Shown here piece by piece: positions 1 to 64,000 of a DNA stretch of 64,000 bases (position 1 is its first letter; every line of letters starts with the position of its first letter). The translations under genes were made by a program, and so were the position numbers. The DNA comes from Paenibacillus donghaensis. Lineage in GTDB: Bacteria; Bacillota; Bacilli; Paenibacillales; Paenibacillaceae. The notes below the pieces were generated by a model that saw nothing but the letters and a program-made list of their open reading frames with translations, did no database searches and had not been told where the DNA came from. Where the stretch lies: the NCBI RefSeq assembly GCF_002192415.1, contig NZ_CP021780.1, positions 6,510,001 through 6,574,000 on the forward strand, in the 5' to 3' direction.

Positions 1-12
1 TTTCTGAAGCAT
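1..12 (-). CDS. 5' end of the gene downstream of prmC (partial)
   Basis: An ATG on the minus strand (bases 10-12) follows a perfect AAGGAGG ribosome site (bases 19-25) with 6 bases between them, so a gene clearly starts here and runs out of the window. Only the first four codons (M-L-Q-K) are visible, so the product cannot be named. It is the next gene after prfA-prmC in the same direction, probably separated from them by the hairpin at about 60-99. Confidence 0.6.
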
Positions 13-57
13 GCCTTGCCTCCTTGCTTGATTACGGGTTTATATTGCGCAAATACG

Positions 58-99
58 CAAAAAGCCCCGCTGCGTTTCTATTGTAAAGGAAGGGGCAGC
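58..99 (-). terminator. Possible rho-independent terminator after prmC
   Basis: Read on the minus strand, a GCCCC/GGGGC stem (64-68 with 92-96; GCTGC/GCAGC is an alternative pairing) is followed by TTTTTG. The stem is short and the loop long, so it may only attenuate transcription into the next gene. Confidence 0.4.
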
Positions 100-125
100 A
101 TAAATACAAATTTCTCTTTGCAAAG

Positions 126-1184
126 CTAGCGCGCCAGACCCAGCACATGGCGCGGAATACCGGCGAGATCGCTAATGGTAACGATCTCGTTCCAGTGTCC
201 GGCTGCCTGCAGCAGCGCAGCCACCTGCTCGGCCTGGCCCTGGCCGAGCTCAAAGCCGACCAGGCGCGGGGGTGCCGGGAGCAGCGGCAGCTGCTCCATC
301 ATGCGGCGGTACGGGTCCAGCCCGTCCGCTCCGCCGTCCAGCGCCGTGCGCGGCTCATGGTCGCGCACCTCGCGCTGCAGCCCGGCGATATCGCCGCCGG
401 GAATGTAAGGCGGGTTGGAGACGAGGATATCCGTCTCCAGCCCGGCGAACGGCTCGAGCAGGTCGCCGAGCCGGATGTCCACGGCCGTGCCGTGGCGCAG
501 CGCGTTGCGCCCGGCTACGGCCAGGGCCGCCGGCGAGATGTCGCCGGCGCAGACCCGCCACGCCGGCGCTTCGGCCGCCAGCGTGACCGAGATCGCTCCG
601 CTGCCGGCGCCGATATCGACGGCGGTCAGCGGACGTGCGGCGCGCGCATGGCCCGCGCCGCTTCCCGGCAGCTGCGTTTCACCCGCAGCACCTTCACCCC
701 GCTGCGTTTCACCTGCAGCAGCTTCGCCCCACTGCGCTCCAGCCGCAGTGCCTTCACCCCGCTGCGTTTCACCCGCAGCGCCAGCCGCCGCTCCGCCCGG
801 CGCCAGCCCGTCCGGCCACAGCTCCGCGCTGTAGCGGAGAATCGCCTCGACGAGCAGCTCCGTCTCCGGCCGGGGAATGAGCACATCCGGCGTCACCTCA
901 AAGGGACGCCCGTAGAATTCCTGCTCCCCCGTGATGTACTGCACCGGCTCCCCTGTGGCCCGCCGCGCGACCATCGTCTCCCAAGCACCCTTGGCCGCTT
1001 GCGGGAACGGATCAGCGAGCGCCATATAATAGGCGGCGCCGCTCAGACCCAGCACCTGCTCCAGCAGCAGTTGCGCACTGCGCTGCGGCTCCGCTACGCC
1101 GCAGCCGCCCAAAAAAGAAGAAGCCTCCGCAAAGGCTTCCCGGATGCTTCGCACCTCCGACATGACAAAAGCATCATTATTCAA
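126..1184 (-). CDS. prmC: Release factor glutamine methyltransferase PrmC
   Basis: Methylates the glutamine of the GGQ motif of peptide-chain release factors using S-adenosylmethionine. The protein (352 aa) has the helical N-terminal domain (about 10-100), SAM-binding motif I DIGAGSG (190-196) and the diagnostic NPPY (257-260). It starts at a TTG four bases after the prfA stop, with AAAGGGG as ribosome site inside the end of prfA; an in-frame ATG at codon 8 lacks a good site. It is about 70 residues longer than usual because of a Gly/Ala/Glu-rich insertion (about 127-182) just before motif I, containing four imperfect 10-residue repeats of the type GETQRGEGAA. The catalytic motifs are intact, so it should be functional. 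Confidence 0.95.
   Translation of the reverse strand: MNNDAFVMSEVRSIREAFAEASSFLGGCGVAEPQRSAQLLLEQVLGLSGAAYYMALADPFPQAAKGAWETMVARRATGEPVQYITGEQEFYGRPFEVTPDVLIPRPETELLVEAILRYSAELWPDGLAPGGAAAGAAGETQRGEGTAAGAQWGEAAAGETQRGEGAAGETQLPGSGAGHARAARPLTAVDIGAGSGAISVTLAAEAPAWRVCAGDISPAALAVAGRNALRHGTAVDIRLGDLLEPFAGLETDILVSNPPYIPGGDIAGLQREVRDHEPRTALDGGADGLDPYRRMMEQLPLLPAPPRLVGFELGQGQAEQVAALLQAAGHWNEIVTISDLAGIPRHVLGLAR
672..785. repeat. 30-bp tandem repeat inside prmC
   Basis: About 3.8 tandem units of 30 bp start at 672, 702, 732 and 762, each beginning CTGCG(T/C)T(T/C)CA. The unit is a multiple of three, so copy-number change keeps the prmC frame and adds or removes ten residues (GETQRGEGAA type). Confidence 0.9.
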
Positions 1185-1188
1185 AGCA

Positions 1189-2256
1189 TTATTCCCCTTT
1201 TTCCATCAAGTCCGCCTGCTCGGCAATCGAAAGCGCGGAGATGATCTCGGTAATATCGCCGTTCATGACCTGCTCCAGCCGGTGCAGCGTAAGACCGATA
1301 CGATGATCGGTAACCCGGCTCTGCGGGAAGTTATATGTGCGAATACGTTCGCTGCGGTCTCCCGTTCCCACCTTGCTCTTGCGTTCGCCGGAATATTTGG
1401 CCTCTTCTTCCTGGCGCTTAAGGTCGGAGATACGAGCACGCAGCACCTGCAGTGCCTTCTCCTTGTTGGAGTTCTGCGATTTGCCGTCCTGGCAGGTCGC
1501 CACGATGCCGGTAGGCACATGCGTTACACGTACGGCCGATTTGGTGGTGTTAACCGACTGCCCGCCTGCTCCGCTGGAGCAGAAGGTATCGACGCGGATA
1601 TCCTTATCATGAATTTCGATCTCGAAATCCTCCGCTTCAGGCATAACCGCCACGGTGGAGGTCGAGGTATGAATCCGTCCGCCTGATTCCGTTGTCGGAA
1701 TGCGCTGCACGCGGTGTGCACCGCTCTCATATTTCATCTTGCTGTAAGCCCCACGGCCGTTAATCAGGAAGATCACTTCCTTGAATCCGCCCAGGTCATT
1801 GGTGTTGGCATCCATCAGCTCCACACGCCAGCCCTGGGTATCGGCATAACGAGTGTACATCCGGTACAGATCGGAGGCGAACAACGCCGCTTCGTCTCCA
1901 CCGGCTGCACCGCGGATTTCCACGATCACATTCTTGTCATCGTTCGGGTCCTTCGGCAGCAAAAGGAGATGGATCTTATCTTCCAGCTCCACCTGGCGCG
2001 CGGAGAGCTCGTCGATCTCCATCTTGACCATTTCTTTCATGTCTTCATCCAGCTTCTCGCTCTGCATCAGCTTCGCAGCGTCGAGCTCTTCCATCACATT
2101 CTTATATTCAGTATAAGCCTCATAAGCGGGCTGCAGGTCTGATTGTTCTTTGGAATAGTCCCTCAGTTTCTTACTGTCGCTTGCAACATCCGGGTCACAA
2201 AGCAGTTCACTGAGTTTCTCATAGCGGCCCGCCAGGGATTGCAATCGGTCCAACAA
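1189..2256 (-). CDS. prfA: Peptide chain release factor 1
   Basis: Recognises UAA and UAG stop codons in the ribosomal A site and triggers peptide release. The 355-aa product has normal family length, the codon-recognition tripeptide P-T-T (187-189, in the usual RF1 context [11 protein letters not shown]) and the catalytic GGQ (231-233), the glutamine modified by PrmC. The start is a TTG (followed by a second TTG coding Leu) seven bases after GAGAGGTG. prmC begins four bases downstream, so the two are one translationally close operon, the usual arrangement in Bacillales. Confidence 0.97.
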
Positions 2257-2324
2257 GGGAATTCACCTCTCCTGTGTCAATTTCATTTTTAGTTTGCATA
2301 ACAATTATAGATATACGACTTTAT

Positions 2325-2330
2325 ATTATA
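2325..2330 (-). promoter_or_regulatory. Candidate -10 element of the prfA promoter
   Basis: A minus-strand TATAAT lies about 70 bases upstream of the prfA start. The hexamer 17 bases further upstream matches the -35 consensus poorly, so this is a weak call. Confidence 0.3.
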
Positions 2331-2397
2331 TCACCAATACGCTTGATTGGCTACACCTCGGCAGAGCTGTGAGCAGGCAAGCCAGGATTTATTTTAT

Positions 2398-2442
2398 AGC
2401 AAGTAGAAACGGCTTCGACGCCCTCTCATTCTTATATTAAAA
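2398..2442. repeat. Truncated copy of the 101-bp GAAACGG element
   Basis: AAGTAGAAACGGCTTCG joined to CATTCTTATATT: the beginning and end of the element repeated at 35764-36066, with the middle deleted. Confidence 0.65.
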
Positions 2443-2494
2443 AAAAGGGACATGCCCCATAGGAAGCAGATTACCCCCGGAACAGTCCCCTAGA
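2442..2494 (-). terminator. Terminator of ychF
   Basis: On the minus strand GGGGAC and GTCCC arms enclose a long loop and are followed by eight T residues, 30-80 bases after the ychF stop codon. Confidence 0.55.
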
Positions 2495-2522
2495 TTGCTT
2501 ATTCTACCGGTAAACCGGTGAC

Positions 2523-3623
2523 TTATACGTTGAAACGGAAATGCATAACGTCGCCGTCCTGGACCACATATTCCTTGCCTTCCAGACGCAGCTGCCCGCG
2601 TTCCTTCGCCCCGTTCATCGAACCGGCAGCCACCAGATCGTCATAGGCCACCACTTCGGCACGGATGAAACCACGCTCGAAGTCACTGTGGATCACGCCC
2701 GCTGCTCCCGGAGCCTTGGTACCACGTTGAATCGTCCAGGCACGGACTTCCTGCACACCTGCGGTGAAATACGTGTACAGACCCAGCAGTCTGTAAGCTG
2801 CTTTGATCAGACGGTTCAGGCCGGATTCTTCGAGTCCCAGCTCTTCCAGGAACATCGCTTTGTCTTCGCCTTCCAGCTCGGCAATCTCCGCTTCCACCTT
2901 CGCACTGATCGCTACAACCTCTGCATTCTCCGAGGCGGCGAAATCACGTACCTGCTGCACATAAGGATTGCTGTCGGCCGTCGCTACTTCCTCTTCGCTG
3001 ACATTCGCGGCATAGAGCACCGGCTTCAGCGTGAGCAGATGAAGGTCGCGCAGAATCAGGCGCTCGTCTTCGGACAACTCCACGCTGCGTGCAGGTTTGT
3101 CGTCATACAGGGAGACCTTCAGACGCTCCAGCAGCTCAACCTCCTGGGCATATTTCTTGTCGCCGCCCTTGATGTTTTTGCGGGAACGGTCGATCCGCTT
3201 GTCAATGCTCTCCAGATCAGCCAGGATCAGCTCCAGGTTGATGGTCTGAATATCGCTCAGCGGGTTCACCTTGCCGTCGACATGGGTAACGTTCTCATCC
3301 TCAAAGCAGCGCACCACATGTACGATCGCATCTACTTCGCGGATATGGGCCAGAAACTTGTTGCCTAGTCCTTCACCTTTGCTCGCACCGCGCACCAGAC
3401 CGGCAATGTCAACGAATTCAAAAGCGGTCGGCACTGTCTTCTTGGGTACAACCAGCTCGGTCAGTTTATCCAGACGCTCATCCGGTACTTCAACAACACC
3501 CACGTTGGGGTCGATGGTGCAGAACGGATAGTTCGCCGATTCGGCTCCCGCCTGCGTAATCGCATTAAACAAAGTGGATTTCCCTACGTTCGGAAGTCCA
3601 ACAATTCCCGCTTTTAAAGCCAT
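2523..3623 (-). CDS. ychF: Redox-regulated ATPase/GTPase YchF (OLA1 family)
   Basis: Universally conserved ribosome-associated P-loop NTPase of the Obg superfamily that prefers ATP. The 366-aa protein has the usual length: G domain from residue 1 with the P loop GLPNVGKST (9-17), a coiled-coil insertion around 130-200, and a C-terminal TGS domain ending [14 protein letters not shown]. The ATG follows AGGAG by 11 bases. It is monocistronic, with its own terminator downstream and repeat DNA upstream. Confidence 0.96.
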
Positions 3624-3639
3624 TTATATGACAACTCCT

Positions 3640-3786
3640 ATTTTCAAAATATAAAAAATTTAAATGTTTCACGCTATAACTTATCCTTCTATTTCTCGCC
3701 GAAACAGATACCTGAAAGCGATACGTAGTATCGCTGCTTCGGAAGCATACGCTTTTGTAGAGGGCGGCGAAGCCGTTTCTACTTGG
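3640..3786. repeat. Inverted copy of the 101-bp GAAACGG element, with an insertion
   Basis: On the minus strand this starts CAAGTAGAAACGGCTTCGCC, continues into GAGAAATAGAAGGATAA, and ends in an AT-rich TTTTTATATTTTG tail. About 45 extra bases, including a GCGATAC/GTATCGC hairpin, sit in the middle compared with the copies at 35764-36066. Confidence 0.7.
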
Positions 3787-3830
3787 CTAATTGATCATTA
3801 CCGCAACCACACGATCTAAACCATTATATA

Positions 3831-3966
3831 TTAGAACATAGGGTCCAGCAACACCGGATGTTTAATGACTCTTTGCAACGGTTCGGCTAATGGGCTTGTG
3901 CTTACATAATATTCTTTTTCATCTGTCACAACAAAGACATCGCTCACACTGAAGCTTCTACCCGAT
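3831..3966 (-). pseudogene. 3' fragment of an unrecognised gene
   Basis: A minus-strand frame of about 44 codons reads like real protein, including VSDVFVVTDEKEYYVSTSP and ending KHPVLLDPMF before TAA. It has no start codon: its upstream part is replaced by a GTTACT-family element beginning at about 3967. I do not recognise the family. It looks like the surviving C-terminus of a gene destroyed by insertion or deletion. Confidence 0.45.
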
Positions 3967-3980
3967 TTAGTTGCGAAAAT

Positions 3981-4230
3981 GGTTACTACTTAGGTCCCCT
4001 AGCCCTCTTCGCTCGTAACCCTCGCTTCGATTTCAGACGGTTGCGGACTCAGGAGCCTCTATTTGCTGTAAATAGGCCGTTTTGCAGGATTAACGGACCC
4101 AGGAGCCTCTATACCACAGAAAACACTCGCTTTAGAGCCTGTTTTGACGACTTAGGGGCTATACGGTCCGCTAGAATGCAGGTTACCTAGTTCAAGGGCT
4201 TGGAGTCTCGCAGGGTCCTAAGTAGTAACC
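3981..4230. mobile_element. Inserted MITE-like element with 6-bp target duplication (type iii interior)
   Basis: A 250-bp non-coding element with terminal inverted repeats GGTTACTACTTAGGTCC (left) and GGTTACTACTTAGGACC (right, reversed). GAAAAT flanks both sides (3975-3980 and 4231-4236). Removing the element and one GAAAAT restores a hairpin unit TTAGTTGC-GAAAAT-GCATCTAA of the outer copy, so the insertion duplicated the 6-base loop. The interior carries GGAC(T/C)CAGGAGCCTCTAT repeats, different from the outer copy. Confidence 0.8.
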
Positions 4231-4348
4231 GAAAATGCATCTAATTTGGGCGTTTGAGCGTAAGAGGCCTGAATTACTCGAGATTAGTTGCAGATTCGCA
4301 CTTATTGACCTCCTGATAGGAGTTTCATCTGAATTTAGTTGCACTTTC

Positions 4349-4658
4349 GGTTACTACTTACGTTCCAGCCAGGATTTAGAGTGTTGCCCTGGAACCTTCG
4401 GAGCAAATAGATGCGAAACTGCAACTAATTTCAGCTGAAACATCGATTAGCAGGCGAATAAGTGCAAATCTGCAACTAATTTCGAGCAAATCACTCCTGA
4501 AACGCTCAAACGTCCAAAATAGATGCGTATTCGCACTTATTTCCTCCAAAACGAAAAAAAACGGCTAAATAGATGCGTTTTCGCAACTAATTATTCGCCT
4601 CCCTAATTATGGAGCTGAGTCTCTGTTGTTCTTACATACGGAGTCCTAAGCAGTAACC
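4349..4658. mobile_element. Second inserted element with 6-bp target duplication (type i interior)
   Basis: 310 bp from GGTTACTACTTACG to CCTAAGCAGTAACC. ACTTTC flanks it on both sides (4343-4348 and 4659-4664). Excising it restores TTAGTTGC-ACTTTC-GCATCTAA, exactly the unit present uninterrupted near 19268. Inside are four units (about 4407, 4458, 4518, 4566) of the TAGATGCG/GCAACTAA type, so it is the same class as its host. Confidence 0.8.
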
Positions 4659-4751
4659 ACTTTCGCATCTAATTATTCCGAAGGTTGCAGGGTAACTTTC
4701 TAAATCCTCGCTGGAACCTAAGTAGTAACGTAAAAAGAATTTAAACGGCAA

Positions 4752-4774
4752 AAAGACCTCTCCCGAGGTCGATA
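4752..4774 (-). terminator. Terminator of the GNAT/fni transcript
   Basis: On the minus strand a perfect GACCTC/GAGGTC stem with a GGGA loop is followed by TTTTTG, 25-45 bases past the stop of the acetyltransferase gene. Confidence 0.85.
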
Positions 4775-4796
4775 CTGCAGACTATGTGTGGTAATT

Positions 4797-5270
4797 CTAC
4801 AGTTCTTTGGACATTGTGATGTCCGTTACCGCATAACCCATTTTCTTATACAATCCCAAGGCCCGGTCGTTCTGGCCGAAGACATGCAAGCCGATCTTCT
4901 TGACGCCCATGCCCCGCGCTTCCTCGTCGAGCGCCAGCATGGCTTGCTTGCCGTACCCTTTTCCCTGAAACGCTTCGAAGACATAGAAATCATAGATAAA
5001 GGCTTCCAGCCCGCTGCGGCCTTCGTTTACGTTGAACCAGATGTACCCGGCCTGCGTCTCGCTCTCAATCTCTACTATAGAATATAAATATGCGCCTTCG
5101 GTATGCAGACCCTTAGGCAGAAACTTGGTCATTTCTTCCTTCGATTGCTTCAGTGCATTGACTGCATCCCAGGCCCCGGACTTCACTTTGTCCGCCGCAT
5201 AATCGCGGGTTGATTGACCGAGGAAAAACTGGAATGTTGATTCGTCCATCTGGACCAGCTTAATCATCAT
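4797..5270 (-). CDS. GNAT family N-acetyltransferase
   Basis: Predicted acetyl-CoA-dependent N-acetyltransferase of 157 aa, substrate unknown. The acetyl-CoA binding motif A appears as FQGKGYGKQAMLALDEEAR (about 100-118), and the C-terminal part NDRALGLYKKMGY is the typical motif B region. The ATG follows GGAAGGG by six bases; a second ATG follows immediately. It starts 42 bases after the fni stop and ends at a strong terminator, so it is probably co-transcribed with fni, without an obvious functional link. Confidence 0.85.
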   Translation of the reverse strand: MMIKLVQMDESTFQFFLGQSTRDYAADKVKSGAWDAVNALKQSKEEMTKFLPKGLHTEGAYLYSIVEIESETQAGYIWFNVNEGRSGLEAFIYDFYVFEAFQGKGYGKQAMLALDEEARGMGVKKIGLHVFGQNDRALGLYKKMGYAVTDITMSKEL

Positions 5271-5312
5271 GGTTAACCCTTCCTATCGTTCCGTATTCAT
5301 CCTGGCAGCTTC

Positions 5313-6422
5313 TTAACGCCGCTGCAGGCGTTTGGTACCGCGCAGTGCCGTCAAATCGGCCGCGCCGATGCCAAACATCGCCGTCTTCAGCTCCAGCTCC
5401 ACTTGTCCCAGCGCAGCATCGAGCGCCTCTTCTGATTCCACCGCCGGACCAAGCAGATTGCGCCCGAAGCCGGCCAGATCGGCGCCCAGCGCCAAGGCTT
5501 TGGCTGCGTCCACTCCGTTCCTCAGCCCGCCGCTGCCAATCAAAGCACCCTGAGGCGAAGCCGCCCGCACTTCGGTTATACATTCGGCAGTCGGGATGCC
5601 CCAGTCGGCAAAAGCTTCCGCAGCCGCGCGGCGCACCGGATCGGTGCTGCGGAACTTCTCTACCTGACTCCAGGAGGTGCCGCCCGCACCGGCCACATCC
5701 ACAAAAGCGGCACCAGCATTATACAGACGCAGCGCTGTCTCCCCGTCAATGCCCCAGCCGACCTCCTTCACGCCAACCGGAACGCCGAGCGTTCGGCAGA
5801 CCTGCTCGATCCGGCCTAACAAAGAGGCGAAGTTTGTGTCGCCCTCCGGCTGGAACACCTCCTGCAGCCCGTTCAGATGCAGCACCAGCCAGTCTGCTCC
5901 AGCAATCTCCACCGCACGGCGGCATTCATCCACGCCGAACCCATAGGAGAGCTGCACCGCGCCCACATTGGCGATTACGGGAATACCTGGTGCTACATCC
6001 CGCACATGAAAGGTTGCCGCCAGCTCGGCGCGTTCAACGGCAGCTCTTACCGAGCCTACGCCAAGCGCCCAGCCGCGGCGCTCCGCCGCTTCTGCCAGAC
6101 GGCTGTTAATCGCGCCGGTTGCCGTACTGCCGCCGGTCATGGAGCTGATCAGCAGCGGGGTCCGCAGCCGACGCTCCAGAAAGACCGTATCCAGCGAAAT
6201 ATCGGCAAAATCCAGCTCTGGCAGCGCATTATGGCGAAACCGGTACTGCTCGAAACCGGTGGTGACTCCATTCGCGCCGACTTCTTCATTCAGGCAGAGA
6301 CGAACATGCTCTATCTTGCGTTCTCCAGTCTTGGACGAAGGCAACAGAGACCTGGGATCCTTACCTTCGGCTGGCTGCGAACCTCTGCCGGAGCCCGGGC
6401 CATCCTGCGGCGTATGGTTCAT
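5313..6422 (-). CDS. fni: Type 2 isopentenyl-diphosphate delta-isomerase
   Basis: FMN- and NADPH-dependent isomerase interconverting IPP and DMAPP for isoprenoid synthesis. Family signatures: LLISSMTGGS early, LHLNGLQEVFQPEGD in the middle, VDVAGAGGTSW, and the C-terminal phosphate-binding LIGSGGLRNGVDAAKALALG. I place the start at the ATG at 6420-6422 (369 aa), preceded by GGGGTGAAGAG; the frame is open for 28 more codons upstream, but those residues are not family-like. An extended -10 promoter lies about 95 bases upstream. Confidence 0.93.
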   Translation of the reverse strand: MNHTPQDGPGSGRGSQPAEGKDPRSLLPSSKTGERKIEHVRLCLNEEVGANGVTTGFEQYRFRHNALPELDFADISLDTVFLERRLRTPLLISSMTGGSTATGAINSRLAEAAERRGWALGVGSVRAAVERAELAATFHVRDVAPGIPVIANVGAVQLSYGFGVDECRRAVEIAGADWLVLHLNGLQEVFQPEGDTNFASLLGRIEQVCRTLGVPVGVKEVGWGIDGETALRLYNAGAAFVDVAGAGGTSWSQVEKFRSTDPVRRAAAEAFADWGIPTAECITEVRAASPQGALIGSGGLRNGVDAAKALALGADLAGFGRNLLGPAVESEEALDAALGQVELELKTAMFGIGAADLTALRGTKRLQRR

Positions 6423-6799
6423 GATCTCTTCACCCCGTTCTTTACCCTTTATTATAGGCAACTGCCAGAGTCGTTGGCTCCGTCTGCATACCATTCTTGT
6501 ACACAATACGTTTCATTATAACACATCCCTGCCGCATACTTGACAATAATAAGAGCTCTGCCTCTGCGGGACTCAGCCTGAGCCGCGATATGTTCACCGA
6601 CAAGACGTCCGATAAGGACGACCGGGGTGCCCCCGCCAGAATAGGAAGTTTCTGATTTCAGGACAATAGAAGAACACAGCAAGCAGATATTCCCTTGCTG
6701 CTTCAGTTCATGCAAATGGGCGTTAATAGGTTGATACATGCCGGAGCGTGCCAGATTTGGTGATTCACATCCGCTTCGCAACTTTCAGGAGGAACTCCC
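6423..6799. other. Intergenic region between divergent fni and PLD genes
   Basis: Apart from the fni promoter at 6515-6523 I see no conserved structure. A minus-strand open frame covers 6452-6781, but it overlaps the fni promoter and 5' leader, has no good ribosome site and resembles no family I know. Confidence 0.4.
6515..6523 (-). promoter_or_regulatory. Extended -10 promoter of fni
   Basis: Minus-strand TGTTATAAT is a perfect extended -10 (TG-N-TATAAT) and would give a leader of about 85 bases. A TTGTCA lies 20 bases further upstream, too far for a classical -35, fitting an extended -10 promoter. Confidence 0.6.
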
Positions 6800-8329
6800 A
6801 TGAACCTAAGCAGCAGCCGTCCCCGTTCTTCCCCAGGTCCGCAGTTTCTTACACCTAAAGAAATCGACAGATTGAACCAAAAGCGCCCTGCGCTACGCCG
6901 TCGGCTTGTACCAGCCGCACTGCTGCTGGTGCTCTGGCTGATCGCCGTAATGATCTATCAGACACATAAGGCGCTGCCGCCCGGCATTTCTTATGAGAGT
7001 CCTGTGTATAAGGTGAATGACGTAGCCTTCTGGCACGACGTGACCCATGCGGACGGAAGTCCGACAGGAGCGCAGGAGAGCGAGATTCTGCCGAGGATTC
7101 TGCAGATCATCGACGAATCACGGCAATTTCTGGTCATCGATCTGTTTCTGTTCAATGACTATACCCACACAGACCAGCAGTTCCCGGCGGTCAGCCGCCA
7201 GCTTGCGGACAAGCTGATTGCCCATAAGACGGCCTACCCGGATATGGATATTGCTTTTATCACAGATGAGGTTAACACCAACTATGGTTCTGCACCGAAT
7301 GCGCTGCTGGAGGAACTGCAGACAGCGGGCATCAAGGTCGTGTTGACCGACGTGGATGCGCTGCGGGATTCCACCCCCGCCTATTCAGCCGTATGGCGCA
7401 CATTCATCCAGTGGTTCGGTCAATCAGGTAATGGATGGATTCCCAATCTTATGGCCAGCGGCGGACCGGATATTACCGCCCGCTCTTATATGAAGCTGCT
7501 TAATGTCAAAGCCAACCACCGCAAGGTCATTGCCAGTGAGAATTCGGCCTTGGTCTCATCAGGCAATGTACATGATGCCAGCGCCTATCATTCCAATATC
7601 GCACTGGAGGTCAGCGGGCCGATCATCGGCGACATCCTGAAGACCGAGCAGGCGGCGGCCGATCTGTCCGGAGCCGGGCCGCTGCTCAGTAAGGAGCCAG
7701 TGTTTACGGAGAGCGCAGCCGTGCCTTCGGAACCGTTGGAGGTACGGTATCTTACCGAAGGCAAGATATATAAATACGCGCTGGAGGCACTCGCTTCCGC
7801 AGATCAAGGCGATACAGTCTGGATGGGCATGTTCTATCTGGCCGATGAGCGTATTCTTGACGCACTGGTCGACGCCTCGGCACGCGGCGCCGAGGTCAAG
7901 CTGCTGCTGGACCCTAACCAGAACGCTTTTGGTCGCGACAAGATCGGCATCCCCAATCGTCCGGTGGCGATGAATCTGAACCAACGCTCTGACGGGGCTA
8001 TCTCCATCCGCTGGTACAATACAACCATGGAGCAATTTCATCCCAAGCTGCTGTTTGTCTCCAAGCCCGGCGGCAGCTCCACCATTCTCGGTGGCTCCAC
8101 CAACTTCACGTTGCGCAATCTGGATGATTACAACCTGGAGAACAATCTATGGGTATCGCTGAAGCAGGGTCAGCCGCTCCATCAGGAGATGACAAACTAT
8201 TTCACCCGTCTGTGGAATAACGAAGGGGCAGAATACAGTCTGCCGTTTGAGGACTATCAGGGCGATATTACCAAGTTCAAATATTTGATCTTCCGCCTGC
8301 AGACTTGGTTGGGGTTTACTACCTTTTAA
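6800..8329 (+). CDS. Membrane-anchored phospholipase D-like protein
   Basis: A 509-aa protein with one N-terminal transmembrane segment (about 36-53) and two phospholipase D HxK motifs: H240-R-K242 followed by SSGN, and H414-P-K416 followed by GGSTNFT. This superfamily acts on phosphodiester bonds of phospholipids by a phosphohistidine intermediate; the sequence does not fix the substrate. A short hydrophobic anchor and large extracytoplasmic domain suggest work at the membrane surface. The start has an excellent AGGAGGA site. It converges on the cls gene at 9029, with a repeat element between. Confidence 0.85.
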   Translation: MNLSSSRPRSSPGPQFLTPKEIDRLNQKRPALRRRLVPAALLLVLWLIAVMIYQTHKALPPGISYESPVYKVNDVAFWHDVTHADGSPTGAQESEILPRILQIIDESRQFLVIDLFLFNDYTHTDQQFPAVSRQLADKLIAHKTAYPDMDIAFITDEVNTNYGSAPNALLEELQTAGIKVVLTDVDALRDSTPAYSAVWRTFIQWFGQSGNGWIPNLMASGGPDITARSYMKLLNVKANHRKVIASENSALVSSGNVHDASAYHSNIALEVSGPIIGDILKTEQAAADLSGAGPLLSKEPVFTESAAVPSEPLEVRYLTEGKIYKYALEALASADQGDTVWMGMFYLADERILDALVDASARGAEVKLLLDPNQNAFGRDKIGIPNRPVAMNLNQRSDGAISIRWYNTTMEQFHPKLLFVSKPGGSSTILGGSTNFTLRNLDDYNLENNLWVSLKQGQPLHQEMTNYFTRLWNNEGAEYSLPFEDYQGDITKFKYLIFRLQTWLGFTTF

Positions 8330-8334
8330 TGATA

Positions 8335-8950
8335 TCGATCCCACCCAAACCCTCCCTTCCAAGGGAGGGCCCCAAAGGGTTGCACCCTCTGGACACCTGC
8401 AAGTTTGGCGAATGAGCCTGGCGGTACTGTGATTAGGAGGCTGGGGTGTAGGAGCGCTTATCCCTGCGGGACCGCTTGGACGCCGTCTGGACGGGCCCGC
8501 TATCCCTGGCGGGATGCAAGCCTGTGGCTAAGGGCAAAAGCGGGCTGTTCCTGCGGAATGCGCAAGACCTTAAGATCAAAAGCGGGCTGTTCCTGCGGAA
8601 TGCGCAAGACCTTAAGGTCAAAAGCGGGCTGTTCCTGCGGAATGCGCAAGACCTTAAGGTCAAAAGCGGGCTGTTCCTGCGGAATGCGCAAGACCTTAAG
8701 GTCAAAAGCGGGCTGTTCCTGCGGAATGCGCAAGACCTTAAGATCAAAAGCGGGCTGTTCCTGCGGAATGCGCAAGACCTTAAGATCAAAAGCGGGCTGT
8801 TCCTGCGGAATGCGCAAGACCTTAAGGACAAAAGCAGACTGTTCCTGCGGAATGCGCAAGACCTTAAGGTCAAAAGCGGGCTGTTCCTGCGGAATGCGCA
8901 AGACCCTTAAAATCAAAAGCGGGCTATTCCTGCGGAATGGGCAAGGGGCA
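8335..8950. repeat. Composite repeat element with a 42-bp tandem array (copy 1)
   Basis: A ~195-bp unique part (CCCTCCCTTCCAAGGGAGGG, then GCAAGTTTGGCGAATGAG, then CGCTTATCCCTGCGGGACCG) leads into about ten tandem 42-bp units (starts 8530, 8572, 8614, 8656, 8698, 8740, 8782, 8824, 8866; degenerate tenth from 8909). Each unit has the form AAGGTCAAAAGCGGGCTG followed by TTCCTGCGGAATGCGCAAGA and CCTT. The whole composite recurs at 39788-40120 with only two units. Long open frames across the array arise because 42 is a multiple of three; they are not taken as genes. Confidence 0.9.
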
Positions 8951-8973
8951 CGGCATATGATGAGCAAACCACT

Positions 8974-9011
8974 AAAAAAACCACCGAAGGCACAGCTGCC
9001 TCCGGTGGTTT
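8974..9011 (-). terminator. Terminator of cls (possibly bidirectional)
   Basis: AAACCACCG/CGGTGGTTT arms continue into AGGCA/TGCCT around a four-base loop. On the minus strand the stem is followed by a run of T; on the plus strand it is followed only by TTTGTG. It lies 18 bases past the cls stop. Confidence 0.85.
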
Positions 9012-9028
9012 GTGCTAGGGTAAATGTC

Positions 9029-10537
9029 CTAGAGCAGCGGCGACATCAGTCTCGCTGCCGATTCAAGCAGTCGCTCAAGCAGCCGCTTGTTCATAAATTC
9101 CTCATGCACGATCAGGCTGGTGGACAACAGATCGCGCTCGAAATCGGCCACGACACGGGCAACACTCTCTGTCTGAAGCAGCAGCGCATTAACCTCAAAG
9201 TTCAGATGGAAGCTGCGCATGTCCATGTTGGCCGTACCGATTGTGGCAATTTCCCCGTCTACAATCAGCAGCTTGGAGTGGATGAAGCCTTTCTCGTATT
9301 CATATATCTTCACTCCGGCCTCCAGCATCGAAGGGAAATAGGAATGGGAAGCCAGGAACGGCAGCCATTTGTCCGGCTTGGCCGGGAACAGCAGCCGCAC
9401 ATCCAGCCCCGACATCGCCGCTACACGGATCGCTGTCAGGATGTCCTCATCGGGAATGAAGTACGGGCTGGCAATCCAGACCGACTTCTCTGCAGAAGTA
9501 ATCATCGAGAAGAAAATATTCTTCAATGCCCGGCGTTCATTATCCGGCCCGCTGGCGATAATCTGCACAGCTCCATCCCCGGCCATAAAGCGCAGCTGGG
9601 GCGAGAGATAGTCCTGCTCGAGAATCTTCTCGCCAGTGGTGTGCATCCAGTCCTGCAGGAAGATGATCTGCATGGTGCGCACGGCCTCTCCGCGGATTAG
9701 CATATGCGTATCCCGCCAGAAGCCGTAGGTCTTGCTGCGGCTTAAATATTCGTCACCTACATTCAGTCCACCCATAAACCCAACGTCGCCGTCGATTACC
9801 ACAATCTTGCGGTGATTGCGGTAATTCACCCGACTGGAGAAAAAGGAGGTCGAGTTGCCGTAAGCCGCCACCTGAATGCCCGCATCCACCATCTCCTTCA
9901 GGAACGCCCTGGATAGCTGCATGCTGCCGACTGCGTCATACATAAACCGCACAGCCACCCCCGCACGTGCCTTGTCGATCAGAATCTGCTGAATACGTGT
10001 ACCGATATGGTCCGCCCGAAAAATATAATATTCCATATGAATATGATGTTTGGCCTGGCGCAGCTCCAGCAGCAACGTGCCGAAGGTTTCCTCGCCATTG
10101 GTCAGAATCCGTGATTCCGATGAGAAGGATACCGGCGTGCGCGCCAGACGATGGGACAGACCCAGCAGCTTCTGACGTGAAGGAGTGAAGATCGACCAGT
10201 CCTGGTGCATGCGCAGCGCGTCATTCTCGATCATTTCATAGGCCATCTGATCGCGCTGCGCTTTTTTATCATATTTACGACGCTTGAACACATTCTGTCC
10301 AAACAGGAAATAGAAAACCAATCCCAACACAGGAATCAAAGCAAGCAGCAGAATCCACGACATCGTCGTCGAAGGATTCCGGTTCTCCATGAAGATAGCC
10401 AGTCCGATCGAAATTACTGTAAGTGTGGAGAAAATACTGATAATGGTTCCTCCGGTACTGCCGAAAACACCAAACCCAAAGTAATAAAATGCTAACAAAG
10501 CCCCAATGATGACTATAGCCTGCAGTCCTCTTCTCAT
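9029..10537 (-). CDS. cls: Cardiolipin synthase
   Basis: Joins phosphatidylglycerol molecules to cardiolipin at the membrane. The 502-aa protein has the full bacterial layout: N-terminal hydrophobic segments (about 5-27 and 31-50, with a further one at 59-80), then two phospholipase D domains with NHRK (H242, K244) followed by GFMGGLNVGDEY, and IHSK (H420, K422) followed by GTANMDMRSFHLNFE. The ATG follows AAGGTAGG. It is monocistronic with its own terminator and lies divergent from the TetR gene at 10763. Confidence 0.93.
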   Translation of the reverse strand: MRRGLQAIVIIGALLAFYYFGFGVFGSTGGTIISIFSTLTVISIGLAIFMENRNPSTTMSWILLLALIPVLGLVFYFLFGQNVFKRRKYDKKAQRDQMAYEMIENDALRMHQDWSIFTPSRQKLLGLSHRLARTPVSFSSESRILTNGEETFGTLLLELRQAKHHIHMEYYIFRADHIGTRIQQILIDKARAGVAVRFMYDAVGSMQLSRAFLKEMVDAGIQVAAYGNSTSFFSSRVNYRNHRKIVVIDGDVGFMGGLNVGDEYLSRSKTYGFWRDTHMLIRGEAVRTMQIIFLQDWMHTTGEKILEQDYLSPQLRFMAGDGAVQIIASGPDNERRALKNIFFSMITSAEKSVWIASPYFIPDEDILTAIRVAAMSGLDVRLLFPAKPDKWLPFLASHSYFPSMLEAGVKIYEYEKGFIHSKLLIVDGEIATIGTANMDMRSFHLNFEVNALLLQTESVARVVADFERDLLSTSLIVHEEFMNKRLLERLLESAARLMSPLL

Positions 10538-10675
10538 ATCTAACCTACCTTCTCATCCTGGCAATTCTCACGAAAATGTCACAAATATATATTACATGAA
10601 GAACCTCTTACTTCCTACTAGAATCGACGGTGAAATATCAATTGCGACAAAATTGTAACTTCTCTGCACTAAGAT

Positions 10676-10704
10676 TTGTATTGCTTCTGTATCTGTACTA
10701 TAAT
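10676..10704 (+). promoter_or_regulatory. Sigma-A promoter of the TetR gene
   Basis: TTGTAT and TATAAT separated by exactly 17 bases, 59 bases upstream of the GTG start of the regulator gene. Confidence 0.8.
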
Positions 10705-10762
10705 CTCCTTGACTTAAGAGTCATTTCCAGAACCCGAAAGTCAGAAGGGAGTATGCTGTGCA

Positions 10763-11677
10763 GTGGCTGACAAATCCGCAGACAAAGAAGAATTGATAAT
10801 CAAGACCGCCATGCAGCTGTTTGCGCTGAAGGGTTCTTCGTCCACCTCCATGCAGGAAATCGCCTCCGCCTGTGGAATGTCCAAGGGCAGCCTGTATCTG
10901 GTATTCAAATCAAAGGAAGAGCTGGAACGCAGCCTTTATATATATTGCTTCCGCATGATCCGGGACCCCCTGCTCCGCGAGGAGCAGGAGGAACGGAGGA
11001 CCCCGCAGGAGAAACTGCGCAACCAGGTGGAGATTCTGCTTACCCATGTGTACGAGCTGCGGGAATTTCTGCAGCGGCAGGTGCAGGAGATCGCCGGAAG
11101 GGGCATTGCCGATGTGCCAGAATGGCTGCGCAAGAGCAATGTCGACGTTCTGATCTGGTTCCAGAATAAGCTTGAACAGGTGTATGGCCCGGAAGTCCTG
11201 CCATACACCGGAGATTTATGCCTGGTCGCACATGGCATGATCAGCTCCTATATCCGGGTGATCTTCCAGCAGGATACTCCTGTGTCAATCGCCCGGATGG
11301 CGGACTATGTCGTGGATCTAATGGATATCATCGTTGCCGGGTTGCTGGGGGGCCAGCTGACTCCGCTGATCTCGCCCGCAATCGTTGCTGGCTGGATGGA
11401 GGAGCGTGAAGGTAACACCCGGCGCAACCCGCTGCAGATGATCAAGGAGATGAAGAACACGCTGGGGCAAGCTGACACCATGGATGCTCAGGAGAAAAAC
11501 AATCTGCAGGAATCGTTGACAATCCTGGAGAGCGAGCTGCTTGTCCCCCATCCCCGCAGAGCCATTATTCAAGGGATGTTGTCCAATCTGCAGGCTGCCC
11601 CGCAGCTGGCAGGCGAGGTCGAGGAATTGAGTGCACTGGCCTTGCCTTACCTGAACCATTCTTGCAGCTTTCATTAG
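10763..11677 (+). CDS. TetR family regulator adjacent to the RND pump
   Basis: The N-terminal helix-turn-helix is typical of TetR: TAMQLFALKGSSSTSMQEIA, then GMSKGSLYLVFKSKEEL (residues about 12-50). At 304 aa it is longer than most TetR proteins, with an extra C-terminal helical region (about 200-304), as in YerO of Bacillus subtilis, which lies beside the SwrC/YerP pump. The start is GTG after AAGGGAG. The RND gene follows 125 bases downstream in the same direction, so the simplest reading is a local repressor answering to a pump substrate. That regulation is inference. Confidence 0.85.
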   Translation: MADKSADKEELIIKTAMQLFALKGSSSTSMQEIASACGMSKGSLYLVFKSKEELERSLYIYCFRMIRDPLLREEQEERRTPQEKLRNQVEILLTHVYELREFLQRQVQEIAGRGIADVPEWLRKSNVDVLIWFQNKLEQVYGPEVLPYTGDLCLVAHGMISSYIRVIFQQDTPVSIARMADYVVDLMDIIVAGLLGGQLTPLISPAIVAGWMEEREGNTRRNPLQMIKEMKNTLGQADTMDAQEKNNLQESLTILESELLVPHPRRAIIQGMLSNLQAAPQLAGEVEELSALALPYLNHSCSFH

Positions 11678-11802
11678 CCTCACAGCTGTATCTTTGCTTT
11701 AAATTGAGAGAGGACCGTATGGGATAGTGAGTATAACCACATTAATATCTAGAGGTCTTGCGGGTAACCGTATAAGGTCCGAGAGGAGCAGAAACGTATC
11801 TT

Positions 11803-14800
11803 ATGAAAAGCTTAATCAATTTCTCGCTCAGAAATAAATTCGCCGTATGGCTTCTGACGATCATTATTGTATTTGCCGGGCTGTACAGCGGACTGACCAT
11901 GAAGCAGGAGACGCTGCCCAACATCAGTATCCCCTATCTGAGCATTACTACCATTTATCCGGGGGCGGCTCCGGAAGGCGTGGTTAACGACGTCAGTAAA
12001 CCGCTGGAGCAGAAGCTGCGCAATGTGGACGGCGTGAAGACGCTGACCTCCACCTCGCTGGAGAATGCCTCCAGCATCTTTATTGAATTCGATTATGGCA
12101 CGAACCTCGATAACGCGACGGCAGCCGTGCGCGAATCCCTGAATGAAGTGGTGTTGCCGGATGATGTGCAGAAGCCATCCATCTCGCGCTTCAGCCTCAG
12201 CTCCCTGCCCGTCCTCTCACTGAGTCTGTCCGACGATAAATCCCAGGATCTGGAGGAATTGACCCGGATTGCTGAGAATGATATCCGTCCTGCCCTGGAG
12301 GATCTGGAAGGTGTAGCTTCCGTACAGATCGCCGGGCAATATGTCAAGGAGGTCTCCCTGAAGTTCAACCAGGCCAAGCTTGCGGAATACGGACTGACTG
12401 AAGACACGGTAAAAGGCATTGTGCAAGGCTCTTCGCTCCGCGTGCCGCTGGGCTTGTTCGAAATGGAGCAATCGCAGAAGGCCGTTGTCGTGGATGGAAA
12501 CATCACCACGGTGGAAGACCTTAAGAATGTAACCATTCCTATCATGCCAAGCGGGGCTGCAGGTGCCGGCGGCGGCAATCCAGGTGCGGCAGATGCCACA
12601 GGCACAGGAACTCAGGCTCCGGCCGCCGGAGCCAATGAAGCCGATCCTGGACAGAATCCTGCGGCAGGCAATATGGGCTTGCCGACGGTGAAGCTGTCCG
12701 CACTGGCCAGCATTGAGGTCGTAGGCAACTCGGAATCGATCTCACGCACCAACGGCAAGGAGTCGATCGGGATTCAGATCGTGAAGGCCAATGATGCCAA
12801 CACCGTTGGGGTGGTCAACAGCGTCAAGGACGAAACCGAGAAATTGAAGGCCCAATATAAAGACCTTGATCTTACCGTACTGCTCGACCAGGGCAAGCCG
12901 ATTGAAGACTCCGTAAGCACGATGTTGTCCAAGGCTGCTTTCGGAGCGCTTTTTGCAGTCATTATTATCCTGGTCTTCCTGCGGAATATCCGCTCGACCA
13001 TTATCTCGATTATCTCGATTCCGTTATCCCTGCTTATCGCCGTGCTCTGTCTGCGTCAGATGGACATCACACTGAACATGATGACGCTCGGAGCAATGAC
13101 GGTTGCCATCGGGCGGGTAGTGGATGACTCCATCGTTGTTATTGAGAACATCTACCGGCGGTTGTCGCTTAAGGGTGAGAAGCTGCGCGGCCGCGAGCTG
13201 ATCAGCGCCTCCACCCGCGAGATGTTCGTGCCGATTTTGTCCTCCACCATCGTAACGATTGCCGTATTCCTGCCACTTGCCTTCGTCAGCGGCATGGTCG
13301 GTGAGCTGTTCCTGCCGTTTGCACTGACGATGGTCTTCGCTCTGCTGGCATCGCTTGTAGTTGCGATTACTCTCGTTCCCGCCCTGGCTCATTCCTTGTT
13401 CAGGAACGGCCTGAAAGAGAGCAAGAAGACCCACAGTGAGGAGCCGGGCCGACTGGCTTCCGGTTACCAGAAGATCCTGAACTGGTGCCTCTCCCACAAA
13501 CTGATTACATTTGGCGTGGCTGTACTGCTGCTTGCCGGCAGCCTGTTCTTGATCAAACCCATCGGTGTCAGCTTCCTGCCTTCGCAGGAAGAGAAGAATG
13601 TTACTCTGACCTATTCCCCGAAGGCCGGTCAACGGCTGGAGGATGTGGAGCAACAGGCACTGAAGGCCGAGAAATACATTCTGGCTCAGAAGAATGTGGA
13701 TAAAATGCAATACTCCATCGGAGGCAGCAATCCCTTAGGCTTCGGTTCAGCCAACTCGGGACTCTTCTATGTCGCCTATGACAGCGACACTGCTGATTTC
13801 GATACGGTGAAGGAGAAATTAATTGAAGGCCTGACTAAGGAAGTCCCTGATGGCGAATGGGGAGATATGTCCGGCATGGTCGGCGGCGGTCTGGGCGGCA
13901 GCACGCTGACCGTCAATATCTTCGGCGACACGCTGGAGCAGCTGAAGCCGGTTGCTGATCAGATCGCCGGAATTGTCCAGGCGGACAGCACAAGCTTCAA
14001 GGATGGAGAGACCAGCCTCACAGAATCCTATGATCAATATACCATTGTGGCCGATCAGGAGAAGCTCAGCGCGCTGGGCCTGACTGCAGGACAGATTGCC
14101 ATGAAGCTCAGCCCTGCCGGTGTCCGTCCGGTGCTGACAGAGATTGAACTTGACGGAAAGAACTACAATGTCTACATCGAGACTGACAAGGCTACGTATT
14201 CCAGCATAGAGGAGATGGAGGCTGCCACCTTGACTTCTCCGCTGGGCATGACCGTGCCAATTGGGGAGGTTGCCTCCATTGAGAACGGAACCTCGCCTGA
14301 CTCTATCACACGCATGGACGGTAAGATGAAGGTTGATGTAACTGCGGAAATTATCGCAGAGGATGTCAACAGCGCCTCCAACAGCGTCAAGAACAAAATT
14401 GAAGACCTCGATCTGCCGGATGGCGTGACGGTTACATTCGGCGGCGTAACCGAGCAGATCAATGAGACCTTCGGACAGCTCGGCATAGCCATGGCAGCCG
14501 CAGTTGCCATCGTATACTTCGTGCTGGTGGTGACCTTCGGCGGCGGTCTGGCCCCATTCGCGATACTGTTCTCGCTTCCGTTCACCGTTATCGGGGCACT
14601 TGTGGCCCTTCTGCTCTCCGGAGAGACACTGAACGTCTCTGCGTTGATGGGAGCGCTGATGCTGATCGGAATCGTGGTTACGAACGCCATTGTATTGATT
14701 GACCGCGTCATTCACAAGGAGAAGGAAGGCCTGACTACCCGCCAAGCCTTGCTGGAGGCTGGAGGCACGCGCTTGCGTCCAATTCTGATGACAGCTCTGG

Positions 14801-14982
14801 CAACGATCGGCGCGCTCCTGCCGCTGGTTACCGGATTGGAGAACAGTGCGGGCATTATTTCCAAGGGACTTGGCGTGACCGTAATCGGCGGCCTTGTCAG
14901 TTCCACACTGCTGACATTGGTTGTCGTACCGGTTGTGTATGAGTTCCTGATGAAGTTTCGCAGCAAAAAAGTAATTGAATAG
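11803..14982 (+). CDS. RND family efflux transporter (SwrC/YerP-like)
   Basis: Proton-driven export pump of the AcrB superfamily. The 1059-aa protein has the family layout: TM1 (about 12-30), a large extracytoplasmic domain, TM2-6 (about 365-530), a second extracytoplasmic domain and TM8-12 (about 880-1050). TM4 carries GRVVDDSIVVIENIYR with the conserved paired aspartates. Gram-positive members such as SwrC export lipopeptides (surfactin); the substrate here is not known. A Gly/Ala/Pro-rich stretch at about 248-287 is a low-complexity insertion in the first loop domain. GAGAGGAG sits 14 bases before the ATG, a long spacing, but MKSLINFSLRNKFAVW is the expected N-terminus. Confidence 0.93.
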   Translation: MKSLINFSLRNKFAVWLLTIIIVFAGLYSGLTMKQETLPNISIPYLSITTIYPGAAPEGVVNDVSKPLEQKLRNVDGVKTLTSTSLENASSIFIEFDYGTNLDNATAAVRESLNEVVLPDDVQKPSISRFSLSSLPVLSLSLSDDKSQDLEELTRIAENDIRPALEDLEGVASVQIAGQYVKEVSLKFNQAKLAEYGLTEDTVKGIVQGSSLRVPLGLFEMEQSQKAVVVDGNITTVEDLKNVTIPIMPSGAAGAGGGNPGAADATGTGTQAPAAGANEADPGQNPAAGNMGLPTVKLSALASIEVVGNSESISRTNGKESIGIQIVKANDANTVGVVNSVKDETEKLKAQYKDLDLTVLLDQGKPIEDSVSTMLSKAAFGALFAVIIILVFLRNIRSTIISIISIPLSLLIAVLCLRQMDITLNMMTLGAMTVAIGRVVDDSIVVIENIYRRLSLKGEKLRGRELISASTREMFVPILSSTIVTIAVFLPLAFVSGMVGELFLPFALTMVFALLASLVVAITLVPALAHSLFRNGLKESKKTHSEEPGRLASGYQKILNWCLSHKLITFGVAVLLLAGSLFLIKPIGVSFLPSQEEKNVTLTYSPKAGQRLEDVEQQALKAEKYILAQKNVDKMQYSIGGSNPLGFGSANSGLFYVAYDSDTADFDTVKEKLIEGLTKEVPDGEWGDMSGMVGGGLGGSTLTVNIFGDTLEQLKPVADQIAGIVQADSTSFKDGETSLTESYDQYTIVADQEKLSALGLTAGQIAMKLSPAGVRPVLTEIELDGKNYNVYIETDKATYSSIEEMEAATLTSPLGMTVPIGEVASIENGTSPDSITRMDGKMKVDVTAEIIAEDVNSASNSVKNKIEDLDLPDGVTVTFGGVTEQINETFGQLGIAMAAAVAIVYFVLVVTFGGGLAPFAILFSLPFTVIGALVALLLSGETLNVSALMGALMLIGIVVTNAIVLIDRVIHKEKEGLTTRQALLEAGGTRLRPILMTALATIGALLPLVTGLENSAGIISKGLGVTVIGGLVSSTLLTLVVVPVVYEFLMKFRSKKVIE

Positions 14983-15015
14983 CTGAAGCAAACCCACGCC
15001 AACTACGGTTTGACC

Positions 15016-15050
15016 GAAGGTACTTCCCTTACCGGGGAGTGCCTTTCCGT
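15016..15050 (+). terminator. Terminator after the RND gene
   Basis: AAGGTACTTCCC pairs with GGGGAGTGCCTT (two G-U pairs) around a TTACC loop, then TTCCGTTTGTTTT. It lies 35-60 bases past the stop codon. Confidence 0.6.
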
Positions 15051-15114
15051 TTGTTTTCGGCGCAGGCATGCTGCATAATCAAGAAAATGCTACTAATAAA
15101 GGAGGATGCGTAGA

Positions 15115-16164
15115 ATGAACAACTCAAAGGCTACCGTTGCCGAATGGCGGCGTTTGTTCGATACTGTCATTCAATTCAAGCAGCTTAGCCCCTGGAAATG
15201 GATGGGCAATGAGGACTACCTGGCCATAACCGATCCCGAGACAGGTGAAACTGGTTATGGTGTGGTGCTTGGCGCCGGCGGGCAGGAGTTCGGATTCAAT
15301 CTGTACCTTGGACCTAAAGCCGGCCTGTATCTGCAGGAGCTGTCCTCCATCTATGAATCGCCTGTGGAGGGTGATCTGGCAGAGCTTGCATTCAATATGA
15401 AGGGAATAACTGTGAATTTCCAGGACAGGCTGGATCTGGAGAAGGCAGATTATGTGCTGATTAAAGGGCTGGGCTATACATTCCGCGGCGCCAAGGCCTG
15501 GCCCCGTTTCCAGAGCTATGAACCGGGAATGATGCCCTGGACGCTAGACGGCCAACAGGTCCGCTGCCTTACGGCCGCTGTAGAACAGGCCGTTTATGTT
15601 GCCGGAGAACTGCGCGATAATATCATGCTGTTCAGTGAACAGGATAAAGCACCGGCCAATCCCGGCAAGAATCGCCCCCATCGTGTGCCCACGGTGACGA
15701 CAGAAGGGGTGGAATGGCATACGGAGTGGCTGCCCTGGTTCTTGCCGGGAGATTATCTGGAGCCTTACATCTATCCCAACGAGCTGCAGCTGTATCAGCT
15801 CAAGAAACGCCTTGCCTCTTCCACTGAGGTCTGGGAATCGGATTACTCCTTCCTGCCAGTTGCCGTAGGCGAACACGAGCGACCTGTGTATCCCCGGCTC
15901 TGCCTGTGGGTAGATCCACAGAACAGCCGGATTCTAGCTGCCGACATTGTAGAAATAGCCGATTGCCGCCAGGAATATGTATCATCGCTGATCGCCCTGT
16001 TGGAGAAAAGCGGGCAGAAGCCCGCACAGCTGACTGTAGCCTCCCCCAAAGCACTCCTTGCTCTGCAGAGCAGCGCAGCTATTCTGGGTATCCCGCTTCA
16101 GCTTCATCCGAGGCCTGAGGCCTTGCTGCACGCCAGAATGGCGCTTGAGGATAGCTTCTTCTGA
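15115..16164 (+). CDS. Conserved protein of unknown function
   Basis: A 349-aa soluble protein with no signal peptide or membrane segment, starting at ATG nine bases after AAAGGAGG. It has an alpha+beta look: an N-terminal half with aromatic stretches (SPWKWMGNEDYLAIT, GYGVVLGAGGQEFGFNLYLG) and a C-terminal half ending in a segment rich in small residues (LTVASPKALLALQSSAAILG). It may be one of the DUF6930/DUF7309-type proteins of Paenibacillus, but I cannot verify this. Between a terminator and a repeat element, it is probably monocistronic; neighbours give no functional clue. Confidence 0.7.
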   Translation: MNNSKATVAEWRRLFDTVIQFKQLSPWKWMGNEDYLAITDPETGETGYGVVLGAGGQEFGFNLYLGPKAGLYLQELSSIYESPVEGDLAELAFNMKGITVNFQDRLDLEKADYVLIKGLGYTFRGAKAWPRFQSYEPGMMPWTLDGQQVRCLTAAVEQAVYVAGELRDNIMLFSEQDKAPANPGKNRPHRVPTVTTEGVEWHTEWLPWFLPGDYLEPYIYPNELQLYQLKKRLASSTEVWESDYSFLPVAVGEHERPVYPRLCLWVDPQNSRILAADIVEIADCRQEYVSSLIALLEKSGQKPAQLTVASPKALLALQSSAAILGIPLQLHPRPEALLHARMALEDSFF

Positions 16165-16170
16165 ACGCTC

Positions 16171-16268
16171 AAGTGGAAACGGCTACGCCGTCCTTTTAAA
16201 GGACAGGGTGTTTCAGCGAGAAATAGAAGGATAATGTATAGCGTGAAACATATAAATTCTAATATTTG
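16171..16268. repeat. Copy of the 101-bp GAAACGG element
   Basis: AAGTGGAAACGGCTACGCCG opens the copy, a GTCCTTTTAAAGGAC hairpin is at the centre, then GCGAGAAATAGAAGGATAA and the AT-rich tail TATAAATTCTAATATTTG. Confidence 0.8.
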
Positions 16269-16275
16269 CACCAAA

Positions 16276-16303
16276 GAAACCGGCCTGGATATCCAGACCG
16301 GTT
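16276..16303 (-). terminator. Terminator of the torD-like gene
   Basis: AACCGGTCTGGATATCCAGG continues into CCGGTT, a near-perfect palindromic stem, followed on the minus strand by TCTTTGG, 27 bases past the stop codon. Confidence 0.85.
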
Positions 16304-16329
16304 CTCTTCATTATGGGCGTAAGGAGTTC

Positions 16330-17025
16330 CTAGACCATCGCAGCCGAACTGCTCTCCAGTGAGGATTTCCATGCCCGCAGCATTTGCAGATCCTGAGGCA
16401 GAAATTCCTCCAGCATGTGGCTCAGTCCGAGGTACAGCGGGCTGCCCGTAGCCGCGTTCAGCCGTTCGCAGAATATCGGTGTCCATCTCAGCAGATGGTC
16501 CTCCAGGAATCTTTCCTGGATCTCCAGCAGCTCCATGGCGCTGCGCACCGAGAAGCTGTTATAGAGCATCCGCTCATGCATGACCGCCATGAATTCCAGC
16601 TCCATGGCAATATGATCATCAGCTTCTCCGCTGCATTTCTTAAACACGATACCCGCAGATGCATATACATCGGCAATAACGTTGCAGAATTCTTCTGCAC
16701 GTCCCAGCTGTGCGGCTTCGCGGGGAATAAAGGGTCTAGCCGCTTTGTTGTTCATCAGACGCTTGTACTCCTGCTGCTCCTTCTCACAGATCTGCGGCAG
16801 GCTGGCAGGCTCCTGACTGCAGAGATACCGCTTCAATTCACGTCCGCCTTCAGTCATCTCTGCGGCTACACCCATCTGGCGGTTACGGCTCCACTCTGCG
16901 ATCCGGGAGAGCGATGGCGCTCTGCCCAGGAAATCTACCAGCAGCTGATATATTAATCCCCGGCTGTCCAGCCAAAGGCTGAAAGCCTCCGGCACAACAA
17001 GTGATGGTACGGTTTGTATGGTCAT
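16330..17025 (-). CDS. TorD/DmsD-family molybdoenzyme chaperone
   Basis: Cytoplasmic chaperones of this family bind the apo form or Tat signal of complex molybdenum oxidoreductases and hold it until the cofactor is inserted. The 231-aa all-helical protein carries the family hallmark as D-D-H-I-A-M-E-L-E-F-M around 136-146, followed by FLEDHLLRWTPIFCERL. Start is ATG after AGAGGGGG. It is divergent from moaA, which makes the molybdenum cofactor, supporting the assignment. No molybdoenzyme structural gene is in this window. Confidence 0.82.
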   Translation of the reverse strand: MTIQTVPSLVVPEAFSLWLDSRGLIYQLLVDFLGRAPSLSRIAEWSRNRQMGVAAEMTEGGRELKRYLCSQEPASLPQICEKEQQEYKRLMNNKAARPFIPREAAQLGRAEEFCNVIADVYASAGIVFKKCSGEADDHIAMELEFMAVMHERMLYNSFSVRSAMELLEIQERFLEDHLLRWTPIFCERLNAATGSPLYLGLSHMLEEFLPQDLQMLRAWKSSLESSSAAMV

Positions 17026-17152
17026 TTTGCAAATCCCCCTCTAATAGTTTGCCAGAGAATAAAGCGCAACATAGGCGGCTATATTCGTCCGGTATCCTAG
17101 CTGTTTTCGCAAAAATGAAATTATTCATCCTTACTTAAAGTATATCGAATAT

Positions 17153-17166
17153 TTAAAGCGCTTTCG
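17153..17166. promoter_or_regulatory. cre-like palindrome between torD and moaA
   Basis: TTAAAGCGCTTTCG contains the perfect palindrome AAAGCGCTTT and matches the CcpA-site consensus TGWAARCGYTWNCW at 12 of 14 positions. It lies in the divergent promoter region, so catabolite control of one or both genes is possible. Confidence 0.4.
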
Positions 17167-17255
17167 GTGAGCATTCTATGACCATTGCCGGCAAATGTCG
17201 CAGTTCTGTCAAATTTAAGCCTAACCTTATCCAAGCTGATTTACCCGCCCACACA

Positions 17256-17284
17256 TTGACGTGCGTCCAAACGGTCTTTAAAAT
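17256..17284 (+). promoter_or_regulatory. Sigma-A promoter of moaA
   Basis: TTGACG and TAAAAT with 17 bases between; the moaA ATG follows about 28 bases after the -10. No Moco riboswitch fold fits in so short a leader. Confidence 0.75.
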
Positions 17285-17311
17285 TTAAACAACACAGAGA
17301 GGAGCTACGCC

Positions 17312-18313
17312 ATGGAGCCGCTTACCGATCCTTTTGGACGATTGCATGATTATATGCGAATTTCGGTTACCGACCGCTGCAACCTGCGCTGCATTTATTG
17401 TATGCCTGCAGAAGGGATGGAATTCCAGCCGCAGGACGAGATTCTGAGCTATGAGGAAATCGCCGCCGTTGTGGAGTCGCTGGCCCCGGCAGGGCTGCGC
17501 AAGGTCCGGCTGACCGGGGGAGAACCGCTGGTGCGCAAGGATCTGGAGAAGCTGGTAGCTATGCTGTCCGCCATACCGGGCATTGAGGATATCTCACTCA
17601 CCACCAATGGTATGATGCTCCCTGCGAAGGCAGAACTGCTGAAGGAAGCCGGGCTGTCGCGGGTGAACATCAGCCTGGATTCCTTGCGCCAGGACCGCTT
17701 CTCCATGATTACCCGCGGAGGTGAGGTCAGCCGGGTGCTGAAGGGCATTGAAGCCGCCCAGGCAGCCGGGCTGTCTCCGATCAAGCTGAACGTAGTCTTG
17801 ATGAAAGGGATTAACGACGATGAGATTAAGGACTTTATCTCGCTGACCCTGAACCGTCCGCTGAATGTGCGGTTTATTGAATATATGCCAATCGGCAGCG
17901 CCAGCGATTCCTGGCGGCAAACGTATCTGCCGCTGGAGACGGTGCTTGAAGCCTGCGCCGAGGCGGGCTGGGAGACCGAGGAGGCGGATATGCCCTCCGG
18001 CAATGGTCCTTCCCAGAACCGCCGGATTGTCGGTGCCAAGGGCACTTTCGGGCTGATCCATCCGGTCAGCGATCATTTCTGCGACAACTGCAACCGGCTG
18101 CGGCTGACAGCAGACGGGCACATCAAGGCCTGCCTCTACTGGGCAGACGAATACCCTGTACGCCCGCTGATTGGCGATCCCGAGGCCATACGCAGCCAGT
18201 TCCGCCAGGCACTCGGCAACAAGCCGCATAATCATGAAATGGCCTTGGCACTGGAGCAGAAAGCCCAGAGCCATACGCCAACCGCACGGCGGATGTCGCA
18301 AATCGGCGGCTAG
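17312..18313 (+). CDS. moaA: GTP 3',8-cyclase MoaA
   Basis: Radical SAM enzyme making (8S)-3',8-cyclo-7,8-dihydroguanosine 5'-triphosphate from GTP, the first step of molybdenum cofactor synthesis (MoaC completes cPMP). The 333-aa protein has both iron-sulfur sites: C23-x3-C27-x2-C30 in [14 protein letters not shown], and C257-x2-C260-x13-C274. The C-terminal double glycine needed for activity is present (SQIGG). The ATG follows GAGAGGAG. No other moa/moe gene is adjacent; the divergent torD-like gene shares the molybdoenzyme theme. Confidence 0.96.
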
Positions 18314-18333
18314 CCGCGTATCTCATCCTCCCG

Positions 18334-18398
18334 CTGCAACCCAGTGCTGACGCTTTCCACTCTGTTCAGGGTGAAGCTCGGCACGCTTTGGGTTGCAG
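18334..18398. terminator. Hairpin between convergent moaA and lysE-type genes
   Basis: CTGCAACCCA (18334-18343) pairs perfectly with TGGGTTGCAG (18389-18398) across a 45-base loop. It lies exactly in the gap between two convergent genes but has no T run, so the terminator role is inferred from place and shape. Confidence 0.4.
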
Positions 18399-18414
18399 AG
18401 CGGACTGAAGCGGA

Positions 18415-19026
18415 TCAGAGCAGTTGCCACAGCTGCAGACACATGTACAGTGCTACTCCCCAAATTAGCAGCGCAGAGCTTTTGTTCAGCAGCCGGAGCA
18501 GACTGCCGGATGCTGCGGCCCGGCCCAGCTGCCGGCCTGCTGCGGCCAAGGCTAAGAACCAGACCCAGGACACTGCTGCTGTAGTGGCGGCAAAGGTCCA
18601 GCGCTCCAGCCCGGCGTACTGCAGGGCATTGGTTCCAATAACGCCAACCGTGTCCATTAAGGCATGCGGGTTCAGCAAGGAGACCGACAGTGCGTACCCC
18701 ACCTGCTCCTTCAGTGACAACAGTCTGCTGTCTCCCGACGCCGGAGCCTCCCGCCAGATTTTCCAGCCCATAAAGCCCAGAAACGCAATGCCAGCCCCAT
18801 ATACCACCGGAGTCACCCATCCGATAGAGAATACAACCAGCGACACTCCGCCCACAGCGGCGGCGATCAGCAGGGTATCACATAATGCGGCGGTGAGAAC
18901 GACCGGAAGTGCTCTGGCAAACCTCGGCTGCAAAGCTCCCTGGTTGAAAACAAATATATTCTGCACACCCAGCGGCAAAATAAGGCCAAACGCTAGTATC
19001 ACTCCATGTAGAATGGCTTCAGTCAT
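18415..19026 (-). CDS. LysE/ArgO-family amino-acid exporter
   Basis: Inner-membrane exporter of basic or other amino acids (203 aa, about six membrane segments). The N-terminus AFGLILPLGVQNIFVFNQGA is the classic LysE/ArgO signature, followed by AALCDTLLIAAAVGG and a central LLNPHALMDTVGVIG. Start is ATG after AGAAGGTG. The divergent neighbour is a MocR-type regulator with a PLP-binding domain, a common pairing in which the regulator senses an amino acid or amine and switches on the exporter; that control is inferred. Confidence 0.9.
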   Translation of the reverse strand: MTEAILHGVILAFGLILPLGVQNIFVFNQGALQPRFARALPVVLTAALCDTLLIAAAVGGVSLVVFSIGWVTPVVYGAGIAFLGFMGWKIWREAPASGDSRLLSLKEQVGYALSVSLLNPHALMDTVGVIGTNALQYAGLERWTFAATTAAVSWVWFLALAAAGRQLGRAAASGSLLRLLNKSSALLIWGVALYMCLQLWQLL

Positions 19027-19110
19027 TATCGCACCTTCTCTTCTGATTATTCATTCAGACGTCCGGAGGGAAAAAGGGGGCTCCGAAAGGCATCCTCCAC
19101 AGCCCCATTG

Positions 19111-19355
19111 ATTTAGTTGCGAAAGTGCATCTAATTGGCGAATTTCTTGCGTTTTGGAGGAAATAGATGCAAAAAGGCATCTAATTTGGTCTTCTGAGCG
19201 AAATAAGTCCGATTTACTCTTGATTAGTTGCATATTTGCATTTATTCGATCGCTGATAGGAGTTTTGGTTGAATTTAGTTGCACTTTCGCATCTAATTGC
19301 ATTGAACGTTCCAGGGTAACCTTCTAAATCCTCACTAGGATGTAACGTAGTAACC
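19111..19355. mobile_element. GTTACT-family element, type i
   Basis: Uninterrupted copy of the element that is split by nested insertions at 3967-4729. It has four hairpin-like units with TTAGTTGC/GCATCTAA arms, then CTTCTAAATCCTCACTAGGA and the end GTAACGTAGTAACC. The left terminus is not recognisable. It fills most of the space between the LysE and MocR genes. Confidence 0.75.
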
Positions 19356-19451
19356 AGTGGCTTGCATCAGTGAGCGTGGCAGTCAGCCGCCGCTTGACCG
19401 ATCATACCGCGCCTATCCGGCGACGTAACCATCCAAGTTCCATACTGGGAC

Positions 19452-19489
19452 CCAACCAAGATTTAAACTGGTTGGCCCCATGGTATAAT
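19452..19489 (+). promoter_or_regulatory. MocR promoter with an overlapping palindromic operator
   Basis: A perfect -10 TATAAT (19484-19489) lies 23 bases before the MocR start. Immediately upstream, CCAACCA (19452-19458) and TGGTTGG (19469-19475) form a perfect 7-bp inverted repeat around ten bases, overlapping where the -35 should be. It is a candidate operator for autoregulation by the MocR protein. Confidence 0.55.
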
Positions 19490-19512
19490 TCAGGCATGAA
19501 GGAGGGGTCCAT

Positions 19513-20952
19513 ATGCACCGTTGGAAACCCAATCTTAATTCGCCTGTTCCGCTGCATCGTCAAATCTCGGCCTATATGCTGGAGCGGATCTCCAGCGGTG
19601 ATTGGCCGCCAGGAACACAAATAGCCCCACAGCGGGAGCTGTGCAGGCTGTTTGGCGTGAACCGAAGCACGGTGGTTACCGCTCTGGGGCAGCTGTCGGC
19701 GCTGGGACTGATTGAAGGCAGACGCGGCGGGGGAACCAGGGTCAGCCCTGCCGCAGCCGGGCAATCCGGCGGCTGGCACAGCTATCTTGAAGAGGGCAGC
19801 CATTATCCCAATCTGCCTGCGGTCCAGGCGATCAACCGGCTGGAATTCGAGCCGGGGCTGATCCGCCTCGGCACCGGCGAGCTGGCCCCGGGGCTGCTGC
19901 CGGAGCAGACCATGATGCAGATCCTCGGCGAGCTGTCCTGCCAGCCGCAGCTGCCGCTGTCCTACGAGGAGCCGCTTGGCAGCCTCCGGCTGCGCAAGGC
20001 GCTCAGCAGCCAGCTCGCCTCCAGCGGAATTCAAGCCGACCCGTCATCGATTCTGATTACGTCGGGGGCACTTCAAGGACTCCAGCTGATCGCTGTCGGC
20101 CTGCTGCCGCGCGGGTCCACCATTCTGCTGGAGAAGCCTTCCTATCTCTACTCCATTCATTCCTTCCAGTCCGCCGGGGTGAAGTTCTGCGGACTGCCCA
20201 TGGATGAGGAGGGAATGCTCATCTCCGCCATCTCTGCAGAAGCCGCGCGGACCCGGGCAGCTATGCTCTACAGCATCCCCGGCTTCCATAATCCTACCGG
20301 CGTGCTGATGAGCGCTCAGCGCAGGCTGGAGGTGATGGAGACCACGGCTGCATTGGATCTGCCTATTCTGGAGGACGGGGCCTATCAGGAGTTATGGCTG
20401 GACTCGCCGCCTCTGCCTCCGCTCAAGGCGCTGGACCAGGAAGGACGGGTGCTTCACCTCGGCACCCTCTCGAAATCGGTTAGCCCCGGCCTGCGGCTGG
20501 GCTGGGTAGTCGGGCCTGCGCCGGTCATCGACCGGCTGGCTGACATCAAGATGCAGAGCGACTACGGCTCCAGCACGCTCTCGCAGCTGGTAGCCGCCCG
20601 CTGGCTGGAGGGCGGCTACCACGAAGCCCATCTCACCAAGCTGCGCGGCGAGCTGCGCAGCCGGAGGGCAGCTCTGCTGGAGCTGCTGCAGGTTCACTTC
20701 GCCGGACTTGCTGCCTGGAATATACCTGCAGGGGGCTTCTATGTCTGGCTGTCCCTGCATACCCCGCTGCCGCCGCACCGGCTGTTCAAGGCCGCATTGC
20801 AGGCCGGGGTGCTGCTGAATACCGGGGATCTCTACGACCGCAGTGACGGCCGGCATCTGCGGCTCTCCTATGCCTATGCCTCATTGCCGGAGCTGAAGGC
20901 CGGCATTGTCGCTCTGGCGAATATCATCCGCCATTGGTCAAATGACAAGTAA
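19513..20952 (+). CDS. MocR-type regulator (GntR winged helix plus aminotransferase domain)
   Basis: A 479-aa two-domain regulator: N-terminal GntR-type winged helix (about 10-75; GDWPPGTQIAPQRELCRLFG then VNRSTVVTALGQLSALGLIEG) and a PLP fold-type I aminotransferase domain (about 105-475) with GTLSKSVSPGLRLGW, where the lysine should bind pyridoxal phosphate. Proteins of this type (GabR, PdxR) sense amines or vitamin B6 rather than acting as enzymes. Strong GGAGGGG site before ATG. It is divergent from the LysE-type exporter, its likely target. Confidence 0.92.
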   Translation: MHRWKPNLNSPVPLHRQISAYMLERISSGDWPPGTQIAPQRELCRLFGVNRSTVVTALGQLSALGLIEGRRGGGTRVSPAAAGQSGGWHSYLEEGSHYPNLPAVQAINRLEFEPGLIRLGTGELAPGLLPEQTMMQILGELSCQPQLPLSYEEPLGSLRLRKALSSQLASSGIQADPSSILITSGALQGLQLIAVGLLPRGSTILLEKPSYLYSIHSFQSAGVKFCGLPMDEEGMLISAISAEAARTRAAMLYSIPGFHNPTGVLMSAQRRLEVMETTAALDLPILEDGAYQELWLDSPPLPPLKALDQEGRVLHLGTLSKSVSPGLRLGWVVGPAPVIDRLADIKMQSDYGSSTLSQLVAARWLEGGYHEAHLTKLRGELRSRRAALLELLQVHFAGLAAWNIPAGGFYVWLSLHTPLPPHRLFKAALQAGVLLNTGDLYDRSDGRHLRLSYAYASLPELKAGIVALANIIRHWSNDK

Positions 20953-20964
20953 ACAAATTTGTCA
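20943..20964. promoter_or_regulatory. Inverted repeat upstream of the TetR gene
   Basis: TGACAA and TTGTCA arms spaced by ten bases, overlapping the MocR stop codon; the right arm could also serve as a -35 element. Candidate autoregulatory operator of the following TetR gene. Confidence 0.4.
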
Positions 20965-21009
20965 CTCTGTTTGCGCTTATGATAAGCTTGAGAGCAAGAG
21001 GTGAAGGGA

Positions 21010-21633
21010 ATGAAGAGCAGAACAAACAATTTTCTAAGCAAAACAGATATTCTGAATGCGGCTGACCAAACCTTCCGCAGATTCGGCCCGGACAAAACAT
21101 CGGTTACGGATGTGGCCAAGCTGCTCGGTGTCAGCCACGGTACGCTGTATCGGCATTATCCCAGCAAAGCCGCCTTAAGAGAGGCTGTCACAGAGCGCTG
21201 GCTGGAGGAGCAGATCATTATTCCGCTTGCGGAGCTTGTGGAGCAGGCCGCAGGCAGCCCCCTGCAGAATCTGCGCGCATACGTGGAGAAGCTGATTGAG
21301 CTGAAGCAACGCAGTGAAGCGCAGGACCCGGAGTTGTTCTCCATGTATGCTGCAGTTACGGGTCAGGCTACCGAACTGATCGAAACCCACCTGCAGCGTA
21401 TAGTCAGCCAGCTGGGCCGTCTTGTCGAACAAGGCCGTGCCGCCGGAGTCCTTGCCGTAGACGAGGATTCCGAGGTGACGGCCCGCTGCATTATCCACGC
21501 CACCTCCCGCTTTCATCATCCGGGCCATGCCTACGAGTGGAAATCACCGGCAACCCGCGGGGAGTTCCTGCAGCTGTGGAGCCTGCTGGAGCGGGGACTC
21601 GTCTCTCCGCAAGCACATTTCAAGGCAGATTAG
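21010..21633 (+). CDS. TetR family transcriptional regulator
   Basis: 207-aa regulator with an N-terminal helix-turn-helix (ADQTFRRFGPDKTSVTDVAK then LLGVSHGTLYRHYPSKAALR, about 15-58) and a helical ligand-binding domain. I choose ATG 21010, following GAGGTGAAGGGA, over the in-frame GTG at 21001. Its 3' end overlaps the convergent histidine kinase gene by 14 bases. No adjacent transporter is co-directional, so the target is not obvious. Confidence 0.88.
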   Translation: MKSRTNNFLSKTDILNAADQTFRRFGPDKTSVTDVAKLLGVSHGTLYRHYPSKAALREAVTERWLEEQIIIPLAELVEQAAGSPLQNLRAYVEKLIELKQRSEAQDPELFSMYAAVTGQATELIETHLQRIVSQLGRLVEQGRAAGVLAVDEDSEVTARCIIHATSRFHHPGHAYEWKSPATRGEFLQLWSLLERGLVSPQAHFKAD

Positions 21634-22672
21634 GCAGGCTTACTACAATTGAGGTGCCTTCGCCGGGAACACTTGCCGCCGTGGCCGTACCTTGATGAAC
21701 CTCGGCAATCTTCCTGACCAAGGACAGCCCCAGCCCACTGCCGCCGCCACTGGCGCTGCGGGCCTTGTCTGCCTTGTAGAACCGTTCGAAGATGTGGGAC
21801 AGATCCTCGGCGGCGATGCCGATACCGCTGTCCCTGACCTCTACTTCAACCCGGCTCGCTGTCTGCCTCAGACTAATATGGATCCGCCCTCCCGGCGGCG
21901 TGAATTTGATGCTGTTATGCAGCAGATTGGTCCAGATCTGGCTCAGCAGATCCTGGGACGCATGAATAGTGACCTCATCCAGCTCCGCCTCCACCTCAAT
22001 CTGTTTCTCCAGCCACTGCGGCTCGGCAACGACAATGATCTCCCGCAGCTGCTTATCCAGCGGATAGGATTTCCGCTCAAAGGGAAAGCTGCCGGCCTCC
22101 AACACCGACAGCTTGAGCAGATTATCACTTAGTCCTGACAGGCGGGTGCTCTCCGCTTCAATAATCTCCAGATAATGTTTTCTGCTCTCCGCGTCCAACG
22201 TCTCTCTTTGCAACGCACGGGTAAACCCGCGGATTGAAGTCAGCGGCGACTGGATTTCATGCGAAACATTGGAGATGAAATCCTGGCGCATCGTCTCCAT
22301 CCGTCCCAGCTCACTGGCCATATCGTTAATACTCTCCACAATTTCGCCGAAATCGCCGTAGTTCTTGTTTCTCTCCAGCACTACATTGAAATCACCCTTG
22401 GCGATCCTGCCGATGGCTTCAATGACCGACCGGTAGAAGACACGCTCCCAGCCGCGGATTAGCGAGGATAACGCCATCCCCAGCAACAGCAGAAATACGA
22501 TCCCAATCAGTGTAACGATCAGTTGGTCCACATAGGCATAATGGGGACGCCCGAATCTGCTGTAGACCACCAGATTCATCAGATAATACGCTGCCGTCCA
22601 GCTGACGGCAACCGCGCTGAAGAAGGCGAGATGAAACAGCAGCTGGCGGACTATTTTCTTAAATAAACTCAT
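21620..22672 (-). CDS. Sensor histidine kinase
   Basis: Membrane sensor kinase of 350 aa: two transmembrane segments (about 11-36 and 49-71) with almost no extracytoplasmic loop, a HAMP linker (75-125), a phospho-acceptor H138 in FISNVSHEIQSPLTSIRGF, and a C-terminal ATPase domain with DSGIGIA and GSGLGLSLV. The tiny sensing loop suggests it reads the membrane or a partner protein, as in kinases coupled to ABC exporters. It overlaps the response regulator by four bases (ATGA) and is the last gene of the ABC-regulator-kinase operon. Confidence 0.93.
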   Translation of the reverse strand: MSLFKKIVRQLLFHLAFFSAVAVSWTAAYYLMNLVVYSRFGRPHYAYVDQLIVTLIGIVFLLLLGMALSSLIRGWERVFYRSVIEAIGRIAKGDFNVVLERNKNYGDFGEIVESINDMASELGRMETMRQDFISNVSHEIQSPLTSIRGFTRALQRETLDAESRKHYLEIIEAESTRLSGLSDNLLKLSVLEAGSFPFERKSYPLDKQLREIIVVAEPQWLEKQIEVEAELDEVTIHASQDLLSQIWTNLLHNSIKFTPPGGRIHISLRQTASRVEVEVRDSGIGIAAEDLSHIFERFYKADKARSASGGGSGLGLSLVRKIAEVHQGTATAASVPGEGTSIVVSLPNLP

Positions 22673-23352
22673 GTCTCGCCCTCCAGACGGTAGCCAAGTC
22701 CACGGATGGTGCGGATGGAGAAGCCGTATTTCTCACGGGGGAACCGTTCCCGTAGTCTGTTGATATGCACATCCAGCGTCCGCTCATTGCCTTCATAGTC
22801 ATAGCCCCAGATTTCTTCAATCAGCCGGTCACGCGTCAGCGTCTGCCCCGGATAGCTGCCCAGCTTGAACAGCAGCTCATACTCCTTCAGCGGCAGCACG
22901 GCCTCGCCGTATTCCGAGGTGGCTTCATACGTTCTGCGGTTCATCCGCAGGTGGCCGATGGTCACACTCTGGGCAGCGGAAATCTGATACCGTTTCAGCA
23001 GCGCTTTTACCCTGGCGATCAGCACGGCCGGCTCAAACGGCTTCACCAGATAATCATCACTGCCCAGCTCGAACCCTTTCACAATCTGCGAGGTCTCACC
23101 TTTGGCCGTCAACATCAGAATGGGACAATCGTACGTCTTGCGCAGACGCCGGCATAGCTCCCAGCCGTCCATATTCGGCATCATCACATCCAGGATCACC
23201 ATATCCACGCTCTTGTTCTCCAAGAAGAGCAGCGCTTCTACACCATCAGAAGCCCCGTAGACCTCCTCGAAACCCTCAGCTCTCAGGAATACTTCCACCA
23301 ATTCGCGGATATGCGGGTCGTCGTCCACTACCAGTATCTTGGCCATTTGCAA
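22669..23352 (-). CDS. OmpR/PhoB-family response regulator
   Basis: Receiver domain (about 4-118) with the acidic pocket VVDDD, phospho-acceptor D55 in [14 protein letters not shown] and K in LVKPF; winged-helix DNA-binding domain (about 130-225) ending [12 protein letters not shown]. 227 aa from the TTG at 23352, six bases after AGGAGG; an ATG two codons later is 12 bases away. Its first 77 bases overlap the 3' end of the ABC transporter gene in another frame, so translation is probably coupled. It pairs with the kinase downstream. Confidence 0.93.
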
Positions 23353-25153
23353 CCGTAACCTCCTCTATGCCGCGGGTCTGCCCCTCTGCTTCTATTCCGG
23401 GAATATTCATCTGCAGCTGCTGGGTAGCAAATTCCCGGTACAGCGCATGGTCCTCCAGCAGCTCCTCATGTCTTCCCGAACCGGTAATCCGGCCTTTCTC
23501 CATAAAAACAATCTGGTCCGCATTCACGACTGTAGCGAGACGGTGGGCAATCACAATCGTCGTCCGCCCGGCCATTAGATTGGACAGGGCCTTCTGCACC
23601 ACCGCCTCCGATTGGCTGTCCAGACTGGAGGTTGCCTCATCCAGCATCAATATCTTCGGATTGCGCAGCAGCGCACGGGCAATGGCAATCCGTTGCCGCT
23701 GTCCGCCGGACAGCTTGACTCCGCGTTCTCCTACATCCGTGTTATACCCTTCCGGCAGCTCATCGATGAAGCCATCGGCATAGGCCATCGCGGCGGCTTG
23801 CCGCATCTCCTCTTCGCTGATGTCGCGCTCCAGCCCATAACCGAGATTCTCCTTAATGGTTCCGGCCAGCAGCGGGCTGTCCTGGGACACATAACCGATC
23901 AGGCTGCGCCAGGAACGCAGCGAGAATTCAGAAACAGGGGTTTCTCCCAGCATAATCCGGCCGCCCACAGGCTGATAGAAACGCTCCAGCAGCGAGAACA
24001 GCGTCGTTTTGCCGCCCCCGCTCGGTCCGACTATGGCTGTCACCTGTCCCGGTAGCATCCGAAAGCTGAGCTGCTTCAGTACCAGCTCACCGCTCTTGTA
24101 GCCAAAGCTGACATTGTCCAGAATAATTGGGCCTTCTGCCCCGTTCGCCTCTCTGCTGCCCGCATACTGTTCCTCTTCAGCAGCAAGGGTCTCGATAATC
24201 CGCTCCGAGGCTCCCTTGGCCTTCTGAATCTGCGTGAAGAACGTCGTCAGCTGGGTCAGCGGCATAATAATCTGGATCAGATAGAGGATAAAAGCAACCA
24301 GTTCCCCCGCCGTAAGCACACCTGCGGATACCTGCATCCCCCCGTAACCGATAATGACCACCAGCAGCATCATGAACACGAAGGAGACCAGCGGGCTGAT
24401 CATGGCGTTGATCTTGCCCTCACGGATGCCGAAGGACAGCAGGTTCATGATGCCTTTCCGGCCTGCTTCATACTCTCTGGTCTCCGCCCCGGAGGCCTTA
24501 ACGAGCCGGATCTCGGACAACACCCCGCTGAGCGTCGCTGTGAAGGAGGCTGTCTCATCCTGCATTCCCTTCGATATCTTGTACATCTGCCGCCCTAGCG
24601 GTACCAGAATCAGCGCAGATAACGGAATGACGGTGAACAGCACCAGTGTCATCTTCCAGTTGAGGTAGAGTAGTACAGAAACCGAACCAATGATCGAAAC
24701 CGCGCCGGTAAACAGCGTTGACAGATGCTCGGAAACCAGCGTCTTGATAATGCCGGTATCATTGGTCATCCGGCTGACACTTTCGCCTGTACGGTTATCG
24801 TTGTAGTAGCTTACCGGCAGCACCAGAAACTTGCGCCACAGCCGGTCCCGCAGGCCGGATACAACCTTCTGCCCCACATAATTCAGCAGATAGATGGATA
24901 CCCCTGCAGCTATCGTCTGCGCGATAAAGGCCCCGGCTATTCCGGCAATCTGCAGCTTGCTGACCGAAGCCAGCGAGAAGCCGTCGACCAGATTCTTGGT
25001 GAACAGCGGAATAACAAGGCCCACCAGTGTCGAGATCATGCTAAGTCCAATGGCAATGGCCAACAGGCCGTAGGATGGTTTGGTTTCTTTCAATAGAGTC
25101 AGGAAAGGTTTCGTCCCCGCTCCTTGCGGTCTTGAAGTTGTAGGGTTGTTCAT
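23276..25153 (-). CDS. ABC transporter, fused permease and ATPase (BmrA-like)
   Basis: Half-transporter exporter of 625 aa, expected to act as a homodimer. N-terminal six-helix membrane domain (about 30-320) and ATPase domain (about 345-590) with Walker [10 protein letters not shown], signature [15 protein letters not shown], Walker [14 protein letters not shown] and the switch histidine in [10 protein letters not shown]. The last ~30 residues are a polar tail encoded in the region shared with the response regulator. It heads the operon with the two-component system; drug or peptide export under kinase control is plausible but inferred. Confidence 0.92.
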
Positions 25154-25347
25154 GGTTATTCTCCTTTGCTATTTCAATCTGACGCAGCAGGCACACAGCC
25201 TTTTTTCCTGCCGCTTCCCAACCATACCTGCGGTTTATAAACTGAAGTTAAACGAAGATCACTCCCGGTGATCTCCATCTTTATTTGTCCACTCCTTTTC
25301 CAGAGATTTGAATATCTGCTCAAAAGTTGGTTTGTATCCCTTTTCAA

Positions 25348-25357
25348 CACGTGTTAC
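25348..25357. promoter_or_regulatory. Palindrome upstream of the MFS gene
   Basis: AACACGTGTT is a perfect 10-bp palindrome lying between the divergent ABC and MFS genes, about 70 bases upstream of the chosen MFS start. Candidate operator; nothing further identifies the protein that binds it. Confidence 0.3.
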
Positions 25358-25429
25358 AGTGATAGCAAAGGCCGATATTCGACCGATAGTTTGCAGGCAA
25401 GGCATCCAAGCGGGAAAGGAGTGCCCAAT

Positions 25430-26653
25430 TTGCGGGAGAATCCGGGTAAGCAAGCTTCCTACACTTCTTTAAAAGGCTTCAACTTTTTCGTATATGGAAC
25501 GATGGTGCTCTTCACCAGTTTCTTTCAACTATACCTTCAGGATGTGGGCATGAACAAGCTGGAGATTGGTGCCGTGATGTCCATGGGCGCGCTGGTTTCC
25601 ATTGTTGCCAACCCTTTCTGGGGAATCTGGAGTGACCGGTATCAGAATATACGGCGGATCGTCATGATCATGCTGACGGGAACGCTGATATTGACACAGC
25701 TGGTTTTTCAGGCGAATACATATGAGATGATCTTTATCTGCCTTGCCTTGTTCTATTTCTTTCAAGGACCGCTGTTTGCACAGAGCAATACGATGATCCT
25801 CAGCTATATCGAAGGCACGGACCAACGTTTTCGCACCTTTCGGCTCTGGGGTTCACTGGGCTGGGCATTTACAGCGATTATTGCCGGACCCATTCTGGAA
25901 TGGACGGATGTCTCTGTATTGTCCTACCTGTTCGCAGTTCTGCTGTTCGCGTCCATGGTCTGTCTACTCTTGCTGCCAAGGCTGAGAAGCAACATCGGTA
26001 TGGCGCCCATGCCGTTCTACGGCTTGCGTACGATTCTGCTTCATCCTTTTTTCCTGTGTTTTCTGTTCTTCGGCATTATGGTATCTATTCCCAATACAAT
26101 GAATACTACATTTATGTCGCTTTATATTACAGAGCTGGGCGGCAGCAAAAGCATGATCGGCTTCGCCGTGTTTCTCTCCTCGATTCTGGAGGTGGCGGTG
26201 TTCCTGCTCTGCGACCGTCTGCTGAAGCGGCGGATTCCCATGCTGCTCGGCTGGCTGGCTGTCGTCAGCGCCCTGTTCGTCCTGCGCTGGTGGCTGATGG
26301 CCGCTGCCACTACGCCGCTGCAGGTGGCCCTCATCCAGGTCCTGCACTGCATTACCTTCGGCGGTTTCTTCTACGTCGGAACCCAGCTGACTATGCTGCT
26401 GATTCCCCGTCCGTACCGCTCTTCCGGACAAGCGCTTTATGCGTTGACCTGGAGCGGACTGTCAGGTATTCTCGGCGGTATCCTTGGAGGCTGGCTGTAT
26501 CAGAATCTCGGAGCACAGAGCATGTATCAGTCCAGTGTATTCCTGGCGCTGGTCGGTGCGGTTGGCTTCGGCTTCATGTGGCTGTTCGTGATCCGCGGCG
26601 GCTATCGCCCACTCTCTGAGGAGAGTGAAGATCTATTCGAGATCGAGGTCTAA
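25430..26653 (+). CDS. Major facilitator superfamily transporter
   Basis: Twelve-helix secondary transporter of about 407 aa, of the LacY-like/3-phenylpropionate-permease type judged by its N-terminus (GFNFFVYGTMVLFTSFFQLY) and loop GIWSDRY. The frame is open from 25268, but the first 54 codons are not transporter-like. The TTG at 25430, eight bases after AAAGGAG, puts the first helix at the normal distance. Substrate unknown. It diverges from the ABC-two-component operon and has its own terminator. Confidence 0.85.
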   Translation: MRENPGKQASYTSLKGFNFFVYGTMVLFTSFFQLYLQDVGMNKLEIGAVMSMGALVSIVANPFWGIWSDRYQNIRRIVMIMLTGTLILTQLVFQANTYEMIFICLALFYFFQGPLFAQSNTMILSYIEGTDQRFRTFRLWGSLGWAFTAIIAGPILEWTDVSVLSYLFAVLLFASMVCLLLLPRLRSNIGMAPMPFYGLRTILLHPFFLCFLFFGIMVSIPNTMNTTFMSLYITELGGSKSMIGFAVFLSSILEVAVFLLCDRLLKRRIPMLLGWLAVVSALFVLRWWLMAAATTPLQVALIQVLHCITFGGFFYVGTQLTMLLIPRPYRSSGQALYALTWSGLSGILGGILGGWLYQNLGAQSMYQSSVFLALVGAVGFGFMWLFVIRGGYRPLSEESEDLFEIEV

Positions 26654-26675
26654 AGAGACCGGATGCCCCCTTCAT

Positions 26676-26725
26676 ACAAAAGCTGCCCCGCCTGTAGATT
26701 CCTCTACTTGCGGAGCAGCTTTTGT
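26676..26725 (+). terminator. Terminator of the MFS gene (bidirectional)
   Basis: ACAAAAGCTGC pairs perfectly with GCAGCTTTTGT, with CCCCGC/GCGGA extending the stem; T-rich on both sides. It also lies downstream of the convergent glnS gene. Confidence 0.8.
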
Positions 26726-26770
26726 GCATATTGAGCCTGATGATACCCAAGCTAAGTAATTAGCTTGGCC

Positions 26771-28468
26771 TTATTTTGCAGGCTTAAACGAGCTTTTGAG
26801 CGATACAATCAGGTTGAATACCAGATGTCCCGGCACCGTATAGCGGCTGTCTACATTGAAGTAGCCATGACGGAAGAACTGGAATTTATCCTGGGAAACA
26901 CTATCCTTCAGCGCCGGCTCGACGAACCCCTGAATAATTTTGATCGAATTCGGATTCAACTGGTCGAGGAAGCTGGCTGCCGGCTTATCAACAGCGTCCA
27001 TCCCTTCAATCTCTGCCTCCTGATCCGGCTCTTCTGCCGAGATCAGCGGCTCGTACAGGCGGAACTCGGCCGGAACGGCCTGGCTGGCTTCCACCCAATG
27101 CAGCGTACCCTTAACCTTGCGGCCGGTGAATCCGCTGCCGCTGCGTGTTTCAGGGTCATAGGTACAGTGCAGTTCAACCACTTCACCCTGTTCATTCTTG
27201 ATAAATTCATTGCATTTAATGAAGTAGGCATTCTTCAGGCGGACTTCATTGCCCGGAAACAGACGGAAATACTTGTTCGGCGGCACTTCCATGAAGTCAT
27301 CGCGTTCAATGTAAATTTCACGGGAGAACAGCACCTGGCGTGTACCCATCGCTTCATTCTCAATATTGTTCTCCACCTCGAACAGCTCGGTCTGGCCTTC
27401 AGGATAGTTGGTGATAACCACCTTTAGCGGGCGCAGCACGCCCATCGTGCGCGGCACGGTCAGCTTCAGATCCTCACGGATGAAATGCTCCAGCATCTGC
27501 AGGTCTACCAGACCCTGGCTCTTGGAAATTCCCGCTTCATAGACAAAAGCACGAATCGCTTCCGGTGTATAACCCCGGCGGCGCAGTCCGGAGATGGTTG
27601 GCATCCGCGGGTCATCCCAGCCATCCACATGCCCTTCATCCACCAGCTGTTTCAGCTTGCGCTTGCTGGTCATCGTCTGGGCCAGATTCAGGCGGCCGAA
27701 TTCATACTGATGCGGCACTGCGGGCATCTCGCATTCCGCCACTACCCAGTCATAGAAGGGGCGCTGATCTTCAAACTCCAGCGAGCAGAGCGAGTGAGTG
27801 ATGCCCTCGATGGCATCCTCCAGGGGATGCGCATAGGTGTACATCGGATAGATACACCATTTGTCACCCGTATTATGGTGATGGGTATGGGAAATCCGGT
27901 AGATCACAGGGTCGCGCAGATTAATGTTAGGAGAGGACATGTCGATTTTGGCACGAAGCACCTTCTCGCCATCCTTGAACTCGCCCGCCCGCATCCGGCG
28001 GAACAGGTCCAGATTCTCCTCTATACCGCGCTCACGGTAAGGGCTGTTCTGCCCCGGCTCCGTAAGTGTTCCGCGCAGCTCGCGGATCTGGTCGGGACTG
28101 AGATCATCCACATAGGCTTTGCCCTTGGTGATCAGCAGCTCGGCCCGGCTGTACATTTCGTCGAAATAATCGGAAGCAAACCGCAGCTCTTCCCACTCAT
28201 ACCCCAGCCACTTCACATCCTCCTGGATGGAATTGACGTATTCCGTATCCTCTTTGAGCGGATTGGTGTCGTCGAATCTCAGATGGGTTCTGCCGCCGAA
28301 TTCATCGGCCAATGCGAAGTTAATCCAGATCGCCTTGGCATGTCCGATATGTAAATAACCATTAGGCTCCGGAGGAAAGCGTGTAACGACTTCCTTGACT
28401 TTGCCTGAACGGAGGTCTTCGGTGATAACGTTCTTAATGAAATTGGAGGGCGTGCTAGGGTTCTCCAC
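26771..28468 (-). CDS. glnS: Glutaminyl-tRNA synthetase
   Basis: Charges tRNA-Gln with glutamine. Class I signatures are intact: HIGH as [14 protein letters not shown] (about 40-53) and KMSKS-type [11 protein letters not shown] (about 268-278), then the C-terminal anticodon-binding beta-barrels. About 565 aa from the GTG at 28466-28468 (nine bases after AAAGG); a TTG three codons upstream is too close to the ribosome site. Many Bacillales instead use GluRS plus the GatCAB amidotransferase, so a GlnRS gene here is notable. No T-box leader is seen upstream. Confidence 0.95.
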
Positions 28469-28693
28469 AATAATCAACCTTTCCTTCTGTAATTTCTAAG
28501 TTTCTCTTGTATAAACATATTACTTATTAATATACCCGTAACGGGGGGATTGATCAATCCAATTGGACTTCGGCCGCGGCGGACAGCCTGCTGAAATCCG
28601 CTTTGTTCTTTTGACTTCTCTGCCAGCCGTGAGGTAGCATGAAGACAAACAGCCTTGCTGCTGTAATGATTGACGAGAGGGGATACTTCATCC

Positions 28694-28942
28694 ATGAAAG
28701 TGATTAAGCTGCCCAAGGAGCAGCGGGATAGCCTGATAGCGGACATCCGCGACTATTTCGACGTTGAACACGGAGAGACGCTAGGGGAGCTGGCTGCAGG
28801 CAATCTGCTTGACTTCTTCATTCAAAAGCTGGGACCGTCCGTGTATAACCAGGCCCTCGGCGATTGCCGCACCCTGGTGGGGCAACGCATGTTGTCCATG
28901 GAAGAGGATATGTATTCGCTGGAATGGCAGCAGCGCAAGTAG
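28694..28942 (+). CDS. DUF2164 family protein
   Basis: 82-aa acidic helical protein matching the small DUF2164 family: KLPKEQRDSLIADIRDYF, then LGELAAGNLLDFFIQKLGP and a C-terminal helix EEDMYSLEW. The function of the family is not known. I prefer ATG 28694 over the in-frame TTG at 28670; a GAGGGG lies 11 bases upstream. A GNAT gene starts 36 bases after it in the same direction, so they are probably one transcript. Confidence 0.8.
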   Translation: MKVIKLPKEQRDSLIADIRDYFDVEHGETLGELAAGNLLDFFIQKLGPSVYNQALGDCRTLVGQRMLSMEEDMYSLEWQQRK

Positions 28943-28978
28943 AACATCCGGCTCAGTACCGCTAGAGGAGGCATCCGC

Positions 28979-29527
28979 TTGTTTAACTATGTCATTGATG
29001 AGGACCTGGTGCTTAAGCCGCTGAGCACAGAGCATGCCAGGGAGATGTTCGCCTTAGTGGAGCATTCACGCAGCCGTCTTCGTCGCTGGCTGCCGTGGGT
29101 CGACGGCGTTACGGAGCAGTCGCATATTATCAGCTTCATCCGCAATGCAGCCAGCCAGAGCAGCGACAATGGCGGGTTCACCGCTGGACTGTGGATCGAC
29201 GGCGTTATGGCCGGGGTGATTGGCTATCATGCCATTGACTGGCATAACCGCAGCGTTGGCATTGGCTACTGGCTGGGAGAAGGATATGAGGGAAAAGGCT
29301 ACATGACCAGCGCCTGCCGTGTGTTCGTGGATTATGCGCTGCTTGAGCTTGCGCTGGAGCGCGTCGAGATCCGCTGCGCCACCGGCAACACCTCCAGCCG
29401 GTCTATTCCGGAACGGCTTGGCTTCGTGCTGGAGGGTGTCATCCGGCAGGCCGAGAAGCTGCCGGACGGGTACGTCAACCATGCAGTGTACGGGCTGCTG
29501 CGCAGTGAATGGAAGCTGCTAGGCTGA
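28979..29527 (+). CDS. RimL/YdaF-type N-acetyltransferase
   Basis: 182-aa GNAT protein of the ribosomal-protein serine/alanine acetyltransferase type: N-terminal RSRLRRWLPWVDGV, a central IGYWLGEGYEGKGYMTSA (acetyl-CoA loop, about 95-112) and RSIPERLGFVLEGVIRQA. Members acetylate N-termini of ribosomal proteins or small amines; the substrate is not evident. It starts at TTG, seven bases after AGAGGAGG, following the DUF2164 gene. Confidence 0.88.
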   Translation: MFNYVIDEDLVLKPLSTEHAREMFALVEHSRSRLRRWLPWVDGVTEQSHIISFIRNAASQSSDNGGFTAGLWIDGVMAGVIGYHAIDWHNRSVGIGYWLGEGYEGKGYMTSACRVFVDYALLELALERVEIRCATGNTSSRSIPERLGFVLEGVIRQAEKLPDGYVNHAVYGLLRSEWKLLG

Positions 29528-29575
29528 TACGCCTGCAGCCATTTCCCGGCCTACACCTTATTTCGTTCGATACTC

Positions 29576-30214
29576 TTATGGCGTTTCCAGCCATTTGCGA
29601 AAGTCGGCCCGGGTGCTTGCGGACAAGGTGTCCAGCGCGATCAGCTCAGCCAGACCAGACTTGTCCGTGCGTCCTGTCTTCATAACCTGCAGCACGTGGG
29701 ACACCGTCATCCGGCCCGCGCCTTCCTCCCGTCTAATTATCTGGTCTCCCGCAGCGACTGCTCCTTCACGGAGGACGCGCAGATAGAAGCCGCTGAAGCC
29801 GGTCTCCAGCACCCGGGCCGGCAGATCGGCAGGACCGTGCTTCTGCGAGAGCTTGTAGCAAGGATAACGCGGCTGGCTTACCTGCAGCAGCGCGGTTCCA
29901 ATCTCGAATACATCCCCGATATGGACTTCAGTCTCCATCAGCCCGCTTGTCGTCATATTCTCCCCGAACGCAGAGAATTCCAGCTTCTTCCCAAGCACCC
30001 GCTCCCAATAAAGATAATGCTCATACGGATATACACAAACCGCTTTATCGGGTCCGCCATGATGGACCAGATCCGCTTGTCCATCTCCCTCAAAGCCCCC
30101 GCTGCCGAGCCTGCACGGACCTTCCACAGCATGTTTGTAGATACCTGTCTCCAGCGGTTTGCCCTTATAGTCCACCGTAACCGGTCGTCCTACATTAAGT
30201 GAGATGATTTCCAT
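29576..30214 (-). CDS. MOSC domain protein (YiiM-like)
   Basis: 212-aa MOSC-domain protein; these domains bind the molybdenum cofactor, and YiiM-type members are linked to reduction of N-hydroxylated compounds. Family motifs: GGFEGDGQADLVHHGGPDKA (about 40-59), FGENMTTSGL, GD, and QPRYPCYKL with the conserved cysteine. Its start lies inside the 3' end of the upstream GNAT gene (20-base overlap), so the two are coupled. It is a third molybdenum-related gene in the window with moaA and torD, though not adjacent. Confidence 0.88.
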   Translation of the reverse strand: MEIISLNVGRPVTVDYKGKPLETGIYKHAVEGPCRLGSGGFEGDGQADLVHHGGPDKAVCVYPYEHYLYWERVLGKKLEFSAFGENMTTSGLMETEVHIGDVFEIGTALLQVSQPRYPCYKLSQKHGPADLPARVLETGFSGFYLRVLREGAVAAGDQIIRREEGAGRMTVSHVLQVMKTGRTDKSGLAELIALDTLSASTRADFRKWLETP

Positions 30215-30725
30215 TCTTCATTTCCCCTTTCAGCCAACAGCTCATAAAGATCTGATCGACATACCGGCCGCCCAGATAGAATTCCTCACGTAAACGGCCC
30301 TCCTCCTCGAATCCACAAGCCTTGTAGAAGGCAATGGCCGTCAGATTGGATGACAGCACTCGCAGCCGCAGCTTGCGGATACCATGATCGCCCGCATGGC
30401 GCCTAATAGCTTCCATCAGTTGGCGGCCGATGCCAAGCCGCTGATCATTCGGATGCACTGCAATATTCACCTCACAGACATGCCGGTTGCTGTCCGCTCC
30501 CGTAGGAGAGCCGAAACCAACATACCCGCACAGCTGTCCCTCCCGGAGGGCAACAAGCTGGGAGCCGGGCGGAGCATGCAGCAGATAGTCCTCACGCGAG
30601 CGCCACATGAGAGGACCAGGTGACGTTTCCTCCGTCCAGATCATATTGTCGAGCGTAATCAGCTCGCGAGCATCCTTCATTTCCGACAGGCGAATGGTTA
30701 GTGTCCCAGTATGAATAGGCTGCAT
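30195..30725 (-). CDS. GNAT family N-acetyltransferase
   Basis: 176-aa acetyltransferase with motif A DQRLGIGRQLMEAIRRHA (about 100-117) and C-terminal SSNLTAIAFYKACGFEEEG. Substrate unknown. ATG follows AAGGGGAAGC. It begins 29 bases after the MFS transporter stop and overlaps the MOSC gene, so MFS-GNAT-MOSC forms one three-gene operon. Confidence 0.88.
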   Translation of the reverse strand: MQPIHTGTLTIRLSEMKDARELITLDNMIWTEETSPGPLMWRSREDYLLHAPPGSQLVALREGQLCGYVGFGSPTGADSNRHVCEVNIAVHPNDQRLGIGRQLMEAIRRHAGDHGIRKLRLRVLSSNLTAIAFYKACGFEEEGRLREEFYLGGRYVDQIFMSCWLKGEMKNGNHLT

Positions 30726-30754
30726 AAGCTTCCCCTTACCTTTCTTCTATGAAA

Positions 30755-31978
30755 TCACCGTGCCAGTCTGCGGGAGTTGCGGTTCATGTAAGAATGAAGC
30801 ATAAAGAACAACACAGACAGCACGGCTACGCCACAGGCCAGCCAGGCCGTGGGTGCCAAGCCTCCACGGTCATACAGGCTGCCCATGAAAAAAGGGCCAA
30901 TCACCCGGCCAGCCGCGCCGATCCCGCCGCTAAGCCCCAGGTAGAAGGGGGCGCTCCGATCGGCATGATCCGAGATGAACGAAGGAATCGCCGGAGAGAT
31001 CAGCATTTCTCCAAGGGTGATGAGCACCATGCCCAGCACCAGCCCCGGATAGCTTGGCATGCCCAGAATAACGGCATAACCTGCCAGATAGAACACCGCA
31101 CTGAGTGTCATCTGTGCAGTTGAAGTCTGGGCGAACCAGCGCTTGAGCATACTGACAAGCGGCTGTGCCACGAAGATCAAGATGCCGTTCAAGGTCCAGA
31201 GGAAACCATAAAATTTCTTCGGCCAGCCCTCCGAAATAATAAATGGCGACACACCTATATTCCAGACAGAATTGCCGACAAGCAGGAATAGTGATGCAAT
31301 CGACATGTAGAGATAGATGCGTGTATGTCCGAGTAACTTCCAGCCGGACGGCGTGCCCGCTGCTTCCGTTCTCTGTCTCACCAGATCCAGATCCGGAGCC
31401 AGCTCCGGCGCTGTGCCGACCTTCCGCAGATAGAACAGGAAAAAGCCTGCAAATACAGCCGAGGTGACTCCGTTCAGCACAAAGCTTAGCATATAGGAGA
31501 TATCAGCCAAAAAACCGCTTAATGCGGTACCCAGCGCTACTCCGATATTGCTTGCCACATAAATGACATTAAACAATTCTGCTCGCTGCGCTTTGAAGCG
31601 AAAGCCGATAAAGCCCTGTATCGCCGGTAGCGACATCGAGTTGAACAGCCCGACCAAAGCCATATTGCATAAAAACAGCGGCCAATGGCTGCTGGTTGAA
31701 GGCAACGCAAACAAAGCCAGCGCGTTCAAGGCCAAAGCGCCGACAATCAGGCGGTTAACCCCCAGCTTGTGATACAAGGAGCCGCCCAGCAATTGGCCAG
31801 CAATTCCGCCAAGCGACAGAATCTGGATGACAAGTGCCGCATCGGTCATGCTGCGGCCAAGTTCGTCGAATACAAACATTGTAACCAGCGGCCACATCAG
31901 CGATCCGCCGGTTGAACTAATCAGACTGGCAATCAGAAACACTTTGATTTCTTTTGGATAGGCAGCTAGCAGCTTCAT
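30755..31978 (-). CDS. MFS transporter (drug-efflux type)
   Basis: 407-aa twelve-helix major facilitator protein. The N-terminal half contains SLISSTGGSLMWPLVTMFVF and the loop motif GGSLYHKLGVNRL, typical of drug-proton antiporters; the central loop (about 190-215) is acidic and hydrophilic. Substrate not known. It heads the operon with a GNAT and a MOSC protein, which could suggest resistance or detoxification, but this is inference. Confidence 0.88.
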   Translation of the reverse strand: MKLLAAYPKEIKVFLIASLISSTGGSLMWPLVTMFVFDELGRSMTDAALVIQILSLGGIAGQLLGGSLYHKLGVNRLIVGALALNALALFALPSTSSHWPLFLCNMALVGLFNSMSLPAIQGFIGFRFKAQRAELFNVIYVASNIGVALGTALSGFLADISYMLSFVLNGVTSAVFAGFFLFYLRKVGTAPELAPDLDLVRQRTEAAGTPSGWKLLGHTRIYLYMSIASLFLLVGNSVWNIGVSPFIISEGWPKKFYGFLWTLNGILIFVAQPLVSMLKRWFAQTSTAQMTLSAVFYLAGYAVILGMPSYPGLVLGMVLITLGEMLISPAIPSFISDHADRSAPFYLGLSGGIGAAGRVIGPFFMGSLYDRGGLAPTAWLACGVAVLSVLFFMLHSYMNRNSRRLAR

Positions 31979-32276
31979 CAGTAGTGTACATCCCCTGTTA
32001 TCTATGTATCTTTAATTCATCCAGTATTGTCTGAAAACAGGGAACCGGCAAGCATACGCTATAAAGCTTTGCCGCGTTATCGCACATATGTCACATAGGC
32101 TGCTCCATAAGCATCTTATTCCTTTACCTAAGCAGCTGCACTTCCACGGTAGCCGAGAAGCCCATAATTGTCTATTTTATATGCCCCAAGCTGCCGTAAA
32201 GAAAACATGTTTAGGATCATTGATTCGATAGGTTGTGGTGCGGGTAATAGAGCATATGAAACACTCCCTATTTATG

Positions 32277-32331
32277 ATTCGCCGTGAGCCCGATTTCGTT
32301 CCCCCGAGTCGGATATGCACGGCGAATTTTG
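32277..32331 (+). ncRNA. Stable hairpin, possible small RNA or terminator
   Basis: ATTCGCCGTG (32277-32286) pairs perfectly with CACGGCGAAT (32318-32327); within the loop CCGA pairs with TCGG. TTTTG follows on the plus strand. No plus-strand gene lies upstream, so this may be part of a small RNA that ends at the terminator at 32403-32436. Speculative. Confidence 0.35.
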
Positions 32332-32402
32332 TTATGTCCGGGGTGAAACTTAAGACTGATTTATAGCGTAAAACTTATAAATTCTTATATTTTCAATAGA
32401 AC

Positions 32403-32436
32403 ACACCCTCATTATGAAATAATGAGGGTGTTTTTC
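32403..32436 (+). terminator. Strong terminator without an obvious gene
   Basis: A perfect 13-bp stem (ACACCCTCATTAT with ATAATGAGGGTGT) and a three-base loop, followed by TTTTTC on the plus strand. The nearest upstream plus-strand gene ends at 29527, so it must serve an unannotated or lost plus-strand transcript. Confidence 0.8.
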
Positions 32437-32604
32437 TATTGCGAAATTTTTGCGGTGTATTCTTCAGCTGTAGGTGAGAGATTCGCTCGTTTATCCATAG
32501 GTAGAAGTTTCGCCAACACGTGCCCATATTCCTGCGGTTTCACGCTTCAAAAGCGAAAAAATCCCGCTTAAATGACCGCTTTCGCGAGTACTCATGGATG
32601 AGTA

Positions 32605-32720
32605 TGACGTTGACGGAGCTCCAGCCCCTCCAGGAGCCAGCGAAGTTCACGGGAAGAAACGGTAAGCGGACCACTACCTGCACGGGCCACTGAAACGTAC
32701 CGCACTCCAGTCGGCGATTA
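32605..32720 (-). pseudogene. IS66 family Orf2 (TnpB) remnant
   Basis: Two short minus-strand pieces in different frames match the C-terminus of the IS66 accessory protein TnpB: RLECGTFQWPVQ, then after a frameshift LTVSSRELRWLLEGLELRQR. The protein is far from complete. Together with the IS66 transposase piece at 33465-33950 it shows an IS66 element once stood here. Confidence 0.65.
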
Positions 32721-32726
32721 CAGAAC

Positions 32727-32905
32727 GGTGGTTCCCCCCTCATCTCTGTGATCAAACTTAAAATCTTCCAAGTATAGAGAGAGTACTTCTCCAATCCGCA
32801 AGCCTGTTTCAAATAACACTTGGATGAGAAACTGATCTCTGATGTTTGTCGTTGCATTTAGCACTTCCTGCACTTGTTCTTTTGAAACATATATAAAAAC
32901 AGTGG
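32727..32905 (-). pseudogene. Tyrosine recombinase (integrase) fragment
   Basis: About 55 codons read VSKEQVQEVLNATTNIRD, QFLIQVLFETGLRIGEVLSL and YLEDFKFDHRDEGG, containing the first catalytic arginine (TGLRIGE) of phage-type integrases or Tn554-type transposases. The rest of the enzyme, including the RHR and Tyr parts, is absent; IS66 sequence abuts it downstream. Confidence 0.75.
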
Positions 32906-33117
32906 ATATATGCTCATAAATTGAACATAGTATCCACTGTTAATAATAGTCAAGTTATAGACTGAAAAAATAAAGTATTAGACTATCGATGCGGCATTAA
33001 GCTAACAGGCAGGATATGTTAATCAATTCGCGAATACTTCAAATAATCATTAGCAAAGATTCTGCATGAACCATAAAAAATGGTATCCTCAAAAAAGTGA
33101 AGGGGCAGCATAGCCTT

Positions 33118-33483
33118 ATGAAACTAGGACATATAATGATTTTTGTCAATGACATGACAAAGGCGAGATGGTTTTATTCTGAATTGCTGGGTTTGCAAAC
33201 ACTGTTAGAGCAAGAAAATAAGCTTGTATTCGCCCTTGACGGCTGTCAGCTTATAGCTTTCAAGTGTGAAAAGACCAAAGAAATTGGAGATTATTCAAAC
33301 GAGGCTAGAACAGTTTTGGTGTTTGAGGTCGTATCTGTTGAGCAAACTTATAAGGAAATGAAGGAAAAGGGTATTCAATTTTTGCATGATAAACCTACTC
33401 AAGGGCGATATGCTGCTTTCGTTGATCCGTTTGGTAACGTGCATGAAATCGCTGAATCGTTCGATCACTGGGCGCAAATTTGA
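33118..33483 (+). CDS. VOC/glyoxalase-fold protein
   Basis: 122-aa vicinal-oxygen-chelate protein with two beta-alpha-beta-beta-beta modules: N-terminal MKLGHIMIFVNDMTKARWFY and C-terminal GRYAAFVDPFGNVHEIAES. VOC proteins include glyoxalases, dioxygenases and antibiotic-resistance proteins; too little is visible to choose. ATG 33118 gives the canonical start; GAAGGGG lies 12 bases upstream. The gene is markedly AT-rich compared with its neighbours and sits between mobile-element remnants, so it was probably acquired. Its last few codons run into the IS66 remnant. Confidence 0.75.
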   Translation: MKLGHIMIFVNDMTKARWFYSELLGLQTLLEQENKLVFALDGCQLIAFKCEKTKEIGDYSNEARTVLVFEVVSVEQTYKEMKEKGIQFLHDKPTQGRYAAFVDPFGNVHEIAESFDHWAQI

Positions 33484-33950
33484 CGAAGCGCTGAAGGACG
33501 TGGACCCGGAAGAACGAAAGGCCGCCCGAATGGAGCGCAGCGGCCCCATTCGGGCGGCTTTTTCCGTGTGACTGCATCAGCAAAAGTCCGGCGTCCTCCC
33601 CAAGAGCGCTCTGGGGGAGGCGATCACCTACAGCCTGAATCAGTGCGAAAAGTTGACGGACTTTTTAAAGGATGGACGGCTGGAGATCAACAACAACCGC
33701 AGCGAGCGTTCGATTAAACCGTTTGTCATTGGGCGAAAGAACTGGCTGTTTGCGAATACGTCCCGTGGCCCAGGCCAGCGCCGTGATTTACAGCGTGATA
33801 GAGACGGCGAAAGAGAACGGACTGAATCCGTTCCAGTACTTGAAATTTCTGTTCGAACAGCTTCCGCAACTCCCCGATCCGAACGATACGGAAGCCTTGG
33901 ACAAGCTAATGCCATGGTCACCTGCACTCCCGCTCATTTGTCGGGTAGCT
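33465..33950 (+). pseudogene. IS66 family transposase (TnpC) C-terminal remnant
   Basis: Frames broken by at least two shifts read, in order, KFDEALKDVDPEERKAARME, then KSALGEAITYSLNQCEKL and RLEINNNRSERSIKPFVIGR, KNWLFANTSRG, and in another frame YSVIETAKENGLNPFQYLKF. These are the C-terminal third of the IS66 DDE transposase, including the NNRSER region with the last catalytic residue. The N-terminal two thirds are missing. It is not functional. Confidence 0.85.
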
Positions 33951-34035
33951 AGACCTTAATTCAGTCTGTCGCGACCCTCATCTGTTGAACAGGTGGCCTG
34001 GTTTGACGCTTACCTATAGAACGCGACCAACATGG

Positions 34036-34921
34036 ATTTCAAATCCACAATCCCGCACGGGGAGTGACAGTCGAACAGTTCCCAGCTCTTGAGTCTCTTT
34101 CCAAATTTCAATCCACACTCCCGCATGGGGAGTGACTACCGAAGGGCCTGCCCATTTTTTTCCATCAGATTTCAATCCACACTCCCGCACGGGGAGTGAC
34201 ATTACTCTCATCCATCAGCCTCTGTATTCTTTCAATTTCAATCCACACTCCCGCACGGGGAGTGACGAGCAAGCTTAATCTCGCCCTTGTAATCCGTTTA
34301 TTTCAATCCACACTCCCGCACGGGGAGTGACTTCAACCAAGCGCCGGCCGATTTCGATACTGGCAATTTCAATCCACACTCCCGCACGGGGAGTGACAAA
34401 GTTGTACTTTCGTTATTCGCAGTAATAACTTTATTTCAATCCACACTCCCGCACGGGGAGTGACGCTGGCTGGGGTCCCGTTAATAAACACAGATACCGA
34501 TTTCAATCCACACTCCCGCACGGGGAGTGACATTGTATTGTACGGTACGCCCGCCCTGGCATCCTATTTCAATCCACACTCCCGCACGGGGAGTGACGTT
34601 ACATGGGTCGCCTGCTCTAGCGCCCAGGTATTATTTCAATCCACACTCCCGCACGGGGAGTGACGAGAAATCCATTGATTTATAGTACCGGACGTGGAAT
34701 TTCAATCCACACTCCCGCACGGGGAGTGACTCACTATATTTCTTCATTCTGGCACGCTCGATTAATTTCAATCCACACTCCCGCACGGGGAGTGACCCAA
34801 GGTAATCCGTCTCCATGTCCATCCATACCGCCACACTCCCGCACGGGGAGTGACTTTCCTCCTGTCGTACTCTTTAGCTTAACTCAGTTCCATACCGCCA
34901 CACTCCCGCACGGGGAGTGAC
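34036..34921 (-). CRISPR. CRISPR array, type I-C-like, 14 repeats and 13 spacers
   Basis: Repeat unit (transcribed orientation, minus strand) starts GTCACTCCCCGTGCGGGAGT and ends GTGGATTGAAAT: 32 bp, the type I-C signature with a strong internal hairpin. Repeats end (plus coordinates) at 34068, 34136, 34200, 34266, 34331, 34397, 34464, 34531, 34597, 34664, 34730, 34796, 34854 and 34921; spacers are 32-36 bp. The leader is on the right. The two distal repeats (34036, 34105) are mutated, as expected at the old end. The two leader-proximal repeats have the last eight bases ATTGAAAT replaced by CGGTATGG. No cas gene is in this window. Confidence 0.97.
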
Positions 34922-35095
34922 AGCGATTTTCAACTAAAAAAAGGGATTAAACCCTATTTCCATATTAAAAATATGCCTTTATTCTCTAATCAAAAACTAA
35001 AAACGCTATAAACTTAATTAATACATACAAATAATGTTAAAAACATGGTGCGAAGGACCCGGGGAAATCATGTGAGCTATACATTCGCACTTCAA
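34922..35095 (-). promoter_or_regulatory. CRISPR leader
   Basis: AT-rich sequence directly upstream (minus strand) of the first repeat, bounded at the far side by an inverted repeat GTGCGAA/TTCGCAC (35048-35054 and 35084-35090) enclosing CATGATTTCCCCGGGTCC. Leaders of this composition, with a similar GTGCGAA palindrome, occur next to cas2 in type I-C loci (from memory). Orientation agrees with the repeat sequence and the decayed repeats at the other end. Confidence 0.75.
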
Positions 35096-35430
35096 CATTC
35101 AACTCGATTCATAATCTACTAAGTCATTTTTATTTTACCATATATCTTTTATTTCCCCTTACTTCATTTCTGGATTTGTTGAAAATTTATTAAGGACTAC
35201 TTTCTGGGAAAAAAATAATTTAGCAAAGGTTGAGGTAGAGGATAAATGGAGGGGAATTAGGGAACTGTAGGCGCGATGACGATGGCCTGATAGCTTTCTA
35301 TAGGAAAGCTATCTCCGGGTATAAGATGTTTGTCCATACTTTCACCAGATGTTGGTGTATAGGGTCAATTGCAGCCAAAAATCTCAAGCTCTGCTTCAGG
35401 TTCTTTGTATACTTCCTCCTCATCTTCTGG
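35096..35430. other. Gene-free stretch beyond the CRISPR leader
   Basis: No cas gene or remnant is recognisable. A GATAGCTTTC/GAAAGCTATC hairpin sits at about 35287-35312. On the minus strand 35365-35434, 22 codons ending in PEAELEIFGCN before TGA could be the tail of a lost gene cut off by the repeat element at 35431; this is weak. Confidence 0.4.
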
Positions 35431-35575
35431 TATGCGTTTTCGCACTTATTTGCTCTAAAACGGAAAAAAACGGCTAATTAGATGCAGATTCGCAACTAAT
35501 TCGGTGGATTGGACTGATGTGGCAATCAGACGCTTAGTCTTTGATACTCCTATCCTACGGGGTCCTAAGCAGTAA
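35431..35575. mobile_element. GTTACT-family element, type i, partial
   Basis: Contains two units (GCGTTTTCGCACTTATTT and TTAGATGCAGATTCGCAACT) in the same order and with the same linker CTAAAACGGAAAAAAACGG as the copies at 4518-4595 and 50660-50752, and ends GTCCTAAGCAGTAA. The following AATGCCTCTAATT looks like the right arm of another unit, so this may be a further nested insertion whose left part is lost. Confidence 0.6.
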
Positions 35576-35763
35576 TAATGCCTCTAATTCCATATAACGA
35601 GTGGATTTCGCAAAACTAAGGTACAGAATTGCCTCTATTCGCAGCTCAGCTCACCGCTGCTCCACTCGCGCAAACCTTTGTGCAACTTGTTACTTTTACT
35701 GCCTTTAAGTCGGGAGGACGCTATCTCGCGCGTCAACCAAAAATCATAAAATAAATACTCAAC

Positions 35764-36066
35764 AAGTAGAAACGGCTTCGCCGTCCTCTGCAAGAGGCGG
35801 CATCCGTTTCTGCGAGAAATAGAAGGATAAAGCATCAGGTGAAACTCATACTTTCTTATATTTCAAGTAGAAACGGCTTCACCGTCCTCTGTAAGAGACG
35901 GTGTCCGTTTCTGCGAGAAATAGAAGGATAAAGCATCAGGTGAAACTTATACTTTCTTATATTTCAAGTAGAAACGGCCTCGCCGTCCTCTGCAAGAGGC
36001 GGTGTCCGTTTCTGCGAGAAATAAAAGGATAAAGCATCAGGTGAAACTTATACTTTCTTATATTTC
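35764..36066. repeat. Three tandem copies of the 101-bp GAAACGG element
   Basis: Units start at 35764, 35865 and 35966, each exactly 101 bp. Each opens AAGTAGAAACGG, folds as an imperfect hairpin (GAAACGGCTTCGCCG with a compensating CGG...CCGTTTC side), continues GCGAGAAATAGAAGGATAA and ends in ACTTTCTTATATTTC. Single copies occur at 3640 (inverted), 16171, 37990 and 40338, with fragments at 2398 and 32343. No open frame. Confidence 0.9.
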
Positions 36067-36076
36067 AAGAAGAAAA

Positions 36077-36126
36077 CAGCACCCTGCTGTATCTCCATCG
36101 GTACAACTTGGAGTCGCAGGGTGCTG
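36077..36126 (-). terminator. Terminator of the formate/nitrite transporter gene
   Basis: CAGCACCCTGC pairs perfectly with GCAGGGTGCTG; on the minus strand TTTTCTTCTTG follows, 13 bases past the stop codon. Confidence 0.85.
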
Positions 36127-36138
36127 CTCTATGACCGT

Positions 36139-36966
36139 TTACGCGTGTTTCTTCACACCTTGGTTGCTTATAGTATCAACCGATTGAATCGCAGCCGGAG
36201 CATTCCGCAGATAGGCTACCCAATAAGCCGCGGCTACGAATATGGCTCCGCCTGTCAGATTGCCCAGCCAGACCGGAACGAAGTTTTCGAAATATTGCCC
36301 CCAAGTGAAATATCCCTCAAAAATTGCTGCCGGAATCAGGAACATGTTGGCTACAACGTGCTGAAAGCCGATGGCTACGAAAGCCATGGTTGGAAACCAG
36401 ATACCGAGAATTTTGCCGCTGAAGTTATCTGCCCCGTATGACAGCCATACAGCCAGCGCGACCAGCCAGTTACAGCCGATACCCGATACAAAGGACTGAA
36501 GGAAATCCGCTTCAATCTTGTGCCCCGCCATGTCGACCAGCTTCTCCAGATATACACCCTCTGCGGTCAGGCCCACAACATGCCCGAAGAAATAAGCTAC
36601 GAATAAAGCCCCTGCCAGATTGCTGATTGTGATCAGCACTAGATTCTTGATAACCTCCAGAAATGTAATCTTCTTCGCGATAAAAGCAAGCGGCACCGCC
36701 ATCATATTGCCTGTCAGCAATTCGCCTCCGGCCAGCAGCACCAGAATCAGACCTACCGGGAATAAGGCTGCCCCGATAAAGTTGGAGATAGACCCCCATT
36801 CTGCAGGTGCTCCGGCAATAACACGGATATCCAGCAGAAATCCGAGCGCGATAAATGCTCCTCCCAGAAAGCCCAGAATCAGTACGGCGCTGAGCGGATT
36901 ATGGGCCTTCTTAATCCCATTCTCCACCGTCACTTCGGCAATCTGTTGCGGTTTGTTATAAGCCAT
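36139..36966 (-). CDS. Formate/nitrite transporter (FNT family)
   Basis: Pentameric channel for formate, nitrite or related small anions (FocA/NirC/YwcJ family). The 275-aa protein has six membrane segments plus the re-entrant parts; family motifs are GGAFIALGFLL (TM1), AGGELLTGNMM (TM2) and the TM5 FQHVVANMF. I use ATG 36964-36966, nine bases after AAGGGG; six codons upstream are also open. The promoter carries two redox-type palindromes. Whether it carries formate or nitrite is not decided by sequence; no nir or pfl gene is in the window. Confidence 0.93.
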   Translation of the reverse strand: MAYNKPQQIAEVTVENGIKKAHNPLSAVLILGFLGGAFIALGFLLDIRVIAGAPAEWGSISNFIGAALFPVGLILVLLAGGELLTGNMMAVPLAFIAKKITFLEVIKNLVLITISNLAGALFVAYFFGHVVGLTAEGVYLEKLVDMAGHKIEADFLQSFVSGIGCNWLVALAVWLSYGADNFSGKILGIWFPTMAFVAIGFQHVVANMFLIPAAIFEGYFTWGQYFENFVPVWLGNLTGGAIFVAAAYWVAYLRNAPAAIQSVDTISNQGVKKHA

Positions 36967-37014
36967 GGTTCCTATCCCCTTCATCTATTTACTTCAAATT
37001 TGTTCCTTTATGCC

Positions 37015-37056
37015 ATTGTAGCGCGTCAAATAGCACATTTACGTGATAAATATCAC
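37015..37056 (-). promoter_or_regulatory. FNT promoter with Fnr-like box near -41.5
   Basis: Minus-strand TACAAT (37015-37020) has no good -35 at the right distance. Instead a palindrome GTGATAAATATCAC (37043-37056) is centred about 41.5 bases upstream of the start point implied by the -10, the classical position for an Fnr/CRP-type activator (consensus TGTGA-N6-TCACA). Confidence 0.65.
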
Positions 37057-37071
37057 TCTCATAAAACCTAA

Positions 37072-37085
37072 GTGAAAGTTTTCAC
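37072..37085. promoter_or_regulatory. Second redox palindrome upstream of the FNT gene (Rex-like)
   Basis: GTGAAAGTTTTCAC is a near-perfect palindrome matching the core of both the Rex box (TTGTGAA-N4-TTCACAA) and an Fnr box. It is centred 29 bp from the first box, at about -70. Rex is known to control the FNT gene ywcJ in Bacillus subtilis, which supports a Rex reading. Confidence 0.55.
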
Positions 37086-37155
37086 TGACATGTCAAATTT
37101 ACTGATATCCCGGCATTAAGCTAATCGGGCAGGATACCTACAATGATTCTACTCG

Positions 37156-37194
37156 AAAAAAACCCGCCCTTAGGACTGACTAAAAGGGGCGGGT
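37156..37194 (-). terminator. Terminator downstream of the broken sigma/anti-sigma region
   Basis: GACCCGCCCC and GGGCGGGT arms followed on the minus strand by TTTTTTTCG. It lies 28 bases past the last stop of the anti-sigma remnant and isolates the FNT promoter from upstream transcription. Confidence 0.85.
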
Positions 37195-37221
37195 CAAAAG
37201 ATTAAAGACTACCTTCATGTA

Positions 37222-37485
37222 TTAGAGTTTAACTTCTTCATTCCGGCTGGGATCGCTGTATTTATAGATTTCAGGGTTCAGTTCTTATACCACTCCGGAG
37301 ATTCAAATTGAAATAAATGCTGATAACTTTCGGGATCTCCTTTCAAATTCCAACCCCCAGTGATTGTTTGATCACCTATAACCAACTGTGCAGTATTATA
37401 ATGGACAATTCCTTTTTTAAGCGAATCTTGTTCGTCTATTAGAATTTGGATATCCAAAGGAGTAACCACCAGCTGATCTAAAGTT
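37222..37485 (-). pseudogene. C-terminal remnant of a gene that followed the sigma gene (anti-sigma-like)
   Basis: The frame ELQTLDQLVVTPLDIQIL ... GWNLKGDPESYQHLFQFES runs without a start codon from the point where the sigma gene is broken, hits a stop at 37278, and clearly continues in the next frame as NPEIYKYSDPSRNEEVKL before TAA at 37222. So it lacks its 5' part and has one frameshift. The VTPLDIQILIDEQ style resembles the C-terminal domain of DUF4179/anti-sigma-type proteins encoded after ECF sigma genes in Bacillales; this is an inference from position and style. Confidence 0.6.
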
Positions 37486-37914
37486 TGCAGTTCCTTCGGG
37501 TATGTTCATCACTTTTGAGATCTCGGGTACAGTCAAATCGTTTATAAAACGAAGGACCACTACCATTCTGATTTTGTCGGGGAGCTTACTGTATAATCCT
37601 TGCAGTTCTTTTTTAGTTTCCCGCCGATTTAAACGTTCTTCTACAGGATTGGAATCCTGAGCCCTGGATAGTAAATAATTGCTTACTTCTTTCATCAGTC
37701 CTGCTTTACGCCTTTTAAGAACACTGTTACACTCATTCGAAGCAATTCGCAGAATCCACGATTTCAGGTTCCTTACTTTTGATCGATCAGCCAAGATAAC
37801 TTTGACAAATACCTCTTGGCAAGTATCCTCTGCATCCGCCTGATTTTTCATCAAATAGTAACAAAAATAATATACTTGTTCTTTATAGCGTTCGAATATT
37901 TCACGGTCAGTCAT
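37486..37914 (-). pseudogene. ECF-type RNA polymerase sigma factor, truncated in region 4
   Basis: Starts MTDREIFERYKEQVYYFCYY at an ATG after AAAGGGGG. Region 2 is present (KNQADAEDTCQEVFVKVI, then LKSWILRIASNECNSVLKRR) and region 4 begins (LYSKLPDKIRMVVVLRF ... LTVPEISKVMNIPEGT). After PEGT the expected KSRLHRGRKLL helix is lost: the sequence jumps directly into the anti-sigma-like remnant, and the sigma frame ends at 37417 with unrelated residues. A deletion of the end of the sigma gene plus the start of the next gene explains this. The recognition helix is incomplete, so function is doubtful. Confidence 0.75.
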
Positions 37915-37989
37915 GCTGCTGCACCCCCTTTTTGCTGTTCTCATCTATAAGACTAATACTGGCATATAATCGTTCATTTTTACGGGAAA

Positions 37990-38090
37990 CAAGTGGAAAC
38001 GTCGTCGTCCTTTTAAAAGGACGACGACGTTTCAGCGAGAAATAGAAGGATAATTGATGGCGTGAAACCTATAAATTCTTATATTTCGAA
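37990..38090. repeat. Copy of the 101-bp GAAACGG element
   Basis: ACAAGTGGAAACG, then a near-perfect hairpin CGTCGTCGTCCTTTTAAAAG/GACGACGACG, CAGCGAGAAATAGAAGGATA and TATAAATTCTTATATTTCG. It lies between the sigma remnant and the NADH oxidase terminator. Confidence 0.8.
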
Positions 38091-38148
38091 ATAAAACAGC
38101 GGCAGTCCAGGACTTTACTTTCTCGTCCATGGCTGTCGCTGTTTTATT
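38090..38148 (-). terminator. Terminator of the NADH oxidase gene
   Basis: AATAAAACAGCG and CGCTGTTTTATT are perfect 12-bp arms around a 35-base loop, giving a T-rich 3' side on the minus strand. Confidence 0.8.
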
Positions 38149-38236
38149 GGGGTTACTCTAATATTTGCCTTGAACACCAACCCGGGAGTCCATCAAAGAT
38201 GGCTCCGGCTTGGGGCTTGACTGCTTGCGTGTTGGA

Positions 38237-39601
38237 TTATACTGTTACAGGCACTTTGCGCTCTATTGTCTTCGGCAGTGCGGCAAGTCCGGCTGTATTC
38301 AGGAAGTTCCATGGCTTGTTGTAATGCGGCTGGAAGAAGAAGTCGATGAAGGCCAGTTGGTCGACCGTCATTTTATTCTGGATGCAGACCGAAACCGTAT
38401 TGACCGATTGCGTCAGATCCATCTTGGACATAATCTGCGCACCCAGCACGCGGCGGGTAGCACGGTCATAAACCACCTTAAGCTGAACCTGTTCAAAGGT
38501 TGGCATAAACTCCGGACGGTAGTTATCCTGAATCATAACGGATTCCACATCCATCCCTTCAGCCTTGGCTGCATCCTCCGTAAGACCAGTGCCAGCGATA
38601 TTGTCTTCATAAATCTTAATACCGGAAGTTCCCTGCGTACCCATATATGGAATGGTCTCAGCCACCAGATTGCGGGCGACCAGCGTACCCATCCGTACGG
38701 CGTTGGTTGCCAGCGGGATGTAGGCATGTTTGCCGGTCGGATTATAATGAATCGCACAGCTGTCACCGGCCGCGAACACATCGGGAATGCTGGTCTGCAT
38801 GTAATCATTGACCATAATCGCGCCGTTAGGCAGCATATCTACTTGGCCTTTCAGCAGCTCGGTGTTCGGGCGGAAGCCGATGCACAGAATCACCAGATCC
38901 GTCTCATGCTCGCCTTTGCTGGTAATGACCTTGGTTACTTTTCCATTCTCACCAGCAAAAGAGCTGACCTTCTCACCCAATGCAAGCTTGATTCCGTGAT
39001 CCTCCAGCGATTGCTGGATAGGGGCCGTAAATTCCTCATCGAGATATTTGCTCAGGATACGTTCTTCGCCGTCGATCAGCGTCACCTGCTTGCCATTCAT
39101 CTGAAAAGCTTCAACTAACTCAACGCCGATATATCCGGCTCCGACCACAGTGATTCTCTTCACCTGCTGAGCGCGCTCAATAATGGTGTTGGAGTGATTG
39201 TAGTTTTTGGAGAGCAGGATGCCGTCCAGCTCTATACCGTCCAGCTTCGGAATAATCGGCCATGAGCCGGTAGTCATAATCAGCTTGTCATACGTATCGT
39301 CAAATTCCTGTCCATTCTCCAGATTGCGGGCACGCACCGTCTTCAACTTCGTATCCACTGCAATAATTTCATGGCGCATATTGGTCTTCACGCCCAGAGC
39401 GGCCAGTTGCTCCGGCGAGGAGTAGAACAATCCTTGCGGGTCTTTGACTACTCCGCCTACGTACAAGGCAATCCCACAGGACAGAAAGGAAATATTATCA
39501 TTGCGCTCATACACTGTGATCTCTGCATCCGGGTACAGCTGAGCGGTATTCACAATAGCGGCGGTTCCGGCATGGGTACATCCAATGACAACAACTTTCA
39601 T
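38237..39601 (-). CDS. nox: NADH oxidase (probably water-forming), FAD-dependent
   Basis: Flavoprotein of the disulfide-reductase family that oxidises NADH with O2. The 454-aa protein starts at ATG 39599-39601 after GAGGAGG. FAD site VVVIGCTHAGTAA (3-15), single redox-active C42 in FLSCGIALYVGG, NAD site VVGAGYIGVELVEA, second FAD motif VFAAGDSCAI, and the C-terminal FFFQPHYNKPWNFLN typical of four-electron NADH oxidases. Coenzyme A disulfide reductases are the closest alternative. Two Fnr/Rex-like palindromes precede it, suiting an enzyme that restores NAD+ when oxygen reappears. Confidence 0.88.
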   Translation of the reverse strand: MKVVVIGCTHAGTAAIVNTAQLYPDAEITVYERNDNISFLSCGIALYVGGVVKDPQGLFYSSPEQLAALGVKTNMRHEIIAVDTKLKTVRARNLENGQEFDDTYDKLIMTTGSWPIIPKLDGIELDGILLSKNYNHSNTIIERAQQVKRITVVGAGYIGVELVEAFQMNGKQVTLIDGEERILSKYLDEEFTAPIQQSLEDHGIKLALGEKVSSFAGENGKVTKVITSKGEHETDLVILCIGFRPNTELLKGQVDMLPNGAIMVNDYMQTSIPDVFAAGDSCAIHYNPTGKHAYIPLATNAVRMGTLVARNLVAETIPYMGTQGTSGIKIYEDNIAGTGLTEDAAKAEGMDVESVMIQDNYRPEFMPTFEQVQLKVVYDRATRRVLGAQIMSKMDLTQSVNTVSVCIQNKMTVDQLAFIDFFFQPHYNKPWNFLNTAGLAALPKTIERKVPVTV

Positions 39602-39687
39602 AATTTCTTCCTCCTCCAATTGGTGAAGCTCTTTATATAATGGCTTGCTGGTGATCATACGATAAGGACTACATTGCGGCGGTCAGT

Positions 39688-39703
39688 TGTGATTTATTTC
39701 ACT
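39688..39703. promoter_or_regulatory. Fnr/Rex-like box upstream of nox (proximal)
   Basis: TGTGATTTATTTCACT: GTGA-N6-TCAC palindrome about 95 bases before the nox start. It fits the Fnr consensus and the Rex core (TTGTGA...TTCAC) about equally. Confidence 0.6.
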
Positions 39704-39720
39704 TTATAACCTGATTATAT

Positions 39721-39736
39721 TGTGATTTATATCACA
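39721..39736. promoter_or_regulatory. Fnr/Rex-like box upstream of nox (distal)
   Basis: TGTGATTTATATCACA is a perfect match to TGTGA-N6-TCACA. It is centred 33 bp, about three helical turns, from the proximal box. Confidence 0.65.
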
Positions 39737-39787
39737 TTACAAGCCTTTTAGCCGATCTTCCCATAATGTTCACATCTTCGATTGCTC

Positions 39788-40120
39788 ACCAGAATCGATC
39801 CCTCCCAAACCAGAATCGATCCCTCCCAAACCAGAATCGATCCCTCCCAAACCCTCCCTTCCAAGGGAGGGCCCCAGAGGGCTGCACCCTCTGGACTCCC
39901 GCAAGTTTGGCGAATGAGTCTGGCGGTACTGTGTTTAAGAGGCTGGGAGGTAGGAACGCTTATCCCTGCGGGACCGCTTGGACGTCGCAGGGGTTGGCCG
40001 GCGATCCCTGACAGGATGCACGGCCGTGGGCTAAGGTCAAGTGCAGGCTGTTCCTTCGGAATGCGCAAGACCCTTAGGGCAAGTGCAGGCTGTTCCTTCG
40101 GAATGCGCAAGACCTTAAAT
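39788..40120. repeat. Composite repeat element (copy 2, with two array units)
   Basis: Starts with three tandem copies of the 21-bp CAGAATCGATCCCTCCCAAA+C, then the same core as at 8335-8530 (CCTTCCAAGGGAGGGCCCC, GCAAGTTTGGCGAATGAG, CGCTTATCCCTGCGGGACCG), then two ~42-bp units of the type GTGCAGGCTGTTCCTTCGGA with ATGCGCAAGACC. Core similarity to copy 1 is high, but the array has two units instead of about ten. Confidence 0.85.
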
Positions 40121-40337
40121 ATAAATCCGCAATCGGGCTTTCCCGGTAGCTTTAGCTTCTCCACATCCTGCGACTATTATGTTCAGGAAGCTCTGGAAGA
40201 GGCTGTTAAGCCTGCCCTTAAACGAATTTGCGGGCTACTGCTTCGCTCCCTACGAGGATGTAGAAGGTCGATGTGGACGTGAGAACAGTGATATTCTTCT
40301 GCCTTCAAGCTCAGCAGGTCATATACAGCCACCTACC
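40121..40337. other. Gene-free stretch between repeat elements
   Basis: Nothing recognisable. Short plus-strand frames here have no ribosome sites and are interrupted by the flanking repeats. Confidence 0.4.
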
Positions 40338-40438
40338 AAGAAGAAACGGCATCGCCGTCCTCTGCAAGAGGCGCATCCGTTTCTGTGAGAAATAGAAGGA
40401 TAAATTATGGCGTGAACATATAAATTCTTATATTTTGC
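40338..40438. repeat. Copy of the 101-bp GAAACGG element
   Basis: AAGAAGAAACGGCATCGCCG, then CAAGAGGCGCATCCGTTTC, GAGAAATAGAAGGATAAATT and TATAAATTCTTATATTTTG; length matches the 101-bp unit. Confidence 0.8.
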
Positions 40439-40440
40439 AC

Positions 40441-40738
40441 AAAATGCCTGCAATCATACAGGTTTTTCGTGCAAAAACGGTCTTCGGAACCCAATGCCTG
40501 CAAAAGTGCAGGCATTTACGCCCCAGCGCTGGTTCGCAGACCCAACCGCCGGAAAACCTGTACTTTTGCAGGAATTCAGCGAACAAGTGAAAGCGGAGAG
40601 GAAATTCCTGTACTTTTACAGGAATTTCTCTCTGGGTGAGCATTCTGACCCTTCATCCTTAAGCTTTGGCATCCTTGTTCCGCGGTGTTGAATAGAGGCC
40701 GGCGAGCAGCTAATGGGGAAAGGGGCCTAAGTAGTAAC
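40441..40738. mobile_element. GTTACT-family element, type iv (CCTG...CAGG hairpins)
   Basis: Four hairpin units: CCTGCAATCATACAGG; AATGCCTGC-AAAAGT-GCAGGCATT (perfect 9-bp arms); CCTGT-ACTTTT-GCAGG; and AAATTCCTGT-ACTTTT-ACAGGAATTT (perfect 10-bp arms). Loops are six bases. The right end GGCCTAAGTAGTAAC is the shared family terminus; the left terminus is not recognisable. No coding capacity. Confidence 0.65.
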
Positions 40739-40755
40739 ATTCGCGGCAACAAAAA

Positions 40756-40786
40756 TAGCACTGCCGTTAGATAAACGGCAGTGCCA
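40756..40786 (-). terminator. Terminator of fhs
   Basis: GGCACTGCCGTT/AACGGCAGTGC stem with a short loop, followed on the minus strand by TATTTTTGTTG. Confidence 0.85.
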
Positions 40787-40817
40787 GTCCATGTAGTTCT
40801 ATAAGGGAGGAGTCGGA

Positions 40818-42452
40818 CTACAGCAAGCCCTGCAGCTCGCCGTCCTCATCCAGATGCAGCCCTTCCGCAGCCGGCCGGGCCGGAAGGCCCGGCATCGTGA
40901 CAATATTGCCGGTAATCACTACGGCAAATCCAGCACCCAAGGAAAGCGTGATGTCCCGTACTCCTAGGGTGAAGCCTTGGGGAGCGCCCAACAGCCGGGG
41001 CTGGTCCGAGAAGGAATACGGCGTCTTCGCCATACAGACCTGCAGCCCGTTCAGCCCAAGCCGCTCAATCACCGCCAGGCTGCGTTTCGCAGCTTGGGAG
41101 AAGGCTACCTCGGCACCGCGATAAATCTCGCGCACAAGGGTATGAATCTTGGCCGGAATATCCGCGTTGTCCTCATACAATGGGGCGAAGCCGCCTGTGT
41201 CTTCCTGTTCCAGCAGCTTCTGCAGCGCCTCAGCCAGCTCCAGTCCGCCGGCACTGCCCTGTGCCCATACTTTGGATACGGCGGCAGGGACACCGAGGCG
41301 GCGGCAGGCCTCGCGGATCTCATCGATCTCAGCTGCCGAATCACCTTCAAAATGATTGATGGCCACCAGCACAGGCACGCCAAATTTGCCCAGATTCTCA
41401 ATATGACGCTCCATGTTGGACAGCCCAGCGAGCAAGGCCGCGCGGTTGGCTGCATACAGCTCATCTTTGCGCACTCCGCCGTTGTATTTCAGCGACTTGG
41501 CCGTTACTACCAAGACCGCTGCCGCAGGAGCAAGCCCGGCCTGGCGGCATTTGATATCCATGAACTTCTCCGCACCCAGATCAGCGCCGAAGCCCGCTTC
41601 TGTTACTACCACTTCAGCCAGCTTCAGAGCATAACGGGTGCCGATAACACTGCTGCAGCCATGAGCAATATTGGCGAACGGTCCGCCGTGTACAATAACC
41701 GGCGTTCCCTCCAGCGTCTGCACCAGGTTCGGCTTCACCGCTTCTTTTAGCAGCGCCGTCATCGCTTCCACCGCGCCAATCTCCTTGGCGGTTACCGGTT
41801 CGCCCTGACGGTTGTATCCGACCAGCATACGGCTAAGCCGTTTCTGCAGATCAGCCAGGTTGTCGCACAGGCACAGCACGGCCATAATCTCGGAGGCCGT
41901 AGTAATCTGGAAGCCGCTCTCGCGCACAGCACCGTTCCCGTCTCCGAGTCCAGTCACAATGCTGCGCAGACTGCGGTCGTTCATGTCCATGACTCTTTTC
42001 CACATAATGCGCTGCGGATCCAGATCAAGCGCATTGCCATGAAATATATGATTGTCGATCATTGCCGACAACAGATTATGTGCGGTCGTAACCGCATGGA
42101 TGTCGCCCGTGAAATGCAGATTGATCTCATCCGCAGGCACAATTTGCGCTTTGCCGCCCCCGGTCGCTCCACCCTTCATGCCTAGGCAGGGGCCGAGGGA
42201 AGGCTCGCGCAGTGCAGCCACCGTCTTGACTCCTGCCGCATTCATCGCTTGGGCCAGCCCGATGGTGGTCAGCGTCTTTCCTTCGCCCGCAGGCGTGGGA
42301 TTTACCGCAGTGACCAGCACCAGCTTGCCGTTTGGCTTGTTCTTAAGCTCTTCCCACAGCGACGGAGAGAGCTTGCTTTTGTATTTGCCGTACAATTCCA
42401 AATGCTGTCCATCAATGCCTGCTTCTGCTGCTACCTCTGTAATTAACCTCAT
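40818..42452 (-). CDS. fhs: Formate-tetrahydrofolate ligase
   Basis: ATP-dependent synthesis of 10-formyltetrahydrofolate from formate and THF, feeding one-carbon metabolism. The 544-aa protein has the P-loop region NPTPAGEGKTLTTIGLAQAM (about 51-70) and the typical LREPSLGPCLGMKGGATGGG. Length is a little under the usual ~556. ATG start; ribosome site GGAGGG. Monocistronic with its own terminator. It could use formate imported by the FNT channel encoded 4 kb away, but there is no operon link. Confidence 0.95.
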   Translation of the reverse strand: MRLITEVAAEAGIDGQHLELYGKYKSKLSPSLWEELKNKPNGKLVLVTAVNPTPAGEGKTLTTIGLAQAMNAAGVKTVAALREPSLGPCLGMKGGATGGGKAQIVPADEINLHFTGDIHAVTTAHNLLSAMIDNHIFHGNALDLDPQRIMWKRVMDMNDRSLRSIVTGLGDGNGAVRESGFQITTASEIMAVLCLCDNLADLQKRLSRMLVGYNRQGEPVTAKEIGAVEAMTALLKEAVKPNLVQTLEGTPVIVHGGPFANIAHGCSSVIGTRYALKLAEVVVTEAGFGADLGAEKFMDIKCRQAGLAPAAAVLVVTAKSLKYNGGVRKDELYAANRAALLAGLSNMERHIENLGKFGVPVLVAINHFEGDSAAEIDEIREACRRLGVPAAVSKVWAQGSAGGLELAEALQKLLEQEDTGGFAPLYEDNADIPAKIHTLVREIYRGAEVAFSQAAKRSLAVIERLGLNGLQVCMAKTPYSFSDQPRLLGAPQGFTLGVRDITLSLGAGFAVVITGNIVTMPGLPARPAAEGLHLDEDGELQGLL

Positions 42453-42641
42453 GCTCTTAAGAAACCCTCCTGCCGTTATTATCCTGAATCTTCGCGCACC
42501 CTATGCGAGTCAGCCGTATGTATGTTGGGTGCATTCTATACAAAGGATACCCTGTCTGGAGAGAGCGTCAAGCATTATCTTTCAGAAAAGTTCACATGTG
42601 CTGGCAGACACAGTAAGCACAAACGGCTTGGCGGTCTGAAA

Positions 42642-43118
42642 CTACAGCAAAGACTCAATGGTCTCTTTCATCGTTTCTGGTGATTCCTTCGGCTCTACCC
42701 GGGCCACAACATTGCCGCTGCGGTCCACCAGGAACTTGGTGAAGTTCCACTGGATATCGCTGGTGTCGCCGGTGCCGGGCTGTTGGCCTTTGAGGTATTG
42801 GAACAGCGGGCTGGCCTCGGGTCCGTTCACATCCATTTTGGCGAATACCGGGAAGGTGACTCCATAGTTAATCTGGCAGAACTCTTCCGCTTCCTCGCTG
42901 GTGCCTGGCTCCTGGCCGGCGAACTGGTTGCAGGGAAAGCCCAGCACAGCAAGTCCCTGTGCTCCATATTCCTCATTCAGCTTCTGGAGGTCGCCATACT
43001 GTGGAGTGAGTCCGCATTTGCTGGCCGTGTTGGCAATTAGCAGCACCTTGCCTTCATAGTCCTTTAAAGAGACTTCTTGGCCTGAAGGAGTAAGGGCTGC
43101 AAAGCTGTAGATCGACAT
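42642..43118 (-). CDS. Glutathione peroxidase family thiol peroxidase
   Basis: 158-aa peroxidase of the glutathione-peroxidase fold with a cysteine (not selenocysteine) at the active site, NTASKCGLTPQYGDL; the other catalytic residues appear as Gln in CNQFAGQEPGT and Trp-Asn in IQWNFTKFLVD. In bacilli such enzymes usually use thioredoxin or bacillithiol. ATG 43116-43118 gives the canonical N-terminus (MSIYSFAAL); 13 more codons upstream are open. Confidence 0.93.
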   Translation of the reverse strand: MSIYSFAALTPSGQEVSLKDYEGKVLLIANTASKCGLTPQYGDLQKLNEEYGAQGLAVLGFPCNQFAGQEPGTSEEAEEFCQINYGVTFPVFAKMDVNGPEASPLFQYLKGQQPGTGDTSDIQWNFTKFLVDRSGNVVARVEPKESPETMKETIESLL

Positions 43119-43218
43119 TTCTGTTCCCAACCTTTCGCTAAGGGGATTTGATTCCATTCAAATTTAAACTTATCTGCAGCCGAAAGCAAACTTTGCAGTT
43201 CTGGCTCTTCTGGGACGC

Positions 43219-44241
43219 TCAGCCCTGCCTCACTCCCTGCAGGCCACAGGCAGAGGCAATCAGCTGCAAGGACTTCAGCTTGTCGGGGAAGCTGTGAATC
43301 AGGCTGGCAACCATGATCTCTTCACATTGGTAGCTCTCGGCAAGGACTTCAAGCTGGCTTTTGACTTCTGCGGGTGTCCCGACTACCATCCGTCTGCGGT
43401 TCTCCTGAATGCGGAATAAGTCAAAGGGAGCGTATTTATAACTTTGGGCAATCTCAGGCGAAGGCGTACGGGTGGAAGCATGTCCTTTCTCAAGCAGCAC
43501 AAGCGCCAGATCGATACTGGAGGCTAAGCGGTCCGCTTCCCCGGCCGTTTCGGCACAGACGGCAAAAACAGCCACCATAGCCCGCGGCTTGCTGTCTGCA
43601 ACGGAAGGACGAAAGCTCTGCACATACGCCTTCACAGCTTCAGCGCCTCCGTCCCCATTGATGAATTGGGCAAAAACAAACCCCATTCCCTGCTTCGCAG
43701 CCAGTGCCGCGCTGTCCTTGCTGGAGCCAAGCAGCCAGAGCTCGGGAGCCGTATCCACGGCAGGAGAGGCCAGCAGTCCGGCAAACCGGTGGTCCGGGCC
43801 GGTCTCGTCCTGCAGGTAGCCCTGCAGATCCTGAAGCTGCTGCTCGTAGCGGTCCAACTCGCGGCCCTGGTGGTTCTCCTGCAGCGCCCGGGTAGCCAGG
43901 CCTCCTCCGCCCGGCGCTCTCCCTGCCCCCAGATCAATCCTTCCGGGGTACAACCCCTCCAACACCCGGAAATTCTCCGCTACCTTATAGGCGCTGTAAT
44001 GCGGAAGCAGCACCCCTCCCGAGCCGATCCGCAGCTTGGTAGTTACCGCTCCCAGATGCGCCATCAGCACCTCCGGACTTGAGCCTGCCAGCCCGCTGGC
44101 CGCATGATGCTCCGACACCCAGAAGCGGTGATAGCCGAGCTGTTCAGCCTCCCGCGCAAGCAGAGAGGTCTGCGCCAGCGCTTCGGCCGGCGAGCTGCCC
44201 TCCGATACCGGAGACTGGTCAAGCACACTTAATCTGATCAT
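43219..44241 (-). CDS. LLM class flavin-dependent oxidoreductase
   Basis: Luciferase-like monooxygenase-fold protein of 340 aa (YwcH/LuxA-like group), FMN-dependent; substrate unknown. Typical features: LSVLDQSPVSEGSSPAEALA at the N-terminus, YHRFWVSEHH, and LYPGRIDLGAGRAPGG. I take ATG 44239-44241, seven bases after AAGGAGAG. A short GTTACT-family element (44281-44390) is inserted 40 bases upstream, between gene and promoter or within the promoter, which may affect expression. Confidence 0.9.
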   Translation of the reverse strand: MIRLSVLDQSPVSEGSSPAEALAQTSLLAREAEQLGYHRFWVSEHHAASGLAGSSPEVLMAHLGAVTTKLRIGSGGVLLPHYSAYKVAENFRVLEGLYPGRIDLGAGRAPGGGGLATRALQENHQGRELDRYEQQLQDLQGYLQDETGPDHRFAGLLASPAVDTAPELWLLGSSKDSAALAAKQGMGFVFAQFINGDGGAEAVKAYVQSFRPSVADSKPRAMVAVFAVCAETAGEADRLASSIDLALVLLEKGHASTRTPSPEIAQSYKYAPFDLFRIQENRRRMVVGTPAEVKSQLEVLAESYQCEEIMVASLIHSFPDKLKSLQLIASACGLQGVRQG

Positions 44242-44280
44242 TTCGCCACTCTCCTTTTGAGAAGAATAGAACATTTTATC

Positions 44281-44390
44281 TTTACTGCTTAAGTCCAGCA
44301 AGGTACTATGGGGAAATTCTACCACTATTGGATCTCAGTAAGGCGATTGGATAAGCTTTATGCGAAAGGACAAGAGGCCTAAGTAGTAAC
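44281..44390. mobile_element. Short GTTACT-family element (one type ii unit) with target duplication
   Basis: Left end TTTACTGCTTAAGTCC and right end GGCCTAAGTAGTAAC are imperfect inverted repeats. ATTTTATC occurs directly on both sides (44273-44280 and 44391-44398). The interior has a single unit of the type GGGGAAATTCTACCACTA; a ~50-bp stretch matches the element at 56095-56307 in reverse (AATCGCCTTACTGAGATC). Confidence 0.65.
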
Positions 44391-44423
44391 ATTTTATCTT
44401 TTTTTCCAGTATATCACGTAAAC

Positions 44424-44464
44424 ACAGCAGGCTCCTCCCCCGGTTAATCGGAGAAGGAGCCTGC
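44424..44464 (-). terminator. Hairpin after the vanY-type gene
   Basis: GCAGGCTCCT and AGGAGCCTGC, perfect 10-bp arms with an inner C-rich/G-rich helix. There is only a weak T run on the minus strand, so the terminator role is probable rather than certain. Confidence 0.5.
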
Positions 44465-44519
44465 GCTGCAGCTATACAGTTGTGGGCCTGCGGGCTGATA
44501 AGTACAGCCCAACGTCCAT

Positions 44520-45392
44520 TTATTGAGCAGACACCGGAATTACGTCATAATATTCTTCCAGCGTCAGTCCGGAAGCTTCAACCCGTTCGGCAATGTCCTT
44601 GCCGACATAACGCACATGCCAAGGCTCGTACATATACCCTGTAATCGCTTGTTTGCCTTCCAGATAACGGATAATGTAGCCGTATTCCGCTGCATGCGCG
44701 GCCAGCCACTCCGCTTCCGGCGTGCCTCCGAAACAGCTCTCGGCGGCACATTTGCCGTCACTGCCGGAGATGTCGATCGACAGGCCGGTCTGATGCTCAC
44801 TATAGCCGGGAACCGCGCTATAGGTGCGGGCCTTCTCCTCGCCGTCTCGCTCCACATAAAGGTTGAAGAGGCCTCTCTGGGTGTTCTCCGAGCGGTAAGC
44901 AGACACTCCGGCCAGATAGATGCCGTCCGCTTCCGCACCTGCAAACATTTCCTTCAGGGCGGCGGCCGCTTCGCTGCGCATCATCCGTTTCTCGATTTTT
45001 TCCTTGAAGATAAAACGCACATCGGGATAGACCAGATCCGTAGGCTCGTAGTCCTCCGGCAGCTTAATTTGCTTGTTGACCAATACCGCAATATTGTCAG
45101 GCTGCGCGGCAACCATCACCACACCTTCCTCACCGCTACCCGGCTCATCGGTCTCTATATAAATATCCTCCGGCTTAAGCCCCGGTCTGGGTGTCGCAGC
45201 AGCGCCGGGATCTTCTCCCGCCACTTCTCCTCCGCCTGTACCGGGAGGCTTGCCCTGAAGGCCGCCGTTACCCGATATATCCGTTCCGCTATTGTCCGTG
45301 GCGGCAGGTGCAGGCGACGTATATCTCCCTATCGCCCAACCGGCCGCAAGTACAAGAACTAACAAGAGCAATATTTTCGTTCCTCTAGACAT
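44520..45392 (-). CDS. D-alanyl-D-alanine carboxypeptidase, VanY/M15B family
   Basis: Membrane-anchored zinc peptidase that trims D-Ala from peptidoglycan stem peptides. 290 aa: N-terminal membrane anchor (about 5-25), a Pro/Gly/Ala-rich linker (about 27-75), and a catalytic M15 domain with SAYRSENTQ, the zinc ligands in YSEHQTGLSIDISG (H and D) and the third ligand in EPWHVRYVG. Lone VanY-type enzymes are common in bacilli as cell-wall maturation enzymes and do not imply vancomycin resistance; no vanHAX genes are present. Confidence 0.92.
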   Translation of the reverse strand: MSRGTKILLLLVLVLAAGWAIGRYTSPAPAATDNSGTDISGNGGLQGKPPGTGGGEVAGEDPGAAATPRPGLKPEDIYIETDEPGSGEEGVVMVAAQPDNIAVLVNKQIKLPEDYEPTDLVYPDVRFIFKEKIEKRMMRSEAAAALKEMFAGAEADGIYLAGVSAYRSENTQRGLFNLYVERDGEEKARTYSAVPGYSEHQTGLSIDISGSDGKCAAESCFGGTPEAEWLAAHAAEYGYIIRYLEGKQAITGYMYEPWHVRYVGKDIAERVEASGLTLEEYYDVIPVSAQ

Positions 45393-45440
45393 CTGTACGT
45401 CTCCTCTCCACCTCCTCTACAGGGAGGGCCTAAAAACAAA

Positions 45441-45485
45441 TGTTACCATAGGTTATTGGCCTAACGCCAACATCCTATGGTAACA
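45441..45485 (-). terminator. Terminator of the DEAD-box helicase gene
   Basis: TGTTACCATAGG (45441-45452) and CCTATGGTAACA (45474-45485) are perfect 12-bp arms, with an inner TTGGC/GCCAA pair; on the minus strand TTTGTTTTTAGG follows. Confidence 0.9.
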
Positions 45486-45512
45486 GGTTCTATTTACAGG
45501 TATCCAGCACCT

Positions 45513-47315
45513 TTATCTGGATGTGCCGCGTCCGCCGCTCTTGAAGCCACCGGAGCCACCGCTCCGGCCGCCGCGCGAAGACCCGCCACTGCTTCCAGTG
45601 CCACCGCCGGTGCCGCGTCCGCCCTTGCCGCCGAAGCCGGCTTTACCGCCGCTCTTGCCCTTGCCTTTGGCGCTGCCATAGCCGCTGCCTGGCCCGCCCC
45701 GCGGCTTGCCGCCGGTGTAGGCTCCGCCGTCTGCGCCTCTGGCTACATTCTCGCTGTAGCCAGTGCTCGGACGGCCCTTGCCTACGCCGCGCTGCGCGCC
45801 CGCGCCGGAGACTGCCGCCGGAGCGGCTGGGCTTTCGCCTCTGGAGGCGAAAGCGCCGTAGCCGCCGCCGACTCTCGGCACGCCGGCAGCCTTGGCTGCG
45901 CCCGTGCCGCCCTTCGGCGGCGCGGCGCTGTAGTCGCTGCGCTTGCCGCCGCTGGCCGCGTCACCACGGCTGCGGCGTCCTTCCGCAGGCGCGGCCCAGC
46001 CGCCTGCGTCCTTGCCGCGTCCGCGGCCGCCCTGGCGAGCGCCGCCACCTTCGCGCGGTGCTCCGCCGCTGCGGCCTGCGCCGCGGCTGGCGGTCTTCGG
46101 CCCGCGTCCGGCACGCGCCGACTCGGGCGCTGCGTTCTGGCGGCCTCCATGACGGCCGCCGCCAACGAGGATGCCGCTGAATTCGCCAACCCCGAATTCA
46201 TCTTTCTCATAACGGCGGCGGTCCAGCCGCTGCGAGATGCCATGCTCGATCAGATCCAGGTTGCCCTGCTCGCGCGGGGACACGAAGGTGATCGCCAGGC
46301 CCTTGCCTCCGGCACGGCCGGTACGGCCGATCCGGTGGATGTAGCTGTCCGCATCCAGCGGCAGATCATAGTTGAAGATGTGGGTGATACCTTCCACATC
46401 CAGACCACGTGCGGCTACGTCCGTAGCTACGAGCAGCTGCAGTTTGGCATCGCGGAATCTTTTCATGACGGCTTCGCGTTTGCCCTGGGACAAGTCGCCA
46501 TGCAGCTCATCGCAATCGTAACCCGCTTCACGCAGCGCTTCATTCAGCTTGGATACCCGCCGTTTGGTGCGGCAGAACACAATCGCAAGGTAAGGCCGGT
46601 CGCGTTCGATCAGACCTTTAAGCGCTTCTTCCTTATTGCGGTCAGAGCATTCAATTACCTGCTGCTGGATATTGTCCAGCGGAATCGGCGAACCGCTCTT
46701 GATGATGATGTCCAGCGGCTCTTTCATGTAGTTCGCAGCCAGCCGTTTCACCGGATCAGGCATCGTTGCCGAGAACAGCATCGTCTGGCGGCGGTAAGGA
46801 ACGGCCGTAATGATCGTCTCCACATCCTCCAGGAAACCCATATGCAGCATCTGGTCAGCCTCATCCAGCACCAGCATCTTCACGCCGTCCAGATCCAGGG
46901 TGCCGCGGCGCATATGATCCAGCAGCCGGCCCGGTGTTCCGATAATCAGATGTCTGCCGCCTTCCAGCTTGCGCAGCTGCTTGTCCACATCCTGGCCGCC
47001 GTATACTGCGAGAATCTTAACGTCTGTATGACGCGCCAGCTTGCGGGCCTCCTCTGTAATCTGCAGGGCCAGCTCACGTGTAGGAGCCAGAATCAGCGCC
47101 TGCGGATAAGCCTTCTCGGTATAAATCTTGTCCATAATCGGCAGCAGGAACGCCAGCGTCTTCCCGGTTCCTGTCTTGGCTCTGGCGATAACATCAAGCC
47201 CTTGCACCAATGGCGGAATCGCTTCCTGCTGTACAGGGGTAGGCTTCACTATGCCCTGCCCTTGAAGCAACGTGCTCAACAATTCTGATATTCCTAATTC
47301 TTTAAAACCCGGCAA
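45513..47315 (-). CDS. DEAD-box ATP-dependent RNA helicase with Gly/Arg-rich tail
   Basis: RNA helicase of the CshA/RhlE group, about 600 aa. Core motifs in order: Q motif (KPTPVQQEAIP), motif I AKTGTGKT, PTRELALQ, VLDEADQML, SAT, and C-terminal HGDLSQGKRE, YIHRIGRTGRAGGKG. From about residue 385 to the end it is a very long low-complexity Gly/Arg/Ala/Ser-rich tail (over 200 residues) with many RGG/SGG-type runs, expected to bind RNA. I favour TTG 47315, five bases after GAGGTGGAG, with an upstream TTG (47342) possible. The leader has a 14-bp inverted repeat. Confidence 0.93.
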   Translation of the reverse strand: MPGFKELGISELLSTLLQGQGIVKPTPVQQEAIPPLVQGLDVIARAKTGTGKTLAFLLPIMDKIYTEKAYPQALILAPTRELALQITEEARKLARHTDVKILAVYGGQDVDKQLRKLEGGRHLIIGTPGRLLDHMRRGTLDLDGVKMLVLDEADQMLHMGFLEDVETIITAVPYRRQTMLFSATMPDPVKRLAANYMKEPLDIIIKSGSPIPLDNIQQQVIECSDRNKEEALKGLIERDRPYLAIVFCRTKRRVSKLNEALREAGYDCDELHGDLSQGKREAVMKRFRDAKLQLLVATDVAARGLDVEGITHIFNYDLPLDADSYIHRIGRTGRAGGKGLAITFVSPREQGNLDLIEHGISQRLDRRRYEKDEFGVGEFSGILVGGGRHGGRQNAAPESARAGRGPKTASRGAGRSGGAPREGGGARQGGRGRGKDAGGWAAPAEGRRSRGDAASGGKRSDYSAAPPKGGTGAAKAAGVPRVGGGYGAFASRGESPAAPAAVSGAGAQRGVGKGRPSTGYSENVARGADGGAYTGGKPRGGPGSGYGSAKGKGKSGGKAGFGGKGGRGTGGGTGSSGGSSRGGRSGGSGGFKSGGRGTSR

Positions 47316-47358
47316 ATTCTCCACCTCACTTATATTCTTCAAATTTGGTTATAGAACG

Positions 47359-47404
47359 TGAACTTAAGAATGTTCTATTCGGAGCCCTTTCATTCTTAAG
47401 TTCA
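47359..47404 (-). promoter_or_regulatory. Perfect 14-bp inverted repeat upstream of the helicase gene
   Basis: TGAACTTAAGAATG (47359-47372) and CATTCTTAAGTTCA (47391-47404) are perfectly complementary, 18 bases apart, 44 bases upstream of the helicase start. It could form a stable hairpin in the leader or be an operator. No T run follows, so it is not a terminator in this direction. Confidence 0.6.
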
Positions 47405-47467
47405 TCTTGTACAGCTTAGTGATTCTTTCTAAGTATCGGATCAGGCTTCACCTGCAACAAACAAAAG

Positions 47468-47495
47468 CGGAAGAACCCCACCGGAGTCCTTCCGT
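47468..47495 (-). terminator. Terminator of the phasin-UbiB operon
   Basis: On the minus strand GGAAGGACTCCGG...CTTCC forms a hairpin followed by GCTTTTGTTTG, about 230 bases past the UbiB stop. Confidence 0.55.
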
Positions 47496-47721
47496 CCCAT
47501 TGAATCTTGACCATCTCTTTATTTATAACCATATAGCTCTACAGAGCAATGAAGGCAATGTCTGGGTTAAGTATCTCCCTGCGCGCGCCGACCTGCCGCA
47601 CAGTTTAGAAAGTAATCTTTTACATTGTACTAGATACAATCCCTTTTGTGTGTAAATACACAACATTTATTATTCAGGCAACCCAGCCGCACAGGCATAG
47701 GATTCCCCAATTACAGGACAT
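47496..47721. other. Gene-free stretch after the UbiB gene
   Basis: No further structure is recognised between the UbiB stop and the terminator hairpin. Confidence 0.4.
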
Positions 47722-49392
47722 CTAGAAGCGGCCTGACTTAATAATGGAGAACAGCAGCCATAGGAACAGCAGCAGCGCCACCACTCCGCCGATTTCCACT
47801 GCCGGGAAGTCCCACAGCAGCGACGGTGTGCCCCGCAGGGCGGAACCGACAATCAGGCCGACCATGATAATGCTGAAGGCCAGCAGTACAATGCTGAAGG
47901 ACAGGCGGTTCCCTACCCGGACCAGCTTGCGTTCGAGTCCCTGCAGCTCTGGCAGCCCGACCTCCACCTTCAGCTTGCCCTTGCCGATCAGCGCCGACAG
48001 CTGCCTGGCCTGGGCGGGCAGCTCGACCAGACTCTCCGCCAGATCGGCCACGCCTCCCCAGAGCTTGCGCTGCAGCCTGCCGCTGCTAAAGCGCTGCTTC
48101 ACCAGTTGGCGGCCAAAAGGCTCCGCCATCTGCACAATGCTGAACGCGGGGTCCATGTTTCCCACGACCCCCTCCAGCGTCAGCATGGTTTTGCCCAGCA
48201 TCGCCAGATCGGGCGGAATGACCAGCTGGTGCTTACGGGCGATGCCGAACAGGTCGTTCAGCGCTTTGCCGATGCTCACCTTGTTAAAGGGAACATCGTA
48301 ATATTCCTCCCGAAGCCGGTCCATGTCCTCATGAAGTGCGCTCCGGTCAGCATCCTCGCCGATTACGCCTAACCTCAGTATTGCCCGCACCATAGAATCG
48401 GTATTCTTCCGCATCAGCGCAATAATCAGTGCAGAGAGATGATCCTTCATCTCCTCGCTCAGCCGGCCGACCATACCGAAGTCAATCAGCGCCAGCCGTC
48501 CGTCTGCCAGCACCATGACATTCCCTGGATGGGGATCGGCATGGAAGAAACCATGGATGAAGATCTGTTTCAGCATCATCTCCACAAGCTGCTGGGCAAC
48601 GGCCTTCAGCTCGAAACCCCGGCTGACGAGTTCTTCGGTGCGGTTAAGCGTAATTCCCTCCACATAATCCATGGTCAGCACCCTTGTGGAAGTATAATCC
48701 CAGTGGATATCAGGGATGTATGTCTTGTCCTGGCTGGTCAGCTGAAGGGAGATCTTCTCCGCATTGCGGCCCTCCTGGCTGTAATCCAGCTCCGCGAGCA
48801 GCGATTTCGTGAACTCCTCTGTCATGCGGGACAAGCCGTATTGCTTGGCCCAATCCAGCCGGCGCTCGGCAAGCACGCTAAGATCACGCAGAATCTCCAG
48901 ATCACGGCTCATCGTCCGCAGCACGCCCGGACGCTGGATCTTGACGGCTACAACTTGACCGCCGTGCAGCACAGCCCGGTGCACCTGGCCGATTGAGGCC
49001 GCTGCCAGCGGGGTATTGTCAAAGGATTCAAAGATTTCGTCGATATGCTGGTCCATTTCCTGCTCGACGATCTGCCGCGCGCCGTCCGCAGAGAACGGCG
49101 GCACATGATCCTGCAGCTTCACCAGCTCCTGTATGATCGAATCGGGAAGCAGGTCGGAGCGTGTACTGGCCAGCTGGCCCAGCTTGACAAAAGTTGGCCC
49201 CAGCTCCTCCAGAACAAGGCGGACCCGTTCCCCGAGTGTAAGACTTAGATGAGCCTCCTGCGTCACCAGACGGCGCGGCAGCGAGAGCAGATGATAGAGT
49301 CCCAGCTCCTCCACCATATAGCCGAAGCCATGGCGCATAAGCGCCATGGCAATGGAGCGGTAACGTCCGGCATGCCTGATGCGGACCGCCAT
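47722..49392 (-). CDS. AarF/UbiB (ABC1) family atypical kinase
   Basis: Membrane-bound protein-kinase-like ATPase; UbiB relatives support quinone synthesis or lipid homeostasis. The 556-aa protein has the ABC1 signature KLGQLASTRSDLLP with the KxGQ motif (about 72-85), an Ala-rich nucleotide loop AAASIGQVHRAVL, the HADPHPGNVM catalytic loop and LIDFGMVGRL; two C-terminal membrane segments (about 495-550). Its ATG directly follows, and shares bases with, the stop of the phasin-like gene, so translation is coupled. Confidence 0.93.
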   Translation of the reverse strand: MAVRIRHAGRYRSIAMALMRHGFGYMVEELGLYHLLSLPRRLVTQEAHLSLTLGERVRLVLEELGPTFVKLGQLASTRSDLLPDSIIQELVKLQDHVPPFSADGARQIVEQEMDQHIDEIFESFDNTPLAAASIGQVHRAVLHGGQVVAVKIQRPGVLRTMSRDLEILRDLSVLAERRLDWAKQYGLSRMTEEFTKSLLAELDYSQEGRNAEKISLQLTSQDKTYIPDIHWDYTSTRVLTMDYVEGITLNRTEELVSRGFELKAVAQQLVEMMLKQIFIHGFFHADPHPGNVMVLADGRLALIDFGMVGRLSEEMKDHLSALIIALMRKNTDSMVRAILRLGVIGEDADRSALHEDMDRLREEYYDVPFNKVSIGKALNDLFGIARKHQLVIPPDLAMLGKTMLTLEGVVGNMDPAFSIVQMAEPFGRQLVKQRFSSGRLQRKLWGGVADLAESLVELPAQARQLSALIGKGKLKVEVGLPELQGLERKLVRVGNRLSFSIVLLAFSIIMVGLIVGSALRGTPSLLWDFPAVEIGGVVALLLFLWLLFSIIKSGRF

Positions 49393-49740
49393 TTATTCCG
49401 TACGCGTTTCCGGCAAGGTTCCCTCAAGATGGGAAATGCCCTCAAGCTCGGCCACACGGGCCTCGAGTTCAGCAACCTTCGCTTCAAGTGCAGCGATTTC
49501 GCTGTGCTGGGGCACCTTCAACTCTTTAAGAACTCGCTGAACCTGCTCCTGCACTGCCGTCTTAAGTATTCCGCGCTCTTCTTCGCCGCGTTCTACCAGC
49601 CGGTCAACGAGTGCTTTGGATTCCGAGGGAGCCAGTTCCCCGCGTTTCACGAGTTCTTCCACTACCTTCTCCACTTTTTCCTTGCTGACAATGGTGAGGC
49701 CCACTCCTAAAGAGATCGCTTTTTTGAACAAATCACTCAT
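49393..49740 (-). CDS. Phasin-family/PHA-regulator-like coiled-coil protein
   Basis: 115-aa helical protein starting MSDLFKKAISLGVGLTIVSK at an ATG after GGGAGGAAAG. A hydrophobic N-terminal helix is followed by a phasin-like segment (EKVVEELVKRGELAPSESKA) and a C-terminal coiled coil (IAALEAKVAELEARVAELE). This protein is very often encoded directly upstream of an AarF/UbiB kinase, as here, and is annotated as polyhydroxyalkanoate synthesis regulator phasin; the true role in this pair is not established. Confidence 0.85.
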   Translation of the reverse strand: MSDLFKKAISLGVGLTIVSKEKVEKVVEELVKRGELAPSESKALVDRLVERGEEERGILKTAVQEQVQRVLKELKVPQHSEIAALEAKVAELEARVAELEGISHLEGTLPETRTE

Positions 49741-49858
49741 GGTACTTTCCTCCCAAAGATTCCGCTGTGCGAACAAACGGAAGTTATGGTTAAAGTATAC
49801 CCTATCCTGGCCATTATTCACAAAACAGTCCAGCAAGGCGTTCCGGATTTCCCGAAAT

Positions 49859-50491
49859 TTATCTGTGGATGCGGGCAGCCCAGGTCGCAGCCTGCAGAAT
49901 AAATTTCCGCACTTCCGGATGGCGGAAGGACGGCTCATGGTGACCAGGCATCAGATAGACCACCCGGCCCTGGCCGTAGCTGTGGCACCAAGCCGCAGGC
50001 AGCCATTCCCCTTCCGCTTCATACTGGAGCAGAATGGTCTTCTCCGTGAACGGATCGAACTCAAAGCGATAAGGCTCCTCATCCAGCTGGAAGTCTGCTA
50101 TGCCTTCCGTGATGTCATGCTCCAGCACTCTGAAATTAAGCGGGGCAAACGGCGGATGGCCGGTGAAGCGGCCGCCGATCAGATGGGCCAGCTCGTAGCG
50201 CTTCGCCAGCGACACGCCCGTGTGCAGTACAATCAGACCGCCGCCGCCGCTGACATAGCTGAGAAGTCCCGCGGTTTGCTGAGGCGAAACGGTCTCGTTC
50301 CACAGCTCGTTATAGGCGATGCAGAGATCATAACCTGCCAGATGCTCGCCGAGCATCAGCTTCTTGTTCTCCGAGCACTGTACAGTCAGCAGTTCATTCA
50401 GAATCTCGCTGATCTGCTTGTCCACTCCCTGCAGGGGGTGAAACCGGGGATGGGTATAATCGCCAAGCAATAAACATTTTCTCTTATCCAT
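49859..50491 (-). CDS. ThuA-like domain protein
   Basis: 210-aa protein with the ThuA (class I glutamine amidotransferase-like) fold: LLLGDYTHPRFHPLQGVDKQ, LSYVSGGGGLIVLHTG, IGGRFTGHPPFAPL and the C-terminal YGQGRVVYLMPGHHEPSFRH. ThuA proteins take part in sugar metabolism (3-keto sugars, trehalose); no sugar genes are adjacent, so the substrate is open. ATG after AAGGAGGACC. Monocistronic by position. Confidence 0.88.
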   Translation of the reverse strand: MDKRKCLLLGDYTHPRFHPLQGVDKQISEILNELLTVQCSENKKLMLGEHLAGYDLCIAYNELWNETVSPQQTAGLLSYVSGGGGLIVLHTGVSLAKRYELAHLIGGRFTGHPPFAPLNFRVLEHDITEGIADFQLDEEPYRFEFDPFTEKTILLQYEAEGEWLPAAWCHSYGQGRVVYLMPGHHEPSFRHPEVRKFILQAATWAARIHR

Positions 50492-50534
50492 AAGGTCCTC
50501 CTTGAAGTTTGGTGCGATTGAAGTTTGGTGCGAT

Positions 50535-50752
50535 TTAGAATGTTACTCTAGGACGTTCGGAGTAAATAGATGCGAAAATGCAACTAATTTCAGCTGAAAC
50601 GCCCATCATCAGGAAAATAAGTGCATATCCGCAACTAAATTCGAGTAAAGCAAGCTTATTACGCTAAAAATCCTAAATTAGGTGCGCTTTCGCACTTATT
50701 TCCTCCAAAACAGAAAAAAACGGCTAAATAGATGTAGTTTCGCAACTAATTC
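50535..50752. mobile_element. GTTACT-family element, type i
   Basis: Left part TTAGAATGTTACTCTAGG, then four units: TAGATGCGAAAATGCAACTA, AAGTGCATATCCGCAACTAA, TAGGTGCGCTTTCGCACTTA and TAGATGTAGTTTCGCAACTA. Order and linkers match 4405-4595. The shared terminus is degenerate at both ends. Confidence 0.7.
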
Positions 50753-50914
50753 GGCGGACCGGACCTTACCGCGCGCGGCGTCGCGTTGCATGACGGTGGT
50801 CGACCACATGTGGACCGCTCCTAGGAGACGATCATGGAACTGAATCTGGAGCGTCCAGACCAAGATAGGGAAGTTATGGGGCTTAAACATACACCATATA
50901 CTCTTGCCATCTAG
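50753..50914. other. Gene-free stretch upstream of the ThuA gene region
   Basis: No ORF with a ribosome site and no repeat family recognised, apart from a GTGGTCGACCAC palindrome near 50792. Confidence 0.4.
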
Positions 50915-51736
50915 TTATCGGCTGTTCCGCTGTGCAGCAACATAACGGCCAAGCTCCACCAGCATGCTGCCCATCCGCTCATGCTCAGGCATTACAATCC
51001 GCTGTACGCCTTCATCCTTCAGCGCCGCCGAGGTAATGCGGCCTACGGATACGGCAAGCACCTGCTCATTCAAGGCCCGGCGCAGCTCATCCTGCTTGCC
51101 CTGCTCCCCGGCGAACTCCCACAGGAAGCGGAACTGCGGTGCGCTTGTGAAGGCTACAGCGTCCAGCGTACCTTCCATAATTTCAGCCAGCAGCCTTGCC
51201 AGCGAGCCAGGTTCAGGCAATGTGTGCCGATAAGGCATCAGCTGGCGGACTACTGCGCCCGCCTCTTCCAGCCACTGAACGAGCTGAGGCGCAGATTCAC
51301 CATGCAGCTGAAGCACGACCTCCTTGCCGTTCAGCTCCAGGTGCTGCATTCCGCGGATCAGTCCGGTCGTACTGCCGTCATCGTCGCGGACATCCGGTTC
51401 AATGTCCAGCTTCTTCAGGGCATTGACTGTCTTGTAGCCTCTGGCGGCAATCAGGGAACCGGAGAGCACCGCGCGGAATTGCGCCGTCGTTCCCATACTC
51501 TCGGCTTTGCCTATCAGAGCTGTCAGGCCCATTCCCGTGGTGAGGATCGCCAGATACGGCGGATGGCTGATCCATGAGGAGAGACCGGCCTCCAGCAGCT
51601 CGTCATCCAGAAACACTGTTCCCTGTGCAGGCCGGAGCAGGGCGGTTCCGCCCATATTGTGCACCAGCTTAGCCATCTCCTCTGATTTGCGGGGGCCGGC
51701 GAGGGCGATGGTCATGCCTTGTAATTGCTCTGCCAT
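50915..51736 (-). CDS. Uroporphyrinogen-III synthase (HemD-like), stand-alone
   Basis: Cyclises hydroxymethylbilane to uroporphyrinogen III in tetrapyrrole synthesis. The 273-aa protein shows the two-domain alternating fold: TIALAGPRKSEEMAKLVHNM at the N-terminus, ILTTGMGLTALI, LIAARGYKTVNALK, LQLHGESAPQL, AVAFTSAPQFRFLW and VSVGRITSAALKDEGV at the C-terminus. It is not beside other hem genes, so it may be a paralogue or serve a separate purpose. ATG after GAAGGAGAG. Confidence 0.85.
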   Translation of the reverse strand: MAEQLQGMTIALAGPRKSEEMAKLVHNMGGTALLRPAQGTVFLDDELLEAGLSSWISHPPYLAILTTGMGLTALIGKAESMGTTAQFRAVLSGSLIAARGYKTVNALKKLDIEPDVRDDDGSTTGLIRGMQHLELNGKEVVLQLHGESAPQLVQWLEEAGAVVRQLMPYRHTLPEPGSLARLLAEIMEGTLDAVAFTSAPQFRFLWEFAGEQGKQDELRRALNEQVLAVSVGRITSAALKDEGVQRIVMPEHERMGSMLVELGRYVAAQRNSR

Positions 51737-51830
51737 ATTATCTCTCCTTCATAAAGGAACTCTGCGTTATTTGTTTATCAGTATAATTGCAAAGCAAAGA
51801 AAAAGAAAAGGCCGATTATTGAAAACTGCC

Positions 51831-52024
51831 TCATAAAAAGCGAACAGGACCGCATCTGCTGCTTCCGCTGTCAGCCTCCTGCGGCAGGCAGACGGAAGCG
51901 GCGGCGAGGCCCTGCAGCTCACGGGAAAGCCGGCCAAGATCGGCGGCGGCGGTGATCTCCTCCATGGATGCCAGCTGCTCCTGCGCAGCGGCCGAGATCG
52001 TCTCACTCGCTTTCCTCTGGGACT
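51831..52024 (-). pseudogene. Methyl-accepting chemotaxis protein, C-terminal fragment
   Basis: Minus-strand reading ASETISAAAQEQLASMEEIT ... LGRLSRELQGLAAASVCLP to TGA is the distal methylation helix of a chemoreceptor (SAAAQEQLASMEEI is diagnostic). The whole receptor and signalling domain upstream is missing and there is no start codon. Confidence 0.8.
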
Positions 52025-52145
52025 TAAGTATGATATATTCCGCAGCCTAACTATATAATTATATATCCGGACCGGGAACCCCTCTTTTTACTCTTTTTCT
52101 TCAATATTCTCCTGACATTCAGCATTCCTCCACAAAAATGATACA

Positions 52146-52175
52146 AAAAGACCGCTCTTTTGAAAGCGGTCTTTT
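52146..52175. terminator. Bidirectional terminator after the Fur-family gene
   Basis: AAAAGACCGCT and AGCGGTCTTTT are perfect arms with T/A runs on both sides, 37 bases past the stop. Confidence 0.9.
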
Positions 52176-52211
52176 CTTATATATTCAACTTGGGCTGCGG
52201 CTGCGGGGAAG

Positions 52212-52616
52212 CTAGTTCAAGCTCTTGCTCCGGCAATCCGAACACACGCCTCCGAATACCACATGTGCATGTGAGATCGAATATCCTGTCTCCGCCGAGA
52301 CTGTACGAACCCACTCCTCCGGCACCTGGCTCATCACTTCATCTACCGCTCCGCATACTTCACAGATAATATGCTGATGGTCGTCCATCCGGGCATCGTA
52401 GCGGCTGGCAGCTTCCCCAAGCTTAAGCTCGCGGATCAGCTGTTTATCGGACAGATAGCGCAAAGAGTTATAGACTGTGCCATAAGCCAGGTTATGTCCA
52501 TGCTCCACCAGCCGGATCATGACTTCCGCAGCGGTGGGGTGGTCTGGCGAATTGCGGATAATATCATATACAGCTTGGCGTTGGGAGGTCAGATTCAGGT
52601 TTCGTATGGTGATCAT
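52212..52616 (-). CDS. Fur family regulator, PerR-like
   Basis: 134-aa metal-dependent regulator: winged helix (about 8-80; SQRQAVYDIIRNSPDHPTAA, then YGTVYNSLRYLSD) and dimer domain with the structural zinc cysteines CEVC and CSDC. The five residues binding the regulatory metal in PerR have equivalents here: the H of HPTA, D of RYD, both H of DHQH and D of GAVDEV. That suggests a peroxide sensor, but Fur/Zur paralogues cannot be excluded. No peroxide gene is adjacent. Confidence 0.85.
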   Translation of the reverse strand: MITIRNLNLTSQRQAVYDIIRNSPDHPTAAEVMIRLVEHGHNLAYGTVYNSLRYLSDKQLIRELKLGEAASRYDARMDDHQHIICEVCGAVDEVMSQVPEEWVRTVSAETGYSISHAHVVFGGVCSDCRSKSLN

Positions 52617-52680
52617 CCCTTCACTTATTTTTAGATCAAGTATAAATCTCTAGCGGGCAGGCGTCAATTTAACCCCTAAT

Positions 52681-53060
52681 TTACCTGATCATTCCTGAAT
52701 GCTTAATATCCACCTTCACCTTCACCTCGAATTCAAGCTCCGGGTATAGTCCCTCCCACTCCTTCATTTATGTGGCATTATTGAAGTGCCGCGCCCCGTA
52801 ATGCAGCCCCCAGCCAAAAGGGTCCATTCCACTGGCCTGAATCCTGGTGAGCATGGCCTTCACTTTATTGCTCAAATCCGCTTCGCCTGCCGCCGAGATC
52901 TTTTTCAGCAGCTTATGCGTCACAACCTCCTGTGTGCTATTCTCCTCCAGAATACCCTTGATCTTAATCGTATAGCGGATTCGCGGGGGGACCCTTCTCC
53001 GGTGTGAACAGACCGTAGGCAGCACTTGAGCTCTCAAGCCCCTCGCCAAGAATTATCGAT
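52681..53060 (-). pseudogene. Ger(x)C-family spore germination protein, C-terminal remnant
   Basis: The frame RYTIKIKGILEENSTQEVVT ... MLTRIQASGMDPFGWGLHY ends in a premature stop at 52768 and continues in the same frame KEWEGLYPELEFEVKVKVDI to TAA at 52681, the normal C-terminus of germinant-receptor C subunits. Upstream, the frame shifts at a run of C/G near 52983 (SSSAAYGLFTPEKG in the other frame) and the N-terminal two thirds are missing. A decayed gene pointing to a spore-forming ancestor. Confidence 0.8.
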
Positions 53061-53193
53061 TTGCAATGTTGCCATTCCTTATATTGGCACACCGCTTGCG
53101 ATTTCATGCATTCTGCCCACGCTGCTAGTTTCTTTTGGCGCAACAGTGGTAATAAATGAGAGGATGAGTTCTGGATGAAAGGATGAGATCATA

Positions 53194-54735
53194 ATGGATA
53201 TCAAGCAAACAACAGCGAGCCTTCCGCAATTTCCGAAATCACTGTGGCGGGATACAGTCGATTTGCCCTCTTTCAGTCCGCTGACTGAGGACATTACAAC
53301 AGATGTGGCCGTTGTGGGCGGGGGAATTACCGGCATTACCGCAGCTTACCTGCTGGTGAACGCCGGTTATCAGGTGGTGCTGCTGGAGGCGGGGGAGCTG
53401 CTGGCAGGCACCACCGGCTTCACCAGCGCCAAGCTCACCACGCAGCACGGCCTCATCTACCATGACCTGCTGCAGCATTTCGGCGAGGAGCAGGCAAGGA
53501 TGTATCACCGCAGCAATCACGAAGCGATGGAATGGGTGATCCGAACCGCCGAAGAGCTTAAGCTGTCCTGCGGGATCAAACGCGAGCCGGCTTATCTCTA
53601 TGCCGATGCCGGCGATGACAAAACCCTGAAGCAGCTCGAGAAGGAATACGAAGCTTATCAGCAGCTGGGACTGGCGGGGGAGTGGCAGGACAATATATCC
53701 ATTCCCTTGATGGCAGGCGGGGCGATCAAGGTCGCAGACCAGGCGCGCTTTCATCCGCTGCAGTATCTGAAGGGCCTGCTGCAGGCCTTTTTGGACAAGG
53801 GCGGGGTTGTCTACGAGCATACGATGATTGGGGAGAAGGTCCAGCAGAAGGATCTGTTGACGCTGTTCACAGAGCAGGATGAGCTGAAGATCCATTGCCG
53901 CCATGCGGTATCGGCCTCGCATTTTCCTTTCTATGACGGTGGAGCGCTATATTTCTCAAGGCTGCACGCAGAGCGTTCCTATTGCCTGGCAATTGAGCCG
54001 GAGACCCCATTCGAGGGCGGGATGTATCTCAGCGCAGGCCAAACTACACGCTCCCTGCGGGCGGTTGAATGGGAAGGCCGGGAGCTGATTATTGTCGGCG
54101 GCGACAACCACAAGACGGGCCAGGGCATCTGCACCTTCGGGCATTATGAGAATCTGGAGAAGTTCGCGGGCGAGCTGCTTGGCATCAAGTCCATACCTTA
54201 CCGCTGGTCTACCCAGGATCTGATTACTCTGGACAGAGTGCCCTATATCGGCAAGATTTCCGGCGAGGAGGAAATTTACATCGCGACCGGATTTAGAAAA
54301 TGGGGCATGACGAACGGTACGCTGGCCGCGCAGATGATCTGCGATCAGATTCAGGGCAAGGAGCATTCTTGCTCCGAGCTGTACGATCCTTCCCGCTTAA
54401 AGGCCAATCCGGGAATCAAGAATTTCATCGTGCAGAATCTTAATGTCGCCAAGGAGCTGGTCTCCGGCAAACTGGAGCCGGCAGATAAGAAGAAGCAAGA
54501 ATTGCAGCCGGATGAAGGGGCTGTCGTGAAACATGACGGCAAACGGGTCGGCGCATACAGAGATCCCGAGGGCGCTCTTCATCTGGTGGACCGAACCTGC
54601 ACCCATATGGGCTGCGAATGTGAATGGAATGACGCCGAACGTTCCTGGGACTGCCCTTGCCACGGCTCCCGTTACTCCTACAGCGGCGAGGTGCTGGAGG
54701 GACCGGCTACGGTCCCGCTGACGAAGCTGTTATAA
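53194..54735 (+). CDS. FAD-dependent oxidoreductase with C-terminal Rieske domain
   Basis: 513-aa protein joining a DAO-type flavoprotein (about 1-410; VAVVGGGITGITAAYLL at 36-52) to a Rieske [2Fe-2S] domain (about 425-513) with ligands C469-T-H471 and C487-P-C-H490 in TCTHMGC and CPCHGS. Such fusions occur widely in Bacillales and Actinobacteria; the substrate is unknown. ATG after AAAGGATGAG. The SDR gene starts 37 bases downstream, probably in the same transcript. Confidence 0.92.
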   Translation: MDIKQTTASLPQFPKSLWRDTVDLPSFSPLTEDITTDVAVVGGGITGITAAYLLVNAGYQVVLLEAGELLAGTTGFTSAKLTTQHGLIYHDLLQHFGEEQARMYHRSNHEAMEWVIRTAEELKLSCGIKREPAYLYADAGDDKTLKQLEKEYEAYQQLGLAGEWQDNISIPLMAGGAIKVADQARFHPLQYLKGLLQAFLDKGGVVYEHTMIGEKVQQKDLLTLFTEQDELKIHCRHAVSASHFPFYDGGALYFSRLHAERSYCLAIEPETPFEGGMYLSAGQTTRSLRAVEWEGRELIIVGGDNHKTGQGICTFGHYENLEKFAGELLGIKSIPYRWSTQDLITLDRVPYIGKISGEEEIYIATGFRKWGMTNGTLAAQMICDQIQGKEHSCSELYDPSRLKANPGIKNFIVQNLNVAKELVSGKLEPADKKKQELQPDEGAVVKHDGKRVGAYRDPEGALHLVDRTCTHMGCECEWNDAERSWDCPCHGSRYSYSGEVLEGPATVPLTKLL

Positions 54736-54772
54736 TAGGGTAGAAATAGTCCAAGGGAGATGATTACAGGTT

Positions 54773-55492
54773 ATGGAAATAAGAGGAAAAAGCGTAGTGA
54801 TTACCGGTGCAGGCAAAGGGATCGGCAAGGCTCTGGCCCTGGCTTTGGCCAAAGAAAGAGCGAACCTGGGTCTGATCTCCAGAACGTCAGCTGATCTGGA
54901 GGCCCTGAAATCAGCCTTAACTGAAGTCTACGATGTGAAGGTGAGCATTGCGGTGGCCGACATCTCCGTGCGCGAGGAGGCGGAACGGGCGGTAGTCTCG
55001 CTGCAAGAGAGTCTGGGTAGCTTCGATGCCCTGATCAACAATGCCGGGATCGCCCGGTTCGGGACCTTCCTGGAAATGGACCCTGCGGACTGGGAGCAGC
55101 ATATGCAGGTTAACCTGTTCGGCACCTATTATGTAACCCGGGCAGCCCTGCCGGCAATGATTGAGCGCAGCAGCGGCAATATCATCAACATCTCCTCCAC
55201 GGCGGGCGAACGCGGCTTCGCTACCGGCTCTGCCTACTGCGCTTCCAAGTTTGCCCTGATGGGCATGACCGAAGCGCTGGCGCAGGAGGTGCGCAAGCAC
55301 AACATCCGTGTTGTCGCTTTGACGCCAAGCACCGTCAACACCGCGCTCGCTTCGAGCGCCGGGCTGCCGATCGGCGATGAAGACCGGATGATGCAGCCGG
55401 AGGATATTGCCGAGCTGGCGCTGGCAGCATTGAAGCTGCCTGACCGTGTCTTCCTCAAGACGGCCGGGATCTGGACGACTAACCCACAATAA
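54773..55492 (+). CDS. Short-chain dehydrogenase, FabG-like
   Basis: 239-aa NADP-dependent SDR: cofactor loop TGAGKGIGKALALALAKE (about 11-28), NNAGIARFG, catalytic S in INISSTAGERG, YxxxK as YCASKFALMG. Close in form to 3-oxoacyl-ACP reductase FabG, but being outside a fab operon it is more likely an SDR of uncertain substrate (FabG/YqjQ type). It follows the Rieske oxidoreductase. Confidence 0.9.
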   Translation: MEIRGKSVVITGAGKGIGKALALALAKERANLGLISRTSADLEALKSALTEVYDVKVSIAVADISVREEAERAVVSLQESLGSFDALINNAGIARFGTFLEMDPADWEQHMQVNLFGTYYVTRAALPAMIERSSGNIINISSTAGERGFATGSAYCASKFALMGMTEALAQEVRKHNIRVVALTPSTVNTALASSAGLPIGDEDRMMQPEDIAELALAALKLPDRVFLKTAGIWTTNPQ

Positions 55493-55569
55493 GCAAGGCA
55501 CACCAGACATCCCGCTTCATGCGCGAATGGCAGTTCTGGTGTGGAGGTTATTGCTTTATATGGTAACAG

Positions 55570-55600
55570 AGAAGCAGGGGGCAGCTAGCCCCCTGCTTCT
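55570..55600 (+). terminator. Hairpin after the SDR gene
   Basis: AGAAGCAGGGGG and CCCCCTGCTTCT are perfect arms around a short loop; no T run follows, so it is a weak terminator candidate or an mRNA 3'-end stabiliser. Confidence 0.55.
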
Positions 55601-55739
55601 CGCATCATGGTTACATATTCATCCATATCGTTCCCAACATCGGTACATCAGCTAACCGGCTTACATGGAAGGTAATTTTTCTAAATTGATTCACGCGGCA
55701 GGACAGTATTTTTTCATTTTTTCCATAAACAGCTGGAGT
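55601..55739. other. Gene-free stretch after the SDR gene
   Basis: No gene, repeat or regulatory structure recognised between the hairpin and the next repeat element. Confidence 0.4.
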
Positions 55740-56002
55740 GGTTTCCTAAGAGCCATCAAATTAGTTGCAAAAGTGCATCTAATTAGCTGATTTTTACCAT
55801 GTTGGAGCAAATAGTTGCAAAAAAGCACCTAATTCCGGTGTTTGAGCGTTCAAGACTTGATTTACCCGAAATTAGTTGCATTATTGCACTTAATCGCCTC
55901 CTGACAGAGGTTCCAGCTGAAATTAGTTGCAGTTTCGCATCTAATTGCGTTGAACGTTCCGGAGTAACATTCTAAACCCTCATTGAGACCTAAGCAGTAA
56001 CC
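55740..56002. mobile_element. GTTACT-family element, type i (reverse orientation)
   Basis: Degenerate left end GGTTTCCTAAGAGCC, four units with TTAGTTGC arms (about 55760, 55804, 55872, 55920), then GAACGTTCCGGAGTAACATT, CTAAACCCTC and right end GACCTAAGCAGTAACC. It aligns with the 19111-19355 copy along its length. Confidence 0.7.
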
Positions 56003-56094
56003 CTCATTGAATGTTACTTTTCCTATGTATAGAGCAAATGTTATACTCTGCATCAACCTTCAGGAAAGGTGTTCCAAGGAGTAACGCGTAGGTG

Positions 56095-56307
56095 GCTATA
56101 GGGAAAAACTACCGTTAATTTGCGGAATTGTTCGATTCCCATGGGTTATAGGGAAAGTGACCACTAAATGCTCCGTTGAGGGCTTTTCTATGCGGATCGG
56201 ACTTAATTTAGTGGTAAAAATTCCCCATCCCCTTATCGAATCGCCTTACTGAGATCAACTAGTGGTAGAATTTCCCTATAATTCCTTACTGGCTCTAAGT
56301 AGTAACC
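56095..56307. mobile_element. GTTACT-family element, type ii (ATAGGGAAA units)
   Basis: Four units of the form AT(A/G)GGGAA-N4-5-ACC(A/G)(C/T)TA: two on the plus strand (about 56098, 56155) and two inverted (about 56210, 56259), so the whole can fold as a long palindrome. The right end CTCTAAGTAGTAACC is the shared terminus; the left terminus is not clear. Confidence 0.6.
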
Positions 56308-56378
56308 ACAATAAGAACTAGTAGATCTCGCCAGATGCTGTTTAACTGGTGCGGGAGGCTCCCATAATAAGGGCAGCC

Positions 56379-58598
56379 CTATTCCCTGCCGCCTGCCGGC
56401 AGTGGCTTCTCTACCTCCACATGTGTGCCCGGCCAGAAGGCCCGGCGGCCAAACAGCATCGTAAGGGCTGGAACAAGCAGCGGGCGGACAATAAAGGTGT
56501 CCAGCAGCACGCCGAGGGCTGTGATGATGCCGAACTGCACCAGCACTTGAATCGGCAGACTGGCAAGCACCGCGAAGGTGCCGGCCAGGATAAGGCCAGC
56601 GGAGGTGATTACCGAGCTGGTCTCATTGACCCCTTCGGCAATCGCCTGCTTCAGCGGCATGACCTTACGCTTTTTCCAAATGTTCGAGATCATAAAGATG
56701 TTATAATCCTCGCCCAGTGCCACCAGGAACACGAACGAATACAGCGGAATGGCTCCTTGGATCGCGTCTGCGCCTAGCAGATAATGAATGATCAGCCAGC
56801 CCAGACCCAGCGCCGAGAAGAAGGACAGGATGACCGTAGCCACCAGATAAATCGTCGCAACGACCGAACGCAGGTACAACAGCAGCAGCAATGTTATTAA
56901 TCCGATTACAACAGGGATGATCAGGTCTGTATCACGGTCGCCAATCACCTGAGTGTCATGCTGCGTGGCGGTTTGCCCACTGACCCACACCTTATCCTGA
57001 GGATTGTCAATCCCCGCATCATCCAGCGCCTGCTCTGCCGTTGCCAGCAATGCAGGAATGTAGTCCATCGCTTCGAGTGAATACGGGTTCGTCTTGAATT
57101 CAAGATCATAGCCAGTTATGTTGGGACTTACGGCACCCGGCTGCGGATCAGAGACCGTGTCCACATATGAGATGCTCTCCAGCACAACTTGGAGATCGGT
57201 GGGATTGGCTACACCCTGCGTATCAACGATCAGCTTGGCCGGTGCTAGCTCTCCCGGCGAGAACTGGTTGCCGATCAGATCAAAGCCTTCCCGCGATTCC
57301 ATAGTCTTCGGAAACGAAGACAGAATATCGTAGGTGAACTTGATCCCGCTGGAGAACGAAGCCAGAATGCCCAGTCCGATGATCGTTACGCCCACGACCG
57401 CCCAAGGGCGGGAAACCACCAGTCCACCGATTCCCTTCTTGCGGGATACCTTCGGCTGTGGAGCCGGTTTCCCGGCGGCTGCGGCACGTTCCGCCTCCAT
57501 TTCAGGCGTGCGGGGAATAAACGGGAAGAACGAGGTTCTTCCGAAGATGGCCAGCAGCGCGGGCACCAGCGTCAGGCTGGCTATCCCCATAATGAAGATG
57601 GAGACGCTGAACGGAACAGCAAAGCGGTGATACGCCCCGTATTTCGCCAGCAGCAGCGCGAACAGTGCGAGCACTACCGTGAAGCCGCTCATCGCAATCG
57701 CCCCGGAAGCTTCGGTGATGGAGCGCAGGAGCGCACGGCTCTTGCTCCGCTCGACCTTCAGGAGCTGGCGGAAGCGCGAGATCAGGAACAGACAATAATC
57801 GGTTCCTGCGCCGAACAGCAGCACGGTCATAATAGAGATGGCCTGTGAATCTACGGTAATCCAGCCCTTCTGTGCCATGAAGCCCAGCACAGGACTGGTT
57901 GCGCCATAAGCGAACCCGACGGCAACCAGCGGAATAAGCGCAAGAATCGGTGAGCGGTAGATCACCAGCAGGAACACCAGCACCAGAATCACCGTTGCAA
58001 TCAACAGAGAGACGTCAGCGTTCTCGAATAATCCGGTAGCATCGATGGTGATTCCTACGGGTCCGGTGACCCTAAGACTCAGCTCATCGCTCTCTGTCTT
58101 GGCTGCTGAAGGATCAGCACCCGTCTCGGCAGCAATCCGTTCCTTCAGCTCCGTTACCGCTTCGCCAAGCTGCTCACTGTCAGCTGTCTTGTCGAACAAT
58201 ACTGGAGTGACCAATGTGCTCTGATCCTCAGATAAGGAAGCCTGCAGCGCCTGCGGCGGCAGCTGGCCCAGCGGCGGAACGAAGTTCTGGTGCGGCAGCG
58301 GCTCCTGCTCCAGCTTGCTGTAGGTAGCCGTTATATGTACTAAATCTTCGCTGGAAAGTCCGCCTTCCCTGTGCCAGACCAGCAATGCCGGAACTCCGCT
58401 GCCGCCGGGGAACTCCTTCTCGGCCAGGGCTGCCGCCCGCACCGATTGTGAATCCTCCGGCAGATTGGGCGCATTGTTGACAACCTGCGAGTTAACTGCA
58501 GGCCATAACACGGTAAGCGCGCCTACTACAATGATCCATACGAGAAGAGTAATCCATTTAGTCTTACTTCCCGCCACCCATTTTCCGTAGCCTGACAT
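56379..58598 (-). CDS. MMPL family RND-type transporter
   Basis: 739-aa membrane exporter of the MmpL/ActII-3 group. Two repeats of one helix, one extracytoplasmic domain and five helices: TM1 about 16-35, loop domain 36-185, TM2-6 185-340, TM7 about 385-405, second loop domain, TM8-12 about 550-710. LFGAGTDYCLFLISRFRQ and LGEDYNIFMISNIWKKRK carry the membrane aspartates of the proton relay. Substrates of the family are lipids, siderophores or antibiotics. I use ATG 58598 after AGAGGGTGAAGGG; a GTG three codons upstream is possible. Confidence 0.92.
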   Translation of the reverse strand: MSGYGKWVAGSKTKWITLLVWIIVVGALTVLWPAVNSQVVNNAPNLPEDSQSVRAAALAEKEFPGGSGVPALLVWHREGGLSSEDLVHITATYSKLEQEPLPHQNFVPPLGQLPPQALQASLSEDQSTLVTPVLFDKTADSEQLGEAVTELKERIAAETGADPSAAKTESDELSLRVTGPVGITIDATGLFENADVSLLIATVILVLVFLLVIYRSPILALIPLVAVGFAYGATSPVLGFMAQKGWITVDSQAISIMTVLLFGAGTDYCLFLISRFRQLLKVERSKSRALLRSITEASGAIAMSGFTVVLALFALLLAKYGAYHRFAVPFSVSIFIMGIASLTLVPALLAIFGRTSFFPFIPRTPEMEAERAAAAGKPAPQPKVSRKKGIGGLVVSRPWAVVGVTIIGLGILASFSSGIKFTYDILSSFPKTMESREGFDLIGNQFSPGELAPAKLIVDTQGVANPTDLQVVLESISYVDTVSDPQPGAVSPNITGYDLEFKTNPYSLEAMDYIPALLATAEQALDDAGIDNPQDKVWVSGQTATQHDTQVIGDRDTDLIIPVVIGLITLLLLLYLRSVVATIYLVATVILSFFSALGLGWLIIHYLLGADAIQGAIPLYSFVFLVALGEDYNIFMISNIWKKRKVMPLKQAIAEGVNETSSVITSAGLILAGTFAVLASLPIQVLVQFGIITALGVLLDTFIVRPLLVPALTMLFGRRAFWPGTHVEVEKPLPAGGRE

Positions 58599-58733
58599 TC
58601 CCTTCACCCTCTCTTATGTACCCGGCAGCCACAAAATGAGCCACGGGTCATTTTTTACCCTTATCATATATACCCATCAAATTTTTATCAAATCATATTT
58701 ATTTCTCACCTCTTTTCCATGCCTGAAACCTCA

Positions 58734-58788
58734 AAACGCCCCGCCATCCACAGCAGGCTGATCAGCGCGTCTGTGAAGGCGGGGCGTT
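58734..58788. terminator. Terminator of the ABC operon
   Basis: AAACGCCCCGCC pairs perfectly with GGCGGGGCGTTT around a 31-base loop; on the minus strand TTTTGAGG follows, 29 bases past the second ABC gene. Confidence 0.8.
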
Positions 58789-58816
58789 TGGGTGTTATGT
58801 CAGTATTAATGTACTT

Positions 58817-60712
58817 TTATCCTGCATCCGGCAGGTCATCCCCCGAGAATTGGCTGTTGTACAGGTCAGCATAGAATCCGCCTGCTGCCAGCAGCTCCTC
58901 ATGGTTGCCTTGCTCAATGACCGTCCCCTGGTTCATCACCAGGATCAGATCGGCATCCCGAATGGTGGACAAGCGATGGGCGATAACAAAGCTGGTCCGG
59001 TTATCCATCAGGTTATTCATTGCTTTCTGGATCAAAACCTCTGTACGTGTATCGACACTGCTTGTAGCTTCATCCAGAATCAGGATCGAAGGATCGGCCA
59101 GGATGGCCCGGGCGATCGTAAGCAACTGCTTCTGCCCTTGTGAAATATTGGAGGCTTCTTCATTTAGAATAGTATTGTAGCCCAGCGGCAACGTACGGAT
59201 GAAATGGTCAGCATGTGCAGCCTTAGCGGCCCGCACCACGTCGGCTTCCGTGGCTCCTTCACGCCCATAGGCAATGTTGTCGCGGATCGTGCCGTTGAAG
59301 AGCCAGGTATCCTGCAGCACCATGCCGAATCTGCTGCGCAGCTCACTGCGTTTCATATCGGTGATGCCTACACCATCAATGATAATCTCTCCGTCGTCCA
59401 GCTCATAGAAGCGCATCAGCAGGTTGATGAGCGTAGTTTTGCCGGCTCCGGTAGGTCCGACAATAGCGATGGTCTGGCCGGGACTGACCTCAATATTCAT
59501 ATCCTGAATCAGAATCTCGTCTGCTTTATAGCCAAATTTCACATGGCGGAATTCTACAGCGCCTCCAACCGTTTCCTCATCCTGCTTCACTAGGGACGTC
59601 GAAACTTCCTTGACTTCCTCTTCTTCATCCAGCAGTTCAAAGACACGTTCTGCGGAGGCAATAGTGGACTGGATGATGTTGGCGATATTGGCCGCCTGCG
59701 TAATCGGCATCGTAAATTGGCGGGTATACTGGATAAAGGCCTGGATATCCCCGACATTAATCATATTGCGGGTTACAAAAATACCTCCGACCACACAGAT
59801 CAGCACATATCCAAGGTTCCCGATAAACATCATCAGCGGCATAATCATCCCGGAGAGGAACTGTGCTCTCCAGCCGGTATCGTACAGGGTGTGGTTGATG
59901 CCGTCGAAATGCTCCAGCGAGTTCTTCTCGCGGCCAAAAGCCTTGATGACCCGATGACCGGTATACATCTCCTCCACATGTCCGTTCAGCTCGCCAAGTG
60001 ATTTCTGCTGGCCGATGAAATACTTCTGTGAACGCTTGGAAATGCCCAGAATGACCACGAAGCTCAGCGGCAGGGTCAGGATGGTAATCAGCGTCAGCCA
60101 TGGGCTGATGGTGAGCATCATCACAATGACCCCAATGATGGTCACGATGGAGGTAATCATCTGGGTCAAGCTCTGCTGCAGGGTGGTGCTGATATTATCC
60201 ACATCATTGGTGGCACGGCTGAGGATTTCCCCATGAGTGCGGGAATCGAAATATTTCAGCGGCAGACGCTCCAGCTTGCTGTTGATCTGCTCACGCATAT
60301 CATATACAACCTTCTGGGCTACCCCAGACATTACGTAGGCCTGAATATAGCTGAACAATGAGGCTAACAGGTAGAGCGCGGCCAGTTGGATCAGAATATC
60401 ATTAATTGCTCCGAAATTAATCGCCGCTCCAGGAACGCCGGTCAACTTCCCGTAGGCCCCCACGAATAGCTCGTTAGTCGCTTTACCCATAATTCTGGGA
60501 CTGAATATACTGAACACGGTACTGGCGATAGCCATAATAAAGACAATAATCAGCTGAAACTGCCGCGGGCGCAAATAATGGATCAGACGCCGCAGCGTAC
60601 CTTTGAAATCCTTGGCTTTCTCCGCAGGCATGATCATTCCCGGAGGTCCGCCCGGGCCTGGGCCTTTGTGTCCCCGCGGTGCGGATTTGCTTGCTTTGTT
60701 CTGTTCACTCAT
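58817..60712 (-). CDS. ABC exporter subunit (second gene of pair)
   Basis: Fused permease-ATPase of 631 aa: N-terminal polar Gly/Pro-rich leader (1-40), six-helix domain (about 45-345), ATPase with Walker A GPTGAGKTT, signature ISQGQKQLLTIARAI, Walker B ILILDEATSSVD, H-loop VIAHRLSTI. The signature motif is the variant SQGQ rather than SGGQ, and the partner has an ordinary SGGQ motif, which suggests a heterodimer with unequal sites (BmrCD/LmrCD type). ATGA overlap with the upstream ABC gene shows coupled translation. Confidence 0.92.
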   Translation of the reverse strand: MSEQNKASKSAPRGHKGPGPGGPPGMIMPAEKAKDFKGTLRRLIHYLRPRQFQLIIVFIMAIASTVFSIFSPRIMGKATNELFVGAYGKLTGVPGAAINFGAINDILIQLAALYLLASLFSYIQAYVMSGVAQKVVYDMREQINSKLERLPLKYFDSRTHGEILSRATNDVDNISTTLQQSLTQMITSIVTIIGVIVMMLTISPWLTLITILTLPLSFVVILGISKRSQKYFIGQQKSLGELNGHVEEMYTGHRVIKAFGREKNSLEHFDGINHTLYDTGWRAQFLSGMIMPLMMFIGNLGYVLICVVGGIFVTRNMINVGDIQAFIQYTRQFTMPITQAANIANIIQSTIASAERVFELLDEEEEVKEVSTSLVKQDEETVGGAVEFRHVKFGYKADEILIQDMNIEVSPGQTIAIVGPTGAGKTTLINLLMRFYELDDGEIIIDGVGITDMKRSELRSRFGMVLQDTWLFNGTIRDNIAYGREGATEADVVRAAKAAHADHFIRTLPLGYNTILNEEASNISQGQKQLLTIARAILADPSILILDEATSSVDTRTEVLIQKAMNNLMDNRTSFVIAHRLSTIRDADLILVMNQGTVIEQGNHEELLAAGGFYADLYNSQFSGDDLPDAG

Positions 60713-62469
60713 GCTATTTCCTCCTCTGACAGCTGCGAGGATACGATCTCGCGGTACACTTCATTGTTCTCCAGCAGCTCGCGGTGTGTGCCCATACCGG
60801 CAATTACACCTTCATCCATGACAATGATCCGGTCGGCATCCATAACGGTACTGACACGCTGGGCAACAATCAGAACTGTAGATTCCGTCGTTTCCCCTTT
60901 GAGTGCGGCACGCAGGTTGGCATCTGTCTTGAAATCCAGCGCCGAGAAGCTATCGTCAAATAGATACACCTCAGGCTTGCGGACCAGCGCACGGGCGATC
61001 GACAACCGCTGCTTCTGTCCGCCTGAGACGTTGTTCCCGCCTTGGGCAATTTCGGAGTTGAAGCCCTCCTTCATGGCGGAAATGAAATCGTAGGCCTGGG
61101 CAACTGTAGCGGCATGGATGACTTCTTCATCTGTAGCATCCTCTTTGCCGTAGCGGATGTTCTCGCTTATTGTGCCGGTGAACAGCACCGCTTTTTGCGG
61201 AATATAGCCAATCTTGGCGCGCAGCTGCTCCTGGGTCATCTCACGCACATCCACACCATCCACGCGCACTGCACCTTCAATGACATCGTAGAATCTTGGA
61301 ATCAGGCTGAGCAGCGTAGACTTGCCTGAACCGGTACCACCGATGATCGCCGTAATCTCACCTGGCCGGGCACTGAAGCTGATCCCGGAGAGCGCAGGCT
61401 GCTCGGCACCCGGGTAAGAGAAGGACACATTGTCGAACTCAACGAATCCGTGCATGCCGGCGCGTCCGTCTTTTGTGGTAGCATCCGCTGTAATCTGCAG
61501 CTCGCTGCCTGTAGGATCAGTAAATTCAGGTTTCATATCCAGCACTTCGTTGATCCGGATGGCGGAAGCGGAAGCACGCGGGATAAGCACAAACATCATG
61601 GACACCATAATCAGCGAGAACATAATCTGCATCGCATATTGAATAAAAGCCATCAGTGAGCCTACCTCAAGGTTGCCATCATCGATACGGATACCACCGA
61701 AATATAGAATGCCAATCATCGAGAAATTCATCACGAGCATCATCATCGGCATCAGTCCGGCCATTACCTTGTTCACCTTGATCGCCGTGTCGGTCAGATC
61801 GGTATTGGCTGCAGTAAACCGCTTGTTCTCATGATTAATGCGGTTAAAGGAGCGGATGACACGGATGCCGGTCAGATGCTCGCGCAGCACCAGATTCAAT
61901 TTATCCAGCTTGATCTGTATCGCCTTGAACAGCGGCAGACCCTTCATTCCTATCAGGAAGATAACTGCCACCAGCACAGGAATTACGACCACGAAGATCA
62001 GGGAGAGCTTGGCATCCTCCGAGACCGCCATAATAATCCCGCCGATCATCATCATAGGCGCACCGACCATCATCCGCAGCATCATGGTAAGTACAGTCTG
62101 TACCTGTGTAATGTCATTGGTGGTGCGGGTAATCAAAGAAGCGGTACCCAGCTTGTCGAATTCATGCAGCGTGAAATTCTCTACATGGCTGAACATGCGT
62201 GAGCGGGTATTCTGGCCGAAACCGGCTGCGACTTTGGCCGATAAATAACTGGCAATCACGGAGAAGAGCGCGCCTGCTCCTGCAACCAGCAGCATGAAGC
62301 CGCCGATCTTCCAGATATAGCTGCGGTCCCCCTGGACAATCCCTTTGTCTACTATGTCGGCCATTAGCGTAGGCAGGTAGAGATCGCCCATGGACTGCAG
62401 AAATACGAGTATTAATATAGCCGCGATAGCCAGCTTAAAAGGCTTCAGTTGTTTCATTAATTTAATCAT
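60709..62469 (-). CDS. ABC exporter subunit (first gene of pair)
   Basis: Fused permease-ATPase of 586 aa: six helices (about 15-320), ATPase with Walker A GGTGSGKST, signature VSGGQKQRLSIARALV and Walker B-region VYLFDDSFSALDFKTD. After Walker B it has DDS instead of DE-A, i.e. aspartate in place of the catalytic glutamate, as in the degenerate site of heterodimeric exporters. I choose ATG 62469, nine bases after GGAG; an ATG three codons upstream overlaps the MarR gene more. Confidence 0.92.
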   Translation of the reverse strand: MIKLMKQLKPFKLAIAAILILVFLQSMGDLYLPTLMADIVDKGIVQGDRSYIWKIGGFMLLVAGAGALFSVIASYLSAKVAAGFGQNTRSRMFSHVENFTLHEFDKLGTASLITRTTNDITQVQTVLTMMLRMMVGAPMMMIGGIIMAVSEDAKLSLIFVVVIPVLVAVIFLIGMKGLPLFKAIQIKLDKLNLVLREHLTGIRVIRSFNRINHENKRFTAANTDLTDTAIKVNKVMAGLMPMMMLVMNFSMIGILYFGGIRIDDGNLEVGSLMAFIQYAMQIMFSLIMVSMMFVLIPRASASAIRINEVLDMKPEFTDPTGSELQITADATTKDGRAGMHGFVEFDNVSFSYPGAEQPALSGISFSARPGEITAIIGGTGSGKSTLLSLIPRFYDVIEGAVRVDGVDVREMTQEQLRAKIGYIPQKAVLFTGTISENIRYGKEDATDEEVIHAATVAQAYDFISAMKEGFNSEIAQGGNNVSGGQKQRLSIARALVRKPEVYLFDDSFSALDFKTDANLRAALKGETTESTVLIVAQRVSTVMDADRIIVMDEGVIAGMGTHRELLENNEVYREIVSSQLSEEEIA

Positions 62470-62974
62470 GCTTCTCATCTCCGTTCATTTGTAGCCCATC
62501 CAGATTGGGCGGCGGATTGTTCTCTACGAACTCATGAACCCTTAGCAGCAGCTCTGCAAGCATGTTACTCTCTTCTTCGCCCAAATATTCCACCAGCCTG
62601 TTCAATGTGGTGTCCATGTGATGCTTGGCCTGGCGTGTAACGACCTTTCCTTGCTCCGTAAGCTTGATGCGCACCACTCTGCGATCGGAAGGGTCTGCCT
62701 GTCTTTCCACCATACCCTTCGCCTCCAGGCTGTTGATCAGCTGGGTAATCGTAGGAGGCGTCAGATCGAGGAAGCGGCTGATTTCGGATACCTTCAATCC
62801 CTCCTTATCGGGAGCGTTTCTTTTGGCGATACATATTAATAAAGTCAGCTCACTTGGCTTATGCCCTTCCACTGAATGGTGCCAGTGCGCTTTGCGCAGC
62901 TGCCGGAGTGCTGCAAACAGCTTATGGCCAACTGAATTGGATGAGGAATTATTGTTGCTATCTATTATAATCAC
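62462..62974 (-). CDS. MarR family regulator of the ABC pair
   Basis: 170-aa MarR-type winged-helix repressor: KPSELTLLICIAKRNAPDKE, recognition helix SEISRFLDLTPPTITQLINS, wing VERQADPSDRRVVRIKLTEQ, and a C-terminal dimer helix. The start is probably the GTG at 62972-62974, though its ribosome site GAGAGG is very close. It is the first gene of a MarR-ABC-ABC operon; MarR genes in this position usually repress their own operon. A candidate operator lies over the promoter. Confidence 0.9.
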   Translation of the reverse strand: MIIIDSNNNSSSNSVGHKLFAALRQLRKAHWHHSVEGHKPSELTLLICIAKRNAPDKEGLKVSEISRFLDLTPPTITQLINSLEAKGMVERQADPSDRRVVRIKLTEQGKVVTRQAKHHMDTTLNRLVEYLGEEESNMLAELLLRVHEFVENNPPPNLDGLQMNGDEKHD

Positions 62975-63059
62975 CCCTCTCTATAGTTAGGTCGTCTAAT
63001 AATTAGTTACTTTATTAATTTGGCTACCTAATTATATTTGCGGATAAAAGCTTTGTCAA
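62975..63059 (-). promoter_or_regulatory. Consensus sigma-A promoter and MarR operator
   Basis: Minus-strand TTGACA (63054-63059) and TATAAT (63031-63036) are both perfect and exactly 17 bases apart. Downstream, ATTAGGTA and TAACTAAT (about 63000-63034) form an imperfect inverted repeat overlapping the -10 and start point, and TTAG-GTCGT-CTAA follows. A perfect promoter with an overlapping palindrome fits a tightly repressed, drug-inducible operon. Confidence 0.8.
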
Positions 63060-63110
63060 TTGTTGAATCCGCTCTCAAATATTACGATTTCAAGAACGAA
63101 CAACAGCATA

Positions 63111-63136
63111 AAAAAACCCTGCCGTTAGGGCAAGGT
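63111..63136 (-). terminator. Terminator of the 63150 gene
   Basis: CCTTGCCC-TAAC-GGCAGGG hairpin (one bulge, one mismatch) followed on the minus strand by TTTTTTTATG. Confidence 0.55.
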
Positions 63137-63149
63137 TATGCTTATACTT

Positions 63150-64000
63150 TCACATGATTCCGAAATGCCTGTTCTCATTCGCGGCAGCAATCGGATGCTG
63201 CTCCATCCCTTTTACAATATCCCCGTATTCCATCCGCTGAGCAGCGTCCGCATATTCACGGTTGGTTTCGAACAGGATCACGACCTTAATCAGCTCCTTG
63301 CCGTTGTTCAGCCGGATCGCCAGCTTCAGACTCTGGAGCACCAGCCGAACCGCTTGTTGGTACTGGTTATGGCTGGTTAGATACAGCGCCGTCTGATAAC
63401 TTAGCCTGTACAGGCGGTCGACATTGATAGGGTCCTGAAACTGCTCAAACCGCTGGATCTCCCTTGAGAACCGCGCCAGTATCGCATCGGCCTTAAAGCC
63501 GTAGCGGTTGGCAGCCTGCATGATAATAATCAGGCCGGCCAGAATCTCACCAGGGTTCTCTGCCAGAAAGGCAGTATAACCGGGCAACACCGAGATGTTC
63601 CCACCAAGCAACTCCAGAGCGAAGCTGTTGGCTGCCGCATACATGGATAATTTCTCCACCGCAAGTCTTCCCTCATCATCAAGCAGCCTAAACCAACTAA
63701 GATCAGCATAACCTGCCGTGTATTTCTTGGCCTCTGCATAATGGCCTTGTTTGGTCAGTGCCATAGCCTTGATTAAATATCCATGACCATAATAAAAAAC
63801 AAGCGGACGCTCCATCCCCAGCATCTCTGCACGTTTGCTGCCGGACTTGACCGGTTCCTGCTGATAGATCCCCTGAGCCAGCGCTCTAAGCTCATCGCCA
63901 TATCCCTCCATCTCTTCCCATCTGTGTAGATGGAAGCAGACCTTGGCCAACCTCAGCAACCCCTCCAGCTGTAACGGCTCGGGAAGACGGCCTCTAAACG
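63150..64000 (-). CDS. Helical-repeat (TPR-like) protein, C-terminal part
   Basis: Open on the minus strand to the window edge without a convincing start, so the N-terminus lies outside. The 283 visible residues are all-helical with paired-helix periodicity typical of TPR arrays, e.g. YYGHGYLIKAMALTKQGHYA, then EAKKYTAGYADLSWF, and LYRLSYQTALYLTSHNQYQQ. In Bacillales such regions commonly form the C-terminus of Xre-type helix-turn-helix regulators, so that is a reasonable guess, but the DNA-binding part is not visible. Confidence 0.7.
   Translation of the reverse strand, partial: FRGRLPEPLQLEGLLRLAKVCFHLHRWEEMEGYGDELRALAQGIYQQEPVKSGSKRAEMLGMERPLVFYYGHGYLIKAMALTKQGHYAEAKKYTAGYADLSWFRLLDDEGRLAVEKLSMYAAANSFALELLGGNISVLPGYTAFLAENPGEILAGLIIIMQAANRYGFKADAILARFSREIQRFEQFQDPINVDRLYRLSYQTALYLTSHNQYQQAVRLVLQSLKLAIRLNNGKELIKVVILFETNREYADAAQRMEYGDIVKGMEQHPIAAANENRHFGIM

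Follow-up and report, generated by a model that had tools for sequence, protein, structure and literature searches.

In type I-E and I-B CRISPR systems, internal motifs set the length of the repeat, and the cut falls at a fixed 8-10 bp downstream of them. Two molecular rulers were reportedly described in type I-E by Goren et al. in 2016, and repeat motifs of the I-B system are said to have been worked out in Haloarcula hispanica. In Escherichia coli I-E, the last base of the repeat, the 'duplicon', arrives with the spacer. For the type II-A system of Streptococcus thermophilus, the available sections of Kim et al. 2019 (PMC6895254) describe a second cut that is positioned by distance, that is, by a ruler, and they mention that rulers have been shown for I-E and I-B as well. 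The end of the repeat is not always ignored by integrases, since a II-A block-5 repeat mutant underwent integration at the leader-repeat junction and none at the repeat-spacer junction (same sections of PMC6895254), and since the second cut of type V-A depends on the sequence of the spacer-proximal repeat end in addition to a ruler, according to the available part of PMC13034035.

Here we analyze a type I-C-like array in a 64,000-nucleotide stretch of the Paenibacillus donghaensis genome (the window), in which eight bases of a spacer are best read as having become part of the repeat. The I-E work of Goren et al. (2016) and the I-B work differ from this locus in concerning other subtypes and engineered repeats; the available sections of PMC6895254 give no rule for I-C. 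In the 'duplicon', as would be the case in the window array, repeat-looking sequence comes from incoming DNA; however, the 'duplicon' is one base, brought by every acquisition from the end of the prespacer, whereas the capture in the window array would be a single event involving eight bases of the spacer acquired before. As far as the available sections of PMC6895254 go, S. thermophilus II-A shares with the window array the proposed copying step, in which distance sets the second cut, but there the changes were engineered and 1-3 nt long, in contrast to a natural eight-base capture in type I-C. We found no description of such a natural capture in the literature searched, which included the available portions of PMC6895254, PMC13034035, PMC8047081, and PMC6519985.

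Structure of the array

The array runs on the minus strand, with its leader on the high-coordinate side, and is composed of the features listed below.

34036..34921, minus strand: type I-C-like CRISPR array of 13 repeats and a degenerate 14th; no nearby cas genes found
34036-34068, minus strand: degenerate 14th repeat (R14) at the distal end of the array
34765..34796, minus strand: repeat R3, the first canonical repeat, with the ATTGAAAT end; its intact 5' border adjoins spacer S
34797..34830, minus strand: spacer S, 34 nt; its first 8 nt (34823-34830) are read as the tail copied into R1
34823..34854, minus strand: repeat R2, taken to be 32 bp long, with the CGGTATGG tail at 34823-34830
34855..34889, minus strand: newest spacer, 35 nt, which by leader polarity would post-date the shortening of the repeat
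34890..34921, minus strand: leader-proximal repeat R1, with the canonical 24-bp head and the CGGTATGG tail (34890-34897)
34922..35121, minus strand: leader; of 100 genus genomes, 34 have a match, the window's own genome (G000) included, and further matches lie at other arrays within the same genome

The canonical repeat of the array, GTCACTCCCCGTGCGGGAGTGTGG-ATTGAAAT, is of type I-C. R3 to R12 have the full sequence GTCACTCCCCGTGCGGGAGTGTGGATTGAAAT, with identical 24-bp heads, and R13 keeps the ATTGAAAT end with a single change in its head. R1 and R2 both read GTCACTCCCCGTGCGGGAGTGTGG+CGGTATGG, which bears out the first-pass annotation in its claim that the same replacement of the terminal eight bases is present in both leader-proximal repeats, R3-R13 having ATTGAAAT at this place. 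Because an A follows CGGTATGG in both repeats, the stretch common to their ends amounts to nine bases; the chance that two unrelated spacers share their first eight bases is 4^-8 (1.5e-5). On re-measurement, the R2-R3 distance was again 58 bp and the R1-R2 distance a normal 67 bp, and the remaining distances were 64-68 bp, a range slightly wider than the 65-67 bp first given. The 14 repeats counted at that time consist of 13 clear ones and the degenerate R14.

Spacer S (CGGTATGGATGGACATGGAGACGGATTACCTTGG) has a length of 34 nt, which is the commonest in the array and is shared by five of the 11 other spacers. The leader ends in AAAATCGCT and S in CCTTGG, and R3 begins right after S, with no leader bases between them. 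Spacer 7 (34465-34499) and spacer S (34797-34830) both begin with CGGTAT (6 nt), which is probably a coincidence. None of the tested neighbors of the array is a cas gene. The C-terminal fragment of an IS66-family transposase is located at 33653-33952, on the distal side of the array, and a 101-bp tandem repeat in three copies (94% matches) occupies 35763-36075, approximately 640 bp past the 200-bp leader stretch.

Type I-C assignment and cas genes

The repeat of the array is of the 32-bp GTCGC/GTCAC...GTGGATTGAAA(T/C) kind that is found beside I-C cas genes. A repeat with 2 mismatches to it over the 32 positions belongs to an array in Petralouisia muris (L044), which adjoins cas7 (Csd2; cut by the end of the locus), cas4, the I-C cas1 (cas1c), and cas2. 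From the 34 genomes with a leader match, 15 were probed for I-C Cas1, and a match was present in 11 of them (10 above the curated cut-off), in several cases just upstream of the leader match, as in G030 and G054; the four probed genomes without a match were G000, G036, G052, and G029. On this evidence, leaders of this type are those of I-C arrays.

The genome of the window is assembled as a single contig of 8,542,333 bases (8.54 Mb), in which the searches for subtype cas genes covered three families and returned no match at E <= 0.001 for Cas1 (PF01867, TIGR03640), Cas7 (PF05107), or Csd1 (TIGR01863). The I-C-type arrays of this genome appear to be orphans, judged on these three families only, and the window array is probably a relic, since none of the cas genes sought turned up in the genome. 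For the same reason, the capture event is probably old and predates the loss of Cas1, Cas7, and Csd1. At C1:145-159 kb of the same genome (locus L017), a span of about 14 kb contains several more I-C-type arrays, whose repeat versions differ.

Probable copying of spacer bases by a fixed 32-bp measurement

If a ruler had copied captured spacer bases, the changed tail would be expected in the newer repeats and the canonical tail in the older ones, and the unit at the switch between them would be expected to be short by the captured length. Both features are found here: CGGTATGG ends R1 and R2, ATTGAAAT ends R3-R13, and the unit at the switch measures 58 bp against 64-68 bp elsewhere. The arithmetic is exact, in that a 24-bp repeat and a 34-nt spacer add up to 58, and a 32-bp copy measured from the leader takes in CGGTATGG. 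Since the length of the unit equals 24 + 34, the eight nucleotides are assigned to spacer S. At the acquisition following that of S, a distance of 32 bp from the leader, and not the end sequence, would have fixed the spacer-side cut; 24 bp of repeat and the first eight bases of S would have been copied together as a new 'repeat', and later acquisitions would each inherit the altered tail. Directly observed are the tails, the unit lengths, the intact borders adjoining them, and their rarity in the genomes sampled; the order of events and the descent of the eight bases from a spacer are inferred. Well supported is the reading in which spacer S (34 nt) begins with these eight bases and a fixed measurement of 32 bp then carried them into a new repeat, because the lengths fit, because such copying has been published for engineered repeats (available sections of PMC6895254), and because a second natural array, L044, displays the same pattern. 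We consider the copying step very likely to have taken place in the window array.

A protospacer for S, a check that the first-pass annotation had proposed, was found in none of the sets searched. Comparison with phages and plasmids (blastn) gave best E-values of 1 and 3, which is the level of chance; seven patterns run against viral contigs gave only four partial matches, with 12-13 of the 34 bases different; and 100 genus genomes, at up to three mismatches, gave only S itself. The whole array, searched against phages and plasmids, yielded 2 and 11 records, which presumably represent further arrays of similar repeat sequence.

In L044, the two newest repeats (R1 and R2) end in ATTGATTA, the tails of R3-R33 begin with ATTGAAA, and the R2-R3 unit measures 59 bp, compared with 65-66 bp in the neighboring units printed. 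The last three bases of the changed tail (TTA), common to both newest repeats, are unlike the canonical end. A cut in this repeat is possible at positions 24 to 29, corresponding to a spacer of 35-30 nt, and a mis-cut with a normal spacer of 33-35 nt would need 3-5 bases of chance identity. No protospacer for the L044 spacer was found in viral contigs (one 20-base pattern) or phages (best E 4), and in its own genome and 250 family genomes it matched only itself. By its repeat tails and unit lengths, L044 can be taken as a second natural case of the pattern seen in the window. In each of these two arrays, a single further spacer followed the event.

Rarity in the genus and family

The genome collections contained one genome per species. 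The genus sample comprised 891 units in 54 chains, each with three or more repeats, at loci L060-L124 near leader-related matches, and included the window's array; loci in this series without a three-repeat chain were left uncounted, and L087, L095, and L108 gave two chains each. Within this sample, 98.99% of the units measure 63-72 bp and ATTGAAAT ends 857 of the 891 repeats. A 58-bp unit occurs once and the CGGTATGG tail twice, all of them the window's own. Other canonical-length repeats ending in CGGTATGG, which the first-pass annotation had named as evidence that would speak against its reading, are therefore absent from the 54 chains, where this end is confined to R1 and R2. The tails CGCACCCC and CACTCTGT (L075, L114) are register errors of the regular expression used in chain parsing, and GGATTGAA (8 tails) is probably another. 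At the start of the L110 array (G019), R1 and R2 end in ATTGAAAA, each with the same spacer after it, R3 has AGTTGAAAA, and the older repeats end in ATTGAAAT.

This distribution bears on the idea that the changed tail was acquired from another array or repeat type ending in CGGTATGG, through recombination or gene conversion, or arose by parallel mutation of the repeat end, an origin that we regard as very unlikely. CRISPR arrays do recombine, and CGGTAT also starts spacer 7; however, no further CGGTATGG end was seen among the other I-C repeats read in the window's genome or in the 54 parsed chains, and conversion does not predict an R2-R3 unit that is 8 bp short beside a normal R1-R2 unit.

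At the level of the family, 394 genomes were scanned for a base other than A at repeat position 25 followed by a later repeat, using exact matches to I-C repeats of the CTCCC..GGGAG class only; the scan returned the window, in two places, and G293, where the change is a 1-nt G insertion. The genome_contigs scan, likewise restricted to exact matches of the CTCCC..GGGAG class, covered 23 loci. Short units with intact tails were present in six (L040, L041, L046, L047, L051, and L055), changed tails in two (L044 and L052), and a probable assembly artefact with N in one (L034). The other 14 were uninformative: the motif lay inside a spacer (L038), in the last repeat of an array (L053, L056), in isolation (L042), or at an inverted junction (L039), or the match was due to chance (L035, L036, L037, L043, L045, L048, L049, L050, and L054).

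The short unit of L034, also recorded as L099, is probably a product of sequencing or assembly, its repeat containing N and the following spacer repeating a neighboring one. For the window array, an artefact is very unlikely: the stretch contains no N, the assembly is one contig of 8,542,333 bases, and the tail occurs twice with different sequences after each copy.

Origin of the shortened repeat

The copying step presupposes a repeat that had already lost its last eight bases. Mis-registered integration by type I-C Cas1-Cas2, followed by a fixed-length copy, would explain the array with two acquisitions, and we give it close to an even chance. On insertion of S, the leader-side cut would have been exact and the spacer-side cut would have fallen 8 bp early, after repeat position 24, creating a new leader-proximal repeat of only 24 bp. 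The leader-side cut is taken as exact because R3 starts right after S without leader bases; a shift of both cuts by 8 bp, with 32 bp kept, was rejected, because it would have left leader sequence at the 3' end of S, which has none. In favor of the mis-cut, the R2-R3 unit of 58 bp resolves into 24 + 34, with 34 nt the commonest spacer length, next to a normal R1-R2 unit of 67 bp, and the two newest repeats of L044 exhibit the same pattern beside I-C cas genes. Against it count the chance identity that a normal spacer in L044 would need, the role of the repeat end in II-A and V-A integration, and the failure of the protospacer searches to confirm a start of S at CGGTATGG.

Alternatively, a deletion may have come first. 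S would then have been acquired behind a 32-bp repeat, an 8-11 bp deletion would have removed ATTGAAAT, perhaps with up to about 3 nt of S, and the next acquisition would have copied 32 bp with eight spacer bases. We see this as a substantial possibility, though short of an even one. It is favored by truncated repeats away from the leader, which, lacking inheritance at the leader end, also argue against the mis-cut. In L052, repeat 79 of at least 96 is broken after GTGG, in a 56-bp unit whose upstream neighbor is canonical; in L124, from the same genome as the window, repeat 12 of 14 is broken after GTGG, in a 41-bp unit; and in L103, the sequence of repeat 25 of 26 changes after ATT, giving the tail ATTCACAT, in a 61-bp unit. 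Given these three arrays, truncation need not involve the leader end. They favor plain deletion, at least there, and their breaks may stem from deletion or, within an array, from ectopic insertion. The short units with intact repeat tails at six of the 23 genome_contigs scan loci likewise count for a deletion, and an original S starting with G, GG, or TGG would have provided it with 1-3 bp of microhomology, the corresponding spacers of 35-37 nt being within range. If S lost nothing, however, the single possible route to the product is an 8-bp deletion without microhomology, exactly at the repeat-spacer border. Moreover, the remaining 34 nt happen to be the commonest spacer length, a coincidence that the mis-cut does not need. 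Of the single mis-registered acquisition claimed in the first-pass annotation, the part in which the start of S is copied by a 32-bp measurement is well supported, and the first loss may have been either a mis-cut or an 8-11 bp deletion.

Returning to the mis-cut, breaks fall at position 24 in three arrays (the window, L052, and L124) and elsewhere in L103, which hints at a preferred site, although three cases are too few for a test. A broader proposal, which we consider unlikely, is that the I-C integrase repeatedly misplaces its second cut at the boundary between GTGG and ATTGAAAT, which is position 24 in the 32-bp repeat of this type. One wrong cut would then permanently replace the conserved crRNA handle in all later repeats, and it would be selection for crRNA function, rather than the copying step, that maintains the conserved ATTGAAA end.

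Implications for repeat maintenance

The handle of an I-C crRNA is 11 nt long, and the replaced bases lie within it, as had been recognized before. In RNA folding predictions, the canonical hairpin has a frequency of 0.87 in the normal repeat, and the best structure of the altered repeat is a different one, with a frequency of 0.36. With an altered handle and this predicted fold, R1 and R2 would probably yield poor crRNAs. The effect on the crRNA 5' handle that had been anticipated is probably of no consequence in the present genome, because no Cas1, Cas7, or Csd1 was found in it.

The array can be viewed as a natural experiment in the maintenance of CRISPR repeat length. Despite the foreign last eight bases, the second acquisition appears to have measured 32 bp from the leader, and the I-C machinery therefore probably needs no repeat-end sequence to place the second cut. 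The array further points to a reason for the scarcity of such errors: later repeats would all inherit the changed tail, which is predicted to disturb the hairpin.
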